Positions 1 to 64,000 of a DNA stretch of 64,000 bases are shown here, piece after piece. Numbering within the stretch: the stretch's first letter is position 1; every line of letters starts with the position of its first letter. The translations under genes were made by a program, and so were the position numbers. Origin of the DNA: Sphingobium sp. (GTDB lineage Bacteria; Pseudomonadota; Alphaproteobacteria; Sphingomonadales; Sphingomonadaceae); assembly GCA_020446425.1 (NCBI GenBank), contig JAGRES010000003.1:1-64000 (forward strand). The letters run 5' to 3'. The notes below the pieces were generated by a model, which searched no databases, was not told where the DNA came from, and was given only the letters and a program-made list of their open reading frames with translations.

Positions 1-2
1 GA

Positions 3-1178
3 GAAGCACCCTTCAACTTCCAGAAGACCACGGCGACTGACGACTATCCCCTCTCGGGCGCTGAACGCCGGATGTGGGCCCGCATGCGCATGATGCCGAC
101 CGATATCTCGGACGTTTCCGCGCCGCTCTACAGCTACCTCCTCAACGGTCATGGACCCGAAGACGGGTTGGAATTTGCTTTCAATCCGGGTGAGCGGGTT
201 CGCCTGCGTTTCATCAATGGCGCGGCGATGACCTTTTTCAACGTGCGTATTCCCGGCCTTCCAATGAAGGTAATTGCGGCTGACGGTCAGGATGTTCGCC
301 CGGTCGAGGTCGACGAGTTCCAGATCGGCAATGCCGAGACCTACGATGTCATCGTCGAGCCGAACGGCGCAGACGCTTTCGCGATCGTCGCCGAGGCGAT
401 GGACCGTTCAGGCATGGGTGTCGCCATGCTGGCGAGCCGCCCCGGCGCGCGTGCCGACGTACCTCTGCTGCGCGATCCCCCTCTTCTGACGATGGCCGAT
501 ATGGGCATGAGTCACGGTTCGTCTGCCGACAGCATGGACCACGGCGGGATGGATCATGGTTCATCCGGCGCCGCTTCGGGCGCCATGGACAGCTCGATGG
601 ACATGGGCTCGATGTCGATGCGCGACACGTCACTGCTTCCGCCAAACGTGAAGGTCGGACCCGGCGTCGACATGGTTTCCATGAACCCAGTCGACCGCAT
701 GGGCGATCCCGGTATCGGCCTTGCCGGCGTTGGCCACCGCGTCCTCAACTACAGGCAGCTCGTGTCGGCGAATATGAACCCGGACATGCGCCGGCCGACG
801 CGGCTGAAGGAAATCCACCTGACCGGTAATATGGAACGGTACATGTGGTCGTTCGACGGCCAGAAGTTCTCCGCCGTCACCGACGATCCGATCCGTTTCG
901 CCTTCAATGAGCGGGTCCGGGTAAAGCTGGTCAACGACACGATGATGGCCCACCCGATCCACCTGCACGGGCATTTCTTCGAGCTGGTGAACGGTGCGCC
1001 GCATGGACATCAGCCATTGAAACACACGGTCATCGTCCAGCCGGGTGGCAGCGCGCAATTCGATCTGACGGCGAACGAGCCAGGCGACTGGGCGTTTCAC
1101 TGCCATCTCATCTACCACATGCACAACGGGATGTTTCAGGTCGTGACGGTCCGCCCGTTGCAGGGGGGGGAAGGCTGA
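3..1178 (+). CDS. copA: Multicopper oxidase CopA, C-terminal part (5' end outside window)
   Basis: Periplasmic copper-resistance multicopper oxidase of the CopA/PcoA family, which oxidises Cu(I) and sequesters copper. The reading frame is open to the left edge (codons from base 3), so the internal ATG at 72 is not the start; the signal peptide and first cupredoxin domain lie upstream. Visible are the middle cupredoxin domain and the C-terminal domain with both copper-ligand motifs: HPIHLHGHFF (bases 951-980) and HCHLIYHMHNGM (1098-1133), which supply type 1, 2 and 3 ligands. Between the domains lies a Met/His-rich insert (about bases 500-620) with MDHG-type repeats, a usual feature of CopA and a likely Cu(I)-binding segment. 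The stop overlaps the copB start (TGATG), implying translational coupling. Confidence 0.93.
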   Translation, partial: EAPFNFQKTTATDDYPLSGAERRMWARMRMMPTDISDVSAPLYSYLLNGHGPEDGLEFAFNPGERVRLRFINGAAMTFFNVRIPGLPMKVIAADGQDVRPVEVDEFQIGNAETYDVIVEPNGADAFAIVAEAMDRSGMGVAMLASRPGARADVPLLRDPPLLTMADMGMSHGSSADSMDHGGMDHGSSGAASGAMDSSMDMGSMSMRDTSLLPPNVKVGPGVDMVSMNPVDRMGDPGIGLAGVGHRVLNYRQLVSANMNPDMRRPTRLKEIHLTGNMERYMWSFDGQKFSAVTDDPIRFAFNERVRVKLVNDTMMAHPIHLHGHFFELVNGAPHGHQPLKHTVIVQPGGSAQFDLTANEPGDWAFHCHLIYHMHNGMFQVVTVRPLQGGEG

Positions 1179-2218
1179 TGCGAGCTGCAACTCTCCTCCT
1201 TTTCTCGCTCGCGGTGTTGCCCAGCGCGGCAATCGCGCAAGACCACCAGCATGACGCGCAAGCCACCAAAGAGAGCGAGGTCACAGCTCCTTCGCACACG
1301 CCCGCGGAACCTTCCGCCAGAGACGGTAGCGGCATGGATCATGGGACCATGGACCATTCTGCAATGAACCACGGGACGATGGGCCACGGCACGCCAGATA
1401 GTGGGATGATGGAACATGGGCCGATGGGGCATTCCGGTATGGAGCACTCCGCGATGCCAGATGATACGCCGATACCTCAGGGGCCGCCTCCGCCGGAAGC
1501 CTTCGAAGGCCCGGCCTTCGCCGCCGATGCTTTCGTCGGAGCTGAGAAAATGGCCGCGTCGCGCGCTTCGGTTGTCCGCGAAGTGAGCGGTCTGCCCGTC
1601 TTCTGGTTCCAGGCCGACCGCGCCGAATATCGCGCGCGCGAAGGTAAGGACGGATACCTCTGGGATGTTCAGGGCTATTACGGCGGTGATCTCGACAAGT
1701 TCTGGTTCAAGAGCGAAGGCGAAGGCAGCTTCGGCGAGAAGCCGGAAGCGGCCGAAGTGCAGGGATTGTGGAGCCATGCGATTGGCCCCTGGTGGGACCT
1801 TCAGCTAGGCGCCCGGCAGGATCTGACCGGGCCCGAACGTACCTATGCGGTTGTTGGCGTGCAGGGTCTCGCACCTTACCTGTTTGAAGTCGATGCCGCA
1901 GCGTTTCTCTCGTCAAAGGGCGATCTCAACGCGCGCGTTGAAGCGGAGCTTGACCAGCGGATTACCCAACGCCTGATCCTCCAGCCCCGCGTCGAATTGA
2001 ATCTATCAGCGCAGGATATTCCGGAGCTCGGCATAGGTGCCGGACTCGACACGGCCGAAGCAGGCCTGCGTCTGCGCTACGAATTTGCTCGCGAGTTCGC
2101 GCCTTACGTCGGCATCGAGCAGGAGTGGAAGCTGGGCGGAAGTGCGGATTATGCTCGCCAGCTCGGCGAAAGTACATCTGCGACCAATTTAGTCGTTGGC
2201 ATCAGGTTCTGGTTCTAA
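1178..2218 (+). CDS. copB: Copper resistance protein B (outer-membrane)
   Basis: 346-residue CopB/PcoB-type protein. A Sec signal peptide is clear (hydrophobic run then AIA-QD, about residues 1-20). Residues about 48-95 are a Met/His-rich stretch with repeats such as MDHGTMDH, MNHGTMGHG and MEHSAM, which is a probable copper-binding segment. The remaining roughly 230 residues have the alternating aromatic pattern of an outer-membrane beta-barrel and end in Phe (IRFWF), as barrel proteins often do. It starts by a 1-nt overlap with copA. The family is known to act with CopA in periplasmic copper sequestration. The CopB C-terminal domain is of normal length; the N-terminal Met/His segment is longer than in minimal homologues. 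Confidence 0.92.
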   Translation: MRAATLLLFSLAVLPSAAIAQDHQHDAQATKESEVTAPSHTPAEPSARDGSGMDHGTMDHSAMNHGTMGHGTPDSGMMEHGPMGHSGMEHSAMPDDTPIPQGPPPPEAFEGPAFAADAFVGAEKMAASRASVVREVSGLPVFWFQADRAEYRAREGKDGYLWDVQGYYGGDLDKFWFKSEGEGSFGEKPEAAEVQGLWSHAIGPWWDLQLGARQDLTGPERTYAVVGVQGLAPYLFEVDAAAFLSSKGDLNARVEAELDQRITQRLILQPRVELNLSAQDIPELGIGAGLDTAEAGLRLRYEFAREFAPYVGIEQEWKLGGSADYARQLGESTSATNLVVGIRFWF

Positions 2219-2357
2219 GAGATGTTTCCGAGGTTTTACGGTATGCTTTCCTCAAGAGCACATTCCTGACGACGGGCCAATTTAGGCATTTGGAAGTGGA
2301 TAGCCCGCTTTCTGCCTGTCATCACCAGAGGTCACTAAGGCTGCAGGGCCAGGAGCT

Positions 2358-2381
2358 CCATTGGTCTTGCCCGACCAATGG
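2358..2381 (+). promoter_or_regulatory. 9-bp perfect hairpin before the DUF305 gene
   Basis: CCATTGGTC (2358-2366), a six-base loop, then GACCAATGG (2373-2381). The right arm ends about ten bases before the purine-rich ribosome-binding region of the next gene. No T-run follows, so it is more likely an operator or mRNA structure than a terminator. Its function is not known. Confidence 0.4.
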
Positions 2382-2402
2382 CTGAGCCGGAGCAAGAGAA
2401 AT

Positions 2403-3035
2403 ATGAAAGCGCTTGCGGGCCTCTTGATTGCAATTTTGCACTTCGGACTCCTGTCAGGCTGCGGCCAGCAAGAGCCAAACAGGCCCGGTTCTTCGGACGC
2501 GTCCGCCAAGGCTGAGATCATGTCGCACGATCTTGGCCCTTTCTTTTCCGAAGAAACCGCCATGTACGATCGGATGCGGGCGGCCGTCGGCACGAACTCG
2601 GCCGATAGTTGGACCAGAATGATGATCGCGCATCACGAAGGAGGAGCGGCAATTTCGCGGATCGCATTGAGCGCGAACTTGCCGATGCAAGAAGCGCAGC
2701 TAGTCAGGCGAACCCTCGAAGAACAGGAGGAAGCAGTTGATACGCTACGCAGGTCGTTAGTCGACGGGATCCCAAGCGTTGACGATGCACTCATCTTTGT
2801 GGACCCCATTCAATCAACGCATGACGAGACGATGGCGATATTCGGGTCCGATGTATTCGAAGTCTGGCTCCGCAAAATGATCGGACACCACCGCGGCGCG
2901 ATCGGGATGTGCGACGTATTGTTGCGTCAGAACGGCCTGGACCCAGAGACCGCGCTACTAGTCCGGTGGCTGAGGGCCAAACAGGTCAGCGAGATGGGCG
3001 TGCTCGAGAAAGCTCTCGATCAACTCGGAAGATGA
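2403..3035 (+). CDS. DUF305 family lipoprotein
   Basis: 210-residue protein with a lipoprotein signal (LLSGC lipobox, Cys about residue 20), so it is probably anchored on the periplasmic face of a membrane. The ATG at 2403 is chosen because GGAGC lies about 8 nt upstream and the signal sequence starts there; an upstream in-frame start at 2361 would put a basic leader before the signal. The mature part has two copies of the DUF305 helical signature, with paired His: MMIAHHEGGA and MIGHHRGAI. DUF305 is a ferritin-like/four-helix fold frequently found beside copper-resistance genes; metal binding by the HH motifs is inferred. It probably handles periplasmic copper together with CopA and CopB. 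Confidence 0.85.
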   Translation: MKALAGLLIAILHFGLLSGCGQQEPNRPGSSDASAKAEIMSHDLGPFFSEETAMYDRMRAAVGTNSADSWTRMMIAHHEGGAAISRIALSANLPMQEAQLVRRTLEEQEEAVDTLRRSLVDGIPSVDDALIFVDPIQSTHDETMAIFGSDVFEVWLRKMIGHHRGAIGMCDVLLRQNGLDPETALLVRWLRAKQVSEMGVLEKALDQLGR

Positions 3036-3056
3036 TCACTTGAAAAGATCGAGCGG

Positions 3057-3117
3057 AATCACTGGTCTGTTTCAATTTGCAGCGCCTTTCCGGAGAGCTG
3101 CGATCCAGCCAGTGATT
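3057..3117. repeat. Spaced 9-bp inverted repeat
   Basis: AATCACTGG (3057-3065) and CCAGTGATT (3109-3117) flank 43 bases in the gap between the DUF305 gene and the permease gene. The match extends imperfectly into GCG on the outer side. It may form a long stem or a pair of protein-binding sites; no T-run follows. Confidence 0.3.
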
Positions 3118-3155
3118 CGCTTCCCTTCGGCAGGCGACGAGGTCACCCTCGCCCG

Positions 3156-4373
3156 ATGAACCGTGCAGATACCTTTGTCATAGTGGGCTCCCTTCTTGCG
3201 CTCGCGTTGCTGTTTACGCCGAGGCTGAAGGCAAGCAGGGTGTGGCGTGCGACGCTGACGCCCCTGGCTTCGATTATTGGCAGCGGCTTTCTCATCATCG
3301 GCCCGATCCTCGTCAGCCATTTCGGTCGGATGGCATTGATTCCGATGATAATTCTTTGCCTGACCGGATATGCGTTTGGTTCGGCAGTCCGTTACAACAT
3401 TGCGTCCATCGCGCGAGAAGAAGGCGCTACCACCTCTTCCCCTCAAAAGCTTGAGGCAGTTGCTTCCTGGTCGCTTGCAATAGCCTACGCAATATCCGTC
3501 ACATATTATCTCAACCTTTTTGGTTCATTTGCAGCGCGCATCGTCGGAACAGACACCGGTCAACTCGGCAGGGTAATTACTTCTGCCGTATTCCTCGCAA
3601 TTCTTGTCGCCGGCTTCTTGCGAGGCTTCTCAATGCTCGAACGGATGGAACGCGTTTCCGTCAGCATTAAGCTCGCCGTCATAGCAGGTTTGCTACTGGG
3701 ACTTTCAGCCTATCTCGCGGGAATGTGGCAATCGGGCGAGCTTCCCGAAATCCGGGCGCACTGGAGTGTATGGCAAGGCCTGCCCCTCGTCCTCGGGCTT
3801 CTCATTACGGTTCAGGGCTTCGAAACCTCAAGATACCTGGGCGATTCATATCCGCCCGCAATTCGAATTCGCTCGATGCTGCTTGCCCAGATAATCGCCT
3901 TTGCAATCTACCTTATCTATGTTTCCTTGCTCTCAACCGGCTTTCCTATGGCGAGCGTGCCGATCAGCGAAACCGCCATCATCGACCTGATGGCAAGAGT
4001 TTCCGAACTGCTCCCCATCCTGCTGATCATCGCGGCGTTGAGCTCACAATTCAGTGCCGCTCTAGCGGTTACGGGCAGTTCTGGCGGGCTCGTTGAAGAG
4101 CTGACCCATGGCAGGGTCGTGCCCCGGAATGGTTATGTACTCATTGTTTTCGCGGGCCTGCTCCTGACGTGGCTGTCCGATGTCTTCTCGATCATCAGCT
4201 TCGCATCGCGCGCCTTCGCACTCTACTATGCGCTGCAATCTGCAATCGCAGCGAAGAGAGCCTGGAATGGCGAGAGACTTGCCCTGCCTCGCTTTCTGCG
4301 CGCGGCCTTCTTCTCAGCGTTATGCCTGTCAGGACTTCTGGTGCTTACTCTTGGCGTGCCCGTCGACGCTTAG
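3156..4373 (+). CDS. APC-superfamily-like integral membrane protein
   Basis: 405 residues, almost entirely hydrophobic, with about eleven to twelve predicted membrane segments. The region around residues 35-60 (LASIIGSGFLIIGP) resembles the broken first helix of amino-acid/polyamine/organocation transporters, where a Gly-rich break binds substrate. No precise family or substrate is recognised. It lies between copper-handling genes, so a role in metal or stress physiology is possible, but sphingomonad accessory islands also carry unrelated permeases. The start at 3156 has only a weak upstream GAGG and is uncertain. A cation/amino-acid permease is the safest description. Confidence 0.6.
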   Translation: MNRADTFVIVGSLLALALLFTPRLKASRVWRATLTPLASIIGSGFLIIGPILVSHFGRMALIPMIILCLTGYAFGSAVRYNIASIAREEGATTSSPQKLEAVASWSLAIAYAISVTYYLNLFGSFAARIVGTDTGQLGRVITSAVFLAILVAGFLRGFSMLERMERVSVSIKLAVIAGLLLGLSAYLAGMWQSGELPEIRAHWSVWQGLPLVLGLLITVQGFETSRYLGDSYPPAIRIRSMLLAQIIAFAIYLIYVSLLSTGFPMASVPISETAIIDLMARVSELLPILLIIAALSSQFSAALAVTGSSGGLVEELTHGRVVPRNGYVLIVFAGLLLTWLSDVFSIISFASRAFALYYALQSAIAAKRAWNGERLALPRFLRAAFFSALCLSGLLVLTLGVPVDA

Positions 4374-4530
4374 TATCCTGGCGTCTTTCGAGGGGACACG
4401 CCCGACTATGGCAGGCAAGAGCATCTCGCTCGACGTTGCCCAACTCCCGTTCATTCGTCCGTGTAATCAGATTGTCGTTCGCGCGTCTGTTATTGAGCAG
4501 GCGAAAGTCCTGGTTCCAATGGAGGCAAGA

Positions 4531-4701
4531 ATGAACGAGCGTACCAGTCATCAACAAGAGCACGGCAAACGGGCGGCAAGCTGCTGTGGTGCAAGCAAGC
4601 CGGCAAAACCGCAATCCGAAGTTGCAGGCTCAAGTCACATGAAACATCCGAAGACTGTCGGGGACGCAAGCCACCGCGGCTGTTGCTGTTCGCATAATTA
4701 G
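4531..4701 (+). CDS. Small Cys/His-rich putative metal-binding peptide
   Basis: 56 codons starting at an ATG with a strong GGAGG five bases upstream (4521-4525). That signal marks this internal ATG, rather than longer readings of the same frame, as the start. The peptide is hydrophilic with no signal sequence. It has a CCG pair at residues 18-19, three consecutive Cys at 51-53 (GCCCSHN), and six His (7, 11, 36, 39, 48, 55). It lies directly before the P1B-ATPase gene, 72 nt upstream of its start. I recognise no named family; the composition and position suggest a cytosolic copper (or other soft metal) buffer or chaperone that hands metal to the pump. That function is inferred. Confidence 0.6.
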   Translation: MNERTSHQQEHGKRAASCCGASKPAKPQSEVAGSSHMKHPKTVGDASHRGCCCSHN

Positions 4702-4773
4702 GATCCGGGTTGTTGCTGAGTATTTGCTTCAATCAACATCGGAAGAGAGAGATCGGCAGTATCTCACCTCCCG

Positions 4774-7251
4774 ATGCCCGGATTGCGCTCGATAACGCAG
4801 CTGAGCAGCGTTAGAATGGTGAAGTCCCGGATTCCTCGGAGCAGTGCCTTGCGAACCGTCACCCTTGAAGTTCATGGCATGTCGCAATGCCTTGACCATC
4901 TCGCTATCGAGAAACGGCTTGGCAGGCTGCCGGGCGTGTCGAATGCGCAAGCAAGTCCAGCGTCTGAAAGTGTAACGATCACCTTCGACGATGCCCTGAC
5001 AAATATCGCCAGCCTCACGGGCGCGATCCGCAATTGCGGCTTTCATTGCCGCGGAAGGCTTGTCCCGCGCCACATCTGCGTTCCGGACTCCGCGGTCTCT
5101 CCGAAGGAGGGGGCGGGTGACACCCCCGGTGCCGCACCGGTGCATGTGCATGCCCGAGCCGCAATCGCCGGCCCGCAAGACGCCGCGCGGGAACCATTGC
5201 ACGACAGCATGGCCCATGAAATGGGCCATGGCGCGGGCATGGACATGGCCGCGATGGCGCGCGACATGCGCAACCGCTTTTTCGTCAGCCTGATCTTCTC
5301 CATCCCGATATTTGCCCTCTCGCCCATGGGCATGGATCGGCCCCTGCTGAAACCGCTGTTCGGGCTCAGTCTGGAGATGAACCTGTTCCTGCTTGCGACA
5401 GCGGCGATCCTTTATCCGGCCTGGCCGTTCGCCGTCGCGGCCATTCGCGCGCTGAGGAACGGGATCCTCAACATGGCGGTACTGGTTTTGCTCAGCGTCG
5501 GGACCGGATATCTCTTCAGCCTCGGTTCGACCTTCTTCTTCGAGGGCGAGCAATTCTACGAAGCTTCGGCCGTGCTGCTGGTCTTTATCCTGCTCGGCCA
5601 CTGGCTCGAGATGCGTGCGCGTGCCGGCGCCTCCGAGGCTATCCGCAAGCTCATGGATCTCGCCCCACCGATGGCGACCGTATTGCGTGACGGCAAGGAA
5701 ATCGAGCTGCCGACCGCTGAGGTGCTGGTCGGCGACATCGTTCTTATCCGTCCCGGCAACAAGATCCCGGTCGACGGCGAAATCGTCGAAGGCAAGTCCG
5801 AAATAGACGAGTCCATGCTCACCGGTGAGTCGATGCCCGTATCCAAGGGCCCCGGCGACACTGTCATCGGTGCTACCATCAACCGTAGTGGTAGCTTTCG
5901 CTACCGCGCGACCAAGGTCGGAGCAGACACGGCACTCGCCCAAATCGTCAAGCTCGTTCAGGAGGCGCAGAATTCCAAGGCTCCGGCACAATTACTAGCT
6001 GACCGGGCTTCGCAATGGTTAGTGCTGGCTGCCATCGCGATTGGACTGGCGACCTTCGCATTCTGGTATTTCGTCTTCGGCAGCAGCCTGTTGTTTGCTC
6101 TCACGCTGACAATCACGGTGTTCGTCATAGCCTGTCCGGACGCTCTTGGACTGGCGACCCCTATGGCGGTCATGGTGGGAACGGGCCTCGGCGCCACGCA
6201 TGGCATCCTCTTCAAGAATGCGGGCGCGCTGGAGGACGCAACCAAGCTCGACGCCATCATCTTCGACAAGACTGGCACGCTGACCATGGGCCAGCCGAAG
6301 GTGGTCGAAGTCGTCGCCGCCGAAGGAATTTCTCAGGACGAGGTTCTTCGCAATGCCGGTGCGGTTGAGCGCAATTCGGAGCACCCGCTCGCGCTTGCGA
6401 TCCTCGAACGAGCGGTGAACATTACGCTTCCGACTGCACGTGATTTCACGAACATCGAAGGCAAAGGCGCAACCGCGTATGTCGAAGGCGTAAGCGTAGT
6501 GATTGGCAATCGCCGCGTCATGGAAGATGCAGCCATCGTAATGGGCGCACTTGCCGATACCGCTGAGCGGCTGAAGGGCGACGGGCGCACGGTCGTCCAC
6601 GTTGCGCGCGCGAATGAGCTGCTTGGCCTGATCGCGATTGCTGACGCTCCAAGGCCCTCCGCCAAGAGCACCGTTGCGGCTCTGCGCGGGCGTGGCGTCA
6701 AGGTTGCCATGCTCACGGGGGACAACGAGGGTACGGCTAAGCGCATTGCCGGCGAATTGGGCATCGAAATCGTTCTCGCAGACGTGCTGCCCGGCCAGAA
6801 GGCCGAAAAGGTCAAGGCGATGCAGGTACAAGGGCTGCGCGTCGGCATGGTTGGTGACGGGGTCAACGACGCTCCTGCCCTGACCCAGGCAGATGTCGGG
6901 TTCGCGATAGGTGCGGGCACCGATGTGGCGATGGAGAGCGCCGACGTCGTCCTGATGAAAAGCGACCCCTTCGACGTTGTCGGGGCGATCAGGCTTTCGC
7001 ATGCGACACTCAGAAAGATGCACCAGAACCTCTGGTGGGCAGTCGCTTACAATGTGATTGCTTTCCCGCTTGCTGCTGGCATCCTCTATCCCGTTCTCTT
7101 GAGCCCGGCGATTGCCGCCCTCGCAATGTCGGGCAGTTCGGCGCTCGTGGCAATCAACGCACTTCTGCTCAAGCGCACGAAGCTTGAAGCGGATAACCGC
7201 ACCTCGATCCTGCTATCGCAAGCTGAAGCGCTGGGCGCGCAGGAGGCCTGA
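4774..7251 (+). CDS. P1B-type heavy-metal ATPase with CPD motif (probable copper exporter)
   Basis: 825-residue inner-membrane cation pump. An N-terminal HMA-like domain (about residues 28-95) has only one of the usual two Cys: GMSQCLDH, Cys39. A His/Met-rich linker follows ([22 protein letters not shown]). Core motifs are complete: TGES 350-353, phosphorylation site DKTGT 498-502, HP 537-538, and hinge GDGVNDAP 694-701. The metal-site motif in the sixth helix is CPD (454-456), not the CPC or CPH of described copper pumps. The seventh and eighth helices carry AYN and MSGSS, resembling Cu(I)-pump signatures. Copper is the likely substrate from context. The sigma-factor gene starts 1 nt after its stop. 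No good ribosome-binding site is seen at 4774; ATG 4816 is an alternative. Confidence 0.92.
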
Positions 7252-7252
7252 A

Positions 7253-7876
7253 GTGAGCAGCGGACTTGAACCTAGCGAAGAACCATCGGCCAACCGCGAC
7301 CCGAAGGACGCAGCGGTTCGACAAGCGCTCGTCGAAAGCCACCAGGATCTTGCCCGATTTCTGCAACGTCGCCTGGGCAACGCCGACGAAGCCGAGGACG
7401 TCTTGCAGCGATTTATCCTGAAAGCGATTGAACGCTCGGAAGACCTGAGAGATGTGAAGGCCGTGCGGGGCTGGCTAAGCCGTGTGCTCGCAACAACGAT
7501 TGTCGACCATCAGCGCGCAGCGGCAAGGCGAAGGAAGCGCGAGCAGCTAGCCGATCCGGCAAATATCGCCGAAATGGACGAGACCTCCATCGAACCCGAT
7601 ATGGAAATCGACGAGGCAATTTGTCATTGCTTGTACAAGCTGTTGCCAACCTTGGAGCCCGAATATGCCCAGCTCATCTGGCGTGTCGATCTGCTTGGAG
7701 AGGCGCGCAAGACTGTTGCGCAGGAAATCGGGGTCTCGGCCAACAATCTGACCGTCCGGCTGCACCGCGCCCGCCAGGCTCTAAAGCAGAGACTCGAAGA
7801 GTTGTGCCGTATCTGCGCCATCCACGGCTTCATGGACTGCGGTTGCGAGAATGCCGGGCAGCTGGGACAGCCTTAA
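7253..7876 (+). CDS. ECF-type RNA polymerase sigma factor with Cys-rich C-terminus
   Basis: 207 residues from a GTG at 7253 with GGAGG six bases upstream (7242-7246). The ATPase stop is at 7249-7251, so the two are coupled. The sigma region 2 helices (about residues 20-90, including ADEAEDVLQRFILKAIERSE and the WLSRVLATTIVDHQR segment) and region 4 HTH (about 125-185, KTVAQEIGVSANNLTVRLHRAR) are clear. The tail after region 4 is Cys-rich: a CxxC (CRIC), then CGC near the end. The CorE family of Myxococcus uses a Cys-rich tail as a copper-responsive switch and has no anti-sigma factor; none is seen here either. It is inferred to be the copper-responsive activator of this block. Confidence 0.85.
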   Translation: MSSGLEPSEEPSANRDPKDAAVRQALVESHQDLARFLQRRLGNADEAEDVLQRFILKAIERSEDLRDVKAVRGWLSRVLATTIVDHQRAAARRRKREQLADPANIAEMDETSIEPDMEIDEAICHCLYKLLPTLEPEYAQLIWRVDLLGEARKTVAQEIGVSANNLTVRLHRARQALKQRLEELCRICAIHGFMDCGCENAGQLGQP

Positions 7877-7877
7877 G

Positions 7878-8558
7878 ATGAGAGAATTGCGCGGAAAGCC
7901 GATTATCACTCTCACTCTCAATCCTTCGATCGATGCATCTTCCCAGGCAAATGAAGTAAGGCCGATCCACAAGATCCGTACCTCCGGCGAACGTTTCGAT
8001 CCCGGTGGAGGCGGGATAAACGTCGCCCGGATCGTCCGCGAGCTAGGAGCCGAAACCAGGGCAATCTACCTCGCGGGCGGCGCAACTGGCGGGACATTCA
8101 ACGAACTGCTGGACGCGGCATCGATACCCCGGCTACCCGTCGCGATCGCGGGACACACGCGCATCTGCCATGCAGTCTATGAACATTCGACGCATCTGGA
8201 ATACCGGTTCGTCTCGACCGGACCAACGGTCGAGGATGCGGAGTGGCGTAGCTTGCTCGGCTGCCTGGAAGAAGTAGACTGCGATTACCTCGTTGCAAGC
8301 GGGAGCTTGCCGATGGGTGTGCCGGTCGATTTCTATGCAATGGTTGCAAGGTTGGCCCGGAAGAAGGGCATTCGGCTCGTCCTGGACAGCTCGGGCGAGG
8401 CCCTCTCGGCGGGTCTTGAGGAAGACGCGTTCCTTTATGGTATGTCGGCTGGCGCAGCCACGGCAATGACACCTGGAACCGAGCTCTGCGCGCGCGCGGA
8501 TGTCGAGCGCATCTATTCAGAACTGAGACGACCTTCGCCCAAGCAAGGTCAGCCGTGA
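7878..8558 (+). pseudogene. pfkB: PfkB-type phosphofructokinase with internal in-frame deletion
   Basis: 226 residues, against about 310 for PfkB/1-phosphofructokinase sugar kinases. The N-terminal half is well preserved: NPSID, sugar-binding GGGGINVAR, AGGATG, ASGSLP, and DSSGEALSAGLEE. The sequence then jumps directly to the last helix (LYGMSAGAATAMTPGTELC). About 85-95 residues are missing, including the nucleotide-binding segment and the GAGD motif that holds the catalytic Asp and anion hole. The reading frame is intact across the junction. It should be unable to phosphorylate fructose 6-phosphate. The start is 2 nt after the sigma-factor stop, with GGGACAG upstream, so it still sits in the operon. 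It could instead be a retained non-catalytic sugar-phosphate-binding protein. Confidence 0.8.
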
Positions 8559-8602
8559 CGCGCGGCTTGGAAGTGGGGAAGCGGGAACTGACGGAGGACA
8601 GG

Positions 8603-9649
8603 ATGGAAAAGGGCAAGGCAATCCGAGTGGCAGTTAACGGCTATGGCGTGATCGGGAAGCGTGTCGCCGACGCGGTAGCAGCGCAAGACGACATGCAGCT
8701 TGCAGGTGTGGCCGATGTCACGCTCGATTGGCGGGCCCGCATTGTGACCGGTAAGGGCTTTCGCCTGTTCGGGGCCACGACGGAGCGAGCCGAGGCTATG
8801 GCCAAGAGCGGGCTGGAAGTGGCTGGTTCGCTGGAGGATTTGCTAGCCGGAGCCGACATCGTCGTCGACTGCACACCCAAGCACGTCGCGACAGGCAATG
8901 TCGAGACTTACCGCCGCAAGGGCATCAAGTTCATCGTCCAGGGTGGCGAGAAGCACTCGGTGACAGGGCACTCGTTTGTCGCGGAAGCCAGTTACGAGAC
9001 CGCGCTAGGCCGCGACTGCACGCGCGTGGTGTCGTGCAACACGACATCGATAGTCCGCACGCTGTCGGCGCTGAAATTTGCCGGACTGCTGGCAAGAGCC
9101 CGGGGAACCCTGCTCAGGCGTGCGACCGATCCCTGGGAGAGCCATTTGGGCGGGATCATGAACACGCTCGTCCCCGAGGCCGAGATTCCAAGCCATCAGG
9201 GACCAGACGCCCGAAGCGTCGATCCCGATCTCGATGTGATTACGATGGCGGTGAAAGTCCCCGAGACCCTGGCGCATATGCACTACTGGTCGGTCCAACT
9301 TGCGAGGAAGGCCGAGAAGGACGAAATACTCGAGGCATTCTGTTCGTCGCCGCGGATATCCCTGGTCCGCATGTCAGATGGCCTGACCGCAATCAACGCG
9401 ATCAAGGAACTGATGGCAGACCTCGGCAGACCACACGACAATCTCTACGAAGTCGCGCTGTGGTCCGACATGCTCAAGGTCGAGGGAGACGAGCTGTTCT
9501 ACGCCTACATGGTCGATAATCAGGCAATCGTGATTCCCGAGACGATCGACGCGATCAGGGCGCTGACCGGCTTCCAGGCGGATGCGCGAGCTTCGATAGC
9601 ACAGACGAACGCATCGCTGAAAATCGGACAGCTCAATCTGCGTGCGTGA
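8603..9649 (+). CDS. Type II (archaeal-type) glyceraldehyde-3-phosphate dehydrogenase
   Basis: 348 residues from ATG 8603 with GGAGG five bases upstream; this start also gives the expected N-terminal Rossmann strand (VAVNGYGVIGKRVADAV). The catalytic Cys is in SCNTTS (about residue 149). This is the archaeal/class II family, which uses NAD(P) and differs from the ordinary bacterial GapA. Class II enzymes occur in some proteobacteria beside ppsA and pfkB as a low-energy or stress carbon module. It follows pfkB by 44 nt. Its 3' end overlaps the 3' end of the opposite-strand hydroxyacid dehydrogenase by 17 bases. Confidence 0.88.
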   Translation: MEKGKAIRVAVNGYGVIGKRVADAVAAQDDMQLAGVADVTLDWRARIVTGKGFRLFGATTERAEAMAKSGLEVAGSLEDLLAGADIVVDCTPKHVATGNVETYRRKGIKFIVQGGEKHSVTGHSFVAEASYETALGRDCTRVVSCNTTSIVRTLSALKFAGLLARARGTLLRRATDPWESHLGGIMNTLVPEAEIPSHQGPDARSVDPDLDVITMAVKVPETLAHMHYWSVQLARKAEKDEILEAFCSSPRISLVRMSDGLTAINAIKELMADLGRPHDNLYEVALWSDMLKVEGDELFYAYMVDNQAIVIPETIDAIRALTGFQADARASIAQTNASLKIGQLNLRA

Positions 9650-10649
9650 TGTCGACGAGGTTGGTCGGCCTGCCTCGGCCAAAAGCCATGATGTTGTCGA
9701 CTGTCGTATCGATGATCCGCCCAACGGCGCTGGTGGTGTTGTAGGCATTGTGCGGGGTCACGATGACATTCGGGAAGCGCAGCAGCACGTGATTGGCCAC
9801 CAGGCCCTTGAGATCATAGCTGTCTGTCGTTGCCTGACGGAATATCTGCGCTTCCTCGCGGATCACCGGCTCGTGCGGAAGCACGTCGAGGCCTGCGGAT
9901 CTTAGCTTTCCGTCAGCCAGCGCCCGGACCAGTGCCGCCGTGTCCACCACATTGCCCCGTGCGGTATTGATCAGCACGGCTCCCTTTTTCATCAGCCCGA
10001 ATTCGCGATCGGAGATGAGATTCACCGTTGCTCCTGTTGCGGGCACGTGAAGCGTCAGGACGTCAGCTTCGCCGAGAACCTCATCGAGGCCGGCATATCG
10101 AAAGCCGAGCTGTGCGGCACAATCTTCATCCGGATAAAGGTCATGGGCGACGACCTGCATGCCGAACCCGCCGCCGATCTCGATAGCGCGCCGTCCGATC
10201 CGGCCTGTCCCTATTACGCCAAGGACTTTGCCCCGCAGTTCGAATCCCTTCAGGCCATCTTGCGAGAAATTCCCACGCCTCGTGCGTTCGACTGAATCAA
10301 CCAGATTGCGAGCGACTGCCAGGAGCAGCGCAAAGGCATGCTCGGCGACGGTGGCATCGCCATAGTTCGGCACATTGGCGACGGCGATGTCATGCGCACG
10401 GCACCAATCGAGGTCGATGTGATCGTAACCTGTCGAACGGGTGGCGATGAGCCTCAGCTTGGGGAGCTTGGCCAAGACTTCGCCCGTCAGCCTTGAATCG
10501 ATGAAGGTGCTGATGATTTCCGCATCCGCAACCCGCCCGGCAACATCGCGATCGAGCCGCTCGGCCGTGCAGATCAATTCATGTTCTTCCTGTATACTGA
10601 GGCAGGCCCGATGCTCCCATTCCTGCGTTTCGAATATGATGACCTTCAA
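9633..10649 (-). CDS. D-2-hydroxyacid dehydrogenase (D-lactate dehydrogenase type)
   Basis: 338 residues, cytosolic NAD-dependent dehydrogenase of the D-isomer-specific 2-hydroxyacid family. It has the nucleotide-binding GTGRIGR motif, the catalytic Arg in NTARG, the Glu region (LDVLPHEP) and the catalytic His in TPHNAYNT. The N-terminal region (TRSTGYDHID, NYGDATVAEHA) is closest to fermentative D-lactate dehydrogenases, so pyruvate to D-lactate is the favoured reaction; the exact substrate is not proven. The start codon overlaps the ppsA stop by 4 nt (ATGA), so ppsA and this gene are one operon. Its product could dispose of pyruvate/NADH or return lactate to pyruvate for PpsA. Confidence 0.88.
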   Translation of the reverse strand: MKVIIFETQEWEHRACLSIQEEHELICTAERLDRDVAGRVADAEIISTFIDSRLTGEVLAKLPKLRLIATRSTGYDHIDLDWCRAHDIAVANVPNYGDATVAEHAFALLLAVARNLVDSVERTRRGNFSQDGLKGFELRGKVLGVIGTGRIGRRAIEIGGGFGMQVVAHDLYPDEDCAAQLGFRYAGLDEVLGEADVLTLHVPATGATVNLISDREFGLMKKGAVLINTARGNVVDTAALVRALADGKLRSAGLDVLPHEPVIREEAQIFRQATTDSYDLKGLVANHVLLRFPNVIVTPHNAYNTTSAVGRIIDTTVDNIMAFGRGRPTNLVDITHAD

Positions 10650-13066
10650 TGTTGCGCTCCCTGTTCCGCGCCGTCGGACCCCGCGTCAATTTTCCTCTCC
10701 ATCTCCGCGACATGGCGAATAGTGGTGACGAAACTATCGGGATTGAGGGAAATCGAGTCGATGCCTTGTCCGACCAGGAACTCCGCGAATTCGGGATAGT
10801 TGCTCGGAGCCTGGCCGCAGATTCCGATCTTTATGCCTGCTTCATGGGCCTTCCCGATCGCCTGGCGGATGGCTCGCTCGACCGCCTCATTGCGTTCGTC
10901 GAAGAGGTGGGCGAGATCGCTCGAATCCCGGTCAACTCCCAACACCAGCTGGGTCAGATCGTTTGAACCGATGGAAAAGCCGTCGAAGCGCTTCGCGAAT
11001 TCCTCCGCCAGAAACACATTGGAAGGAATCTCGCACATCATATAGACTTCGAGGCCCTCACTTCCGCGCTCAAGTCCGTATTTCGCCATCGTCGCAAGCA
11101 CCCGATCGGCTTCCTCCAGTGTGCGGCAGAAGGGAACCATTACGATCACGTTCTTCAGGCCGATCTGATTGCGAACTTTCCCGAGCGCGCGGCATTCGAG
11201 TTCGAAGCCCTCGCGATAGCGATCGTCGTAATAACGCGACGAACCACGCCAGCCGATCATCGGATTCTCTTCCTTCGGCTCAAAGAAGCTGCCGCCGATC
11301 AGGTGGGCGTATTCGTTGGTCTTGAAGTCGCTAAGGCGAACGATGGCCGGGTGGGGATGATATGGAGCAGCGAGCTTGGCGATGCCGAGCGCCAGGGTCT
11401 CGACGAAGAATTCCACCGGGTCGGCGAAGCCGCGGACCGCTTCTCTCATTTGACGGCGCGTCTCGACATCCTCCACCCGTTCGGGGTGGATCAGGGCCAT
11501 GGGATGGATCTTGATCAGATTGTTGATGATGAATTCCATGCGCGCCAGGCCAACCCCTTTCGCGGGCAGGCGCCACCACCTGAATGCGGCCGCGGGGCTT
11601 GCAATGTTCACCATCATCGCGGTCCGCGTCTCAGGCAGGCCTGAAAGGTCCACTTCGACCTCCTCGAACGGGAGGATGCCCGAATAGACCTCACCTCGGT
11701 CACCGCTGGCACAGGAAAGCGTGATCTCCTGCCCATCATGCAGGACTTGCGTTCCGTTTCCGGTCCCGACAATTGCGGGAACTCCCAGTTCGCGGCTGAC
11801 AATCGCTGCATGGCTGGTCGTTCCGCCATGGTCGGTGATGATTCCGGCAGCCTTCTTCATCACCGGCACCCAGTCGGGATCGGTCATCTCGGTGACCAGG
11901 ATCGAACCGTCGCGAAACTGCTCGATGTCGCTTGTGCTTCTGACGATGCAGACCTTGCCGGTAGCTATCGCTTCTCCAATCGCCGACCCGGTCAGGATCG
12001 GCTTGCCCGTCTGTTTCAACCGATAGCTCTTGACCGTCGCATCGTGTCGAGAGGACTGGACTGTTTCTGGACGAGCCTGGACGATGAAGAGTTCCCCAGT
12101 CTCGCCGTCCTTCGCCCACTCCATGTCCATGGGGCGCCCATAGTGCTCCTCGATAATTGCAGCCCACCGACCAAGCTGGAGGATCTCGTCATCCTCGAGA
12201 ACGAACGCCTGGCGCTCCGCCAACGTCGTTTTCACAGAGGTCGTTCGAGAACTACCGCCCGTCGCATAGACCATCTTGATTTCCTTGGCGCCCGCCGCCT
12301 TCTCGATAATGGGCTTGTACTGCCGTTCGCCAAGAAGCGGCTTGAACACCAGGTATCGGTCGGGATCGACCGCACCCTGCACAACCGTTTCGCCCAGCCC
12401 CCAGGCAGCACTCACCACGGCCACATTGGGAAAGCCGCTTTCCGTATCGATCGAGAACATCACGCCCGAACCTGCAAGATCGGAGCGGACCATTTGTTGA
12501 ACGCCAATCGACAGTGCTACATCAAGGTGGTCGAACCCCTGGACCTCGCGGTAACTGATCGCTCGATCGGTGAACAAGGATGCGTAGCAGCGGCGGCATG
12601 CATCGAGCAATGCACGCTCGCCACGAACATTCAGGAATGTCTCCTGCTGCCCGGCAAAGCTCGCCTGGGGGAGGTCCTCTGCAGTGGCGCTCGATCTGAC
12701 AGCTACGCTAATGTCCTCAGTATGGCTGCGCTTAGAAAGCTCGCGATATGCATGGGTGATTGCATTGGAAATTTCCTGAGGGAACTCGGCGTCGAGGAAG
12801 AGGCGGCGAATCGCTTCACCTGTTGCATGAAGCGAAAGTTTACCGCTCTTAAGTGCGTCGATATTGCGCCTGAGATCGGGCTCCAGGCCGTTTGCCGAAA
12901 CATACTCTCGGAATGCCGCTGCAGTGGTCGCAAACCCACCAGGCACCCGCACGCCCTTTCCCTCCAGCGCCCGGACCATCTCGCCAAGAGATGCATTCTT
13001 GCCGCCAACCCTTCCGACATCTCGGATGGACAAGGTTTCAAACCAGGCAATGAGGTTTTGGGTCAT
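10646..13066 (-). CDS. ppsA: Phosphoenolpyruvate synthase
   Basis: 806 residues; converts pyruvate and ATP to PEP, AMP and phosphate. The ATG at 13066 has GGAG seven bases upstream, so the 18-codon upstream extension is dropped. Three parts are clear: an N-terminal ATP-grasp domain (VGGKNASLGEMVRAL to about residue 340), the swivelling phosphohistidine domain with GGTTSHAAIVSRELG, and a C-terminal PEP/pyruvate barrel ending with ICGQAPSNYPEF. It is first in a two-gene operon with the hydroxyacid dehydrogenase and faces the GAPDH gene. A separate pyruvate phosphate dikinase lies at 21.9 kb, so the window holds two PEP-forming enzymes. Confidence 0.95.
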   Translation of the reverse strand: MTQNLIAWFETLSIRDVGRVGGKNASLGEMVRALEGKGVRVPGGFATTAAAFREYVSANGLEPDLRRNIDALKSGKLSLHATGEAIRRLFLDAEFPQEISNAITHAYRELSKRSHTEDISVAVRSSATAEDLPQASFAGQQETFLNVRGERALLDACRRCYASLFTDRAISYREVQGFDHLDVALSIGVQQMVRSDLAGSGVMFSIDTESGFPNVAVVSAAWGLGETVVQGAVDPDRYLVFKPLLGERQYKPIIEKAAGAKEIKMVYATGGSSRTTSVKTTLAERQAFVLEDDEILQLGRWAAIIEEHYGRPMDMEWAKDGETGELFIVQARPETVQSSRHDATVKSYRLKQTGKPILTGSAIGEAIATGKVCIVRSTSDIEQFRDGSILVTEMTDPDWVPVMKKAAGIITDHGGTTSHAAIVSRELGVPAIVGTGNGTQVLHDGQEITLSCASGDRGEVYSGILPFEEVEVDLSGLPETRTAMMVNIASPAAAFRWWRLPAKGVGLARMEFIINNLIKIHPMALIHPERVEDVETRRQMREAVRGFADPVEFFVETLALGIAKLAAPYHPHPAIVRLSDFKTNEYAHLIGGSFFEPKEENPMIGWRGSSRYYDDRYREGFELECRALGKVRNQIGLKNVIVMVPFCRTLEEADRVLATMAKYGLERGSEGLEVYMMCEIPSNVFLAEEFAKRFDGFSIGSNDLTQLVLGVDRDSSDLAHLFDERNEAVERAIRQAIGKAHEAGIKIGICGQAPSNYPEFAEFLVGQGIDSISLNPDSFVTTIRHVAEMERKIDAGSDGAEQGAQH

Positions 13067-13232
13067 TTGGATCTCCAGATCCGGAAACGTGAGAGGGCGC
13101 TCCAATTTAAGGACGATCAAGACATATCACGGTTACGCCAGGCTCTGTAGCGCCGGAGCACCGTCCGTCGGGGCCTCGAGATGTCACATTGCCCCCGACC
13201 GCTGAACGGCGTGCTTCGCATTATGATTTGTT

Positions 13233-13257
13233 GTTACTTGGTTGATCAAATGGTAAC
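13233..13257. promoter_or_regulatory. 25-bp interrupted palindrome upstream of ppsA
   Basis: GTTAC (13233-13237), central palindrome TTGATCAA (13242-13249) and GTAAC (13253-13257) form a symmetric site centred about 180 bases upstream of the ppsA start. Symmetry fits a dimeric regulator. It is not an FNR box, because the TTGAT/ATCAA half-sites overlap instead of being four bases apart. Confidence 0.4.
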
Positions 13258-13330
13258 GGCTTGGGTCATCGCCGCAGCCCGTAACTTTCAGGCCATGAGT
13301 CCTGAAAAAGGCATCGAACCAATGCATTAG

Positions 13331-13361
13331 GCGGATTTTGCGGGCCTTTTGCGGGCCTTTC
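13331..13361. repeat. Short tandem direct repeat
   Basis: GCGGATTTT is followed by GCGGGCCTTTT and GCGGGCCTTTC, three degenerate units of 9-11 bases. It lies at the boundary between two accessory blocks; it could be a junction scar or part of a regulator site. Confidence 0.4.
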
Positions 13362-13559
13362 GGTCAGACCGAATTGCATAAGCATCAGAAAATAATTGAA
13401 AAAAGAGCCCGAATGTGATGCCTCTTCTGGCACCAAAGACCTTTCCGGCAATGTCCGGAAACGTCCAGCAAGCATCTGGTTAGTGAGTTGGCTTCGCATT
13501 GCTGGGGGATCCCACCCCTATGTCGATCTCTTACGCCGCGGATTCGATTGAGGCCCGGT

Positions 13560-15506
13560 TCAAAGCAGCGCAAGGGCGTCATGCGCGCCCCGTTTGCCTT
13601 CAAGGGTTGCGTGCGCTGCATTCTGGTTTCCCTGAAGCTCCGAATGCGCATAGACGACCCGGCCAAACCCCTTGCGCACCACTTCTTGTGGGGCAGGCTT
13701 GCCGTCCTTGCCGAAAAACCAGCCCGGCGGGGGCGCCATATAGGCGTGCCCCCAGCGGTTCAGCACAATTCCGGCAATGTCGCGATCGGCATTAAAGCCG
13801 CTGTCGGCGAACATCTTCGTCATCTGCTCGCGAATTTGCGCGACATAGGTGTCGTAGTCAGTATCGAACATCTGCTGACGCGCGATCGGCCCTTGCGCAA
13901 CCAGATCGGCATCCGGCACCAGGACCGGCGTGTATAGCGTCAGCACTGTCGGAGAGTCCGGCGTGAAGGGCTTGTCATTCAATCCCACCGCGGGATCGTG
14001 CTTCACGGCAAGGTGCCAGCTGAACCCGTCGAACCAGCGCGCGCTGCTGATGCCCAGATTGCTTAGAAAGCGCCAGTTGCGCACCGCTACATTGGCCGTA
14101 AGCACAGGGCCATAGTGAAACTGGCTGGAGGCTTCGACGAGCTCCTCGGGCATATCCTGCACGATGTGCTTGTTCACCCACTGGCCCGTCGCCATGATCA
14201 CCGCCTTGCCGCGGACCGAATGCAGTTTGCCGTCGCGCATATAGGTGACGAGCACGGATTTGGCAGAAGCGGGATCGCCATCATGGCTGACGTCGATCGC
14301 CGTCGCGCCAAATCGTAGCCGGACCTTGTTGCCGGGGCGGTCCATGGCGGCAAAGTCAAGCGCACCCGTGCCGACGGAGACGAGATCGGTGCCACCGGCA
14401 ATCGCCTTGGGCAGCATGCGCTTGAGGAAGCTTCGCAAGATCCACGTGTTGCCGCCGGGAAAGGAAATGGTGGCGACGTCATCAAATCGTGGTGCCTGGG
14501 AGCTCGGAATGGTCCCGGGCAGCGTAAGCCGCTTGGCGCCAAGGGCGGATACGCCACTCGCCGCGACACCGAAATTGCCTACGCTCAGCAGGGGGTTGAT
14601 GTAATCCTGAATGAATTTGGAGTAGCCCAGCTTTTCGAGCAATTCGGCATAGGTCATCGTATCGAGCCAGCGATCCGGATCGGACTGCTCCGAAACCAGA
14701 TCGCGGCTGTTGTTCAGGAAGTCGGCCAGCTCCTGCTGCTGTTCAGGCGTCCAGGGCGTGTCCTTGAAATCGTTGCGGGCGGGGTTGATGCGCCAACCGT
14801 CTTTGCCGAAAAAGAAGCCCAGCTCATACGCCTTGGGCAGTAGCATCGGCATATATTCGTTTTCAGCGAGCTTGAGCTTTTCCGCGCCGCCGGCGAGCGG
14901 CACATAGTCGTAGTGCTCGGGAAGACCAAGCTCCTTCCAATATTCGAAGAAGGTCTGGTAACGCCCCCCTTCATAGCCGGGCAAAGGCAGCAGCGCGTCA
15001 TTGGACCCCTGGGGCGCGTAAAGTGTCTGCCCGTCCACATCGAATTCGTTATATTTGGCTTCGCCGCCGGGAACGGGGTGATTTTCCAGCAGCAGCGCGG
15101 TCTGGCCGCCCTTCGCATTTTTTGAAAACTCATAGGCGGCGGTAATGCCCGAAAAGCCGCCGCCGACGATAATCAGATCGACCGTTTCCTCGGCCGTTCC
15201 CTTCGGCAGATCCGGCCAGGTCCGGTCCCGGATTGCGCCATGGGCGTTGTTGACTACTGCCTCGGTATTGCCGTTGGCTGTCGCATAGTCGCCTTCCCCG
15301 CCATAGCCGGTCCATGACGATCCCGAAGGAGCATATTTATCGCCCTGCGGCCCGCCGCTGCCTGACCCGCTGCCGCCGCATGCCGAGAGAAGGAGTGGCC
15401 CGCCCGCACCCGCGGCTATACCTCCAAGGAACTTCCTCCGGTCGACCGAAGGACCCGAATGAGGCTGTGTTGCTGAACCTCGAATATCTTTGTCGGATTT
15501 GGACAT
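13560..15506 (-). CDS. Tat-exported FAD/NAD(P)-binding oxidoreductase
   Basis: 648 residues from the ATG at 15506, which lies 1 nt after the MFS gene stop; a longer in-frame reading would run into that gene. The N-terminus has a twin-arginine signal (DRRKFLGGIAAGAGG) ending in a lipobox-like LLLSAC, followed by a Gly/Ser-rich stretch, so the enzyme is probably exported and possibly lipid-anchored. The FAD Rossmann motif is clear (VDLIIVGGGFSGITAAYEF, about residues 90-110), with the amine-oxidase-like pattern PVPGGEA just after. The substrate is unknown. It is the last gene of the cluster TonB receptor, Rieske oxygenase, MFS, oxidoreductase, and may start degradation of the imported compound in the periplasm. 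Confidence 0.8.
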   Translation of the reverse strand: MSKSDKDIRGSATQPHSGPSVDRRKFLGGIAAGAGGPLLLSACGGSGSGSGGPQGDKYAPSGSSWTGYGGEGDYATANGNTEAVVNNAHGAIRDRTWPDLPKGTAEETVDLIIVGGGFSGITAAYEFSKNAKGGQTALLLENHPVPGGEAKYNEFDVDGQTLYAPQGSNDALLPLPGYEGGRYQTFFEYWKELGLPEHYDYVPLAGGAEKLKLAENEYMPMLLPKAYELGFFFGKDGWRINPARNDFKDTPWTPEQQQELADFLNNSRDLVSEQSDPDRWLDTMTYAELLEKLGYSKFIQDYINPLLSVGNFGVAASGVSALGAKRLTLPGTIPSSQAPRFDDVATISFPGGNTWILRSFLKRMLPKAIAGGTDLVSVGTGALDFAAMDRPGNKVRLRFGATAIDVSHDGDPASAKSVLVTYMRDGKLHSVRGKAVIMATGQWVNKHIVQDMPEELVEASSQFHYGPVLTANVAVRNWRFLSNLGISSARWFDGFSWHLAVKHDPAVGLNDKPFTPDSPTVLTLYTPVLVPDADLVAQGPIARQQMFDTDYDTYVAQIREQMTKMFADSGFNADRDIAGIVLNRWGHAYMAPPPGWFFGKDGKPAPQEVVRKGFGRVVYAHSELQGNQNAAHATLEGKRGAHDALALL

Positions 15507-15507
15507 G

Positions 15508-16827
15508 TCAGGATTCCATTGCTGGGTTGGCGGGAGAGATTGGTTGAGGATGGACCGCGTCATATTCGCGCTTGAGAAACAGGCTGGCCGCGCCGAGGCT
15601 GACGATGACGGTAGCGGCCATCATGATCACGATGCGTAAAGACTCCTGCAGCGCCGCCTCGCCCAATGACGCTGTGAGATTGTCGCTTATCAAGCCGACA
15701 AGCACCGGCCCCATTGCGAGGCCGACTATACCGCCGATCATCAGAGTGATTGCGCTGACCGTCGCACGCATTGGCGACGGGACGAGAATGAAAACAGCCG
15801 ACCAGAATGGGCCATTGGTGCCCATGATAAGGAATGCGTAGGCGGCATTGATCATGAAGGCGGTTTCGGCTGTCTCCGCCGCCAGCATCGCCAACCCGAC
15901 CGGCATCGCGCACATGTACAGCAGGGCGGGAAGCCAGAGCATCCAGCGAATGTCGATCTTTATCAGGCGATCCGTGACCAGACCGCCAAGGATGCTTCCG
16001 GGAACACCGCCCAGTGCTACCGCAAGGCCGTATTTCAGGCCGACCTGATCGAGCGTCAGGCCATATTGACGAACATAGAAGGTCGGCAGCCACTGGTTGG
16101 TTCCAAACTCCACCAGCATGCCGAAACATACGCCCAGCACCACCAGGAGATAGGTGCGCTGGGACACAAGATGCCGCACCACTTCGGCAAAACGCGGCTG
16201 GTCGGCTATCGCCGGTTCACCGTCGGAGTAACCGCGCGGGGGCTCCTTCATCAGGAAGAAAATAAGCAGGCCGACGACAATGCCCGGGATCGCCATGACC
16301 ATGAAGGTCATGCGCCAGCCGATCATCGCGCCCAGATATCCGCCCAGCATCAGCGAAACGGTGATGCCCACGACGGAGCCGGCCGAATGCAGGGCAAATG
16401 CGCTCGCGCGCCTCTGGAGTGGCACATAGTCGGAAATCAGCGAATGCGAGCAGGGAATGCAGATCGCCTCACCCACGCCCACGCCGACACGGATAAGGGC
16501 CATCTGTACGAAGCTGCCAACCACGCCCATCAGCCCGGTCAGCACGCTCCAGAACAGAAGGGCGCCGGCAATAAAGGTCTTGCGCACATAGCGGTCAGCA
16601 AGCCGAGCGAGCGGCACTCCTGCGATCGCATAGCAGACCGCGAAAACTCCTCCCATCAGGAGGCCGGCTTGTGTGTCGGTAAGGCCAACCTCCGCTTCAA
16701 TCTGCGGTAGCAGGATCGAAAGGAGCAGCCTGTGTCCATAATTTATGACGTTGGCGAGAAACAGCAGGAATACGACCAGCCCGACATAGGTGTTGGAAAA
16801 GCGCGGCGCGGCTCCACTGATCTGCAT
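15508..16827 (-). CDS. MFS transporter (spinster-like)
   Basis: 439 residues with twelve predicted membrane helices. The MFS signature between helices 2 and 3 is visible (GVPLARLADRYVRK). Overall resemblance is to the Spns/spinster-type MFS proteins that sphingomonads often carry beside TonB receptors and oxygenases. It probably moves the cluster substrate, or a product, across the inner membrane; the substrate is not predictable. It starts 2 nt after the Rieske gene stop and ends 1 nt before the oxidoreductase start, so the three are one operon. Confidence 0.88.
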   Translation of the reverse strand: MQISGAAPRFSNTYVGLVVFLLFLANVINYGHRLLLSILLPQIEAEVGLTDTQAGLLMGGVFAVCYAIAGVPLARLADRYVRKTFIAGALLFWSVLTGLMGVVGSFVQMALIRVGVGVGEAICIPCSHSLISDYVPLQRRASAFALHSAGSVVGITVSLMLGGYLGAMIGWRMTFMVMAIPGIVVGLLIFFLMKEPPRGYSDGEPAIADQPRFAEVVRHLVSQRTYLLVVLGVCFGMLVEFGTNQWLPTFYVRQYGLTLDQVGLKYGLAVALGGVPGSILGGLVTDRLIKIDIRWMLWLPALLYMCAMPVGLAMLAAETAETAFMINAAYAFLIMGTNGPFWSAVFILVPSPMRATVSAITLMIGGIVGLAMGPVLVGLISDNLTASLGEAALQESLRIVIMMAATVIVSLGAASLFLKREYDAVHPQPISPANPAMES

Positions 16828-16829
16828 GA

Positions 16830-18080
16830 CTAGTTCCGGGCGCTTTCGCTATCGGCATCGGCGCAGGAGCGCGCCATCAGCGCCTTGTAACGGCTGATGA
16901 AATCCGACGTGCACCATTCCAGCTCGGAATAGGGGCCAGGACGATAGGCGGGCGAGTCTACCCCGCGCGCATTCAACTCTATCAGGTCCTTGTCCTGCCG
17001 GGTCGTGACGTCCCACAAAGCCGTAACGGCCGCCCGGTCGAAATCCGCGCCCTCACGGGCGCTTTCCCGGACGAGCCAAGTGAACTCGATATGCGTTCGC
17101 CCTGCGGACTGGGGAACATAAGCCACCGTGACGAGATAGTCGCAATAAGCGATGATATAGCTGCAAAAGCCGAAGCAGCCCGATGTAACGCTGCTGTCGT
17201 AGGCTTCGATGTGGCCAAGCAATGGCGCGAGCGGCTGACCGTCCATTGATCCGGTCACATGCTTCGGTCCGATGCCCCACGTCATCGCGCGGCAAAGCTG
17301 GCCATCCGTCTCGATATAGTCGCTTACGCCGACCTCGATACCGGTCGGTTCGACAGACTTCAGCCATGCATCGTAAAATTGCTTATATTCATCGACTGCC
17401 CTGGCTCCCGCTTTTTCGTCAGCTTTAACGAATGCGTGGGCGGAGGTGTATTCCGGGTGGCCTGAGAGGCAGTGATAGCATTCGAGATTGTTCTCGACCC
17501 CCAGCTTCCAGTTGGCCTGAAGGTCATAAACCTCGCGGTGAATGACTTGCGTTCGTGCCAGGTCGAAGCGATCCCAGCGATGGGCGATATGTTCGACCAT
17601 CTTGTCGAAATCGGGCGCGCGATCGGGCGCGAGCGACAGAAATATCACGCCGTTGAATAACTTCAGGCCGCACGGCATCAAGCCGAACTCGGATTTGTCG
17701 AGCGCCTCGGGCATGTGCCGCCACGAAGCGAGTTCACCTGTCAGTTTATAGGACCAGGCGTGGTACCGGCAGTAAAAGGCCTTGTTGTTCCCCTGTGCTT
17801 TTTCGCACAGTTTCGCACCGCGATGGCGGCACACATTGTGAAAGGCCGCGATATCGTTTTCGCCATCGCCGGTTCGCGCGACGATCACGCTGCATCCTGC
17901 CATTTCGAAGAGGAAATAGTCTCCGCGCGACGGGATGCGGGATGCGTGGCCAGCGAGCATCCACTGCCCAAGCATGAACGCATCCACCTCGGCTTCGAAA
18001 ACGGCCTGGTCACGGTAGAATTCACCTGAGAGGGAAAAGCCGCTCTCCTGTCGTTTCAGCAGATCCTGAATTATGTTCAT
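16830..18080 (-). CDS. Rieske non-heme iron oxygenase, alpha subunit
   Basis: 416 residues. The Rieske [2Fe-2S] ligands are Cys84-x-His86 and Cys104-x2-His107, and the mononuclear iron site is at ENNLECYHCLSGHPE (His203, His208) in the C-terminal catalytic domain. It hydroxylates or cleaves an aromatic or quaternary-amine-like substrate using O2 and electrons from a ferredoxin/reductase. No beta subunit, ferredoxin or reductase is encoded nearby, so it is probably an alpha-only oxygenase borrowing electron carriers from elsewhere. The context of receptor, transporter and exported FAD enzyme supports catabolism of an imported carbon source. Confidence 0.9.
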   Translation of the reverse strand: MNIIQDLLKRQESGFSLSGEFYRDQAVFEAEVDAFMLGQWMLAGHASRIPSRGDYFLFEMAGCSVIVARTGDGENDIAAFHNVCRHRGAKLCEKAQGNNKAFYCRYHAWSYKLTGELASWRHMPEALDKSEFGLMPCGLKLFNGVIFLSLAPDRAPDFDKMVEHIAHRWDRFDLARTQVIHREVYDLQANWKLGVENNLECYHCLSGHPEYTSAHAFVKADEKAGARAVDEYKQFYDAWLKSVEPTGIEVGVSDYIETDGQLCRAMTWGIGPKHVTGSMDGQPLAPLLGHIEAYDSSVTSGCFGFCSYIIAYCDYLVTVAYVPQSAGRTHIEFTWLVRESAREGADFDRAAVTALWDVTTRQDKDLIELNARGVDSPAYRPGPYSELEWCTSDFISRYKALMARSCADADSESARN

Positions 18081-18116
18081 GTCTCTATTCCCGGGAGCCG
18101 AATGCCTTGTTCAGAA

Positions 18117-18151
18117 GCTGCCGGCACGTCTCAATGAGATATGCCGGCAGC
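18117..18151 (-). promoter_or_regulatory. Strong intercistronic hairpin between receptor and oxygenase genes
   Basis: GCTGCCGGCA (18117-18126) pairs perfectly with TGCCGGCAGC (18142-18151). The 15-base loop itself contains TCTC/GAGA, extending the stem. It sits between the TonB-receptor stop and the Rieske start. There is no T-run, so it may be an mRNA stabiliser or partial attenuator that makes receptor expression higher than that of the enzymes downstream. Confidence 0.6.
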
Positions 18152-18161
18152 AAGTCGGCAA

Positions 18162-20414
18162 TCAGTAGCTTGCCTGGAACTGAACTCCGAAAGTACGGGG
18201 TTGCCCCATATAATAGCTGCGAACGCCAAAGCGCGTCCTGGCCTGGGAAGCAATGTACTCGTCGGTGAAGTTGTCGGCAAATATAGTGAACCGGTAACGT
18301 TCCTCGATTTCAAGGCTTACCTGTGCATTGGCCACAAACTGGCTGAACAGGACATTGTCCCGCGTGAACGAGTCATAGGCTTTAGACTGGTACTTGCCCG
18401 TCATGTTGAAGCCCAGCGCCATGTCATCGCTGACCGGCTGTTTGTAATCAATCCCGGCGACACCCTTGAACTTCACGGCATAGGGGGGGCGATCCCCATC
18501 GAGTCCGCCAACCGCAGGTGCATTACCAACCAGGGCGGAGTCATTGACAGCAAAGCTCGCGACCAGATTCAGATTGTCGGTTGCGGCAAATCTGAGCTCT
18601 CCCTCGAAACCATAGCTGCGTAGTTTGCCAGCATTAGTCGTGGGAATATAGCCGCATGCCAGGTTGATCGGGGTCTGGATGTCGTTCCACTCGGTATAGT
18701 AGACCGCGCCGTTGGCTGTCAGGCGGCCGCCCATATGTGTCGACTTCACCCCGCCTTCATAGCTCCAGAGGCTATCCGGCCCGTAGGATGCCACATCGGA
18801 CCTCGTCAGACCCAGCGCGGTGAGGTCGCCGTCACAGAAGGACGGGAGCACGTTGCTGATACCACCAAGGCGAAAGCCCTTCGCCACATTGGCATATAGC
18901 AGCAGGTCCGGATTGGCCTGGTAGCTTACGCCGAATTTGGGATTGAAGCCGCTTTCCTTGGTCTTTTGAGAACCCGTGAACTGGCCGAAATTCAACAGGC
19001 CGCCAAAGTCCTGAAAGAATTTCTGCTTGTAGTGGTAATATCTGCCACCAGCAATCAGCTGCAATTCGTCGGTCAGGTTGAAATAGAGTTCGCCGAAGAC
19101 CGCGAACTGTTTGTATTTGTCAATTTCCGGGCCGCAATAGGCGGTATCGACTTCGCCCACACACCCATAGGAGTCACGCGGTGTGGCTGGCGAAAGCAGC
19201 CCGAATGGATTGAGTCCGCCCGCAATGGCTGCGTCCAGTCCCGGATACAATACGGTATTGCCGAAGAACAATTCCTGATCCGAGTAATAGATGCCGGCCG
19301 TCGTGTTGAAAGGACCGTCCAGGTCGGTCGCGATACGCAATTCCTGGGTGAAGCGATCCATGTTCCAGTCATGCAGCAGCACCGGATTGGGCGAATTGCC
19401 GAAGAACGAGTTATAGGCTTCGACCAATTCGACCAGTACGTTGTCGACATTGCGCTTCTGGTAGCTTGTTACAGAAGTGATCTGTCCGAAGCCTGCGTCA
19501 TAGTTGAGCGTCAGGACACCAAGCCGGAGCTTGTCCTTTATCGTCTCATCCGTGAGCCGCGAGAACTGTGCTTTGCCGCCGATACCGTCAGTACCCGGTG
19601 CATCCGTATCATAGGGCGGAGTGCCGGCATCGGTGTTCTGATAGAGGAAGGTCAGTTCGTAGCTGAAATTCGGACCGATTTCACCCCCCAGCGCTGCGCG
19701 AAATGCTTCTGTTTGTTCCGTGTTGGTGTTCTTGGTTCCAAGGAATATATTATCCGACCAGCCAGCGTTATCGCGATACACACCAACCAGACGCAGAGCC
19801 ATCTGATCGGCAACAATCGGCACATTGGCCATGCCCTTGACATTGAAGCTCTCGCCGCCGCCCTTGGTGGTCGAGACATTGGCGAGGAACGAAGCCTCGA
19901 CTTTCCCCGCATCAGGCGAATTGGCGATGTAGCGAACGGCGCCGGCCATGGCGCTGTCGCCAAACAGGCTGCCTTGCGGTCCCTTCAACACCTCAACCCG
20001 GGTGTCATACAGATCAATGTCGGGGTTGAGGCCATTCATATCCATCGGCACATCGTTGAAATAGATGCCCACGAGCGACCTGTTCTGTGGTTCCGCCGGG
20101 ACAACGCGCGATACCGACGCGCCGCGCAGGACATATTGCGACTGGGAGGCGCCTTGCTTCTGGAAATCGAAGCCGGGAATGAATTGCGCATAATCGGCGA
20201 AGTCATCCATTCCCTTGTCAGCCAACTCTTCGGAAGAGAGCGCCGTGATAGTGACATTGGTAGACTGGATGTCTTGTTCTTTCTTGTTGGCCGTAACGAT
20301 GATGGGGGCGAATTCGCTTGCGCCGCCAGCTTCCTGGGCCAATGCGGGAGACTGACCCCCGATCACGAACAGACTGACCATAGCGCTTGAGAGAAATCTT
20401 GCTTTAGTAACCAT
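18162..20414 (-). CDS. TonB-dependent outer-membrane receptor
   Basis: 750 residues with a signal peptide (SPALAQ-EA, about residue 26), a TonB-box-like segment (PIIVTANKKEQDIQ), a plug domain (about residues 45-160) and a 22-strand barrel ending in an aromatic C-terminus (FQASY). It is the sphingomonad type used for uptake of large or scarce organic substrates rather than the classic siderophore type; the ligand is unknown. It is first in the operon with the Rieske oxygenase, MFS transporter and FAD oxidoreductase. It is divergent from the AraC-type regulator, with only 92 bases between, so regulation by that protein is likely. Confidence 0.92.
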   Translation of the reverse strand: MVTKARFLSSAMVSLFVIGGQSPALAQEAGGASEFAPIIVTANKKEQDIQSTNVTITALSSEELADKGMDDFADYAQFIPGFDFQKQGASQSQYVLRGASVSRVVPAEPQNRSLVGIYFNDVPMDMNGLNPDIDLYDTRVEVLKGPQGSLFGDSAMAGAVRYIANSPDAGKVEASFLANVSTTKGGGESFNVKGMANVPIVADQMALRLVGVYRDNAGWSDNIFLGTKNTNTEQTEAFRAALGGEIGPNFSYELTFLYQNTDAGTPPYDTDAPGTDGIGGKAQFSRLTDETIKDKLRLGVLTLNYDAGFGQITSVTSYQKRNVDNVLVELVEAYNSFFGNSPNPVLLHDWNMDRFTQELRIATDLDGPFNTTAGIYYSDQELFFGNTVLYPGLDAAIAGGLNPFGLLSPATPRDSYGCVGEVDTAYCGPEIDKYKQFAVFGELYFNLTDELQLIAGGRYYHYKQKFFQDFGGLLNFGQFTGSQKTKESGFNPKFGVSYQANPDLLLYANVAKGFRLGGISNVLPSFCDGDLTALGLTRSDVASYGPDSLWSYEGGVKSTHMGGRLTANGAVYYTEWNDIQTPINLACGYIPTTNAGKLRSYGFEGELRFAATDNLNLVASFAVNDSALVGNAPAVGGLDGDRPPYAVKFKGVAGIDYKQPVSDDMALGFNMTGKYQSKAYDSFTRDNVLFSQFVANAQVSLEIEERYRFTIFADNFTDEYIASQARTRFGVRSYYMGQPRTFGVQFQASY

Positions 20415-20506
20415 CCCGTTTCCCCTTTTCCCTGTGTTGCGGAATTTGGTCTGAATAGGGAAGCTAAATGCAAATCGAGCCGTTCTGTTAATCGCTGCTG
20501 CACAAA

Positions 20507-21616
20507 ATGATGAAATCGTACCGATATTTTGATATGGCGTCCTTCATGCAGGAAAAATTTCTCTACTTTTGCTCGGGTCAGGCCCAAATATCCGACAAGC
20601 TGCAAGAAATGACGCGAATTGATCCGGCATATGGCGGCGGTATCGACAAGATCGAACTCGATGGGATTGATGTTGTTCACCACCCTTTTCCAAGACCGCT
20701 GGTCGTTGGCGGCTTTGAGGAAGTTCATCACATAGCCGACGGATTTTCCTTGTCTTTTGCTGATGCAATCATCGGTGGAGACTGGTTCGTAATCGGTTGT
20801 AGCCGCGAGAATTATGTCCGATTGAGAATCGCTTTTTCCGGCGCTGCGCGCTTCAGAAACGAAAACGCCGCGCTGGACAGCGGGCCTGCTTCGGCGCGCG
20901 TCTGCTCCTATATCATTCAGCCTGCGGGCTCCCGAATCTCTTCCTCATATGATGGAGGACAAGAGCATCATTTCTGTACTATCTCTGTTACCAGTGACTT
21001 CCTTTGTAAGCAGATCGGTATTGAGCTGGATGAACTGCCCAAGGTGCTCAATCAGGCGTGGGAGAAACACAGCAGCGCGTTCGGCGAGTTCAAAATATCT
21101 GACAAAACGCGACATGCCGCGCAGCAACTGTTCCTGATCGAGAGCGAAGGAAGCTGGCGCACGCACGAAATCCGCACCCTGGCGAATAGTCTGCTGTGCC
21201 TATTGTTTTCCGATTGGCAGGCCATAAAGGGCGCGCCAACAACGCGCGTAAGCCTGCGCCCGGACGAGCGGGCGAAGCTCTATACAATCATGCACATGAT
21301 CGCCGACAACCCAAGCTCGGTGGGAACCCTTGAGGAACTGAGCCGGGACTGGGGCCTCAACAGAAACAAGCTGCACCTGGGTTTCAAGCACCTCTTCGGC
21401 CGATCAATCAATCAGTTTGCGATCAAGCAGAAAATCGAGCTGGCGAAGACTCTCCTGCGCGAGGGGAACGCGCCGATTGCCGAGGTCGCGGAGGAAGTCG
21501 GTTTCTCCGAACCGACCAATTTCACCAGTTCGTTCAAGATGCAGGTCGGAGAGACCCCCCTGCGGTATCGCAAGCGAGTCTCTGCCGCATGGCGCTATCA
21601 GGACCGCGCCGGATGA
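20507..21616 (+). CDS. AraC-family transcriptional regulator
   Basis: 369 residues. The C-terminal 100 residues hold the two helix-turn-helix units of AraC/XylS proteins, including the signature around IAEVAEEVGFSEPTNFTSSF. The N-terminal 250 residues are a less conserved ligand-sensing domain. It is divergently transcribed from the TonB receptor and is the probable activator of that cluster in response to its substrate. The exact start is uncertain: ATG at 20507 and 20510 are adjacent and later in-frame ATGs exist, none with a strong ribosome-binding site. Confidence 0.88.
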   Translation: MMKSYRYFDMASFMQEKFLYFCSGQAQISDKLQEMTRIDPAYGGGIDKIELDGIDVVHHPFPRPLVVGGFEEVHHIADGFSLSFADAIIGGDWFVIGCSRENYVRLRIAFSGAARFRNENAALDSGPASARVCSYIIQPAGSRISSSYDGGQEHHFCTISVTSDFLCKQIGIELDELPKVLNQAWEKHSSAFGEFKISDKTRHAAQQLFLIESEGSWRTHEIRTLANSLLCLLFSDWQAIKGAPTTRVSLRPDERAKLYTIMHMIADNPSSVGTLEELSRDWGLNRNKLHLGFKHLFGRSINQFAIKQKIELAKTLLREGNAPIAEVAEEVGFSEPTNFTSSFKMQVGETPLRYRKRVSAAWRYQDRAG

Positions 21617-21774
21617 AATATGCCATATCTGTTGAGCGTTTGATCGCTCTCGGCTCCATTGCGGACACCCTGACCCAGGAGCGCGGCGGATCGAACACCG
21701 ATCTCGCGCTTGCTATGTGATTGCTGGGGTCATTCTCGCGCATTGCTGAATTCAGCAAAAATAGCGGAGAATGG

Positions 21775-21851
21775 TGGCGCGCCCGGAACGATTCGAACGT
21801 CCGACCCTCAGATTCGTAGTCTGATGCTCTATCCAGCTGAGCTACGGGCGC
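21775..21851 (-). tRNA. tRNA-Arg (anticodon ACG)
   Basis: Cloverleaf on the - strand: acceptor GCGCCCG pairs with CGGGCGC, discriminator G, encoded CCA, D arm GCTC/GAGC, anticodon stem TCAGA/TCTGA around loop CTACGAA, and T loop TTCGAAT. The 3' end (21775) points toward the accessory cluster, which is the usual side for integrated elements, though no second copy of the 3' end is seen in the window. Confidence 0.95.
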
Positions 21852-21899
21852 ATCGCCATTTCAGATGGGCCATGCCCATCGGGAGTGCCGCAAATAGTA

Positions 21900-21928
21900 G
21901 GGGTTGCAAACCAAGGCAACCCCTTTTT
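21900..21928. terminator. Hairpin downstream of ppdK
   Basis: GGGGTTGC (21900-21907) and GCAACCCC (21916-21923) form an 8-bp stem followed by TTTTT on the + strand. On the - strand the stem lies 12 bases after the ppdK stop and is followed by TACTATTT, a weaker U-tract. It may stop ppdK transcripts or shield the tRNA-Arg region. Confidence 0.55.
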
Positions 21929-21939
21929 ACGGAATTATT

Positions 21940-24606
21940 TCAGCCCTTGTTTTTCAAGGCGGCCTGCGCCGCTGCGAGGCGGGCGATTGGCACGCGATAA
22001 GGCGACGCGGAGACATAATCGAGGCCGGTCTGCTCGCAGAACGCAATGGAGGCCGGGTCACCGCCATGCTCGCCGCAAATACCAAGCTTGATGCCCGAGC
22101 GGGTCTTGCGGCCGCGCTCGGCGGCAATCTCGATCAACTGGCCGACACCCTCGACATCCAGGCTAACGAACGGATCGCGCGCGAAAATACCCTTGTCGAC
22201 ATATTGCGTCAGGAACCGGCCCGCATCGTCGCGGCTGATGCCGATAGTCGTCTGCGTCAGGTCATTGGTACCGAACGAGAAGAACTCGCCGACTTCCGCG
22301 ATTTCCCCGGCCTTCAGCGCAGCGCGCGGCAGCTCGATCATGGTGCCAACCAGATATTCGATGGTCTTGCCACGTTCCTCGAACACGGCCTTGGCCGTGG
22401 TATCGACGACCGCCTTCATCAGCTCCAGCTCGCGCCGCGTGGCGACCAGCGGGATCATAACTTCCGGAATAGGTGCCTCGCCCGATTTATCCGCGACATC
22501 GAGCGCGGCCTCGAAAATGGCGCGCGCCTGCATCTCGTAGATTTCAGGATAGGTGACACCAAGGCGGCAGCCACGATGGCCGAGCATCGGGTTGAACTCA
22601 TGCAGTTCAGCCGCACGCTGCTTGAGCAGCTCGACACCGACGCCAGCCGCCTTTGCCACTTCTTCAAATTCCGACTCCGCATGCGGCAGGAACTCGTGCA
22701 GCGGCGGGTCGAGCAGGCGAATGGTCACCGGCAGGCCCGCCATCACCTCGAAAATCTCGGTAAAGTCGCTGCGCTGTTCGGGCAGCAGCTTGGCCAGCGC
22801 CTCGCGGCGGCCCGCTTCGTTCTCGGCAAGGATCATCTGACGCACGGCGGTAATGCGCGCCGCGTCGAAGAACATATGCTCGGTACGGCACAGGCCGATG
22901 CCTTCCGCGCCAAAATCGCGCGCGGTGCGGCAATCGAGCGGGGTTTCCGCATTGGTGCGCACATTCAGGCGGCGTACCTTGTCCGCCCATTCCATCAGCT
23001 TGCCGAAGTCCCCCGCCAGTTCCGGCTGCACGGTCGGCACGGTTCCGGCCATCACTTCACCGGTCGCGCCGTCGATGGTCAGCATATCGCCTTCCTTCAG
23101 CTCACGCCCGGCAATACGCAGGACCTTCGCCTTGCTGTCGATGGCGAGGCTGCCCGCGCCGGAAACGCAGGGGCGGCCCATGCCGCGCGCCACAACGGCG
23201 GCGTGGCTGGTCATGCCGCCACGTGCGGTCAAAATGCCTTTGGCCGCATGCATGCCGTGAATATCTTCCGGCGATGTCTCGATGCGCACGAGGATGACGG
23301 CCTCGCCCATTTCGGCATAGCGTTCCGCCGTATCGGCATCGAACACGATCTGGCCCGAAGCCGCACCGGGAGACGCAGGCAAGCCCTTGGTCAGCACATC
23401 GCGCTCGGCGCTGGGGTCCAGCGTCGGGTGCAGCAACTGGTCAAGCGCGGCGGGGTCGACGCGTGCGACGGCCTCTTCCTGTGTGATCAGACCCTCATTC
23501 GCCATATCCACCGCGATCTTCAGCGCGGCCTTGGCAGTGCGTTTGCCTGAGCGGGTCTGGAGCATCCACAGCTTGCCCTGCTGCACCGTAAACTCGATAT
23601 CCTGCATGTCGCGATAATGCGTTTCGAGGATGTTGAAGACGTTCGCCAGCTCGCCATAGGTTTCCGGCATCGCCTCTTCCATCGAAAGCGGCTTGGCCCC
23701 TGCCCGCTCACGCGCGGCCTTGGTCAGATATTGCGGCGTGCGGATGCCCGCGACCACGTCCTCGCCCTGCGCGTTGATCAGATATTCGCCATAATAGGCG
23801 TTCTCGCCGGTCGCCGGGTCGCGCGTGAAGGCCACGCCGGTCGCGGACGTATCGCCCATATTGCCGAACACCATCGCCTGCACATTGACGGCGGTGCCCC
23901 AGTCACCGGGAATGTCGTTCAAACGGCGATAGACCTTCGCACGATCCGCCTGCCAGCTGCCGAACACGGCGGAGATCGCGCCCCAGAGCTGGTCGTTCAC
24001 ATCCTGCGGGAATGGCTTCGACCACAGCTTCTCGACCAGTTTCTTGTATTCTGCGACCAGCGCCTTCCAGTCGTCCGCGCCCATCTGCGTATCGAGATGA
24101 TAGCCCTGATCTTCCTTGGCGATTTCCAGCGCTTCCTCGAACGCGCCATGGTCGAGTTCCAGCACCACGTCCGAATACATCTGGATGAAACGGCGATAGC
24201 TGTCCCACGCGAAACGCTCGTCGCCCGATGCCGCCGCAAGGCCCTGCACCGTTTCGTCGTTGAGGCCGAGGTTGAGCACCGTGTCCATCATGCCGGGCAT
24301 GGAAACGCGGGCGCCCGAACGCACCGAAACCAGCAGCGGGTCGCTCGCATCGCCGAATTTCTTGCCGGTCACCGCCTCGATATGGGCGACGCCCTCGGCC
24401 ACTTCGGCCTTCAATGAGTCGGGAAAAACCTCGCCATCTTCATAATAGCGGGTGCACATTTCGGTCGTGATCGTGAAACCCGGAGGAACCGGCAGGCCGA
24501 TCGACGCCATGCCGTCGAGATTGGCGCCCTTGCCGCCCAGAAGATTCTTGTCGCCCTTACCCCCGTCATTCACACCGCCGCCAAAGCGATACACATATTT
24601 GGTCAT
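21940..24606 (-). CDS. ppdK: Pyruvate, phosphate dikinase
   Basis: 888 residues, the normal length. It interconverts pyruvate, ATP and phosphate with PEP, AMP and PPi. The N-terminal nucleotide domain has the dikinase GGVNDGGKGDKNLLGGKGANL-type start. The phosphohistidine is in GGMTSHAAVVARGMG, and the C-terminal barrel ends with KLGICGEHGGDP, including the catalytic Cys. It follows glyS by 64 nt in the order glyQ-glyS-ppdK, a neighbourhood common in alphaproteobacteria. It is distinct from the ATP/water-dependent PpsA at 10.6-13.1 kb. Confidence 0.97.
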   Translation of the reverse strand: MTKYVYRFGGGVNDGGKGDKNLLGGKGANLDGMASIGLPVPPGFTITTEMCTRYYEDGEVFPDSLKAEVAEGVAHIEAVTGKKFGDASDPLLVSVRSGARVSMPGMMDTVLNLGLNDETVQGLAAASGDERFAWDSYRRFIQMYSDVVLELDHGAFEEALEIAKEDQGYHLDTQMGADDWKALVAEYKKLVEKLWSKPFPQDVNDQLWGAISAVFGSWQADRAKVYRRLNDIPGDWGTAVNVQAMVFGNMGDTSATGVAFTRDPATGENAYYGEYLINAQGEDVVAGIRTPQYLTKAARERAGAKPLSMEEAMPETYGELANVFNILETHYRDMQDIEFTVQQGKLWMLQTRSGKRTAKAALKIAVDMANEGLITQEEAVARVDPAALDQLLHPTLDPSAERDVLTKGLPASPGAASGQIVFDADTAERYAEMGEAVILVRIETSPEDIHGMHAAKGILTARGGMTSHAAVVARGMGRPCVSGAGSLAIDSKAKVLRIAGRELKEGDMLTIDGATGEVMAGTVPTVQPELAGDFGKLMEWADKVRRLNVRTNAETPLDCRTARDFGAEGIGLCRTEHMFFDAARITAVRQMILAENEAGRREALAKLLPEQRSDFTEIFEVMAGLPVTIRLLDPPLHEFLPHAESEFEEVAKAAGVGVELLKQRAAELHEFNPMLGHRGCRLGVTYPEIYEMQARAIFEAALDVADKSGEAPIPEVMIPLVATRRELELMKAVVDTTAKAVFEERGKTIEYLVGTMIELPRAALKAGEIAEVGEFFSFGTNDLTQTTIGISRDDAGRFLTQYVDKGIFARDPFVSLDVEGVGQLIEIAAERGRKTRSGIKLGICGEHGGDPASIAFCEQTGLDYVSASPYRVPIARLAAAQAALKNKG

Positions 24607-24670
24607 CAGCCCTGTTCCCTTTGAACCTTGATTATTTTGCCTGGCGCTGCACCGCTCGTGACAAGTCCTA

Positions 24671-27070
24671 TTAGCCGGTGATTTTGGAAAAATCAGCTAC
24701 TTTGTGCACTGCAGCGCGGACACGCTGTAGTAATTGGAGACGCGCGGACCGCTTCGCCGGTTCTGGATCGTTTACAGTCACGCTGTCGAAAAAGGCGTCG
24801 ATGGGCACGCGCAACGATGCGAGCGCAGCCATGGCCGCTTCGAAATCCTCGGCTTCGACGGCGGCCTGTGCTTTTGGCTCGGCGGCATCGAGCGCAGCGA
24901 TCAGATCGGCTTCGGCAGGCTCGGGCGCATAGGAAAGCGGCGCATTGGCCTCATGTTCACGGATCGCCTCTGCGACATCCGGGTCCGTCAGCGCCGCGCC
25001 GGGGTCTTCCTCGCCCACCTCGGCAGCACCGCCGCTGCCCGGCGGCATGGAGGATGGCGCGGCTTCATCGAAGCCCTCTTTCTTGAGGATATTCGCCGCG
25101 CGCTTGTACCCGGCAAGCAGATTTTCACCGTCATCGGTGGTGATGAAGCTCTGCAACGCCTTCACCCGCGCGAGCAGGCGGACAAGATCATCCTCGCCGC
25201 CCAATGCAAACACCGCGTCGATCAGGTCGTGACGGACCCCGGCTTCCTTCTGCTGCACCTTCAGGCGGTCGGCGAGAAAACTGATTAAATCGCTCATCAA
25301 ATGCATTTGTGTAGCGTACTTGTCTCGCTTGCTAACAAACGCTTCAATCGCGCTCAACTCAGCGTCAAAACCGCGTTTATAGCGGCGCCACTCATCGTGA
25401 ATGTCATTGTCATTGCTAAGATGTGAACAATAGCGCCGTACATACTCATCATAATCGAGCAAGCCAGCCTGTAGTCTAGCTTTAGCCGCAGCACCCCACT
25501 CTTCGACCAGTATACCATAGTCGTGAGACAGAGGCTCAAGCTGACGCAGACGAAAAGCTAGGTTGTTATAGAGGATGATAGCAATGATCTGCAGTGCAGC
25601 TCGCCGCAAAGCAAAGGGATCTTTGGACCCCGTTGGCTTTTCGTCAATCAGGAAAAATGTCAGGATGGTATCCAATTTGTCCGCCAGACTGACCGCCACT
25701 GTTACCGGAGCCGTCGGCACTTCGTCGCCCTGCCCTACCGGTTTGTAATGGTCGCGGATCGCATCGGCGACTTCATCGGACAGGCCTTCTGCCCGCGCAT
25801 AATAGCCGCCCATCAAGCCCTGAAGCTCGGGGAACTCGCCGACCATTTCGGTGACGAGATCCGCCTTCGCCAGCATCGCCGCATCATAGACATTATTGAA
25901 AAGCTGGGTCTTTGCTTGCGGCGTGTCGTCTTCCGGTTTCACTATGTCGGCATCGACCAGCCAGCGCGCCAGCTTCGCAACACGCTCGACCTTGTCGGCG
26001 ACAGTGCCGAGCTTTTCATGGAAGGTGATGCGCCCTAGCTTCTTCGCATGTTCTTCGAGCTTGGTCTTCTTGTCCTGCTCCCAGAAGAAGCGCGCATCGG
26101 AGAGGCGTGCGGCGAGCACCTTGCCATTACCCGCGACAATCGCCGCGCCGCCATCCTTCGCGTCGATATTGGCGGTGCAGATGAAAGCAGGCGCAAGCTT
26201 GCCATCAGCGTCACGAAGAACGAAATATTTCTGGTTTATCCTGAGAGTTAGCTGAATAACCTCAGGCGGAACCTCAAGAAACTCGGGATCGAATTTCCCA
26301 AGCAGCGGCACCGGCCATTCGGTCAGTCCGGCATTTTCCGCGACCAGCCCGGCATCCTCGATCAGTTCATAGCCCGCCTCAGCGGCCAGCGCCTTCGCAC
26401 GGCTTTCGATAATCGACTTGCGCTCGTCCTGATCGACGATGACATGCGCCGCGCGCAGCTTTTCCGCATAGTCCGCCGCACTGCCGATACTGATTGCGCC
26501 CCTACTATGAAAGCGATGTCCTACCGTCTCTCGACCGGAAGCGATGCCATCCACGTCCATCGGCACGACATCGTCACCCAGCAGCGCAACGATGCCCTGC
26601 AACGGGCGGACCCAACGCAGGCTCTCGGTCGTTTGTGAAGCATCGCCCCAGCGCATCGACTTGGGCCATGGAAAGGCGCGGATAATCGCCGGAATCGCCT
26701 CGGCCAGCACATCAGCGCTCGCCCTACCCGGTTTCTCGACAACCGCGAAATATGTGTCCTTTCCCTTGAGGTCGCGAACTTCGAGCTGGTCTTTCGTCAG
26801 CCCCGTCTTGCGCAGGAAGCCCTCAAGCGCCTGCTCCGGCGCGGAAGTCGCAGGCCCCTTGGTCTCTTCGCGCACCGCCTCGGTGGCGGCGGGCAACCCA
26901 TGAGCGATCAGCGCCAGGCGGCGCGGCGTGACATAGCTGGTGAGCTTTTCCGCCTTCAGGCCCGCCTCGGCCAAGCGTTCAGTGAACAGGCGGGCAAGGT
27001 CTTCACTCGCCTTCGCCTGCATGCGCGCCGGAATTTCTTCACAGCGCAGTTCGAGGAGGAAGTCGGTCAT
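24671..27070 (-). CDS. glyS: Glycyl-tRNA synthetase beta subunit
   Basis: 799 residues, longer than the roughly 690 of typical GlyS. It begins with the family start FLLELRCEEIPARM; GGAGG lies eight bases upstream. The beta subunit binds tRNA-Gly and completes the alpha2-beta2 synthetase with GlyQ. Two additions are visible. One is a stretch after DPFALRRAALQIIAI (about bases 25290-25600), whose G+C (about 48-52% in lines counted by eye) is below that of the flanking gene. The other is an acidic Ala/Pro/Glu-rich segment near the C-terminus (about 24880-25080). The reading frame is intact through both. A 143-bp repeat separates it from glyQ. Confidence 0.95.
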   Translation of the reverse strand: MTDFLLELRCEEIPARMQAKASEDLARLFTERLAEAGLKAEKLTSYVTPRRLALIAHGLPAATEAVREETKGPATSAPEQALEGFLRKTGLTKDQLEVRDLKGKDTYFAVVEKPGRASADVLAEAIPAIIRAFPWPKSMRWGDASQTTESLRWVRPLQGIVALLGDDVVPMDVDGIASGRETVGHRFHSRGAISIGSAADYAEKLRAAHVIVDQDERKSIIESRAKALAAEAGYELIEDAGLVAENAGLTEWPVPLLGKFDPEFLEVPPEVIQLTLRINQKYFVLRDADGKLAPAFICTANIDAKDGGAAIVAGNGKVLAARLSDARFFWEQDKKTKLEEHAKKLGRITFHEKLGTVADKVERVAKLARWLVDADIVKPEDDTPQAKTQLFNNVYDAAMLAKADLVTEMVGEFPELQGLMGGYYARAEGLSDEVADAIRDHYKPVGQGDEVPTAPVTVAVSLADKLDTILTFFLIDEKPTGSKDPFALRRAALQIIAIILYNNLAFRLRQLEPLSHDYGILVEEWGAAAKARLQAGLLDYDEYVRRYCSHLSNDNDIHDEWRRYKRGFDAELSAIEAFVSKRDKYATQMHLMSDLISFLADRLKVQQKEAGVRHDLIDAVFALGGEDDLVRLLARVKALQSFITTDDGENLLAGYKRAANILKKEGFDEAAPSSMPPGSGGAAEVGEEDPGAALTDPDVAEAIREHEANAPLSYAPEPAEADLIAALDAAEPKAQAAVEAEDFEAAMAALASLRVPIDAFFDSVTVNDPEPAKRSARLQLLQRVRAAVHKVADFSKITG

Positions 27071-27095
27071 GGCCGCGCCTCCACCATACCCACAT

Positions 27096-27238
27096 CCGTT
27101 CGCTTCGAGCGCAGGTTCGAGCTTTGCCGAGAACCGAAGTCGAGAAGGCCGTTCTCGACAGCTATCTCGCCCTTCGACGCGGTTCCCGACAGGCTCGAAC
27201 CTTGCTCAGGATACTCGATAGCAGCTCGAACCGAACGG
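27096..27238 (-). repeat. 143-bp repeat with asymmetric terminal inverted repeats (ORF-less copy)
   Basis: The ends are CCGTTCGCTTCGAGC (27096-27110, the C-end) and GCTCGAACCGAACGG (27224-27238, reverse complement of the G-end). Internally GTCGAGAAGGCC (27139-27150) directly abuts GTTCTCGAC (27151-27159). The same blocks flank the GIY-YIG ORF in the 53.6-kb copy, in opposite orientation. It fills most of the glyQ-glyS gap and is transcribed with the operon. Confidence 0.75.
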
Positions 27239-27260
27239 GGTTTTTCAGAACCAAGCCCCA

Positions 27261-28151
27261 TCATTCCGCCCACCCGTTCGTCTGCATCCACGCTTCGCAG
27301 CTGCCCTTGGCAAGGTCGCGCACGCGGCCGATATAGCTGGCACGCTCTTGAACCGAAATCACACCTCTGGCCTGTAACAGGTTGAAAACATGGCTCGCCT
27401 TGATCGCCTGATCATAGGCCGCCAGCGAAACATTCGCCTCGATACAGGCCTTGCATTCGGCCTCGGCATCCTTGAACCAGCGGAACAGCTTTTCGGTATC
27501 GGCGATCTCGAAATTCCATTTCGACATCTGCTGCTCGTTGGCGAGGAACACATCGCCATAGCTTACCGCCGGACGATCGCCGACCGCGTCATTGAACCGC
27601 AGGTCATAAACGCTGTCGACGCCCTGAATATACATGGCGAGGCGCTCCAGCCCGTAGGTCAGCTCGCCCGCCACCGGCTTGCAATCGAACCCGCCCATCT
27701 GCTGGAAATAGGTGAACTGCGTCACCTCCATGCCATCGCACCAGACCTCCCAGCCCAGCCCCCAGGCACCCAGCGTCGGGCTTTCCCAGTCATCCTCGAC
27801 GAAACGGATATCGTGCAGCAGCGGATCAATGCCGATGGCCTCCAGCGAACCCAGATACAGCTCCTGCAGGTTTGGCGGGCTCGGCTTCATGATCACCTGA
27901 TACTGGTAATAATGCTGAAGCCGGTTCGGGTTTTCGCCATAGCGCCCGTCGGTCGGGCGGCGGCTGGGCTGCACATAGGCGCAATTCCACGGATTGGGGC
28001 CGAGGCTGCGCAGCGTCGTTGCCGGGTGAAATGTACCCGCGCCCACTTCCATGTCATAGGGTTGCAGGATGACGCAGCCCTGCTTCGCCCAATAGTCGTG
28101 CAGCGTCAGGATAAGATCCTGAAAGCTCAATGTGCCTTGCTGTTCGGCCAT
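27261..28151 (-). CDS. glyQ: Glycyl-tRNA synthetase alpha subunit
   Basis: 296 residues, the usual length. It is the catalytic alpha subunit that activates glycine with ATP. Near-invariant family sequence is visible at the start ([34 protein letters not shown], and [19 protein letters not shown]), covering the class II synthetase motifs. It is first in the operon glyQ-glyS-ppdK. The 190-base gap to glyS, unusually long for these paired genes, is explained by the inserted repeat. Confidence 0.97.
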
Positions 28152-28283
28152 ATGCCCTTCGCGCGTTTTCCGGTCGGAATTTGCGGCACGCCTTGGCGCA
28201 TGGGCGGGCGCGGGTCAAGGGATTAGGGCCAACTAACGTTAATGCGGCTTGCTCTCGGCAGGTCCAAGGGCCATTTAGGCGGG

Positions 28284-29228
28284 ATGATCGCGTTACTCTC
28301 CCGTGTCCGCTGTTTCGTGCCGCTGCTGGCGACCGCCGCGCTTGCCTGTTCCGCGCCGGTGATGAGCCACCAGCCGTTGCCGGCCCAGACCACGCCGGTT
28401 CAGCGCAGCAGCGATCCGGCCTTATGGGTAATATCGGACGAGGACACGACGCTATATCTGTTCGGCACCGTCCATATGCTGAAGCCCGATGTCGTGTGGT
28501 TCGACGATGAAGTGAAGGCCGCGTTCGACCATTCCGACGAACTCGTGCTGGAAGTGGTTGAGGAAGACCCGGCGCAGCTCGCGGCCACCATCGTGCCGCT
28601 GATGATCAATGAGGATGCGCCGACCAGCGCGATGCTGGCGCCCGACATCCAGCCGCTCTATTTCGCCGCGCTCAAGAAATTCAGCCTGCCGGTTCAGACG
28701 ATGGAGCATGCCGAACCCTGGCTGGTGGCGATCCACCTGTCGATGGAACCACTCAAGCGCCTCGGGTACCGCGATGATCTGGGCATCGACAAGCAGTTGC
28801 AGGTGGCGGCGCATGCCGAGGGCAAGACAGTCGTGGGGCTGGAAACCACAGCGGAGCAGCTCGGTTTTTTCGACGACCTGCCGCGCGAGGTGAAAGTCGC
28901 CTATCTCACATCGACGCTGAAAGACCTGCCGAAAATCGAACATGAATTTTCCAAGCTGATGACGAACTGGAAGCGCGGCCACCCTGACAAGCTGGCGAAG
29001 CAGATGAACGAATCGCTCCGGGAAACACCGGAAATGGCGGGGCCGCTGCTCTATGATCGCAATGCCCGCTGGGTGGAATGGATCGGCAAGCGCATGGAAC
29101 AGCCCGGTACCGTGTTCCTTGCCGTGGGCGCGGGGCATCTGGCGGGCGAGAAAAGCGTCATCGACCTGCTGACGCAGCGCAAATGGACAGTGCAGCGTTT
29201 AAGCAAGAAGGATTTCGCTGCAAAATAA
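28284..29228 (+). CDS. TraB/GumN family protein
   Basis: 314 residues from ATG 28284; an upstream in-frame start at 28242 would add 14 polar residues before the signal sequence, so the later ATG is preferred. The N-terminus has a hydrophobic export signal with a lipobox-like LACSAP. The rest is a TraB/GumN domain: LWVISDEDTTLYLFGTVHML near the start, and the conserved C-terminal block FLAVGAGHLAG. The family is poorly characterised; related proteins are putative metalloproteases or involved in pheromone shutdown. It is divergent from glyQ and convergent with mutL. Function remains unassigned. Confidence 0.85.
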   Translation: MIALLSRVRCFVPLLATAALACSAPVMSHQPLPAQTTPVQRSSDPALWVISDEDTTLYLFGTVHMLKPDVVWFDDEVKAAFDHSDELVLEVVEEDPAQLAATIVPLMINEDAPTSAMLAPDIQPLYFAALKKFSLPVQTMEHAEPWLVAIHLSMEPLKRLGYRDDLGIDKQLQVAAHAEGKTVVGLETTAEQLGFFDDLPREVKVAYLTSTLKDLPKIEHEFSKLMTNWKRGHPDKLAKQMNESLRETPEMAGPLLYDRNARWVEWIGKRMEQPGTVFLAVGAGHLAGEKSVIDLLTQRKWTVQRLSKKDFAAK

Positions 29229-29269
29229 TCGAATTCGCTAGCTTCCGCATGTCTCAGGTTATGCAGAAG

Positions 29270-31075
29270 CTATTTCCGCCCGAACAGCTTCTCAATATCC
29301 CCATGCGCCAGCTTCACCCAGGTCGGACGGCCGTGATTGCACTGTCCGCTGTGCGGGGTGATCTCCATCTCCCGCAGCAGCGCGTTCATCTCCGCGACGG
29401 ATAGCACCCGCCCTGCCCGCACCGACCCATGACACGCCATGGTCGCTGCGACATGATCGAGCCGTTCCTTGAGCGACAGCGCCTGATCTGCCTCGGCCAG
29501 ATCATCGGCTAGGTCGCGCACCAGCCCCTGCGCATCGCCCGCGCCCAGCAGGGCAGGTGTCGCGCGGACCAGCATCGCCGATGGGCCGAAGCGCTCCAGC
29601 TCCAGACCAAATTCCTTCAGCTCCCCGATACGCGCTTCCAGCCGGTCGCAGGCGGGTTCATCCAGCTCGACGACTTCGGGCAGCAACAGCGCCTGCGAAG
29701 CAACACCCGCGCCATCAAGCGCGCGACGCATCCGCTCCAGCACCAGCCGTTCATGCGCGGCATGTTGATCGACGATGACAAGCCCGTCCTCGGCCTCGGC
29801 GACGATATAGGTCTTGGCCACCTGCCCGCGCGCCACGCCAAGCGGGAAACTATGCGCCTGCGGCGGCGCAGCGTGCGCCTCTTCAGCCCGGGCCGCCGGG
29901 GCCAACGCGGAAGGCGATGGTTGATGCCACGACCGGCCAGCATCCGCGAACGCAGGGGTCAACCGCGCAGGCGCATCAGCGATTGCCACATCGCCATGCT
30001 CGAATATCGGCATGCTGCTGATCGGCGTAGGCGACGCCGGTTCGCTTCTCCACGCCATCATAGACGCCGCATCGGGCCGCTGCGCCGAACGGAAACCCGC
30101 CTCGTCCAGCGCGCGTTTCAGGCCGCTGACGATCATCCCGCGCACCAGCGCCGGATCGCGAAAGCGCACTTCCGTCTTGGCCGGATGCACATTCACGTCC
30201 ACTTCGGTGGGCGGGACATCGAGAAACAGCGCGAGCACGGGATGCCTGTCGCGCGCCAGCAGATCGGCATAGGCGCCGCGCACCGCACCGAGCAACAGGC
30301 GGTCACGCACCGGGCGGCCATTAACGAACAGATAGAGATGGTCCGCAACGCCGCGATTATAGGTCGGCAGGCTAGCAACGCCGGAAAGCGCCAAGCCCTC
30401 CCGTTCCAACGCAACGATGACATGGTTGTCGGCAAGGCCACGGTCGGTCAGCGCCGCTACACGCTCCTCACGCCCTTCCCCGCCCTGCACCGAGAGCGAG
30501 CGCCGCCCATCATGCTCCAGTGAGAAGGAAATTTCGGGGTGCGCCATCGCCAGCCGCCGCACGACATCGAGGCAGGCGGCATATTCCGCGCGCGGCGAAC
30601 GCAGGAATTTGCGCCGTGCCGGTACGCGCGCGAACAGGTCCTCAACCCGAATGGTTGTGCCGGGCGGAATGGCGCATGGCCCCTCGCTCACCAGCTTGCC
30701 ATTATCGACGATACGCTGCCATCCATCCGCGTCGCGCACCCGGCTTTCCATCGTCAATCGCGCCACACTGGCGATAGACGGCAACGCCTCACCGCGAAAA
30801 CCCAGCGTTTCAACTGCCTCTATGCGCTCATCGGGCAGCTTCGACGTCGCATGCCGCTCCAGCGCGAGCGCCATGTCGGGTGGCGCCATGCCGCATCCGT
30901 CGTCGATTATCTCGATTCGCTCCAGCCCGCCCGCAGACAGCCGGATCGCTATGCGCGTGGAACCGGCATCTATCGCGTTTTCCACCAGTTCCTTGAGCGC
31001 GCTCGCGGGTCTTTCAACCACTTCGCCTGCGGCAATACGGTTGACGAGATGTTCAGGCAGGCGGCGTATTGACAT
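29270..31075 (-). CDS. mutL: DNA mismatch repair protein MutL
   Basis: 601 residues from ATG 31075; the GTG two codons upstream is less likely since AGG sits about six bases before the ATG. The GHKL ATPase motifs are intact (ELVENAIDAG, DDGCGM, TLGFRGEAL). The C-terminal dimerisation domain carries DQHAAHERLVLE, matching the DQHAx2Ex4E endonuclease motif, and CNHGRPTW. It should therefore nick DNA itself, as in bacteria without MutH. It connects mismatch recognition by MutS with strand removal. It is divergent from mreB. Confidence 0.96.
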   Translation of the reverse strand: MSIRRLPEHLVNRIAAGEVVERPASALKELVENAIDAGSTRIAIRLSAGGLERIEIIDDGCGMAPPDMALALERHATSKLPDERIEAVETLGFRGEALPSIASVARLTMESRVRDADGWQRIVDNGKLVSEGPCAIPPGTTIRVEDLFARVPARRKFLRSPRAEYAACLDVVRRLAMAHPEISFSLEHDGRRSLSVQGGEGREERVAALTDRGLADNHVIVALEREGLALSGVASLPTYNRGVADHLYLFVNGRPVRDRLLLGAVRGAYADLLARDRHPVLALFLDVPPTEVDVNVHPAKTEVRFRDPALVRGMIVSGLKRALDEAGFRSAQRPDAASMMAWRSEPASPTPISSMPIFEHGDVAIADAPARLTPAFADAGRSWHQPSPSALAPAARAEEAHAAPPQAHSFPLGVARGQVAKTYIVAEAEDGLVIVDQHAAHERLVLERMRRALDGAGVASQALLLPEVVELDEPACDRLEARIGELKEFGLELERFGPSAMLVRATPALLGAGDAQGLVRDLADDLAEADQALSLKERLDHVAATMACHGSVRAGRVLSVAEMNALLREMEITPHSGQCNHGRPTWVKLAHGDIEKLFGRK

Positions 31076-31218
31076 ATGCACCTGACTAGCCCAAGCGAAC
31101 GCTTTCCGCGAGCGGGAAGCGGATATTTTTTCGACTCCCGCTTTCTTGCTGGCTATAGGACATCATGATCAGCTCACCGCCCGTACTGCGATAGCGGATT
31201 CGGCGAAGTACAGGATAG

Positions 31219-32268
<1,050 letters not shown>

Positions 32269-32290
32269 CAGGAAAGGAGGCTGAGCTGCT

Positions 32291-33184
32291 ATGGCGCGCG
32301 CCCCTAGCCGCCGGCCCGGCGTCAACCGACGAGCGCAATATGGCCTTTTCGCCAGCTATGTGATCGCCATTACAGCGGCCATCGCCGGTTTGCTGATGGT
32401 CGTCATAGCGGCGGCCGATCCAGCCGGTTTTTCCGTCATCCGCTCGACAACGTCAGAGGTCACCCGTCCTGTCGCCGCCGCCCTGCGCAGCGCGGTCAGC
32501 GGTATCGGCTCGCTCGACGAGAATGTCTTCGCCTATGTGAAGGCGGGCTCGCAAAATGCGGCGCTGCGCCGGCAGGTCGAAGCCAACCGATTAAAGATCA
32601 TCGAAGCTGAGGCGATCAAACAGGAAAATGTCCGGCTCAAGAAATTGCTCAAGCTGACCGAAGCGTCGGACAGCGAGGTCGCAACCACCCGGATGATCAG
32701 TTCCTCCTCGTCCATCGGCAGGCGGATCGCACGCATCAATGCGGGGTCGCTCCAAGGCGTGATGACTGGCATGCCTGTGCGCGCACCGGAAGGGCTGATC
32801 GGGCGGGTGCTGATCGTGGGACCCAACAGCGCCGACATATTGCTGCTGACCGACAGCCAGAATATCGTGCCGGTGCGCCGGGCCAAGGACAATGTTCCGG
32901 CGATCTCAAGCGGTCTGGATGACGGCACGGTCGAGATCCGCCCCCTGAGCGCGGGACGCAACCCGTTCAAACCCGGCGATATCATGGTCACGACCGGCAC
33001 CGGCGGGCTGTACAGCCCCAATATTCCGGTCGCGGTCATAGTTTCGATCAAGGCGGGTACGGCAACCGGCGTACCACTGGCCAGCCCTGCGCGCGTCGAG
33101 GCCGTAATGGTCGAGCAGCCCTATGAGGCCAACATACCTGCCCCGCCCCAGCCTGCGACAGATACGGACCAGCCCGCATCATGA
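32291..33184 (+). CDS. mreC: Rod shape-determining protein MreC
   Basis: 297 residues: a short basic cytosolic start, one membrane helix (about residues 18-40), a coiled coil (about 75-115, rich in Glu/Lys/Leu) and the periplasmic beta-barrel-like domain. It bridges MreB/MreD and PBP2. AGGAAAGGAGG lies upstream of the ATG at 32291. The last four bases overlap mreD. The C-terminal Pro-rich tail (IPAPPQPATDTDQ) is common in sphingomonads. Confidence 0.95.
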   Translation: MARAPSRRPGVNRRAQYGLFASYVIAITAAIAGLLMVVIAAADPAGFSVIRSTTSEVTRPVAAALRSAVSGIGSLDENVFAYVKAGSQNAALRRQVEANRLKIIEAEAIKQENVRLKKLLKLTEASDSEVATTRMISSSSSIGRRIARINAGSLQGVMTGMPVRAPEGLIGRVLIVGPNSADILLLTDSQNIVPVRRAKDNVPAISSGLDDGTVEIRPLSAGRNPFKPGDIMVTTGTGGLYSPNIPVAVIVSIKAGTATGVPLASPARVEAVMVEQPYEANIPAPPQPATDTDQPAS

Positions 33185-33696
33185 CGATGCATGTTCCCAA
33201 GTTGGGCAACACGCCTTCGCGGTGGCGGCTGGAGGCCATACCGATTGCCTGCGTCATATTGGCCTCCGCGCTCCCTTCCCTCCTGCCGGTCCTCGTACAA
33301 TCGCCAACGCTGCCCCCATTGGGCCTGCTGTTCCTGCTGGGATGGCGGCTCTTGCACCGCGAGCTGTGGCCGCTTTGGATTGGCGCGCCCCTGGGTCTGG
33401 CAGACGATATATTGAGCGGCCACCCCATCGGCACTGCGGTGTTTTTGTGGACGCTCATCATGATCGCGGTCGAGACCATAGACCAGCGCCTGATGTGGCG
33501 CGACTATTGGCATGACTGGCTGATCGCCATTGTCGCATGCCTGTTTTTCCTCTGCGGGGGCATCATATTGTCGTGGCTGGCGGGCAGCAGTGCGTCCTTG
33601 CAACTGATTCTGCCACAAACCCTCTGGTCTGCGCTGCTCTATCCGCTTATTGTGCGTGTCATCGCCCGGGTGGATCGATGGCGCATGATGGCATGA
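33181..33696 (+). CDS. mreD: Rod shape-determining protein MreD
   Basis: 171-residue, five- to six-helix membrane protein of the elongasome. The sequence is weakly conserved but shows the typical helix around GLADDILSGHPIGT. It is identified mainly by position between mreC (4-nt overlap) and mrdA. The stop TGA at 33694-33696 overlaps the possible mrdA ATG at 33693. Confidence 0.9.
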   Translation: MTMHVPKLGNTPSRWRLEAIPIACVILASALPSLLPVLVQSPTLPPLGLLFLLGWRLLHRELWPLWIGAPLGLADDILSGHPIGTAVFLWTLIMIAVETIDQRLMWRDYWHDWLIAIVACLFFLCGGIILSWLAGSSASLQLILPQTLWSALLYPLIVRVIARVDRWRMMA

Positions 33697-35693
33697 AATT
33701 TCCAAAACTCACTCCCAAACATGTCACCGAAGCCAGCCTGACCCAGACTTTCTCGCGCCGTGCCTTTGCGCTTGGCGCCATTCAGGGAGGGGTCGGCGCG
33801 CTGCTGGTTGGCCGCATGGCGTGGATCAGCATTGCCGATAATGAGAAATATGCGCTGCTCTCGGAAAGCAACCGCGTCAACCTGACCCTTGTTCCGCCGC
33901 GCCGTGGCTGGATATTGGACCGGCACGGCAAGCCGCTGGCGAAAAACCGTACCGACTTTCGTGTCGACATCATTCCCGACAGATTGCGCAACAAGGATGC
34001 GGTGATCGGCAGCCTCGCCAACCTGCTGTCGCTCAGCCCCGACGATGTGGAACGCATCCGCGAGGATCTGGAAAATTCGGCAGGGTTCCAGCCGGTGCAG
34101 GTCGCCGACAAGCTGAGTTATGAGCAGTTCGCGGCGGTCTCGGTACGCCTGCCCGACCTTCCCGGCGTCGCGCCCGCGCAGGGCTTTTCGCGCGATTACC
34201 CTGCTGGCCCCACCGTTGGCCATCTTCTCGGCTATGTCGGCATTGCATCGGCCGAGCAATATAAGGAACGCAAGGACCCGCTGCTGATCACACCCGGTTT
34301 CAAGGTCGGCAAGGATGGGCTGGAGAAATCCTTCGAGCAGAACCTGACCGGCAAGCCCGGTGCCAAGCGGGTAGAGGTCACAGCGCGCGGCAAGGTGGTG
34401 CGTGAACTCACGACCCGCCCCGACACGCCGGGCAATTCAGTCAGGCTGACGATAGATGCTGGCTTGCAGGAATATGCCGGGCGGCGGCTGGCCACGCAGA
34501 GCGGTTCCGTTGTCGTCATGGATTGCCAGTCGGGCGACCTGCTCGCGATGGCCTCGATGCCCAGCTTCGACCCCAACAGCTTTTCCGATGGCATCAGTCA
34601 TGCCGAATGGAATATGTTGTCTGAGGACGATCATGTCCCGCTGCGTAACAAGACACTGCAGGGCCTTTACCCACCGGGATCGACCGTCAAGCCGATGGCG
34701 GCCCTGTCATTTCTGGAGGCAGGCCTTGGGCCCGAGGAAATCGTGCATTGTGGTGGCGCGATCAGTGTGGGCAATGGCCGATTTCACTGCTGGAAGCGTG
34801 GCGGGCATGGCGCCGTCAACATGCGCCGGGGTATTGCCCAGAGCTGCGACATCTATTTCTATGTGATGGCCCAGCGCTTCGGCATGCAGGTGATTGCCGA
34901 CATGGCCCGCCGTCTGGGTCTGGGCCAGAAATTCCCGCTGCCCTACCCCAGCCAGAATTATGGCACCGTGCCGGACCCGGCATGGAAGCTGAAGAAATAT
35001 GGCAAGGAGTGGCAGATCTACGATACGGTCAACGCCACCATCGGTCAGGGCTATATGCTGGTGAACCCAACGCAGATGGCGGTGATGGCCGCGCGTCTGG
35101 CGTCCGGTAGGCAGCTTATGCCGCAACTGGTGCTCGACCCGCGCCGCCCTGCCCCCGCCCCGCTGGGCGTCAAGCAGGAGCATCTCGACATCATTCATGA
35201 GGCGATGAGCGCGGTCGTTAACGGCGGAGGCACCGGCGGCGCAGCACGCATTGCCGTGCCGGATATATTGATGGCAGGTAAGACCGGCACTGCGCAAGTG
35301 CGGCGCATCACCATGGCCGAGCGCCGCGCGGGGGTACGCCGCGACGCCTCGCTGCCCTTCAAGCTGCGCGATCATGCGCTTTTCATCGGCTATGCCCCGT
35401 TTGACAAACCGCGCTACGCCGTCGGCACGATCATCGAACATGGCGGCCACATGAACCGGAACGAGGACGCCCCGATGATCTCCGGCGACGTGCTGACCTA
35501 TTTGTTCGACCCGGCCAAGGCACTGGAAAAGCTGGACACGCTCGAAAAACAATGGGGCGGCCCGCCCAACCAGCGGCTCGCGGAGCAGATGCAGACCTAT
35601 CGCATCGAAAAGGGCCTCGACCCCGCTCCACCCGGCAGTGGCAATGCCGCCGCCGTGCCAGCCGAGGACACCGGTCAGGAGGCAGCGGATTGA
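33678..35693 (+). CDS. mrdA: Penicillin-binding protein 2 (elongasome transpeptidase)
   Basis: About 671 residues, cross-linking peptidoglycan during elongation. A single membrane helix follows a short cytosolic leader with RRAFALGAIQGGVGALLVG. The pedestal domain leads into the transpeptidase domain with the Ser active site in PPGSTVKPMAAL and AGKTGTAQ near the C-terminus. The start is either ATG 33678 (GGTGGA just upstream) or ATG 33693 (ATGA overlap with the mreD stop); both are in frame and differ by five residues. Upstream in-frame codons overlap mreD and are excluded. The membrane partner RodA follows with a 4-nt overlap. Confidence 0.95.
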   Translation: MAHDGMKFPKLTPKHVTEASLTQTFSRRAFALGAIQGGVGALLVGRMAWISIADNEKYALLSESNRVNLTLVPPRRGWILDRHGKPLAKNRTDFRVDIIPDRLRNKDAVIGSLANLLSLSPDDVERIREDLENSAGFQPVQVADKLSYEQFAAVSVRLPDLPGVAPAQGFSRDYPAGPTVGHLLGYVGIASAEQYKERKDPLLITPGFKVGKDGLEKSFEQNLTGKPGAKRVEVTARGKVVRELTTRPDTPGNSVRLTIDAGLQEYAGRRLATQSGSVVVMDCQSGDLLAMASMPSFDPNSFSDGISHAEWNMLSEDDHVPLRNKTLQGLYPPGSTVKPMAALSFLEAGLGPEEIVHCGGAISVGNGRFHCWKRGGHGAVNMRRGIAQSCDIYFYVMAQRFGMQVIADMARRLGLGQKFPLPYPSQNYGTVPDPAWKLKKYGKEWQIYDTVNATIGQGYMLVNPTQMAVMAARLASGRQLMPQLVLDPRRPAPAPLGVKQEHLDIIHEAMSAVVNGGGTGGAARIAVPDILMAGKTGTAQVRRITMAERRAGVRRDASLPFKLRDHALFIGYAPFDKPRYAVGTIIEHGGHMNRNEDAPMISGDVLTYLFDPAKALEKLDTLEKQWGGPPNQRLAEQMQTYRIEKGLDPAPPGSGNAAAVPAEDTGQEAAD

Positions 35694-36799
35694 GCATCGT
35701 TCCCTCCCCTATCGCCAATCTGCCGTGGCGCCTGATGATGCTGGTGACGGCAATTGCGCTGTTCGGCATTACGGTGCTATACAGCGCAGCCAGCGGCAGC
35801 ATGACGCCATGGGCGCTTAACCAGCTTGTTCGCTTCATTGTTTTTGCAGGCATGGCGCTGGTGCTCTCGCGCATTCCGGTCAGCCTGTTCGCGACCTATG
35901 CCTGGCCCGCCTATGGCGCAATCGTGATTGCCCTTATACTGGTCGAGCTGATCGGCGGCGTGGCGGGCGGCAGCCAGCGCTGGATCAACCTGGGCTTCAT
36001 GCAGCTTCAACCCTCGGAATTCATGAAGCCGGTCATCGTGCTTGCTGTCGCACGCTTCTATGCCCGCCTGCCCGTGGGCGAGGTGCGTCGCTGGAACGCG
36101 ATATGGCCCGCTCTTCTCATGATCGGCCTGCCCTGGGCCTTGGTGATCGTTCAGCCCGATCTGGGTACGGCGACGATGATCGCGGCCGGCGGCATCACCG
36201 TCATGTTCCTCGCCGGTCTGCCCTTACGCCTGTTCATTGGCGCCGGTCTGGCGGTGGCGGCGTTCATCCCGTTCGCCTTCATGTTCCTGCTGCATGAATA
36301 TCAGCAGAAACGCGTGTTGATCTTCCTCGACCCGGAGAGCGACCCGCTGGGCGCTGGTTATCATATCAGCCAATCAAAAATCGCCATTGGCTCCGGCGGC
36401 CTGTTCGGCAAGGGCTTCCTCAACGGCACGCAAAGCCATCTCGATTATCTGCCGGAGGGACACACCGACTTTGTGTTCGCCACCATGGCCGAGGAATGGG
36501 GACTGGTCGGCGGCGCGCTGATGATCTTTGCCTTCCTGCTGCTGTTCCGCTGGGGCCTGCGCGTATCGACGCGCGCGAAAGACCGTTTCTCGCGCCTGAC
36601 TGCCGCAGGGCTCACCACGACGATATTCTTCTATGTCGCGATCAACCTGATGATGGTGATGGGTCTGGCGCCCGTTGTCGGCATCCCCCTGCCCTTCATG
36701 TCCTATGGCGGGTCGTCGATGCTGACGGTGATGCTGTGTCTCGGCATCATCATGTCGATCGCGCGCGAGGCCAAGTCGCGCGGAAACCGTTTGCTCTAG
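35690..36799 (+). CDS. rodA: Peptidoglycan glycosyltransferase RodA (TTG start)
   Basis: 369-residue SEDS-family membrane polymerase with about ten helices that extends glycan strands with PBP2. Family signatures are visible: LQPSEFMKP, GGSQRWINLGF, and the loop FLNGTQSHLDYLPEGHTDFVF (about residue 240). The start is a TTG at 35690, overlapping the mrdA stop, with a perfect AGGAGG seven bases upstream (35677-35682). Earlier in-frame starts would lie deep inside mrdA. The 3' end overlaps the opposite-strand aminotransferase by 4 bases. Confidence 0.95.
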   Translation: MSIVPSPIANLPWRLMMLVTAIALFGITVLYSAASGSMTPWALNQLVRFIVFAGMALVLSRIPVSLFATYAWPAYGAIVIALILVELIGGVAGGSQRWINLGFMQLQPSEFMKPVIVLAVARFYARLPVGEVRRWNAIWPALLMIGLPWALVIVQPDLGTATMIAAGGITVMFLAGLPLRLFIGAGLAVAAFIPFAFMFLLHEYQQKRVLIFLDPESDPLGAGYHISQSKIAIGSGGLFGKGFLNGTQSHLDYLPEGHTDFVFATMAEEWGLVGGALMIFAFLLLFRWGLRVSTRAKDRFSRLTAAGLTTTIFFYVAINLMMVMGLAPVVGIPLPFMSYGGSSMLTVMLCLGIIMSIAREAKSRGNRLL

Positions 36800-37998
36800 T
36801 CGCGTACGGCCTTCACTGCGGCAACAAAGGCTTCGATATTGCCCGGTACCAGCCCGGCGATATTGATGCGCCCCGACCCTGCCATATAGACGGCTTGATC
36901 CTCACGCAGCTGTTTCACCTGCTCCGGCGTCAATTTCAGGGTTGAGAACATGCCTTTCTGATCCGCCATGAACGATAGCTGCGGGTCCAGCTCCGCCAAC
37001 CTGGCACGCATCGACGCGATACGCACCCGCATCTCTTCCAGCTCAGCGCGCCACGAAGCGGTCCACTCCGCATTGTCCAGAATAAGATGCACCACCGCCG
37101 CGCCATGATCGGGCGGCATGGACCAGTTGGCGCGCGCCAGCGCCAGCAGGTTCGACTGCACGGTCTGAGCCGCATCGGCATCACGCGCCAGCACATAGAG
37201 CGCCCCGACACGCTCGCGGTACAATCCGAAATTCTTGTCGCAGCTATAGGCGATCACCAGCTCCGGGCAGTGCGCCGCAACAATCCGCACGCCTCGCGCA
37301 TCCTGCTCCAGCCCATCGCCCAGCCCATGATAGGCGAAATCAATGAACGGGATCAGCCCGCGATCCGCCATCAGCCCGGCCAGTTGCTTCCATTGTTCCA
37401 CCGTGAAATCCGCGCCCACCGGATTGTGGCAACATCCGTGCAGCAGGACGATATCGCCCCTTTTAGCCGTACCCAAAGCGGCAATGGCCTCATCGAAACA
37501 TATCTGCTGCGTAGCCAGATCAATATGGCGATATTTGGCAATGCTCAGGCCCACTGCCTTGATGATCGGCGGGTGGTTGGCCCAGGTCGGCGTGCCCACA
37601 TGCACTGTCGCCGACTTATCAGCGCGGGCAAGCAGGTCGAAGCCCAGACGCAGGGCTCCAGTGCCACCGGGCGTCTGCACAGCGCACAGGCGCGCATCCC
37701 CAGCCAGTTCTCCGCCGAGAATATAAGGAGCCAGAAGCCTGCAAAACGCGACATCCCCCTCCGGCCCGACATAGGATTTGGTCGGTTGGGTTGCCTCAAG
37801 ATGCCGCTCAGCCGCCTTCACGGCCTTGAAAACGGGCGTATGGCCCGCTTCATCCTTATAGACGCCCACACCCAGGTCGATCTTGCCGGAGCGCGTATCG
37901 GCCGCGAACATGCCGATCAGGGCAAGCAGCGCATCGGGCGGTTGCCGCTCCAGCCGATCCGAGAAAATACCTTCAGCCGCAACCAGATCTTCCATCAC
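36796..37998 (-). CDS. Aromatic amino-acid aminotransferase (class I, AspC/TyrB type)
   Basis: 400-residue PLP enzyme of the aspartate/aromatic aminotransferase subgroup. It has the substrate-binding start VGVYKDEAGHTPVF, the GTGALR helix (GGTGALRLGFDLLAR), HGCCHNPVGADFT, and the PLP-lysine in SYSCDKNFGLY. It exchanges amino groups between aromatic amino acids or aspartate and 2-oxoglutarate. It is convergent with rodA and lies 60 nt after the ald gene on the same strand, so the two could be co-transcribed. Confidence 0.92.
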   Translation of the reverse strand: MMEDLVAAEGIFSDRLERQPPDALLALIGMFAADTRSGKIDLGVGVYKDEAGHTPVFKAVKAAERHLEATQPTKSYVGPEGDVAFCRLLAPYILGGELAGDARLCAVQTPGGTGALRLGFDLLARADKSATVHVGTPTWANHPPIIKAVGLSIAKYRHIDLATQQICFDEAIAALGTAKRGDIVLLHGCCHNPVGADFTVEQWKQLAGLMADRGLIPFIDFAYHGLGDGLEQDARGVRIVAAHCPELVIAYSCDKNFGLYRERVGALYVLARDADAAQTVQSNLLALARANWSMPPDHGAAVVHLILDNAEWTASWRAELEEMRVRIASMRARLAELDPQLSFMADQKGMFSTLKLTPEQVKQLREDQAVYMAGSGRINIAGLVPGNIEAFVAAVKAVRD

Positions 37999-38058
37999 CC
38001 TATCCTTGCACTGTGTCCTGAAACTCTATCGACAGAGAAGATTACCGCACGCCGATAT

Positions 38059-39174
38059 TCACGCGAGTACATCCTCGGCAGGTACATAATCATAGCCCAG
38101 GTCGCGCGCGACCGGCTCACAGGTAACCTTGCCGCCACTGACATTCAACCCTGCGCGCAGATGCACGTCGCGGCGCAAGGCTTCCTTCCAGCCAAGGTCG
38201 GCAATGCTGAGCGCATGCGGCAATGTGACGTTGTTGAGCGCATAGGTCGATGTACGCGCGACTGCGCCCGGCATGTTGGCGACGCAATAATGCACAATGC
38301 CGTCAACCGTATAGATCGGCTCGGCATGGGTCGTGGCATGCGACGTTTCAAAGCAGCCGCCCTGATCAATCGCCACATCGACCAGCACCGCACCGGGCTT
38401 CATCGTTTTCAGCATGTCGCGGGTGATGAGCTTGGGCGCAGCAGCGCCGGGGATCAGCACAGCGCCAATAACAAGGTCCGCATCCTTGATCGCATCGGCG
38501 AGATTGGCCTTGCTGGAAAAGCGGGTGCTCGCACGGCTTTCAAAATGGGTCGCGAGACGTTCCAGCACATCGGGGTTGCGATCGAGGATGGTGACGTTCG
38601 CCCCCATGCCCGCCGCCATCTGCGCCGCATTGAAGCCCACGACACCGCCGCCGATGACAATGACATTCGCGGGAAGCACGCCCGGTACACCGCCGAGCAG
38701 AACACCACGCCCGCCATGCTCTTTCTGCAAGGCCGTAGCCCCGGCCTGAATAGACATACGGCCCGCCACCTGGCTCATCGGCTTGAGCAGGGGCAACCCG
38801 CCCTGCGCATCGGTTACGGTTTCATAGGCAATGCATACCGCGCCCGATTTGACCAGATCCTTCGTCTGCTCCGGGTCGGGGGCAAGATGCAAATAGGTGT
38901 ATAGGATTTGCCCTTCGCGCAGCATGGCGCGCTCGACCGCCTGAGGCTCCTTCACCTTCACGATCATATCACAGCGCTCGAATATCTCCGCCGCGCTCTT
39001 GCAAATGCTGGCACCGGCAACGCGATAATCATCGTCGCTTGCGCCGATGCCCAGCCCTGCGCCCGCCTCGACCAGCAACTCATGACCATGGGCGACCAGT
39101 TCCTCGACACTTTCCGGCGTCAGGCCGACGCGATATTCGTGGTTCTTGATCTCCTTGACGGTTCCAACGCGCAT
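38059..39174 (-). CDS. ald: Alanine dehydrogenase
   Basis: 371 residues from ATG 39174, exactly the usual length; AGGAAGA lies upstream and a longer reading adds seven atypical residues. It converts L-alanine and NAD to pyruvate, ammonia and NADH. The N-terminal [19 protein letters not shown], the catalytic Lys/His region ([17 protein letters not shown]) and the NAD motif [15 protein letters not shown] are all present. It is divergent from an Lrp/AsnC-type regulator, a classic pairing in which the regulator senses alanine and activates ald. Confidence 0.96.
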
Positions 39175-39204
39175 ATCTCTTCCTCGGTCACCCATATCTT
39201 CGCG

Positions 39205-39217
39205 GGGATTTTATCCC
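39205..39217. promoter_or_regulatory. Palindromic operator 1, GGGAT-N3-ATCCC
   Basis: A 13-bp perfect palindrome (GGGATTTTATCCC), 31 bases upstream of the ald ATG. It shares both arms with the second site at 39267-39279. Centres are 62 bases apart, about six helical turns, a spacing expected for a multimeric Lrp/AsnC regulator wrapping the DNA. Confidence 0.65.
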
Positions 39218-39266
39218 GAAATGCGCGCAAATACGTCCCGAAGTCGGTTGCCTTTGCTGAATTATC

Positions 39267-39279
39267 GGGATATAATCCC
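39267..39279. promoter_or_regulatory. Palindromic operator 2, GGGAT-N3-ATCCC
   Basis: GGGATATAATCCC, with the same arms as the site at 39205-39217. It is followed by an A+T-rich stretch with TATAAT at 39287-39292, so it sits in the core promoter of the Lrp-type gene and may mediate autoregulation. Confidence 0.65.
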
Positions 39280-39310
39280 TTTATATTATAATTATTATGG
39301 ATTTTATTGC

Positions 39311-39769
39311 GTGGATAGAATTGATGTAAGGATATTATCCGAGCTTCAGAAAGACTCGAATCGTTCCGTAGCGGAGCTGGGAGAAACGGTCGGGCTGAGC
39401 AGCTCCGCCTGTCACCGGAGAATCCGCGCACTCGAAGACAGTGGCGTTATCGCAGGCTATGGCGCGCATATCGAAGCCGCAGCCGCCGGAATCGGCGTAC
39501 ATGCCCGTATCGACATCACGCTCGACAACCAGAGCCGCGCCTGCATGGAGCGCTTCGAGGAAGCCGTGCAGCGCTATGACGAAATACTGGAATGCGATCT
39601 GGTGTCCGGCGAAGCCGACTACCGCCTGCGCGTATCAGCGCGCGATCTGGCGGATTTCGATGACATTCATCGCCGCTGTCTGGCCGAATTGCCCGGCGTT
39701 TCCGCCATGCATACCAGTTTCGTGCTGAGACCCATCAAGCCCTGGCGCGGCTATTCCCTGCGGCAATAG
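39311..39769 (+). CDS. Lrp/AsnC-family transcriptional regulator (probable ald regulator)
   Basis: 152 residues, the family's normal length, from a GTG at 39311; the frame continues upstream but through the ald promoter. The N-terminal helix-turn-helix begins VDRIDVRILSELQKDSNR and continues SVAELGETVGLSSSACHRRI; the RAM ligand-binding domain follows (about residues 65-145). Divergence from ald and the two palindromes between them support an AldR-like role in alanine sensing. The start has only a weak ribosome-binding site. Confidence 0.9.
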   Translation: MDRIDVRILSELQKDSNRSVAELGETVGLSSSACHRRIRALEDSGVIAGYGAHIEAAAAGIGVHARIDITLDNQSRACMERFEEAVQRYDEILECDLVSGEADYRLRVSARDLADFDDIHRRCLAELPGVSAMHTSFVLRPIKPWRGYSLRQ

Positions 39770-39884
39770 GCGCAAACTCCCAAATCTCGCTTTGCAGCGA
39801 CAAACCGCACCTCTTCTGAGGCGGACCAGATGGTTTCTCGGAAACTTTCCCGGAGCCATTGGTTAATAGTCTGAGGAAGTTGAA

Positions 39885-40358
39885 ATGAATAACCCTATCG
39901 AGAAAGAGATGTGGGAGGCGATGGCCGAAAGCCCGTTTCTCATGCTGCAGCTTCAAAATGCCAGTGAGCACGCAGTACCCATGACCGTCCAGCTGGACAA
40001 AGACGCCGATGGTGCGGTCTGGTTTTATACCACGAAGGATAATCGCGTGGCGCGTGGCGGCCCGGCAATGGCGCAGTACGTTTCCAGGGACCACAAGCTT
40101 TTTTGCTGCATAGCTGGAACCTTGACCGAAGAAACCGACCCGGCCGCACTTGATCGCCATTGGTCGAATTCGGTGGAATCCTGGTATGATGGCGGGCGTA
40201 ACGACCCCAATCTGCACATTATGCGGTTCGAGCTTGGCGAGGCCGAAATCTGGACCCACGATCCGGGCTTCAAGGGCTGGTTCAAGCTAATGACCGGTCA
40301 GGACGTCTCGCCAGAAGAGGTTGGCGATCACGAAAGGCTCTCCCTGCAATCGGCTTAA
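39885..40358 (+). CDS. Pyridoxamine 5'-phosphate oxidase-related flavin-binding protein
   Basis: 157 residues of the general-stress-protein-26 type split-barrel family. AGGAAG lies seven bases before the ATG. The family binds FMN or related cofactors; its members are linked to stress responses, and the reaction is generally unknown. Visible conserved elements are FLMLQLQ at the start, VWFYTTKDNRVAR, and the tail around WTHDPGFKGWFKLM. The next gene is 33 nt downstream and probably in the same transcript. Confidence 0.85.
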   Translation: MNNPIEKEMWEAMAESPFLMLQLQNASEHAVPMTVQLDKDADGAVWFYTTKDNRVARGGPAMAQYVSRDHKLFCCIAGTLTEETDPAALDRHWSNSVESWYDGGRNDPNLHIMRFELGEAEIWTHDPGFKGWFKLMTGQDVSPEEVGDHERLSLQSA

Positions 40359-40391
40359 ACTATTTTATTCAATCCAACTTAGGAGATGATC

Positions 40392-40619
40392 ATGGGTACA
40401 TTAGCACGCATGGGTTTGCTCGCCGGAGCAGGCGGTTTGCTCTATAACTGGCTGTCCAGGCGCCAGGCGGCGAAGAAACCCGCACCGGTCTTTTCATCGG
40501 GCGTAACGCGCGATGCGGGTCCGGACACACAAAGCGGCATCGACAAAGGCCAATGGGACAAGATCGACGAGCAGGCCGATGAATCTTTTCCGGCCAGCGA
40601 TCCGCCATCCAACTATTAA
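40392..40619 (+). CDS. Small protein with ESFPASDPP C-terminus
   Basis: 75 residues from ATG 40392; AGGAG (40381-40385) is six bases upstream, which favours this ATG over the one at 40386 that abuts the AGGAG. An N-terminal hydrophobic helix (LLAGAGGLLYNWLSRR) may anchor it in the membrane. The acidic tail WDKIDEQADESFPASDPPSNY carries a motif recurring at the ends of small proteins in alphaproteobacteria. Function is unknown. Confidence 0.75.
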   Translation: MGTLARMGLLAGAGGLLYNWLSRRQAAKKPAPVFSSGVTRDAGPDTQSGIDKGQWDKIDEQADESFPASDPPSNY

Positions 40620-40671
40620 CCCGCCAGCATAAACTATGGAAAGCGGCGTCAGGCATCCCCTATAGCGGGGC

Positions 40672-41181
40672 ATGACCGACGCCGCTTCCTTTTGCTTTCC
40701 ACCTGTTGCCGCGCCCGACATCGAAATATTGATACTGGGCAGCCTTCCCGGCGAGGCGTCGCTGGCGCGCGCGCAATATTATGGCCATCCGCGCAACCAG
40801 TTCTGGCGTTTGATCAGCGAGGCGATTCAGGACGCAGAGCTTCCGTTATTGGACTATCAAGACCGGCTCGATCGCCTGCGGCATCACAGGATCGGCCTGT
40901 GGGATGTAGTCGCCAGCGCCGTCAGGCCGGGCAGCCTCGACCAGCATATGCGGGACATTATCTCCAACAGCCTTGCGGATTTTGTGTCGGCTTTTCACAA
41001 TCTGCGGATCATCGGCTTTAATGGCGCCACCGCCAGTAAAATCGGGCAGCGGCAATTACCGGAGTCTCCCGTCAGCGCATCGGGCCACGCTATTGAGGTG
41101 CTTACCCTGCCATCCAGCAGCCCGGCGAACACCATGCGCTATCCGCTCAAGGCGCAGGCATGGCGGCGGCTTACCGCCTGA
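40672..41181 (+). CDS. DNA-deoxyinosine (hypoxanthine) glycosylase, UDG superfamily
   Basis: 169 residues. It removes deaminated bases (hypoxanthine) from DNA to start base-excision repair. Motif 1 is ILILGSLPGEASL with the family's QYYGHPRNQFW following, and motif 2 is LPSSSPANT. These match the HDG branch of the uracil-DNA glycosylase superfamily better than Mug or UdgB. It lies 52 nt after the small protein gene. The product should be cytosolic and monomeric. Confidence 0.88.
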   Translation: MTDAASFCFPPVAAPDIEILILGSLPGEASLARAQYYGHPRNQFWRLISEAIQDAELPLLDYQDRLDRLRHHRIGLWDVVASAVRPGSLDQHMRDIISNSLADFVSAFHNLRIIGFNGATASKIGQRQLPESPVSASGHAIEVLTLPSSSPANTMRYPLKAQAWRRLTA

Positions 41182-41206
41182 TTTGATCTTATGAATTGAG
41201 AGAAAA

Positions 41207-41284
41207 TGGGGCGATCGACGGGATCCGAACCCGCGACCTCCGGTACCACAAACCGGCGCTCTAACCAACTGAGCTACGATCGCC
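41207..41284 (-). tRNA. tRNA-His (anticodon GTG) with encoded G-1
   Basis: Cloverleaf on the - strand: acceptor GCGATCG/CGATCGC, discriminator C73, encoded CCA (41207-41209), anticodon stem CCGGT/ACCGG with loop TTGTGGT, and T loop TTCGGAT. The base before G1 is G (complement of 41284), so the G-1:C73 identity pair of ordinary bacterial tRNA-His is present. Several other alphaproteobacterial groups have lost it. Confidence 0.95.
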
Positions 41285-41383
41285 ACATATATACGCCCTA
41301 CGGGCGGACGGCCAATTAAGCGCGCTATGGCGCAGCGTCAAGCACGCTTTTGGGCCTATCGGCCATGGAACAGCATTTAATAG

Positions 41384-41410
41384 AAAAAGAGCGAGGCCGC
41401 AGCCCCGCTC
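41384..41410 (-). terminator. Rho-independent terminator of hup
   Basis: On the - strand GAGCGGGG pairs with CCTCGCTC (one G-T mismatch), and TTTTT follows (41384-41388 as A on the + strand). It is about 75 bases after the hup stop. Confidence 0.75.
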
Positions 41411-41434
41411 CTGATCTTTCACTCCTCATCGAAG

Positions 41435-41459
41435 AACGGCTGCCTTGAGAGCAGCCGTT
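41435..41459 (-). promoter_or_regulatory. 9-bp hairpin in the hup 3' untranslated region
   Basis: AACGGCTGC (41435-41443) and GCAGCCGTT (41451-41459) form a perfect stem between the hup stop and its terminator. No T-run follows, so it is probably an mRNA 3' structure rather than a second terminator. Confidence 0.45.
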
Positions 41460-41482
41460 AGCATGAGCAGGAATATGGATTA

Positions 41483-41755
41483 TTAGTTGACGGCGTCCTT
41501 GAGGCCCTTGCCCGCCTTGAACTTCGGCTGGGTGGAAGCCTTGATCGTCATGGTTTCGCCAGTGCGCGGGTTGCGACCGGTCGACGCCTTGCGCTTGGTG
41601 ACAGAGAAAGTACCGAAACCGACGAGACGGACTTCGTCGCCTTTCTTGAGCGAACCGGTGATCGCGTCGAATACGCCTTCCACCGCCTTGCCTGCGTCTG
41701 CTTTGCTGAGACCGCTGCTGTCTGCAACTGCGCTGATAAGATCCTGCTTGTTCAT
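41483..41755 (-). CDS. hup: DNA-binding protein HU
   Basis: 90 residues, the standard HU length. The family core FGTFSVTKRKASTGRNPRTG is complete, with the Pro-containing arm that intercalates in the minor groove. It bends and compacts DNA in the nucleoid. It lies 168 nt downstream of lon with its own promoter; lon-hup adjacency is common in proteobacteria. The ORF ends KAGKGLKDAVN as in canonical HU. Confidence 0.96.
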   Translation of the reverse strand: MNKQDLISAVADSSGLSKADAGKAVEGVFDAITGSLKKGDEVRLVGFGTFSVTKRKASTGRNPRTGETMTIKASTQPKFKAGKGLKDAVN

Positions 41756-41811
41756 GCCTTGGGAACCCCCTTGTTAATTGTTAGACGGGAATCGAAAAAA
41801 TCCGGTGCGCC

Positions 41812-41840
41812 ATAAAGGCGTGGAATCTTCCGTCTGTCAA
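41812..41840 (-). promoter_or_regulatory. Probable sigma-70 promoter of hup
   Basis: On the - strand a consensus TTGACA (41840-41835) is followed after 17 bases by CTTTAT (41817-41812). The ATG is 57 bases beyond. The -10 is weak but the -35 is perfect. Confidence 0.5.
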
Positions 41841-41848
41841 AGGGTAAA

Positions 41849-41874
41849 GCACAAAAAAGCCACGATTTTTGCGC
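41849..41874 (-). terminator. A/T-rich hairpin after lon
   Basis: GCGCAAAAA and TTTTTTGTGC on the - strand pair around TCGTGGC, about 50 bases after the lon stop. The right arm itself is the U-run. It is the best candidate for a lon terminator, though the stem is A/U-rich. Confidence 0.35.
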
Positions 41875-41923
41875 TCATCCGTTGTTAATCATGCTCCAGA
41901 ACCGATCAAATGGCGCAAAGTCA

Positions 41924-44332
41924 TCAATGACGCACTGCAGCATCGCCGTCGCCACCCTGGGATGACAGAGGTTGCGCCGCCAGATCGTCATCCTCGGACC
42001 AGTCAATAGGCTCCAGCGCGGACGCCAATGCATGCGCCAGCACCTCATCGACATGGCTGACCGGGATGATTTCCAGGCCGTCCTTGATGTTTTGCGGAAT
42101 CTCCGCGAGGTCCTTCTCGTTTTCCGACGGAATGAGAACCGTCTTGATCCCTCCGCGCAGAGCCGCCAGCAATTTCTCCTTAAGGCCGCCGATAGGCAGC
42201 ACGCGACCGCGCAAAGTGACCTCTCCGGTCATCGCGACATCCTTTCGCACTGGCACACCGGTGAGCGTCGAAACGATGCTGGTGACCATGCCGATACCGG
42301 CCGACGGGCCATCCTTGGGCACCGCGCCTTCGGGAAGGTGGATGTGGATATCCTTGCGGTTGAAGATACTGGGGCGGATGCCATAGCCCGGTGCGCGCGC
42401 TTTCACATAGGAAAAGGCGGCCTGTACCGATTCGGTCATGACCTCGCCCAGCTTGCCGGTCGTCTTGATCTGGCCCTTGCCGGGCACCGTCACAGACTCA
42501 ATGGTGAGCAGCTCGCCACCCACCTCGGTCCAGGCAAGGCCTGTGACCGCGCCGATCTGGTTCTCCTCTTCGCCGACGCCATGGCGGAATTTCCGCACGC
42601 CCGCGAAATCGGAGAGGTTTTCAGGCGTGACCTCGACAGTCTTGACCTCGCCTTCCAATATTTTACGCAGCGCCTTGCGCGCCAGACGCGCCACTTCGCG
42701 CTCCAGTGTGCGTACGCCAGCTTCGCGAGTGTAATAGCGGATCAGGTCGCGCAGCCCCGCCTCGGTGACGGTGAACTCGCCTTCCTTCAGGCCGTGATTT
42801 TCGATCTGCTTGGGCAGCAGGTGACGCTGGGCGATCTCGACCTTCTCATCCTCGGTATAGCCTTCCAGCCGGATGATCTCCATACGGTCGAGCAGCGGCT
42901 GCGGCAGGTTGAGCGAGTTGGCCGTCGTCACGAACATCACATCTGACAGATCGAGGTCGATCTCCAGATAATGGTCCTGGAACTTGCTGTTCTGTTCGGG
43001 GTCAAGCACTTCAAGCAGGGCCGAAGCCGGGTCGCCGCGGAAATCCTGACCCAGCTTGTCGATCTCATCGAGCAGGAACAGCGGGTTCATGCTGCCCGCC
43101 TTCTTGAGGTTCGACACGATCTTGCCGGGCAGCGAACCGATGTAGGTGCGCCGGTGGCCGCGAATCTCCGCCTCGTCGCGCACGCCGCCCAGGGACTGGC
43201 GCACGAATTCACGCCCGCATGCCTTCGCGATACTGCGGCCCAGTGAGGTCTTGCCGACACCTGGAGGACCGACAAGGCACAGGATCGGGCCTTTCAGCTT
43301 GTTGGTGCGCGCCTGCACGGCGAGATATTCGATGATGCGGTCCTTGACCTTGTCGAGTGCGAAATGATCCTCATCCAGGATCTCCTGCGCCTTGACCAGA
43401 TCGTTCTTGACCTTGCTCTTCTTGCCCCAGGGCAGCCCGAGCAGCACGTCGAGATAATTGCGCACCACCGTAGCTTCCGCCGACATGGGCTGCATGGATT
43501 TCAGCTTCTTGAGCTCGGCATTGGCCTTGGTCCTGGCCTCCTTGCTCATCTTGAGCTTTTTGATTTTCTCCTGCAGCTCGGCCAGTTCGTCGGCGTCATC
43601 GCCTTCGGCACCGCCCAGCTCACGCTGGATCGCCTTGAGCTGCTCGTTGAGATAATATTCGCGCTGGGTCTTCTCCATCTGGCGCTTGACCCGACCACGG
43701 ATTTTCTTCTCGACCTGCAATACGCCAAGCTCGCCTTCCATGAATGCGAACACCATTTCCAGCCGCTTGGCCGGATCGGTCTCGGTAAGCAGCGCCTGCT
43801 TGTCGGACACCTTCACATTGATATTGGCGGCCACCGCATCGGCGAGCTTGCCCGCATCCTCAATCTCGCGCAGCTGAACAGGCGTTTCGGCTGGCAGCTT
43901 CTTGTTGAGCTTAGCGTAATTCTCGAACTGATCAGCAACCGAACGCATCAGCGCCGAAGCCTGCGGCCCGCTTGCCGCTTCTTCTGCGACCGGTTCCACC
44001 GTTGCCGTCACGAAACCATTTGCTTCATCGACTTTATCGAGGCGTGCACGTTGCTTACCCTCCACCAGCACACGCACGGTACCGTCGGGCAGCTTGAGGA
44101 GCTGTAACACGGTAGCGATCACGCCCATATCATAGAGCGCATCGCGATCGGGCTCGTCCTCCGCCGGATCGAGCTGAGAGACGAGGAAAATCTCCTTGTC
44201 CGCCTCCATCGCCTTCTCAAGCGCAACTACGCTCTTGTCGCGCCCGACGAACAGAGGAACGATCATCTGCGGGAAAACAACGATATCGCGCAGGGGCAGC
44301 AGCGGGAACTGGGTGGTCAAACTATTCTCCAT
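41924..44332 (-). CDS. lon: ATP-dependent protease Lon
   Basis: 802 residues. The N-terminal substrate-recognition domain starts [20 protein letters not shown]. The AAA+ module has [15 protein letters not shown] (Walker A), FLLDEIDKL (Walker B) and sensor residues. The protease domain has the catalytic Ser677 in [11 protein letters not shown] and the Lys about 43 residues later. It degrades misfolded and regulatory proteins in the cytosol. It is single-gene in its transcript, flanked by ybaB-dnaX upstream and hup downstream. Confidence 0.97.
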
Positions 44333-44356
44333 ATCGCCACCAATGGGGTGGCCAAC

Positions 44357-44386
44357 CCTATATGTGTTCTATAGCGCAGCATTCAA
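44357..44386 (-). promoter_or_regulatory. Possible lon promoter
   Basis: On the - strand TTGAAT (44386-44381) and TATAGG (44362-44357) are 18 bases apart, 25 bases before the lon ATG. The TTGAA -35 could suit either the housekeeping or heat-shock sigma factor; the sequence alone does not decide. Confidence 0.35.
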
Positions 44387-44473
44387 TATTTCGGGAACCG
44401 CATGCACTGTTTCCTGCACGCATGGGCCAAAAAACTGAATATTATGTTGAGCATATCGGCTCTTCGCCCAAGA

Positions 44474-44797
44474 TCAGAATGGCAGCTTGAACCCCGGAGG
44501 CAGCGGCAAACCGCTTGTCATCTTGCCCATTTCCGCGCCGGAAACCTCATCTGCCTTTTTACGCGCGTCGTTGAATGCGGCGGCTACAAGGTCTTCCAGC
44601 ATCTGCTTTTCCGACGGAGCCAGCAGGCTTTCGTCGATGGAAACGCCGGTTATCCGGCCTTTGGCTGTCGCCCGTACTTTCACGACACCGCCGCCCGAAA
44701 CGCCCTCAACCTCAATCTTGTCGAGATTTTCCTGCGCTTTTTGCAGTTCTTCCTGAACGCGGGTCGCCATGCCCAAAATTTCGTTCAAATCCTTCAT
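44474..44797 (-). CDS. ybaB: YbaB/EbfC nucleoid-associated protein
   Basis: 107 residues from ATG 44797, which overlaps the dnaX stop by 4 nt (ATGA); the longer reading extends into dnaX. It is the small dimeric DNA-binding protein usually found after dnaX. Family features are MKDLNEILGMATRVQEELQ, the Gly-rich VEGVSGGGVVKV and the C-terminal PLPPGFKLPF. The recR gene that often follows is absent here. Confidence 0.94.
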   Translation of the reverse strand: MKDLNEILGMATRVQEELQKAQENLDKIEVEGVSGGGVVKVRATAKGRITGVSIDESLLAPSEKQMLEDLVAAAFNDARKKADEVSGAEMGKMTSGLPLPPGFKLPF

Positions 44798-46452
44798 GCG
44801 CTTTCGCTCCATTTCGCATTTTCATCGACCGGCAGCAATTCGGCGTCCGGAAATGCCGCCTTGGCCGCTTTCATTACGGGTGTGTCGAGTATCGCCGCCT
44901 TGGCGGCGTTTTCATCCACCAGTTCCTGCTCACGCATCGTCAGCGCGCCCTGTTCGTTGGACAATATGACCGACCAGCGCATGCCCGTCGCCTGCTGCAA
45001 TCCGCTTTCCAGCTCACCGGTAAATTCGGCGCGCAACGGATGGGTAAGCCGGATGGACAGCTCCGGCGGTGCGTAACGGACCAGCGCAGCGCAATCATGC
45101 AGCTCATTGGCCAGTGCAGGCCGGCTCTTGTCGAGCACCCTGACAAGAGCGGCAAAATCGGCCGGTGGCTGCGGTGTCGACGGCGCGGCGGGTGTGGAGC
45201 CCTGCGATGTCTGGGCCGTGGCAGGCGCTCCGCCACCGTCCTGAAGCATACGCGCCAGATCGCTCGGATCCGGCATGCTGGCCGCATGAACGATACGCAG
45301 CAGCGCCATTTCGGCCGCTTCCATCGGCATGACGGCGCGCGCGACCTCGTCATGCCCTTTCAACAGCAGCTGCCACAGCCGATGCAGAGGCGCGAAGCCC
45401 AGCTCGCTCGCCCAGTCGGCAAGAGCTTCCTGCTCCTCAGCGGACTGGGTTGGATCGTCACCACGCCGTCCGGCCTTCAGCATCGTCACATTATGCACGA
45501 CTTCCATCAGTCCACGCAGAAGGGACAGTGGCTCGACGCCCAGATCATGCTGTTCCTTCAGCGCCAGCAACATCGCTTGGCTTTCGCCCTGCAAAAGCAG
45601 GCCGAACAGCCGGCGCACCGAGCCCCGGTCCGACAGGCCCAGCATCTCGCGCACCTGATCAGCGGTAACAAGCGTATGATCACCGCCGCCATCCGTCTCG
45701 GCATGGGCTATCGCCTGATCGAGGATCGACAGACCATCACGCGCTGAGCCTTCGGCCGCATGAGCTATCAGGGTCAGGGCATCAGGCTCAGCTCCCACGC
45801 CTTCCGCTTCGACCACATGCGCGAAATGCTTCGTGAGCTGCTCGGCGGATATGCGCCGCAGGTCGAACCGCTGACAACGGGACAGAACCGTGACAGGCAC
45901 TTTGTTCACCTCGGTCGTGGCGAACAGGAATTTCACATGCGCAGGCGGCTCTTCCAGCGTCTTCAAGAGCGCATTGAACGCGTTCTTCGACAACATATGA
46001 ACTTCGTCGATGATATAGACCTTGTAACGCGCGGAAACGGCGGAATAACGCACCGCCTCAATGATCTCACGCACATCATCGACGCCGGTATGGCTGGCGG
46101 CGTCCATTTCTATCACGTCGATATGCCGTCCCTCGGCAATCGCCCTGCACGGCTCGCACTCGCCGCAGGGGTCGATGGTCGGGCCGCCCTGCCCGTCCGG
46201 GCCGATGCAATTCAACGCCTTGGCGATCAGGCGCGCGGTCGATGTCTTTCCCACCCCGCGCACGCCGGTCATCAGGAAAGCGTGGGCCAGCCGCCCGCGT
46301 TTGATCGCATTGCCCAGCGTCTGCACCATCGCATCCTGACCGATCAGCTCACCGAAGGTCTGCGGGCGATATTTGCGCGCCAGCACGCGATAGGCGCTAT
46401 CCGTCGCTACAGCCTCGGGTTTCGGCGGTTCTGGCAGGAATGAATCGGTCAT
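44794..46452 (-). CDS. dnaX: DNA polymerase III gamma/tau subunit
   Basis: 552 residues. Clamp-loader ATPase with Walker A GVRGVGKTSTAR, the four-Cys zinc module (CGECEPCRAI) and the SRC sensor (TVLSRCQRFDLR). Domain III follows, then a linker rich in Ala/Pro/Thr (about residues 395-425) and the tau-like C-terminal domain that contacts the polymerase. An SRP RNA gene lies just upstream, as in many bacteria where ffs adjoins dnaX. It is coupled to ybaB. Confidence 0.96.
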   Translation of the reverse strand: MTDSFLPEPPKPEAVATDSAYRVLARKYRPQTFGELIGQDAMVQTLGNAIKRGRLAHAFLMTGVRGVGKTSTARLIAKALNCIGPDGQGGPTIDPCGECEPCRAIAEGRHIDVIEMDAASHTGVDDVREIIEAVRYSAVSARYKVYIIDEVHMLSKNAFNALLKTLEEPPAHVKFLFATTEVNKVPVTVLSRCQRFDLRRISAEQLTKHFAHVVEAEGVGAEPDALTLIAHAAEGSARDGLSILDQAIAHAETDGGGDHTLVTADQVREMLGLSDRGSVRRLFGLLLQGESQAMLLALKEQHDLGVEPLSLLRGLMEVVHNVTMLKAGRRGDDPTQSAEEQEALADWASELGFAPLHRLWQLLLKGHDEVARAVMPMEAAEMALLRIVHAASMPDPSDLARMLQDGGGAPATAQTSQGSTPAAPSTPQPPADFAALVRVLDKSRPALANELHDCAALVRYAPPELSIRLTHPLRAEFTGELESGLQQATGMRWSVILSNEQGALTMREQELVDENAAKAAILDTPVMKAAKAAFPDAELLPVDENAKWSESA

Positions 46453-46559
46453 CTAGACGGTTCTAGCCGCTGGGCATCGCCATGTCGAAGGAATGGATAG
46501 CAAAAATCCACATGCGCTTCTCCCTGCTACAGGCGCACGGAACCATAATGTAGGAAAAG

Positions 46560-46655
46560 GTAGGAGCCGGAACGACCCGCAGAAACATCACTGTGGCTGC
46601 TTCCGTCAGGACCTGACCAGGTTCGCGAACACTGCGTCCGCCCGACTCCCGCGCG
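46560..46655 (-). ncRNA. ffs: Signal recognition particle RNA (4.5S type)
   Basis: The - strand contains the SRP core GGTCAGGTCCTGACGGAAGC within a stem closed by GGGAGTCGG near 46645 and CCGGCTCC near 46565. The symmetric and asymmetric internal loops bound by Ffh (TCAGG and GGAAGCAG) are intact. The apical tetraloop is UGAC, a URRC-type loop, instead of GGAA. The ends are approximate (about 96 nt). It lies about 107 bases upstream of dnaX. Confidence 0.85.
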
Positions 46656-46721
46656 CCATATGGCGCTCAAGCCCGAGAAATGCAAGTATGGCCCCTTCAC
46701 AAGCCAGTAGCGGAGTGAATC

Positions 46722-47189
46722 ATGCGCCTGTTTCTGTTATGCCTCGCCTTCATGAGCGCAACAGCCACCCCCACAACTGCCGAAGAGCCCGCGCCTGGCC
46801 GGATCACCGGCATGGGCGGCATATTCTTCAAGTCGGAGGATCCTGCCGCGCTTGCCGCATGGTACAGCGACGTGCTGGGCATCAATGTCGAAAGCTGGGG
46901 CGGCGCGATCCTCCCCGCCGACGCACCCGGACATCCGCCCTATACCGTTTGGGGACCGTTCAAGGCCGACACCGATTATTTCCAGCCTTCCACACGCGAA
47001 TTCATGCTCAATTTCGCGGTGGACGATCTCGACGCCTTCATCGCACGGATCGAGGCCAAGGGCGTTACTATTCTCAAGCGCGACGATAGCGACCCCAATG
47101 GCAAATTCGCCTGGATCATGGACCCGCAAGGGCTGAAAATCGAGCTATGGCAGCCCGCTGCTTCGGAAAGCAGCGATCAAACGCCCTGA
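46722..47189 (+). CDS. VOC-superfamily (glyoxalase/bleomycin-resistance-like) protein with signal peptide
   Basis: 155 residues with a short export signal (LLCLAFMSATATPTTAEE) before a single VOC fold. Beta-alpha-beta elements FFKSEDPAALAAWYSDVLGI and DDLDAFIARIEAKGV and the metal-side Glu in KIELWQP are visible. VOC proteins bind a divalent metal and small substrates; exported ones are uncommon, and the substrate is unknown. Its 3' end overlaps the ferredoxin gene on the other strand by 13 bases. Confidence 0.8.
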   Translation: MRLFLLCLAFMSATATPTTAEEPAPGRITGMGGIFFKSEDPAALAAWYSDVLGINVESWGGAILPADAPGHPPYTVWGPFKADTDYFQPSTREFMLNFAVDDLDAFIARIEAKGVTILKRDDSDPNGKFAWIMDPQGLKIELWQPAASESSDQTP

Positions 47190-47512
47190 AGATTGATAAA
47201 TTCGCCCGGAATGCGCACCGTCAGCAGGTCGATATCGTCGCTGATAGTGATCTGACAGGCCAGACGGCTGGTTCGGGTAGCAGCGGCAGCGAGATCGAGC
47301 ATGTCCTCCTCCTCCTCGCTGGCGGGTGGCAGCTTCGCGAAATCCTCGGCTGATACGATCACATGACAGGTGGAGCAGGCCATCTGGCCCTCGCAAGTAC
47401 CTTCCAAGGGCTGGCCAGCCGCTTGCGCTATATCTAACAGACATTCTCCGCTTTTAGCCTCAACCTCCTGAATTTCATTGCCATCTGAACTGATGAAGCG
47501 AATCTTCGGCAT
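47177..47512 (-). CDS. 2Fe-2S ferredoxin (adrenodoxin type)
   Basis: 111 residues from ATG 47512; AGG is seven bases upstream and the start lies 2 nt after the desulfurase stop. The cluster ligands are in the pattern C-x5-C-x2-C ... C: CEGQMACSTCHV and RLACQI. This is the ISC-type/vertebrate-like ferredoxin that supplies electrons to iron-sulfur assembly or monooxygenases. Following two cysteine desulfurases, it probably reduces sulfane sulfur in cluster assembly; it might also be the partner of the Rieske oxygenase. Confidence 0.9.
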   Translation of the reverse strand: MPKIRFISSDGNEIQEVEAKSGECLLDIAQAAGQPLEGTCEGQMACSTCHVIVSAEDFAKLPPASEEEEDMLDLAAAATRTSRLACQITISDDIDLLTVRIPGEFINLQGV

Positions 47513-47514
47513 GT

Positions 47515-48639
47515 TCAACCTTTCACCGGAAGTTGCTGGGCCGCTGCAGCACGATTGATGATCTCGGCTGCTTCTTCAAGCTCTTCCATGGTCGTGTAGC
47601 GTCCGAAACCGATGCGGATGGACGAACGCGCTTCTTTTTCGCTCAACCCTAGTGCGCGCAGCACATGGCTGGACCGTCCGGAACCGCTGGCGCAAGCCGA
47701 CCCCAGCGAAAAGGCGACATCGCGGCATTCCGACATCAGCCGCGCCCCATCCAGCCCATCCCGGCGCAGATTGAGATTGCCATGATAGCGCACCTCCGCG
47801 CTGCCATTCAGCGTCCAATCGGCAAACAGCTCCTGCGCGCGGGCCCACAGAACCTCGACATGCGCCGCATCTTCCTGTCGCCGGTCCGCCATAAGCCGCG
47901 CCGCCTCGCCCATGCCAGCGCATAACGCAGGCGAGAGTGTGCCGGACCGCAAACCGCTTTCCTGCCCGCCGCCATGAATGAGCGGGGGCAGATCGAGACC
48001 ATCGCGAAGCCATAACGCGCCAATGCCCTTGGAGCCATGTATCTTGTGACCGCTCACCGCAATCATATCGGCGCTTTGTGGCAGGTCCACGCGCCCATAG
48101 CCCTGCACCGCGTCACACAGGAACAGCGCGCCCGCGTCATGCGCCAGCCGCGCCAGCGCCTCGACCGGCTGGATCACCCCGATCTCGTTATTGACCAGCA
48201 TGACGGCAAGCAGCGCCGTGCGTTCATCCAACTCGGTGGCAAGCGCTGTCTCATCAACCAGACCATCGCCTTTGACCGGCAGCAACACTGGCTCAAACCC
48301 CTGCTCCTCGAGCGCCAGCACCGTATCGCGCACGGCAGCATGCTCCGTATCGACCGTCACTATACGCGTGCGCTTCGGGTCGCGGGACCGCGCCAGCTTC
48401 GCCGCGCCAACAATGGCGATATTGAGCGCCTCGGTCGCACCGGACGTAAAGATCACCTGCCCGCCTTGCGGCATCAGCGTCGCCACGCGCCCGCGCGCCA
48501 CCTCAACTGCTGCGGCGGCGGCACGGCCCGGCTTGTGCGCGCTGTGCGGATTGGCAAAATCATCCCGTAACCAAGGCGCCATCACTTCAAAAACTTCTGA
48601 AGAAAGTGGTGTAGTTGCCTGATAATCGAGATATATCAT
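47515..48639 (-). CDS. Cysteine desulfurase (NifS/IscS family), second copy
   Basis: 374 residues from ATG 48639, overlapping the upstream desulfurase stop by 4 nt. PLP enzyme that takes sulfur from cysteine. It starts IYLDYQATTPLS, has the PLP-lysine in SGHKIHGSKG and the sulfur-carrying Cys in GSACASGSGRSSHVLR, which is the longer-loop IscS-like form. It is more IscS-like than its tandem neighbour. Confidence 0.93.
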   Translation of the reverse strand: MIYLDYQATTPLSSEVFEVMAPWLRDDFANPHSAHKPGRAAAAAVEVARGRVATLMPQGGQVIFTSGATEALNIAIVGAAKLARSRDPKRTRIVTVDTEHAAVRDTVLALEEQGFEPVLLPVKGDGLVDETALATELDERTALLAVMLVNNEIGVIQPVEALARLAHDAGALFLCDAVQGYGRVDLPQSADMIAVSGHKIHGSKGIGALWLRDGLDLPPLIHGGGQESGLRSGTLSPALCAGMGEAARLMADRRQEDAAHVEVLWARAQELFADWTLNGSAEVRYHGNLNLRRDGLDGARLMSECRDVAFSLGSACASGSGRSSHVLRALGLSEKEARSSIRIGFGRYTTMEELEEAAEIINRAAAAQQLPVKG

Positions 48640-49712
48640 GCTGCTTTTTGCGCCACCATATCGCACCAGAGGGTGATAAAGGCGCGCACATCCTCTTCGC
48701 CAGTTTGCGGTCCAAAACTGACCCGAATCACTTCATCGGCTGCCGTGTCGTTCCATCCCATGGCCTTCAATACCGGGCTGGTCTTGAGCGTACCGGACGA
48801 ACAGGCTGCCCCCGCCGAAACGGCGATACCCGCCATATCGAAGCGGATGAGCTGCGCGCGGGCCGCCACGCCCGGCATGCGATAGCTGGCGATAGTAGGG
48901 ATACGCTCTGCGCCGTCGGCCACCACCTCGCCACCGCTGGCGCGGATCGCATCGTCCAGCATCAGCCGCAAGCGCGCCGCCTCCGTCATCCACCCCTTAT
49001 CCTGCTCCAGCGCCGCCGCCATAGCGAGCACGGCTGGCACATTCTCCGTCCCGCCGCGATAGCCCTGCTCCTGTCCTCCGCTGGGCTCCAATAGTGTCAG
49101 ATCGCGTACCAGCAGCGCGCCAATACCGGGTGGCCCACCGAATTTATGCGCGCTCACGGCGATCATATCGGCTTCGAGCGGCAGACCGAGCTTAGCTGCG
49201 CTTTGCGCACAATCGCAGAAGAGCCAGCCGCCGCCTTCATGAATACGTTCCGCCAGTTCGGCTATCGGCTGGATCACGCCCGTTTCATTGTTTACATGCT
49301 GGATGACATGCAAGGCACCGGGCACGGTGTCCGAAACACACCCCAATGCATCAATAGCCAAGCGCTGAGCTTCCTGGGTTACGCGCAGCACCGCATCATG
49401 CTCGACCGGCGAAGTCACTATATGCTCTGCCTTTGCGCGGGTCAGCGCAATCGCAATCGCTTCGCTGGCGCCCGATGTAAAAATGACATGACCGTCCCAA
49501 CCGAGCGCTGCCTTGATCCGTATCCGCGCATCTTCCAGCGCTTCGCGCGCCGCGCGTCCCTCCGCATGAGGCGAGGATGGATTGGCCCACCGCTCCAGCC
49601 CCCGCGCCATTGCCTCACGCGCAGCTTCGCATACTGGCGTGGTGGCCGCATGATCGAGGTAGATACGCTGTTTTCCGGCGGGTGACGGCAAATGGGACAA
49701 GAACAGACTCAT
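48636..49712 (-). CDS. Cysteine desulfurase (NifS family), first copy
   Basis: 358 residues; it begins IYLDHAATTPVCEAA, has the PLP-lysine in SAHKFGGPPG and the Cys in GAACSSGTLKTSPVL. It shares family motifs with the next gene but diverges strongly, so the pair is an old duplication rather than a recent one. First in the operon desulfurase-desulfurase-ferredoxin; no scaffold (iscU/sufB) lies in the window. It is divergent from the alpha/beta hydrolase gene with 106 bases between. Confidence 0.92.
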   Translation of the reverse strand: MSLFLSHLPSPAGKQRIYLDHAATTPVCEAAREAMARGLERWANPSSPHAEGRAAREALEDARIRIKAALGWDGHVIFTSGASEAIAIALTRAKAEHIVTSPVEHDAVLRVTQEAQRLAIDALGCVSDTVPGALHVIQHVNNETGVIQPIAELAERIHEGGGWLFCDCAQSAAKLGLPLEADMIAVSAHKFGGPPGIGALLVRDLTLLEPSGGQEQGYRGGTENVPAVLAMAAALEQDKGWMTEAARLRLMLDDAIRASGGEVVADGAERIPTIASYRMPGVAARAQLIRFDMAGIAVSAGAACSSGTLKTSPVLKAMGWNDTAADEVIRVSFGPQTGEEDVRAFITLWCDMVAQKAA

Positions 49713-49818
49713 TTTATTGCGAAATCGGCATGCAATCCTATATAGGCGATCATCCCTCCGTCGCCAGCATAGTTCTGCCAGCGCCGGTTCTGTCTTTCCT
49801 GTTTGTCAGCAAGGTGCC

Positions 49819-50475
49819 ATGCCAGACGTAATTTTTCCCGGTCCCGAAGGCCGCCTGGAGGGCCGTTTCAGCCCCCCGCCCCGCCCGCGCGCTCCTGTAG
49901 CCATGATCCTCCACCCGCACCCGCAAGGTGGCGGCACGATGAACGATCGCATCACGCAGGCGCTATACAAGACCTTTGTACAGCGCGGTTTCGCGACACT
50001 GCGCTTCAACTTTCGCGGCGTGGGCCGCAGCCAGGGCACGTTCGATAACGGCATCGGTGAACTCTCCGACGCCGCTGCTGCGCTGGACTGGGTGCAGAGC
50101 TTCCACCCCGAAGCGCAAACGACCTGGATCGCCGGGTTCAGCTTCGGCGCATGGATCGGCATGCAGCTTCTGATGCGCCGCCCGGAAATTCGCGGCTTCA
50201 TCTCGGTCGCGCCGCCCGCCAACATGTATGATTTCAGCTTCCTGGCGCCCTGCCCCTCATCGGGCATCATCGTGCAGGGCACGCATGACGAGGTGGTCAC
50301 CGCAGGGGCCGTGCAAAAGCTGGTCGACAAACTGCGCACGCAAAAGGGTATCACCATCCATCATGACGAGATCAGGGGTGCGAACCACTTTTTCGAGAAT
50401 GAGCTGGATCAGGTGATGATGTCGGTCGACAATTATCTCGACATGCGCCTTGCACCGGATTCACCTATCAAGTGA
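49819..50475 (+). CDS. Alpha/beta hydrolase
   Basis: 218 residues from ATG 49819 with AAGG just upstream; the longer reading overlaps the promoter region. The family start (PDVIFPGPEGRLEGRF), the oxyanion-type LHPHPQGGGTMNDRITQAL, nucleophile elbow GFSFGAWIG (Ser), Asp in GTHDEVV and His in GANHFFEN form a full triad. This small, serine-nucleophile hydrolase is conserved next to cysteine desulfurases in sphingomonads, but its substrate is unknown. Confidence 0.88.
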   Translation: MPDVIFPGPEGRLEGRFSPPPRPRAPVAMILHPHPQGGGTMNDRITQALYKTFVQRGFATLRFNFRGVGRSQGTFDNGIGELSDAAAALDWVQSFHPEAQTTWIAGFSFGAWIGMQLLMRRPEIRGFISVAPPANMYDFSFLAPCPSSGIIVQGTHDEVVTAGAVQKLVDKLRTQKGITIHHDEIRGANHFFENELDQVMMSVDNYLDMRLAPDSPIK

Positions 50476-50488
50476 AGTCGGGCCTGTC

Positions 50489-50731
50489 GTGACCCGGCGC
50501 GAGGCCCTGCGCACCATATTCCAGGGCAGAATATTGCGCCGTTCCCTGATGGTGGGCCTGGTCGTCGGTACGATTCTCAATCTGATCAACCAGGGCGACG
50601 CCATCTTGTCGGGCGGCGCGGTGATAGCATGGAAACTGTGCCTTACCTATTGCGTGCCGTTTCTTGTGAGCAGCTATGGCGCCTATGGTGCGCTTATCAG
50701 TCCCGTTTCCCGTGACGGCGATACCGATTAA
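50489..50731 (+). CDS. Small two-helix membrane protein, NrtS-like
   Basis: 80 residues from a GTG at 50489, 13 bases after the hydrolase stop. Two membrane segments and the pattern VGTILNLINQGDAILSGG plus WKLCLTYCVPFLVSSYGA match the NrtS small nitrate/nitrite-transport family. Whether it transports nitrate here is not shown, as no nitrate gene is near. The ribosome-binding site is weak. It converges with the next gene with a 4-base overlap. Confidence 0.65.
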   Translation: MTRREALRTIFQGRILRRSLMVGLVVGTILNLINQGDAILSGGAVIAWKLCLTYCVPFLVSSYGAYGALISPVSRDGDTD

Positions 50732-50910
50732 ATTGGCGTCGCCCATATCGCGACATTGCCGAACATCACTATCGCCGCAACGATCATCAGCCAGCCCTGT
50801 TTGCGCAGATCCGGGCGCCTGGCAATCAGGTAAAGCCCGCCGCCACCCAGCAGCAATCCGGCCAGCATCAATATCGACAATATCGTTGCGCTCATTGATG
50901 TGACTGACAT
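50728..50910 (-). CDS. Small two-helix membrane protein
   Basis: 60 residues from ATG 50910, with AGGAGG about eight bases upstream. Two hydrophobic helices (ILSILMLAGLLLGGGGLYLI and LMIVAAIVMFGNVAIW) are joined by RRPDLRKQG, consistent with an inner-membrane hairpin. No family recognised. It converges with the NrtS-like gene. Confidence 0.7.
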   Translation of the reverse strand: MSVTSMSATILSILMLAGLLLGGGGLYLIARRPDLRKQGWLMIVAAIVMFGNVAIWATPI

Positions 50911-51027
50911 TACGGCCCCTCCTTGTTCGTGCGTCGTCATAATGCGCGAACTCACAGGTGGCAATTCTGTGACATCGTCCCTAGATAAGCGGCATATCCG
51001 AATCGCCAGCAAACGGACTCATGCCCC

Positions 51028-51465
51028 ATGCGCATTGCCATCGCCTCAGATCACGCCGCCATCGACATGAAAGCCATGCTGGTCGATTGGCTTCGCGAGC
51101 AAGGCCATGTGGTGAACGATCTCGGCCCGAATGACGGCACCAGCGTCGATTATCCCGATTATGGATACAAGCTGGCGCAGGCCGTTGCATCTGGCGACGC
51201 AGAGCGCGGCGTCGCGCTGTGCGGTTCCGGCATCGGCATCTCCATTGCTGTCAATCGCAACCCGGCATGCCGCGCGGCGCTCGTTTCCGAGCCGCTGTCG
51301 GCTCAACTGTGCCGTGAACATAACGACGCAAACGTGATCGCCATGGGTGCGCGCCTGATCGGCCCCGAAATGGCAAAAGCCTGCCTCACCGCTTTCCTGT
51401 CGACCGGTTTTGGCGGTGATCGCCACCAGCGCCGCGTCGACAAACTCTCTCATCCTACGCTCTGA
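51028..51465 (+). CDS. rpiB: Ribose-5-phosphate isomerase B
   Basis: 145 residues. It interconverts ribose 5-phosphate and ribulose 5-phosphate. It begins [18 protein letters not shown], has [13 protein letters not shown], and the catalytic Cys in [15 protein letters not shown]. It is followed by glyA after 17 nt, a common linkage that feeds purine and one-carbon synthesis. Confidence 0.95.
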
Positions 51466-51482
51466 GCCAGAAAGGACTGCCC

Positions 51483-52799
51483 ATGAGCAACGCCGCCACC
51501 CTCGAAGCCGCAAACGACATCCGCGCCGCCGATTTCTTCACTGCAGGCGTGGAAAGCCGTGACCCAGCAGTATTCGCAGCCATGGGCAAGGAACTGAAGC
51601 GCGAGCAGAACCAGATCGAGCTGATTGCGTCTGAAAACATCGTTTCCAAGGCGGTGCTGGAGGCTCAAGGCTCGGTCTTCACCAACAAATATGCGGAAGG
51701 CTATCCCGGCAAGCGCTATTATCAGGGTTGCGCACCATCCGACGATGTCGAGCAGCTCGCCATCGACCGCGCGAAACAGCTCTTCAACTGCGGTTTCGCC
51801 AATGTGCAGCCCCATAGCGGCGCACAGGCCAATGGCGGCGTGATGCTGGCGCTTACCAAGCCGGGCGACACGATCATGGGCCTCTCGCTCGACGCGGGCG
51901 GCCACCTCACGCACGGCGCGCGGCCCGCCATGTCCGGTAAATGGTTCAACGCCGTGCAATATGGCGTGCGCGAAGACACCCATGTCATTGACTATGACGA
52001 GGTCGAGAAAATGGCGCTGGACTGCAAGCCCACGCTCATCATCGCGGGCGGCAGCGCCTATCCGCGCCATATCGACTTTGCCCGCTTCCGCGCCATCGCG
52101 GACAAGGTCGGCGCATTGTTCATGGTCGACATGGCCCATTTCGCAGGGCTGGTCGCGGGCGGCGCCCACCCCACGCCCTTTGGCCACGCTCATGTCGTCA
52201 CCACCACCACGCACAAGACGCTGCGCGGCCCGCGCGGCGGCATGATCCTGACCGATGACGAAGCCATCGCCAAGAAGATCAACTCGGCCATTTTCCCGGG
52301 CCTTCAGGGCGGTCCGCTGATGCACGTCATCGCCGCCAAGGCGGTCGCATTCGGCGAAGCGCTGCAGCCGGAGTTCAAGGCCTATGCCAAGGCGGTTGTA
52401 GCCAACAGCCAGGCGCTTGCGGGCAAGCTCAACGCGCGCGGCCTCGATGTCGTCTCGGGCGGTACTGATACGCATCTCGCACTCATCGACCTGCGCCCCT
52501 ATGGCATTTCCGGCAAGGACGCCGACGAAGCGCTGGAGCGCAGCTTCATCACCTGCAACAAAAATGGCGTACCGGGTGACCCGCTGCCCCCCACCAAGAC
52601 CAGCGGCATCCGCGTCGGTTCGCCCGCAGGTACGACGCGCGGTTTCGGCATCGCCGAATTCGAAGCGATTGGCGACATGATCGCCGACGTGCTGGAGGCT
52701 CTGCGCGACAAAGGGGAAGAAGGCGACCCGGCGGTCGAAGCCAATGTGCGCGAGCGCGTTTCGGCTCTGTGCGCACGCTTCCCGATCTACGAGGGATAA
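51483..52799 (+). CDS. glyA: Serine hydroxymethyltransferase
   Basis: 438 residues, PLP enzyme converting serine and tetrahydrofolate to glycine and methylene-tetrahydrofolate. It has [37 protein letters not shown], and the PLP-lysine in [13 protein letters not shown]. Second in the operon rpiB-glyA-(zinc ribbon)-nrdR. No glycine or other riboswitch is apparent upstream. Confidence 0.97.
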
Positions 52800-52806
52800 G
52801 CGCCCG

Positions 52807-53124
52807 GTGCGATGCTCCGACTGTCATGGGGTGATAGAAGGCAACAGGCCTTTCTGCCCCCATTGCGGCCGGAAACTGGGTGGGCTGCTGAAGGCACGGC
52901 CGACAGCGGGCATCTCCAAACCGGGACCAAGACTGGCCCGTCCGAGGATCAGGCTTGGTAAAGCCGAAGCCGAGGCCACTTCTCCGCAAGCCCAATGGCT
53001 GGGGCGCATGGTGGTCTTCCCGCTACTCGGCGCTATCATTGCGGCTGCCCTGCCGGGGCACAGGTGGGGGTTGGGCCTGATAATTGGCCTGTTCATCGCC
53101 CTGCAAACACGAAAGAAAAGCTAG
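52807..53124 (+). CDS. Zinc-ribbon membrane protein
   Basis: 105 residues from a GTG at 52807, seven bases after the glyA stop, with GAGGGA upstream. The N-terminus is a rubredoxin-like zinc ribbon: CSDC, then CPHC (C-x2-C twice, about 15 residues apart). A basic linker follows, then one to two membrane helices near the C-terminus (about residues 68-100). The function is not known; it sits 2 nt before nrdR, so it is co-expressed with DNA-precursor genes. Confidence 0.7.
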
Positions 53125-53126
53125 AT

Positions 53127-53588
53127 ATGCGTTGCCCCTTCTGCGGACATGAAGATAGCCAGGTGAAGGATAGCCGCCCGACCGACGATGGCGCAGCTAT
53201 CCGCCGCCGCCGCCAGTGCGAGGCGTGCGCGGCGCGCTTCACGACGTTCGAGCGCATTCAGTTGCGCGATGTGTGGGTGACTAAGAGCGATGGCGAGCGC
53301 CAGCCCTTCGACCGCGACAAGCTGGCGCGTTCAGTTGATATCGCCTGCCGCAAACGTCCCATCGAACAGGCGAAGATCGAGAAGCTGGTCTCTGGCATAC
53401 AGCGGCAGATCGAAACCGGCGGTGACAGCGAAATCCCCTCGCGCGCTATTGGCGAACTGGTGATGGAAGCGCTCATGGCACTCGACAGCGTCGCCTATAT
53501 CCGCTTCGCCAGCGTCTATAAGGACTTCCGCGAGGCCAAGGATTTCGAGGACTTCGCCAGCACGGTGAAGGAAGTTGGGGGTGAATAA
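53127..53588 (+). CDS. nrdR: Transcriptional repressor NrdR
   Basis: 153 residues from ATG 53127; the longer reading overlaps the preceding gene. The zinc ribbon ([17 protein letters not shown], then CEACAARF) binds DNA, and the ATP-cone (about residues 49-139) senses ATP/dATP to control ribonucleotide reductase genes. The glyA-nrdR order is usual in alphaproteobacteria. No NrdR-box pair is visible in the window. Confidence 0.96.
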
Positions 53589-53606
53589 ACCCGCCCTCTC
53601 CTTTCT

Positions 53607-53991
53607 CCGTTCGGTTCGAGCACTGATCGAGCGTGTCGAGATCAGTGTCGAGAACGCATAGCGGCTTCATATGAGTTTCTGGGTCTATATCCTGCGCTGC
53701 GCTGACGGCACATATTATACTGGCCATACTGATAACCTCGAGAGGCGCATCGCCCAGCACCAGGCCGGTGAACTTCCGGGCTATACACATGATCGAAGGC
53801 CCGTTGAATTAATGTTTTCCGAGACGTTTGCGGAGCGCATTGATGCTCTGGAGCGAGAACGCCAGATCAAGGACTGGTCTCGCAAGAAGAAGGAGGCTTT
53901 GTTCGGCAATGATTTCGCAGCGGTAAAACGCGCGACCTCGGCTTCTCGACAGTCGTCTCGACTTCGCTCGACGACCGCTCGAAGCGAACGG
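53607..53991 (+). mobile_element. Putative 385-bp GIY-YIG-carrying repeat element
   Basis: The left G-end CCGTTCGGTTCGAGC (53607-53621) and right GCTCGAAGCGAACGG (53977-53991) form inverted terminal repeats. A hairpin ACTGATC/GATCAGT (53622-53645) is followed by GTCGAGAAC (53646-53654). The GIY-YIG coding sequence begins at 53671, and GGCTTCTCGAC (53940-53950) follows its domain. In the ORF-less copy at 27.1 kb, GTCGAGAAC and GGCCTTCTCGAC abut directly, so the nuclease ORF lies exactly between two element blocks. No target-site duplication is obvious. The mobility is inferred. Confidence 0.6.
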
Positions 53992-54789
53992 GGGGAGTTA
54001 AAAGAAAACCGTTCGGTTCGAGCATCTGCCGCAGTTTCGAGCTTGTCGAGAAGCAAGGAAGATGTCGAGAACAACCATTCCAAACCCATCATCGTCCTGG
54101 TCCGCCCGCAGCTCGGTGAAAATATCGGCAAGGCGGCACGTGCGATGCTCAATTTCGGACTTACCGAGCTGCGCCTCGTTTCTCCGCGCGACGGCTGGCC
54201 CAACCCGGATGCGGGCCCGGCAGCTGCGGGTGCAGACGTCGTGCTGGAACAAGCACAGGTTTATGATACGCTGGCCGAAGCCGTGGCAGATTGCGCGCAT
54301 GTCTACGCGACCACCGTGCGCAAGCGCGGCGTCACCAAGCCGGTCGTAACGCCCACACAGGCCGCACAAGAAATCCACCAAGCCCAAGGCCGCAGCGCCA
54401 TCGTCTTTGGCCCGGAGCGTTCGGGTCTCGAAACTGACGATGTCGCGCTCGCCCGTAAGATCCTCACCGTGCCGATCAACCCGGAATTCGCGTCGCTCAA
54501 TCTCGCCCAAGCGGTGATCCTGGTCGCTTATGAATGGTCCAAAGGCGCTGATGTCCAGTCACCCACGGAAGAGGAACTGCTGCCCCCCGCCCCGCAGGAC
54601 GAACTGGAAGGCATGATCAGCCAGTTCGAGGCACTATTGGAAAAATCCGGCTATTTCTTCCCGCCTGACCGCGCGCCCGCAACCAAGCGCACATTGCGCA
54701 ACCTGCTCACCAAACCGGGCTGGAACCATCTGGAAGTGCGCACGCTGCGCGGCATATTGTCATCGCTGGCCAATCCGCGACCGAAATGA
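53671..54789 (+). CDS. GIY-YIG nuclease fused in frame to TrmJ/SpoU-type RNA methyltransferase
   Basis: 372-residue continuous frame. Residues about 1-85 are a compact GIY-YIG endonuclease (WVYILRCADGTYYTGHTDN, with Arg in NLERRIAQH, then a Glu-rich helix). Residues about 90-134 are low-complexity Ser/Arg-rich sequence encoded by repeat DNA. Residues about 136-372 are a SPOUT methyltransferase resembling TrmJ-like tRNA/rRNA ribose methylases (VLVRPQLGENIGKAARAMLNF, GPERSGLETDD, and PINPEFASLNLAQA). Between the two domains there is no in-frame ATG; TTG 54043 could start the methyltransferase alone. The simplest reading is a repeat-made fusion, or a fused gene cleaved or re-initiated. The methyltransferase is probably the conserved ancestral gene. 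Confidence 0.8.
   Translation: MSFWVYILRCADGTYYTGHTDNLERRIAQHQAGELPGYTHDRRPVELMFSETFAERIDALERERQIKDWSRKKKEALFGNDFAAVKRATSASRQSSRLRSTTARSERGELKENRSVRASAAVSSLSRSKEDVENNHSKPIIVLVRPQLGENIGKAARAMLNFGLTELRLVSPRDGWPNPDAGPAAAGADVVLEQAQVYDTLAEAVADCAHVYATTVRKRGVTKPVVTPTQAAQEIHQAQGRSAIVFGPERSGLETDDVALARKILTVPINPEFASLNLAQAVILVAYEWSKGADVQSPTEEELLPPAPQDELEGMISQFEALLEKSGYFFPPDRAPATKRTLRNLLTKPGWNHLEVRTLRGILSSLANPRPK
54009..54072 (+). repeat. Half copy of the GIY-YIG-associated repeat, inside the fused gene
   Basis: Begins with the G-end CCGTTCGGTTCGAGC (54009-54023) and ends at GTCGAGAAC (54064-54072), 17 bases after the end of the full element. It lacks a matching C-end. It is translated as part of the linker and runs straight into the methyltransferase coding sequence. 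Confidence 0.6.
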
Positions 54790-55098
54790 TGCTTTATTTC
54801 AGCCGGAGCTGAAACGGTTCGGCACCAGCCCACTCCCCCACCCGGCCTCCCAAACAGGGTATGCTCATGGGTGGTTGGGTGGGGGAGTGGGCTGGTGCAG
54901 GGCGTTCCACGAAGTGGAGCAATAGACGTGCTCCTTCTTGACTCTCCGTCAAATCCCCGCCATAGGCGCGCCTTCGCAATTGGCCCCGCACCCCGGTGAA
55001 GCGGTGGCCCTGACCCTGAAACATGGAAATCAGGCGATACCGGGTCCGAATGTTCGCCTCCGGGTGAGCTGACGTTGTAAGCAATTGAAGGAAGTAAC
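54790..55098. other. Intergenic region before rpsD with stacked hairpins
   Basis: About 310 bases without a gene. It has a small hairpin TTTCAGC/GCTGAAA at 54797-54814, the large inverted repeat described separately, and TCCAC/GTGGA at 54906-54918. The rpsD promoter and leader must lie in its right half; S4 autoregulatory structure cannot be assigned by eye. Confidence 0.5.
54822..54898. repeat. 22-bp perfect inverted repeat with 33-base loop
   Basis: The left arm (54822-54843, starting GCACCAGCCCACTCC) is perfectly complementary to the right arm (54877-54898, ending GGGCTGGTGC). Neither side has a T-run. It may be a strong terminator-like stem, a replication or recombination structure, or a copy of a sphingomonad palindromic repeat. 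Confidence 0.65.
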
Positions 55099-55713
55099 AT
55101 GACCAAGCGGACCACCGCCAAGTACAAACTCGACCGCCGGATGGGCGAAAACATCTGGGGTCGTCCGAAATCTCCGGTAAACCGCCGCGAATATGGCCCC
55201 GGCCAGCACGGACAGCGCCGCAAGGGCAAGATGTCCGACTATGGCATTCAGCTGCGCGCCAAGCAGAAGCTGAAGGGCTATTATGGCGACATCACCGAGA
55301 AGCAGTTCCACAAGAACTATGTCGAAGCCTCGCGCATGAAGGGCGACACCGGCCAGAACCTGATCGGCCTGCTGGAACGCCGCCTCGACGCGGTTGTCTA
55401 TCGCGCAAAGTTCGCGCCGACCATCTTCTCGGCCCGTCAGCTCGTTTCGCACGGCCACATCTATGTGAACGGCGTGAAGTGCAACATCGCCAGCCGCCTC
55501 GTGAAAGTCGGTGACGAAATCACGCTGGGCAACAAGGCGAAGGAAATGGCGCTGGTCATCGAGGCGCAGAGCCTGCCCGAGCGCGATATTCCCGATTATG
55601 TGGCACCCGACGGTCCCGCCAAGGTCACTTATGTTCGCGTTCCGACGCTCGACGAAGTGCCCTATCCGGTGAAGATGGAACCGAACCTGGTCGTCGAATT
55701 CTATTCGCGCTGA
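55099..55713 (+). CDS. rpsD: 30S ribosomal protein S4
   Basis: 204 residues, the standard length. It starts [19 protein letters not shown] and has the S4 RNA-binding domain (about residues 93-160, [20 protein letters not shown]). It nucleates 30S assembly on 16S rRNA. It is monocistronic here, as in many alphaproteobacteria where rpsD stands apart from the alpha operon, and is followed by a strong terminator. Confidence 0.97.
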
Positions 55714-55735
55714 TTTGCATTCATCGCAAAATTCC

Positions 55736-55766
55736 AAAGGCGGTCCGTTCGGGCCGCCTTTTCTTT
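55736..55766 (+). terminator. Rho-independent terminator of rpsD
   Basis: AAAGGCGG-TCC-GTTC-GGG-CCGCCTTTT forms an 11-bp stem with a GTTC loop, followed by CTTTT. It is 22 bases after the rpsD stop. Confidence 0.85.
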
Positions 55767-55839
55767 TGGGGCGACACGCCCTTGCCCTCTCCTGCCCGCA
55801 ATGCGACACTTGTGCGCAGCAAGGGACAGGAGAGAATTC

Positions 55840-57504
55840 ATGCGTCTTATACTAGCATCGGCCGCGATGGCGCTGTCACTAGCGGCCTGCACTGCCGATA
55901 CCCCGCCGCCGGAACCCGCGTCGCCGCCCACGCCGAGGATATCCGTCGACACGATGAAGCATGTTGTTCAGGAAATTTCTTCCGACGCTTATGAAGGCCG
56001 CGCCCCCGGTTCGGTGGGCGAGGAAAAAACGCTGGCGTTCCTGGAGAGCGCGTTCGGCAAGGCGGGACTACAGCCCGGCAACAAAGGCAGCTGGCTTCAG
56101 CCGGTGCCGCTGGTCGAGATCACCGCGAAGAATGTCTCTCCCCTCACCTTCAAGGGGCCTAACACGGACATGTCGCTGCAATATGGGCCGGAGATGATGG
56201 CGTTCGGCTATCGCGTCACGCCGCATACCGAGGTGAGGGACAGCCCGGTCGTGTTCGTCGGCTATGGCATCAATGCGCCTGAACGCGGATGGAACGATTA
56301 TGCGGGCGTCGATGTCAAAGGCAAAACCGTCATCATCCTCGTCAACGATCCCGACTATGAGACCGAAGGCCTTGAGGGCCCGTTCGGCGGACGGGCCATG
56401 ACCTATTATGGCCGCTGGACCTATAAATATGAGGAAGCCGCACGCCAGGGTGCCGCCGCCGCGATCATCGTGCATGATACCGTGCCCGCTGCCTATGGCT
56501 GGAATGTCGTGGAATCGAGCTGGACCGGGCCGCAGCATGTCGCTGACGCCGCCAACGGCCATATGGACCAGACCAAGGTGAATGGCTGGATTCAACTCGA
56601 CAAGGCCAAAGCGCTGATGGCGAGCGTAGGGCAGGATCTCGATACGCTGATGGCCAACGCGAAGAAGCCGGGTTTCAAAGCGGTCGATCTCGGCGTCACA
56701 GCGTCGCTCAGCTTCGACAGCGAAATCAAAAAGCAGATGTCGAACAACGTTATCGGCATTTTGCCCGGCAAGACGCGCCCTGACGAATATGTGCTCTACA
56801 CCGCGCACTGGGACCATCTGGGCCGTTGCAAGCCTGACGAGACCGGCGATGATATCTGCAATGGCGCGATCGACAACGGGACCGGCGTCGCCGCACTGGT
56901 GGCCCTCGCCGAGGCGCATGCGAAAGCAGGACCGGTCGACCGCACGCTCATCTTTCTCGCCGTGACAGCCGAAGAATCCGGCCTGCTCGGCGCGGGCTAT
57001 TATGGCGACCATCCAATCTATCCGCTGGAGAAGACAGCAGGCGGCGTCAATATGGACGCGATGCTGATGAGCGGCGCGGCGCGCAACATAGTGGTAATCG
57101 GCAAGGGCAAGTCGCAGCTCGACGATTATCTCGAAAAGGCGCTGGCGGCGCAGGACCGGGTCGCCACCAACGAGCCGACACCGGAAAAGGGCTTCTACTA
57201 CCGCTCCGACCATTTCACCCTCGCCAAGCATGGCGTGCCGATGATCTACGCCAAGAATGGCGACGATCTGGTCGAAGGCGGCAAGGAGGCCGGGCTGGCC
57301 ATACTCAACGCCTATACGCAGGACCATTATCACGCGCCGAGCGATGAATATGATCCGGACTGGAACTGGGAAGGCGTGACCGCCGACGTGCAGCTCTATT
57401 ATGATGTCGGCCGCGCGCTCGCCAGTACGGCAGACTGGCCGAACTGGGTAGAAGGCGACGAATTCCGCGCCATTCGTGACAAGAGCGCCGATCAGCGCAA
57501 ATAA
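55840..57504 (+). CDS. M28-family metallopeptidase lipoprotein
   Basis: 554 residues from ATG 55840 (AGGAGA seven bases upstream). The lipoprotein signal ends LAAC-TAD. A PA-type insert (about residues 130-250, VGYGINAPERGWNDYAG) precedes the zinc peptidase core: HWDHLG, Asp in NGTGVAALVALAEAH, EE in TAEESGLLGAGY and His near the end (DHYHAPSDE). It is probably a periplasmic aminopeptidase scavenging peptides. It has its own spacing from rpsD, and lies 75 nt before aguA. Confidence 0.92.
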   Translation: MRLILASAAMALSLAACTADTPPPEPASPPTPRISVDTMKHVVQEISSDAYEGRAPGSVGEEKTLAFLESAFGKAGLQPGNKGSWLQPVPLVEITAKNVSPLTFKGPNTDMSLQYGPEMMAFGYRVTPHTEVRDSPVVFVGYGINAPERGWNDYAGVDVKGKTVIILVNDPDYETEGLEGPFGGRAMTYYGRWTYKYEEAARQGAAAAIIVHDTVPAAYGWNVVESSWTGPQHVADAANGHMDQTKVNGWIQLDKAKALMASVGQDLDTLMANAKKPGFKAVDLGVTASLSFDSEIKKQMSNNVIGILPGKTRPDEYVLYTAHWDHLGRCKPDETGDDICNGAIDNGTGVAALVALAEAHAKAGPVDRTLIFLAVTAEESGLLGAGYYGDHPIYPLEKTAGGVNMDAMLMSGAARNIVVIGKGKSQLDDYLEKALAAQDRVATNEPTPEKGFYYRSDHFTLAKHGVPMIYAKNGDDLVEGGKEAGLAILNAYTQDHYHAPSDEYDPDWNWEGVTADVQLYYDVGRALASTADWPNWVEGDEFRAIRDKSADQRK

Positions 57505-57579
57505 ATGCAGCGGGGTCTGGCGCGCGCCTGCCATTAGGCTATAAGCGCGCCGCCCAGCCCTCTTTGACCGGAGCCCGTC

Positions 57580-58584
57580 ATGACCATCCGCATGCCCGCC
57601 GAATGGGAGCCGCATGAGTGGCTGTGGATCGGCTTTCCATGGAATCCAGACGAATGGGGCGGCACCGAAACGCTTGGCCGCGCGCAACAGCAGATATGCG
57701 CCTTTGCCGATGCGGTGCGCGCTGGTGGACAAGGGGAAGAAGTCCGCCTTGTCTGCAACGACAACGCCAGTGCGGATATTGCTCGCTCGCTGTTGCAAAG
57801 CGATGCGCGCATCGTTGTCGAGCGCATTGGCGATGTCTGGCTGCGCGATACGGGGCCGATCTGCGTCACGGACAGCATGGGTCAGCGCTCGCTCATGGGC
57901 TTCGGCTTCAATGGCTGGGGCGGCAAATATCAGATGCCGGGCGACGAGGATATCGGCACGCGCCTTGCCGCAACGACCACCCTGCCCTGCCGCTCCACGC
58001 CTGTCATCTTCGAGGGCGGCGCGGTCGATACCGACGGCACCGACCTGTTCGTCACCACCGAACAATGCCTGCTCAACCCCAACCGCAACCCCGGTTTGGA
58101 CAAGCGGCATATCGAAACGCTGCTGGCCGGTACATTGGGCCTCACCGACATGCTCTGGTTGGGCGATGGGCTCTTGGGCGATCATACCGACGGCCATGTC
58201 GATAATCTCGCCCGCTTTGTTGCGCCCGGAACGATCGCCATCCCGGAAGCCGCAACCGCTGACGACCCCAATGCCGCCATCTATGAAGACGCCACCGCAC
58301 GCGCCAAAGCCCATGGCCTCATTGTCGCGCCTATGCCCTCACCGGGCCGCGTGGAAGTCGATGGCGAGATCATCCCGGCCAGCTATATGAATTTCTATAT
58401 CGGCAACGCTGCGGTCGTCGTGCCGCTCTATGGCCAGCTCAACGACCAGGCCGCGCTCGATGCGCTGAAGCCCTTTTTTCCCGGCCGCGATATTGTCGGA
58501 TTGCCTTCTGATGCTATTCTTGCCGGCGGCGGCAGCTTCCACTGCACCAGCCAGCAAATGCCCTCCGCAGGACCTTCGTCATGA
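57580..58584 (+). CDS. aguA: Agmatine deiminase
   Basis: 334 residues. It hydrolyses agmatine to N-carbamoylputrescine and ammonia. It begins MPAEWEPHEWLWIGFPWNPDEW; the catalytic core has the Asp/His residues (WLRDTGPICV, GDHTDGHVDNLARF) and the nucleophile Cys in GGGSFHCTSQQ. GGAG lies 9 nt before the ATG. It overlaps aguB by 4 nt (ATGA). Together with aguB it gives the non-ODC route from arginine-derived agmatine to putrescine. Confidence 0.95.
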   Translation: MTIRMPAEWEPHEWLWIGFPWNPDEWGGTETLGRAQQQICAFADAVRAGGQGEEVRLVCNDNASADIARSLLQSDARIVVERIGDVWLRDTGPICVTDSMGQRSLMGFGFNGWGGKYQMPGDEDIGTRLAATTTLPCRSTPVIFEGGAVDTDGTDLFVTTEQCLLNPNRNPGLDKRHIETLLAGTLGLTDMLWLGDGLLGDHTDGHVDNLARFVAPGTIAIPEAATADDPNAAIYEDATARAKAHGLIVAPMPSPGRVEVDGEIIPASYMNFYIGNAAVVVPLYGQLNDQAALDALKPFFPGRDIVGLPSDAILAGGGSFHCTSQQMPSAGPSS

Positions 58585-59441
58585 CCCACGCCACCGTCGC
58601 CGCCCTTCAGCTCGCTTTCACCGAAGACCGCGATGACAATATCGAACTTGTCACCGAACATATCCGCAAGGCGGCGGCACGCGGCGCGAAGATCATCTTA
58701 CCGCCAGAGCTGTTTGAAGGGCCGTATTTCTGCACGGTCGAGGACGAGGCGCTGTTCGCCCGCGCCCTGCCCTTGGCCGAACACCCCGCCGTTATCGAAA
58801 TGCAGAAGCTCGCAAAAGAACTGCAAATCTATATCCCCACCAGCTTCTTCGAGCGCGACGGCCAACATCATTATAACAGCCTCGCCATGATCGACGACGA
58901 GGGCGAGATCATGGGCGTCTATCGCAAATCCCATATCCCGGACGGGCCGGGCTATGAGGAGAAATATTATTTCCGTCCCGGCAACAGCGGCTTCAAAGTG
59001 TGGCCGACCAAATATGGCACCATCGGCGTCGGCATATGCTGGGACCAGTGGTACCCGGAAACCGCGCGCATCATGGCGCTGATGGGCGCCGATATGCTGT
59101 TCTTCCCGACCGCCATCGGCTCGGAGCCTTATGACGATAATCTCGACACCAGCCGCATGTGGCGCCGCGCGATGGTCGGTCACGCAGTCTCCAACTGCAT
59201 GCCGGTGATTGCCGCCAACCGCATCGGCACCGAGGGCGACGGCGATAGCGCGCAGAGCTTCTATGGCCACAGCTTCATCACCGACGAATGGGGCGATTTC
59301 GCCGCCGAAGTCGAGGATTGGCAGACCGGCGCGCTGGTCGCCACGCTGGACCTGGAGCGCGCACGCAAGCATCGCGCAGGCATGGGCTTCTTCCGTGACC
59401 GCAGGCCCGATCTGTATCAACGTCTGGTGCAGGATATCTGA
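58581..59441 (+). CDS. aguB: N-carbamoylputrescine amidase
   Basis: 286-residue nitrilase-superfamily enzyme. It hydrolyses N-carbamoylputrescine to putrescine, CO2 and ammonia. The catalytic triad is Glu in LPPELFEGPYF, Lys in YRKSHIPDGPGY and Cys in VGICWDQWYPET. Second gene of the agmatine operon. The GTG start of folK follows the stop with no gap. Confidence 0.95.
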   Translation: MTHATVAALQLAFTEDRDDNIELVTEHIRKAAARGAKIILPPELFEGPYFCTVEDEALFARALPLAEHPAVIEMQKLAKELQIYIPTSFFERDGQHHYNSLAMIDDEGEIMGVYRKSHIPDGPGYEEKYYFRPGNSGFKVWPTKYGTIGVGICWDQWYPETARIMALMGADMLFFPTAIGSEPYDDNLDTSRMWRRAMVGHAVSNCMPVIAANRIGTEGDGDSAQSFYGHSFITDEWGDFAAEVEDWQTGALVATLDLERARKHRAGMGFFRDRRPDLYQRLVQDI

Positions 59442-59945
59442 GTGGCGAAGGGCAAACGTCACATCTATGCGATCGCGCTCGGATCCAACCAGCCGCGCTC
59501 CCGCAAGCTGACACCGCGCAGGCTCGTCGCGAAAGCGATGGAGCGTCTGTCGAAGAAGCCCTTTAACGCGCTGATGGTGTCGCGGATCATCGAAACCCCT
59601 CCCCTTGGCCCATCGCTACGGCGCTATGCCAATGCGGCGGTGCTGGTCGAAACCAAGCTCGCACCGCCGGAATTGCTGCGCAAACTGAACAAGATGGAGC
59701 GCAAGGCCGGACGACATCACCATGCGCGTAAATGGTCCGCCCGCCCGCTCGATCTGGATATCCTATTGTGGAGTGGCGGCATCTGGGCCGACGACGATCT
59801 CATCATTCCACACCCCGAATTCCGCAAGCGCGATTTTGTGCTCCGCCCGCTGGCGCAAGTCGCTCCGGCATGGCGCGACCCGCTTACCGGCCTCACACCG
59901 CGCCACCTGCTCGCACGCCTGCACAAAAGTCGGAAAAAAGCCTGA
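59442..59945 (+). CDS. folK: Dihydropteridine pyrophosphokinase FolK (GTG start)
   Basis: 167 residues. It transfers pyrophosphate from ATP to 6-hydroxymethyl-dihydropterin in folate synthesis. It begins IYAIALGSNQPRSRK and has the signature SARPLDLDILLWSGG and PHPEFRKRDFVLRPL. It starts at GTG 59442, immediately after the aguB stop; AGGATATC in the aguB end may act as its ribosome-binding site. Its position after polyamine genes rather than other folate genes is ordinary for sphingomonads. Confidence 0.92.
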   Translation: MAKGKRHIYAIALGSNQPRSRKLTPRRLVAKAMERLSKKPFNALMVSRIIETPPLGPSLRRYANAAVLVETKLAPPELLRKLNKMERKAGRHHHARKWSARPLDLDILLWSGGIWADDDLIIPHPEFRKRDFVLRPLAQVAPAWRDPLTGLTPRHLLARLHKSRKKA

Positions 59946-59964
59946 GAAAATCCGGCAAAGCAGG

Positions 59965-59993
59965 TTGACCGGGGGGCGAAGGCTCACTAGGTG
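59965..59993 (+). promoter_or_regulatory. Possible tRNA-Lys promoter
   Basis: TTGACC (59965-59970) and TAGGTG (59988-59993) are 17 bases apart, 41 bases before the tRNA. G-rich sequence around the start site is usual for stable-RNA promoters. Confidence 0.4.
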
Positions 59994-60034
59994 CCATGCA
60001 TCCGCGATGCAGCCGCTCCAACGCCGCTGCCTGT

Positions 60035-60110
60035 GGGCCCTTAGCTCAGTCGGTAGAGCAACTGACTTTTAATCAGTAGGTCGCTGGTTCGAACCCAGCA
60101 GGGCTCACCA
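60035..60110 (+). tRNA. tRNA-Lys (anticodon TTT)
   Basis: Cloverleaf: acceptor GGGCCCT/AGGGCTC, D stem GCTC/GAGC, anticodon stem CTGA/TCAG with loop CTTTTAA, T loop TTCGAAC, and encoded CCA at 60108-60110. No integration scar is seen on its 3' side. Confidence 0.97.
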
Positions 60111-60143
60111 TCACTTTCGATTTCCAGCCCCCTGTTCCTCAAG

Positions 60144-60157
60144 CACCCATATGGGTG
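60144..60157. repeat. 14-bp perfect palindrome CACCCATATGGGTG
   Basis: Lies between tRNA-Lys and the toxin-antitoxin promoter. Its size and symmetry suit a dimeric DNA-binding protein, or may be the base of a small hairpin. No function assigned. Confidence 0.4.
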
Positions 60158-60250
60158 ACGAACGGCTATTCTGTTGGCAGTTTCATTTGGAACCATGATG
60201 CCCGCCAATACGGACTCCCAGCCATTTCATGATCCTTTTATATACATTTA

Positions 60251-60281
60251 TTGACTTTTGTGCTTAACAGGCACATATTAT
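60251..60281 (+). promoter_or_regulatory. Toxin-antitoxin promoter with overlapping operator
   Basis: TTGACT (60251-60256) and TATTAT (60276-60281), or CATATT two bases earlier, form a promoter. TGTGC (60259-60263) and GCACA (60271-60275) form an inverted repeat between the two boxes, the usual position of an autoregulating antitoxin operator. GAGGAGT follows before the antitoxin ATG. Confidence 0.55.
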
Positions 60282-60298
60282 GGCCAGAGGAGTAAAGC

Positions 60299-60685
60299 AT
60301 GGCCACCGCAGCAACCGCAACCATCCCTGACCGAAAGGACCTTACGGGGCCTGCCCTGCGGACATTCTTTCGCATCGCCGATGCATGGCGTCTCAGCGAG
60401 AATGAGCAGATGCGCATTCTGGGCCTCGATAGCCGCTCGACGCTCCAGAACTGGAAACGCGGCGCGGTGTCGGTCATCCCCAAGGATGCGCTGGAACGCA
60501 TCTCTTATGTGATGGGCATCTACAAGGGTTTGCAGACCCTGTTGCCGCAAACCGCCGATGAATGGGTAAGGAAACCGAACAAGGCGCAAATCTTCGGCGG
60601 CAAATCGGCGCTGGATCGCATGGTGTCGGGCAATGTCGCCGATCTGTATGTCGTGCGGCAATATGTTGACGGCCAGCGCGGCTGA
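60299..60685 (+). CDS. Xre/MbcA/ParS-family antitoxin
   Basis: 128 residues with GAGGAG eight bases before the ATG. The Xre-type helix-turn-helix (residues about 20-70, MRILGLDSRSTLQNWKRG) and the C-terminal toxin-binding domain (DUF2384, ending VSGNVADLYVVRQYVDG) are visible. It is the antitoxin of a RES-type system: the N-terminus represses the operon and the C-terminus blocks the toxin's active site. It is followed by the toxin gene after 3 nt. Confidence 0.9.
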   Translation: MATAATATIPDRKDLTGPALRTFFRIADAWRLSENEQMRILGLDSRSTLQNWKRGAVSVIPKDALERISYVMGIYKGLQTLLPQTADEWVRKPNKAQIFGGKSALDRMVSGNVADLYVVRQYVDGQRG

Positions 60686-60688
60686 TCC

Positions 60689-61372
60689 GTGGACATACCA
60701 CTAGCCGCCATCGCATGGCATCCCTGCTATCGCATCATACCAAGCCGCTTTCCCCCTGTGGGACTGTTCGACAAGGTCGCTGATCCCGCCGACCTCGAAG
60801 CAGTCTACCAGATCGAGGCGATGACCAATGACCGGCTGCGCGAGGAAACTGGAGAATTATCGCTGGTTCCCCCCGAAGACCGCGTATCGGGGCCGGGCAC
60901 GACTGCGATCATGGCCGCCTTTACTCATCTCAATCCCGATGGAAGCCGCTTCACGGACGGCAGCTATGGCGTTTTCTATGCCGGACTGACGCTGGAAACC
61001 GCGATCGGGGAAACGAGGCATCACCGCGCCATTTTCCTTGCGGCAACCGACGAGCCCGCGCAGGAGGTCGACATGCGGGTCTATGCCGTCGACCTCGATG
61101 CCGATCTCCAGGACATCCGTGGCATGCGTGCTGCACGGCCTGAGCTGTATGATCCCCATAGCTATGCAAGCGCACAAAACTTCTCACGCACCCTGCACGA
61201 AGAAGGGTCAGATGGTATCGTCTATCAGAGCGTGCGCCATCAAGGCGGGGAATGCGCAGCCGTCTTTCGCCCGCGCCTATTGTCGAACTGCCGCCAGGAA
61301 CGGCACCTTTGCTATGCGTGGGACGGGAGCAGCATCAGTACAGTATATGAGAAGAAAGCTCTCGAAGGCTAA
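60689..61372 (+). CDS. RES-domain toxin (NAD-degrading)
   Basis: 227 residues from a GTG at 60689. RES toxins degrade NAD+ by phosphorolysis or hydrolysis and cause growth arrest. The three signature positions appear as the Arg in YRIIPSRFPP, Glu in LETAIGETRHH, and Ser in IVYQSVRHQGG. The long N-terminal extension is typical of the larger RES class. It pairs with the Xre/DUF2384 antitoxin upstream and ends 25 bases before the opposing CoA-transferase gene. Confidence 0.9.
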   Translation: MDIPLAAIAWHPCYRIIPSRFPPVGLFDKVADPADLEAVYQIEAMTNDRLREETGELSLVPPEDRVSGPGTTAIMAAFTHLNPDGSRFTDGSYGVFYAGLTLETAIGETRHHRAIFLAATDEPAQEVDMRVYAVDLDADLQDIRGMRAARPELYDPHSYASAQNFSRTLHEEGSDGIVYQSVRHQGGECAAVFRPRLLSNCRQERHLCYAWDGSSISTVYEKKALEG

Positions 61373-61397
61373 ACCCGCCCTAACCGATCTACCAAAG

Positions 61398-62039
61398 CTA
61401 GCCCGTGACAATGTCGGCTTCGGTCTTCGCCAATATCTCATCAAGCGTTACGCCATCTGCAAGTTCGGTCAGGCGGAACAATTCTCCCGCGCTCGGACGT
61501 TGCAACACACACAGGTCTGTGATGACCATGTCGACAACGCTCTTTCCGGTGAGAGGCAAGCCGCACTGTTTTCTGATCTTTGGGCTGCCGTCCTTGGACA
61601 CATGATCCATGGTGACGATCACCTGCTTGACGCCAGCGACAAGGTCCATCGCGCCGCCCATACCCTTGATCATCTTGCCGGGGATCATCCAGTTGGCGAG
61701 ATCACCCTCCTCCGACACTTCGAGAGCGCCAAGAATAGTAAGGTCGATATGCCCGCCGCGGATCATCGCAAAGCTGTCCGCAGATGAAAAGAAGGTCGAA
61801 GATGGCAACGCACTGATGGTCTGCTTGCCCGCGTTGATGAGATCGGCATCGACCTCATCCTCATAGGGAAATGGACCAATGCCCAGCATGCCGTTTTCGG
61901 ACTGGAGCGTGACCGTCATACCATCAGGTATATTGTTGGCCACCAGGGTTGGGATACCGATGCCAAGGTTGACATAATATCCGTCCTGCAGCTCCTTGGC
62001 AGCACGTGCGGCAATCTGATTGCGATCCCAGGGCATCAT
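61398..62039 (-). CDS. 3-oxoacid CoA-transferase subunit B
   Basis: 213 residues. It transfers CoA between succinyl-CoA and a 3-oxoacid such as acetoacetate. The catalytic Glu is in [11 protein letters not shown], and [21 protein letters not shown] is the family core. Its start overlaps the subunit A stop by 4 nt. The C-terminus [17 protein letters not shown] is as in ScoB. Acetoacetate versus 3-oxoadipate as substrate is not decided by sequence alone. Confidence 0.92.
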
Positions 62040-62743
62040 CCATTCTCCCGCGAGCGTGTAGTGCGAAACTCGATCCGTTTTTCGGGATCCGGATTGAGTA
62101 CGATGCGATCAACAAAAATTCCCGGCAGGTGGACCTGATCGGGATCGAAGGTTCCGGTAGCCACGACCTCCTCAACCTCTACGACACAGATGTCGCCTGC
62201 AGTCGCCATCGGCTGATTGAAGTTTCGAGCCGTCTTTCGAAATAGCAGATTACCGGCCTCATCCACTTTCCAGCCCTTGATCAGGGACACGTCAGCCCGC
62301 AACCAACGCTCCATGACATAGGTTTGCCCCTCAAAGACTTCGGTCGGCTTTCCTTCCGCGATGATCGTGCCAACACCCGTCTTGGTGAAAAAGGCGGGGA
62401 TGCCGGCTCCGCCAGCGCGGCAGCGCTCGGCAAGCGTACCTTGAGGATTGAATTCGAGTTCGAGCTCGCCGGCGAGATATTGGCGTTCGAACTCCTTATT
62501 CTCACCGACATAGGAACTGATCATCTTCTTGATCTGACGTGTGCGCAGCAATTTGCCGAGGCCGACACCATCAATCCCGGCATTGTTGGAAATGCAGGTC
62601 AGCCCTTTCGCACCCAGGGTTTCCAATGCATCAATAAGTGCTTCGGGGATGCCGCAAAGTCCGAACCCGCCAACCATCAGCGTCATGTCATCATGGATGA
62701 TGTCGGCGAGCGCCTGTTGCGCATTTTCATATACCGGTTTCAT
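62036..62743 (-). CDS. 3-oxoacid CoA-transferase subunit A
   Basis: 235 residues from ATG 62743; AGGAG is about 12 nt upstream, and codons further 5' are a shadow of the thiolase gene. The CoA-binding region [20 protein letters not shown] and the [16 protein letters not shown] segment identify ScoA/AtoD. Works with subunit B. The thiolase gene ends 25 bases upstream, so thiolase-ScoA-ScoB is one operon that activates and cleaves short-chain 3-oxoacids. Confidence 0.93.
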
Positions 62744-62768
62744 GTAAGGCCGTGCTCCTACAATTGTA

Positions 62769-63944
62769 TCAGGATTTGATCGGTTCCAAAATCGTCGCGT
62801 AAGTGGTGACCGCGCCACCGCCCATGTTGACGCACATCGCCGTCTCCGCGCCTTCCAGCTGCATCTCTTCGGCTTCGCCCAGCAGCTGGCGCGTATTGAG
62901 CACATGCATCGACACGCCCGTGGCCCCGACAGGATGGCCCTTGGCCTTGAGACCGCCGGAGAGGTTGACAGGAAGGCGTCCATCACGCCGTGTCACGCCC
63001 TCGATCACCGCCCGCCTGCCTTCTCCAGGCGCGGCAATGCCCAGTGCTTCCACAGAAAGCAGTTCGGCAATAGTGAAACAATCATGGACCTCCGCCAGGT
63101 CGAGATCATCAAACGTCATACCCGCTTGCGCGTAAGCCTGTGCAATGGCACGGCGCGGACCTTCGAAATCAGCGGGCTTCTTCGCGGACAACGGCAAAAC
63201 ATCGCTCACTTGAGCAGCAGCGCGGAAACCTACAGCCTTGTCGAAATCACTGATCATGTCACCTGCGACCAGCACAACCGCTGCTGCACCGTCACTGATC
63301 AGCGAACAATCGCTGAGTTTCAGTGGCGTGGAGATCATCGGGTTTTTCTCATTGGGCTCGAGACAAAAAGCCAGGTCGACCGGCCGGTGCATCTGTGCCA
63401 GCGGATTGCGCATCGCATTCTCGTGATTCTTCACGGCAATATGCGCCATGGCCTCGACCGGATCGCCGAACCGGGCCGCATAGTCCTGAGCGAAGCGGGC
63501 AAAAATGTCCGGAAATGACATGCCCGCTTCTTCCGCCTGATAACTGGCGCCGCCCAGAGCGCGCGTGACACCGGCCGTGTCGAGCCCGCTCATTTTTTCC
63601 GCGCCCACAACAAGCGCCACCTTGATGCGGCCCGCTTTGATCGCGTCCATCGCACCAAACAGTGCGGCGGAACCAGACGCGCACGCATTTTCGCAACGCA
63701 CCGCCGGCTTGTAGCGCAGAGCCGGATCCGTGCCGACAATCATCGACGAGCAGAAACCATCGGGCACAAGACCCGAATTGAAATGGCCGAGCCACATGGC
63801 GTCGACCTGATCGGCGCCGATACCGGCACGGTCCATTGCTTCCTTGGCAGCCGACTGAACCAGCTGCTCGAAGCTCAAGCCGTCATGCCGCCCGAATTTC
63901 GTATGTCCCCAGCCGACGATGATGGGGTCGTTTGCATCTATCAT
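62769..63944 (-). CDS. Thiolase (SCP2-type acetyl-CoA acyltransferase)
   Basis: 391 residues from ATG 63944 (GGAA about eight bases upstream); a TTG two codons earlier is less likely. It cleaves 3-ketoacyl-CoA or condenses acyl-CoAs. The catalytic Cys is in ENACASGSAAL, the His of the HDCF motif in AEVHDCFTIAELL, and the second Cys/His loop in GGLKAKGHPVGATG. The HDCF-type motif places it in the SCP2-like branch rather than the classical degradative thiolases. It precedes the CoA-transferase subunits. Confidence 0.92.
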   Translation of the reverse strand: MIDANDPIIVGWGHTKFGRHDGLSFEQLVQSAAKEAMDRAGIGADQVDAMWLGHFNSGLVPDGFCSSMIVGTDPALRYKPAVRCENACASGSAALFGAMDAIKAGRIKVALVVGAEKMSGLDTAGVTRALGGASYQAEEAGMSFPDIFARFAQDYAARFGDPVEAMAHIAVKNHENAMRNPLAQMHRPVDLAFCLEPNEKNPMISTPLKLSDCSLISDGAAAVVLVAGDMISDFDKAVGFRAAAQVSDVLPLSAKKPADFEGPRRAIAQAYAQAGMTFDDLDLAEVHDCFTIAELLSVEALGIAAPGEGRRAVIEGVTRRDGRLPVNLSGGLKAKGHPVGATGVSMHVLNTRQLLGEAEEMQLEGAETAMCVNMGGGAVTTYATILEPIKS

Positions 63945-63962
63945 TGTCAAAATTCCGTTCGT

Positions 63963-64000
63963 TCAGGCTAAGCCGCCTTCCACGACGGCGTTGGAATAAA
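63963..64000 (-). CDS. Possible 3' end of the gene upstream of the thiolase
   Basis: The - strand reads SNAVVEGGLA and a TGA at 63965-63963, 18 bases before the thiolase ATG. A second frame reads IPTPSWKAA then TAG. One is probably the C-terminus of the preceding operon gene, but twelve codons are too few to name it. Confidence 0.25.
   Translation of the reverse strand, partial: YSNAVVEGGLA

What the first reader, a model, noticed from the sequence alone, without database searches (positions are those of the whole stretch)
53607..54072. Minimal TIR-bounded element carrying a GIY-YIG nuclease, with ORF-less and half copies
Every full copy has one G-end (CCGTTCGGTTCGAGC) and one C-end (CCGTTCGCTTCGAGC) in inverted orientation. 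The 385-bp copy at 53607-53991 holds a GIY-YIG ORF exactly between the blocks GTCGAGAAC and GGCTTCTCGAC. In the 143-bp copy at 27096-27238 the same two blocks abut with nothing between them. A half copy (54009-54072) also ends at GTCGAGAAC. This is the pattern of an autonomous element and its derivative, comparable in logic to RAYT/REP systems but with a GIY-YIG enzyme. I know of no described element of this form.
Basis: partly seen in the sequence, partly recalled or inferred. Interest (0 to 1): 0.88.

Follow-up and report, generated by a model that had tools for sequence, protein, structure and literature searches.

The report
Nuclease gene inside its own repeat
A small DNA-cutting enzyme gene sits in the middle of a hairpin-rich repeat that is scattered, without the gene, around the same bacterial genome; in many bacteria each version of the enzyme is flanked by its own version of the repeat, and rival enzyme-repeat sets replace one another at the same spot, so these enzymes may be the missing partners of a large class of bacterial repeats.

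Summary
In this genome (Sphingobium by inference) 17 canonical three-hairpin elements were extracted; one carries a GIY-YIG nuclease ORF in the central hairpin loop, where the 16 others (93-143 bp) have 2-12 bp. The pattern is general: of 111 small GIY-YIG genes examined in the genus, 97 lie between matched inverted repeats (displaced control 1 of 111), and repeat class follows nuclease clade, not position (8 changes on the tree, shuffles at least 59). In 80 named loci, 58 show it (control 0 of 75). A second subfamily carries CGTC-REPs, described in 2013 as lacking a dedicated transposase. Between nrdR and trmJ, three different nuclease-repeat cassettes, or none, alternate; three genomes with flanks mostly 94-100% identical hold three different ones. 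An ORF-less copy has clean empty sites in relatives. Transposition of the ORF copy by its own enzyme is not shown. From memory, a 2025 paper (Ssn, site-specific ssDNA GIY-YIG nucleases with repeat targets) covers the kind; I could not read it. Verdict: new variant of a known kind.

The parts
53607..53991 (+). ORF-bearing full element (385 bp), A1 class
53607..53621 (+). Left end (G-end), half of the terminal stem
53622..53646 (+). Hairpin 1; in the ORF-less copies this stem differs between copies with compensatory changes
53647..53655 (+). GTCGAGAAC, left half of the central hairpin stem
53671..53937 (+). GIY-YIG nuclease domain (89 aa), in the loop of the central hairpin; the frame stays open into trmJ (ORF 53671-54789)
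   Evidence: Pfam PF01541 and SpoU_methylase
53940..53950 (+). GGCTTCTCGAC, right half of the central hairpin stem
53951..53976 (+). Hairpin 3
53977..53991 (-). Right end (C-end), other half of the terminal stem
54009..54072 (+). Half element, G-end to GTCGAGAAC; holds the only in-frame ATG/GTG/TTG (a TTG) in the 30 codons before the TrmJ core
27096..27238 (-). ORF-less element between glyQ and glyS; ~40-bp nested hairpin at 27170-27213
53127..53588 (+). nrdR (named by eye), left flank of the cassette site
   Evidence: nrdR-trmJ gap is 19-41 bp in 19 of 60 genomes
54082..54789 (+). trmJ core (SpoU-type RNA methyltransferase), right flank of the cassette site

Best explanation
The feature is a nuclease-repeat module. 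A small GIY-YIG nuclease with the fold's conserved residues recognises, probably as single strands folded into hairpins, one class of dispersed palindromic repeat, and its gene lives inside one such repeat, in the loop of the central hairpin. ORF-less copies are non-autonomous relatives that have spread into intergenic gaps; spreading probably follows nuclease cutting of the folded single strand with recombination or repair copying the repeat (inferred). The gene itself is kept at a few home sites (here nrdR-trmJ), and there a whole module is exchanged for a rival one, most likely by recombination through the flanking genes. Shown: anatomy, copy population, empty sites, matching of nuclease clade and repeat class, cassette turnover. 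Inferred: DNA recognition, cutting, nuclease-driven copying, and the route of exchange.
For: Inverted repeats flank 97 of 111 small GIY-YIG genes examined in the genus at score 14 or more, displaced control 1 of 111, shuffles 0; at score 12, 101 against 6 (threshold chosen after seeing the scores). 58 of 80 named loci at the same threshold, control 0 of 75. Repeat class follows nuclease clade: 8 changes for 7 classes over 106 of 111 rows, shuffles at least 59; within the single nrdR-trmJ site 2 changes, shuffles at least 9. Genomes with a nuclease clade carry more of its repeats: A p=2e-5, B p=3e-7, C p=4e-5; C-repeat/A1 and B-repeat/A1 cross-pairings are not significant. Eleven full copies fold into a terminal stem plus three hairpins, 5 of 34 pairs with compensatory changes (RNA parameters). 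Empty sites: the glyQ-glyS gap is 2 bp in the nearest genome G028 against 193 bp here, 2-8 bp in 17 of 30 examined, and 5 of 30 carry another repeat class there; nrdR-trmJ is empty (19-41 bp) in 19 of 60. Turnover: class switches 17 times among 33 occupied genomes on the flanking-gene tree (shuffled mean 15.9); in G016, G022 and G030 flank windows are 88-100% identical, mostly 94-100%, cassette windows 38-83%.
Against: No biochemistry and no transposition event was seen. No target-site duplication of 3 bp or more (0 of 21). The A1 ORF was seen once per genome. Association is incomplete: 14 of 111, 22 of 80 and, for subfamily D across the class, 15 of 29 lack a clear inverted pair. Some genomes without a subfamily-A gene in my list keep many repeats (G003: 71); genomes are related and clades were assigned by hand, so the p values overstate independence; A repeats against A1 alone give only p=0.037, and B counts are also raised in genomes with C nucleases (p=0.027). 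G059 (86% GlyS identity) has the same class as this genome at glyQ-glyS, so loss in others instead of gain here is possible. The flanking-gene tree is weakly resolved (18 of 57 inner branches open), which inflates switch counts; one search does not depend on it. The last 50 bp before trmJ are 98% identical between G016 and G030 (shared class C remnant).
Confidence: 0.62

Rival explanations
1. Homing-type parasite: the nuclease does not spread the repeats but uses ORF-less copies as targets; it cuts the intact central hairpin and the ORF is copied in during repair, so the ORF always lies between the same blocks.
For: The ORF interrupts the central palindrome that is intact (spacer 2-12 bp) in 16 ORF-less copies; in G004 a scar joins a class C cassette and a partial trmJ start to the right half of an A1 element that begins at its central block.
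Against: 16 ORF-less copies against one ORF copy; the genome has only two small GIY-YIG genes, one of each subfamily.
Confidence: 0.2
2. Defence or self-marking use: the repeats mark the chromosome and the nuclease cuts incoming single-stranded DNA by its repeats, shaping natural transformation; module exchange is like swapping restriction specificities.
For: Swapping of different specificities at one site in near-identical backgrounds; recalled, not checked: Ssn of Neisseria modulates transformation.
Against: No PADLOC match for the window protein and only weak partial ones for the second gene (best 0.0031); competence of these bacteria was not examined.
Confidence: 0.3
3. Domesticated fusion: at this site the GIY-YIG is an N-terminal domain of TrmJ with a host role, and the repeats are bystanders.
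For: The frame is open from GIY-YIG into TrmJ in 31 of 33 occupied loci across three cassette classes.
Against: Repeat class matches nuclease clade; 26 of 60 genomes have trmJ with no GIY-YIG there; the association with repeats also holds at other sites, where fusion was not examined.
Confidence: 0.15
4. Chance: repeats are common in intergenic gaps and happen to flank small genes.
For: Repeats are numerous in some genomes (up to 211 ends of three patterns in one genome).
Against: Displaced windows of the same loci: 1 of 111 and 0 of 75; class matching.
Confidence: 0.01

Closest known systems
Ssn family of site-specific single-stranded GIY-YIG nucleases and their NTS repeats (recalled: Chenal ... 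Veyrier, Nat Commun 2025; not held, nothing read)
   Same: As I recall it: small GIY-YIG nuclease, hundreds of copies of a cognate repeat, thousands of homologues each with its own sequence.
   Different: Not recalled from it: the gene inside the central hairpin loop of a full repeat, ORF-less copies with empty sites, cassette swapping at nrdR-trmJ, in-frame reading into TrmJ. The paper may contain some of these.
RAYT/REPIN systems (PMC3116915, PMC2817692: search listing only)
   Same: One enzyme gene flanked by paired palindromes with a fixed tag, many dispersed enzyme-less copies, gene in one or few copies (partly recalled).
   Different: Enzyme is GIY-YIG, not a tyrosine (HUH) transposase; end tags are CCGTTC or CGTC, not GTAG.
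CGTC-REPs, with dRS3 of Neisseria as CGTC-1 (Di Nocera 2013, PMC3733652: abstract, sections 6 and 7 and passages read)
   Same: Many subfamily D flanks fit the published CGTC description: CGTC or TGTC tag, stem beginning AT, short loop, mostly CCA tail.
   Different: The paper says these repeats lack a dedicated transposase; a search for papers holding CGTC, REP, palindromic and GIY-YIG together found none.
GIY-YIG homing endonucleases (I-TevI type; recalled)
   Same: GIY-YIG gene interrupting a palindromic site.
   Different: No intron, no long second domain in the element; the NCBIfam match to that group is far below cut-off (12.3 of 56 bits).
UPF0213 structures 1zg2 and 1ywl
   Same: Closest solved relatives by sequence (E 1.5e-20 and 1e-16).
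   Different: No function in the depositors' names.

Membership tests
REPIN/RAYT | Paired inverted palindromes dispersed in many copies | tested here: met
REPIN/RAYT | Enzyme is a Y1 HUH tyrosine transposase | tested here: not met
   The enzyme in the element is GIY-YIG; no RAYT search of the genome was made
REPIN/RAYT | GTAG tag at the repeat end | tested here: not met
   Ends are CCGTTC (subfamily A) or CGTC-type (subfamily D); read from the sequences
Ssn nucleases | Small single-domain GIY-YIG with conserved Y..Y, R and E | tested here: met
   Y6, Y16, R26, E63 invariant in 11 of 11; catalytic roles recalled
Ssn nucleases | Own repeat class in many copies, matching the nuclease clade | tested here: met
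Ssn nucleases | Site-specific cleavage of ssDNA only | not testable with these tools
   needs an enzyme assay
Ssn nucleases | Homology to the Neisseria enzyme | not tested
   sequence and paper not available here
CGTC-REPs (flanks of subfamily D) | CGTC-type tag, 8-9-bp stem starting AT, short loop | tested here: met
   A hairpin of this form in 19 of 29 subfamily D loci across the class, control windows 1 of 29 (one stem mismatch allowed); definition
Autonomous transposon/IS | Target-site duplication | tested here: not met
   0 of 21 at 3 bp or more (list includes two parsing artefacts and two elements of another class)
Homing endonuclease | Transfer of the ORF into ORF-less sites | tested here: inconclusive
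   ORF position fits, but one ORF copy only

The most novel reading that the evidence does not exclude
Small GIY-YIG nucleases are the enzymes of a REP superfamily that had none: the CGTC-REPs and the CCGTTC-tagged repeats in at least four phyla. They do for these repeats what RAYTs do for GTAG-REPs, by cutting folded single strands, and they compete as exchangeable specificity cassettes at fixed chromosomal docking sites, where a rival module replaces the resident one together with its flanking repeats.
Probability: 0.42. Interest if true: 0.88.

Novelty: new variant of a known kind. Interest (0 to 1): 0.74.

Why it matters
A 2013 survey left open which enzyme, if any, serves the CGTC-REPs, repeats found mainly in Alphaproteobacteria; subfamily D of these nucleases is a cloneable candidate. 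Nuclease clade and repeat class match so closely that cut-site specificity can be predicted from the flanks and tested in vitro. The nrdR-trmJ site is a natural experiment in which three specificities and an empty state alternate, in part in nearly identical genomes.

Tried and rejected
Rejected: chance association (controls); a classical IS (no target-site duplication, no transposase in the element); a known defence-system gene; a specific NCBIfam family. The pattern test CCGTTC..GAACGG gave 65 of 77 for subfamily A and 0 of 34 for subfamily D, displaced control 0 for both; D has its own repeats. My first automatic class labels made most class C rows discordant because class C contains a class-B-like inner hairpin; I changed the rule after seeing this and reran it, where 5 of 111 rows stayed unlabelled or discordant and were dropped (L039, L053, L075, L083, L084), and L104, at the A2 site, is labelled A1. 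In one search the class of each occupied locus was assigned by hand (L053 as C, L039/L252 as A1). In one search nuclease clades were assigned by hand and counts copied. The list was capped; I examined the 76 listed matches of subfamily A other than short fragments, this copy included in L034, plus further ones to 77, and 34 of subfamily D (L032 and 33 of the weaker listed matches, mostly from the top down, some left out). Left out were short fragments and broken pieces (for example in G008, G023 and G049). glyQ-glyS was looked at in 30 of 60 genomes. One search covered 30 of the 46 hits and printed two parsing artefacts (L018 90 bp, L006 205 bp), left out. Paper searches that showed nothing on GIY-YIG genes with REPs: short lists seen whole; only 20 of 288 and 20 of 340 listed, so weak; 6 papers, listing only; all cover openly licensed PMC papers only.

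Full report
What is there. The five 15-base ends are exact and beyond chance. In the window's genome the ends give 46 hits at up to one mismatch against 0 for the reversed pattern, many in inverted pairs about 100 bp apart. From the 30 hits that became loci, 17 canonical elements were extracted: 16 without ORF (93-143 bp) and the 385-bp ORF copy; 16 of 17 have a G-end, the other end varies. Eleven full ORF-less copies fold (RNA parameters) as a terminal stem enclosing three hairpins; 5 of 34 pairs show compensatory changes, in hairpins 1 and 3, while the terminal and central stems hardly vary. The ORF lies in the loop of the central hairpin, where the 16 ORF-less copies have 2-12 bp. No target-site duplication was found.

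The protein. The ORF is a GIY-YIG domain, nearest solved relatives UPF0213 proteins 1zg2 and 1ywl. The genome has one more small GIY-YIG gene, at C26, upstream of what I read by eye as pheS, plus a third hit that I take to be UvrC. The second gene is flanked by a different repeat with a CGTC tag.

Relatives in the genus. 56 of 61 genomes have a relative. Of 111 copies examined (77 of subfamily A, 34 of subfamily D), 97 have a matched inverted pair at score 14 or more; windows 450 bp further out give 1, shuffles 0; at score 12 the figures are 101, 6 and 0. Subfamily A has CCGTTC-tagged repeats of several classes, subfamily D has CGTC-tagged ones. On the nuclease tree the repeat class needs 8 changes for 7 classes, shuffles at least 59. 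Genomes with a given nuclease clade have more of the matching repeat, though relatedness is not corrected for, and several genomes without a subfamily-A gene in my list still hold repeats.

Beyond the genus. Among 80 loci from named records, 58 have a matched pair against 0 of 75 displaced controls (five had too little flank). Titles of the positives include Alpha-, Beta- and Gammaproteobacteria, Thermodesulfobacteriota or Deltaproteobacteria, Candidatus Binatia and Chloroflexi; many are metagenome bins. Negatives include both Herbaspirillum, both Thiobacillus, Melioribacter, one of two Novosphingobium and several Chloroflexi. For subfamily D over the class, 52 of 142 genomes have a match; of 29 loci examined (the own genome left out), 19 have a CGTC-type hairpin within 220 bp, control windows 1 of 29, and 14 of 29 have a clear inverted pair, control 0 of 28. 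[quoted passage not shown]

Turnover at one site. trmJ was found in 60 of 61 genomes. Between nrdR and trmJ 33 have a GIY-YIG gene (A1 9, Btrm 12, C 12; in G030 its frame stops early), 1 a truncated one, 2 element ends with the gene deleted, 5 a longer gap without tags, and 19 a gap of 19-41 bp (47 loci, the other 13). On a tree of the two flanking genes the class among occupied genomes changes 17 times, no fewer than for shuffled labels (mean 15.9, lowest 10), so class is not inherited with the neighbourhood as far as this weakly resolved tree can tell. Directly: in G016, G022 and G030 the flank windows are 88-100% identical, mostly 94-100%, while the cassette windows are 38-83%; the last 50 bp before trmJ are 98% between G016 and G030, a shared class C remnant. 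Five of the nine A1 alleles carry that class C remnant on the right by pattern, and G004 has a class C cassette, a partial second start of trmJ and the right half of an A1 element in a row. I read these as traces of exchange.

Empty sites for an ORF-less copy. The glyQ-glyS gap is 2 bp in G028 and G032, the nearest genomes by GlyS identity, but 193 bp here; 17 of the 30 examined have 2-8 bp, G059 carries the same class as this genome, and five carry other classes (L279, L284, L287, L294, L298). The insert here has about 23 and 25 bases beyond the element ends, which I cannot explain.

Reading into TrmJ. In 31 of 33 occupied loci the GIY-YIG frame is open into TrmJ, in all three classes; most also have an in-frame ATG shortly before the TrmJ core. 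In this window only a TTG, inside the half copy, is available within 30 codons.

Judgement. Nuclease and repeat form a unit; cutting and copying are inferred. From memory the Ssn paper of 2025 describes this kind of enzyme and repeat; I could not read it, so I file this as a new variant rather than a new kind.

Noticed in passing
window 53671-54789; the 33 nrdR-trmJ loci: GIY-YIG and TrmJ are in one open frame in 31 of 33 occupied nrdR-trmJ loci, through translated repeat arms; a fusion protein or translational coupling is possible.
   Followed up: partly
window 27170-27213: A ~40-bp hairpin nested in the loop of an element's hairpin (repeat inside repeat).
   Followed up: partly
L312 (G004), L058: Scar: class C cassette, partial second trmJ start, right half of an A1 element, trmJ.
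   Followed up: partly
L026, L027: 68-69-bp elements of another class (CCGTTCGTGTCGAGC at one end) in the window's genome without a matching nuclease found there.
   Followed up: no
G042 (2.4 Mb): No GIY-YIG match, 0 A-type, 2 B-type and 0 C-type ends: a natural control genome.
   Followed up: no
L255, L260, L267: Internally deleted or truncated GIY-YIG cassettes that keep element sequence: ORF-less forms can arise by deletion.
   Followed up: partly
L032 1430-1850: Second GIY-YIG gene beside what reads as pheS, between CGTC-type repeats; same site in 18 of 34 subfamily D loci.
   Followed up: yes
window 27072-27264: The glyQ-glyS insert has about 23 and 25 bases beyond the element ends relative to the empty site in G028.
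   Followed up: no
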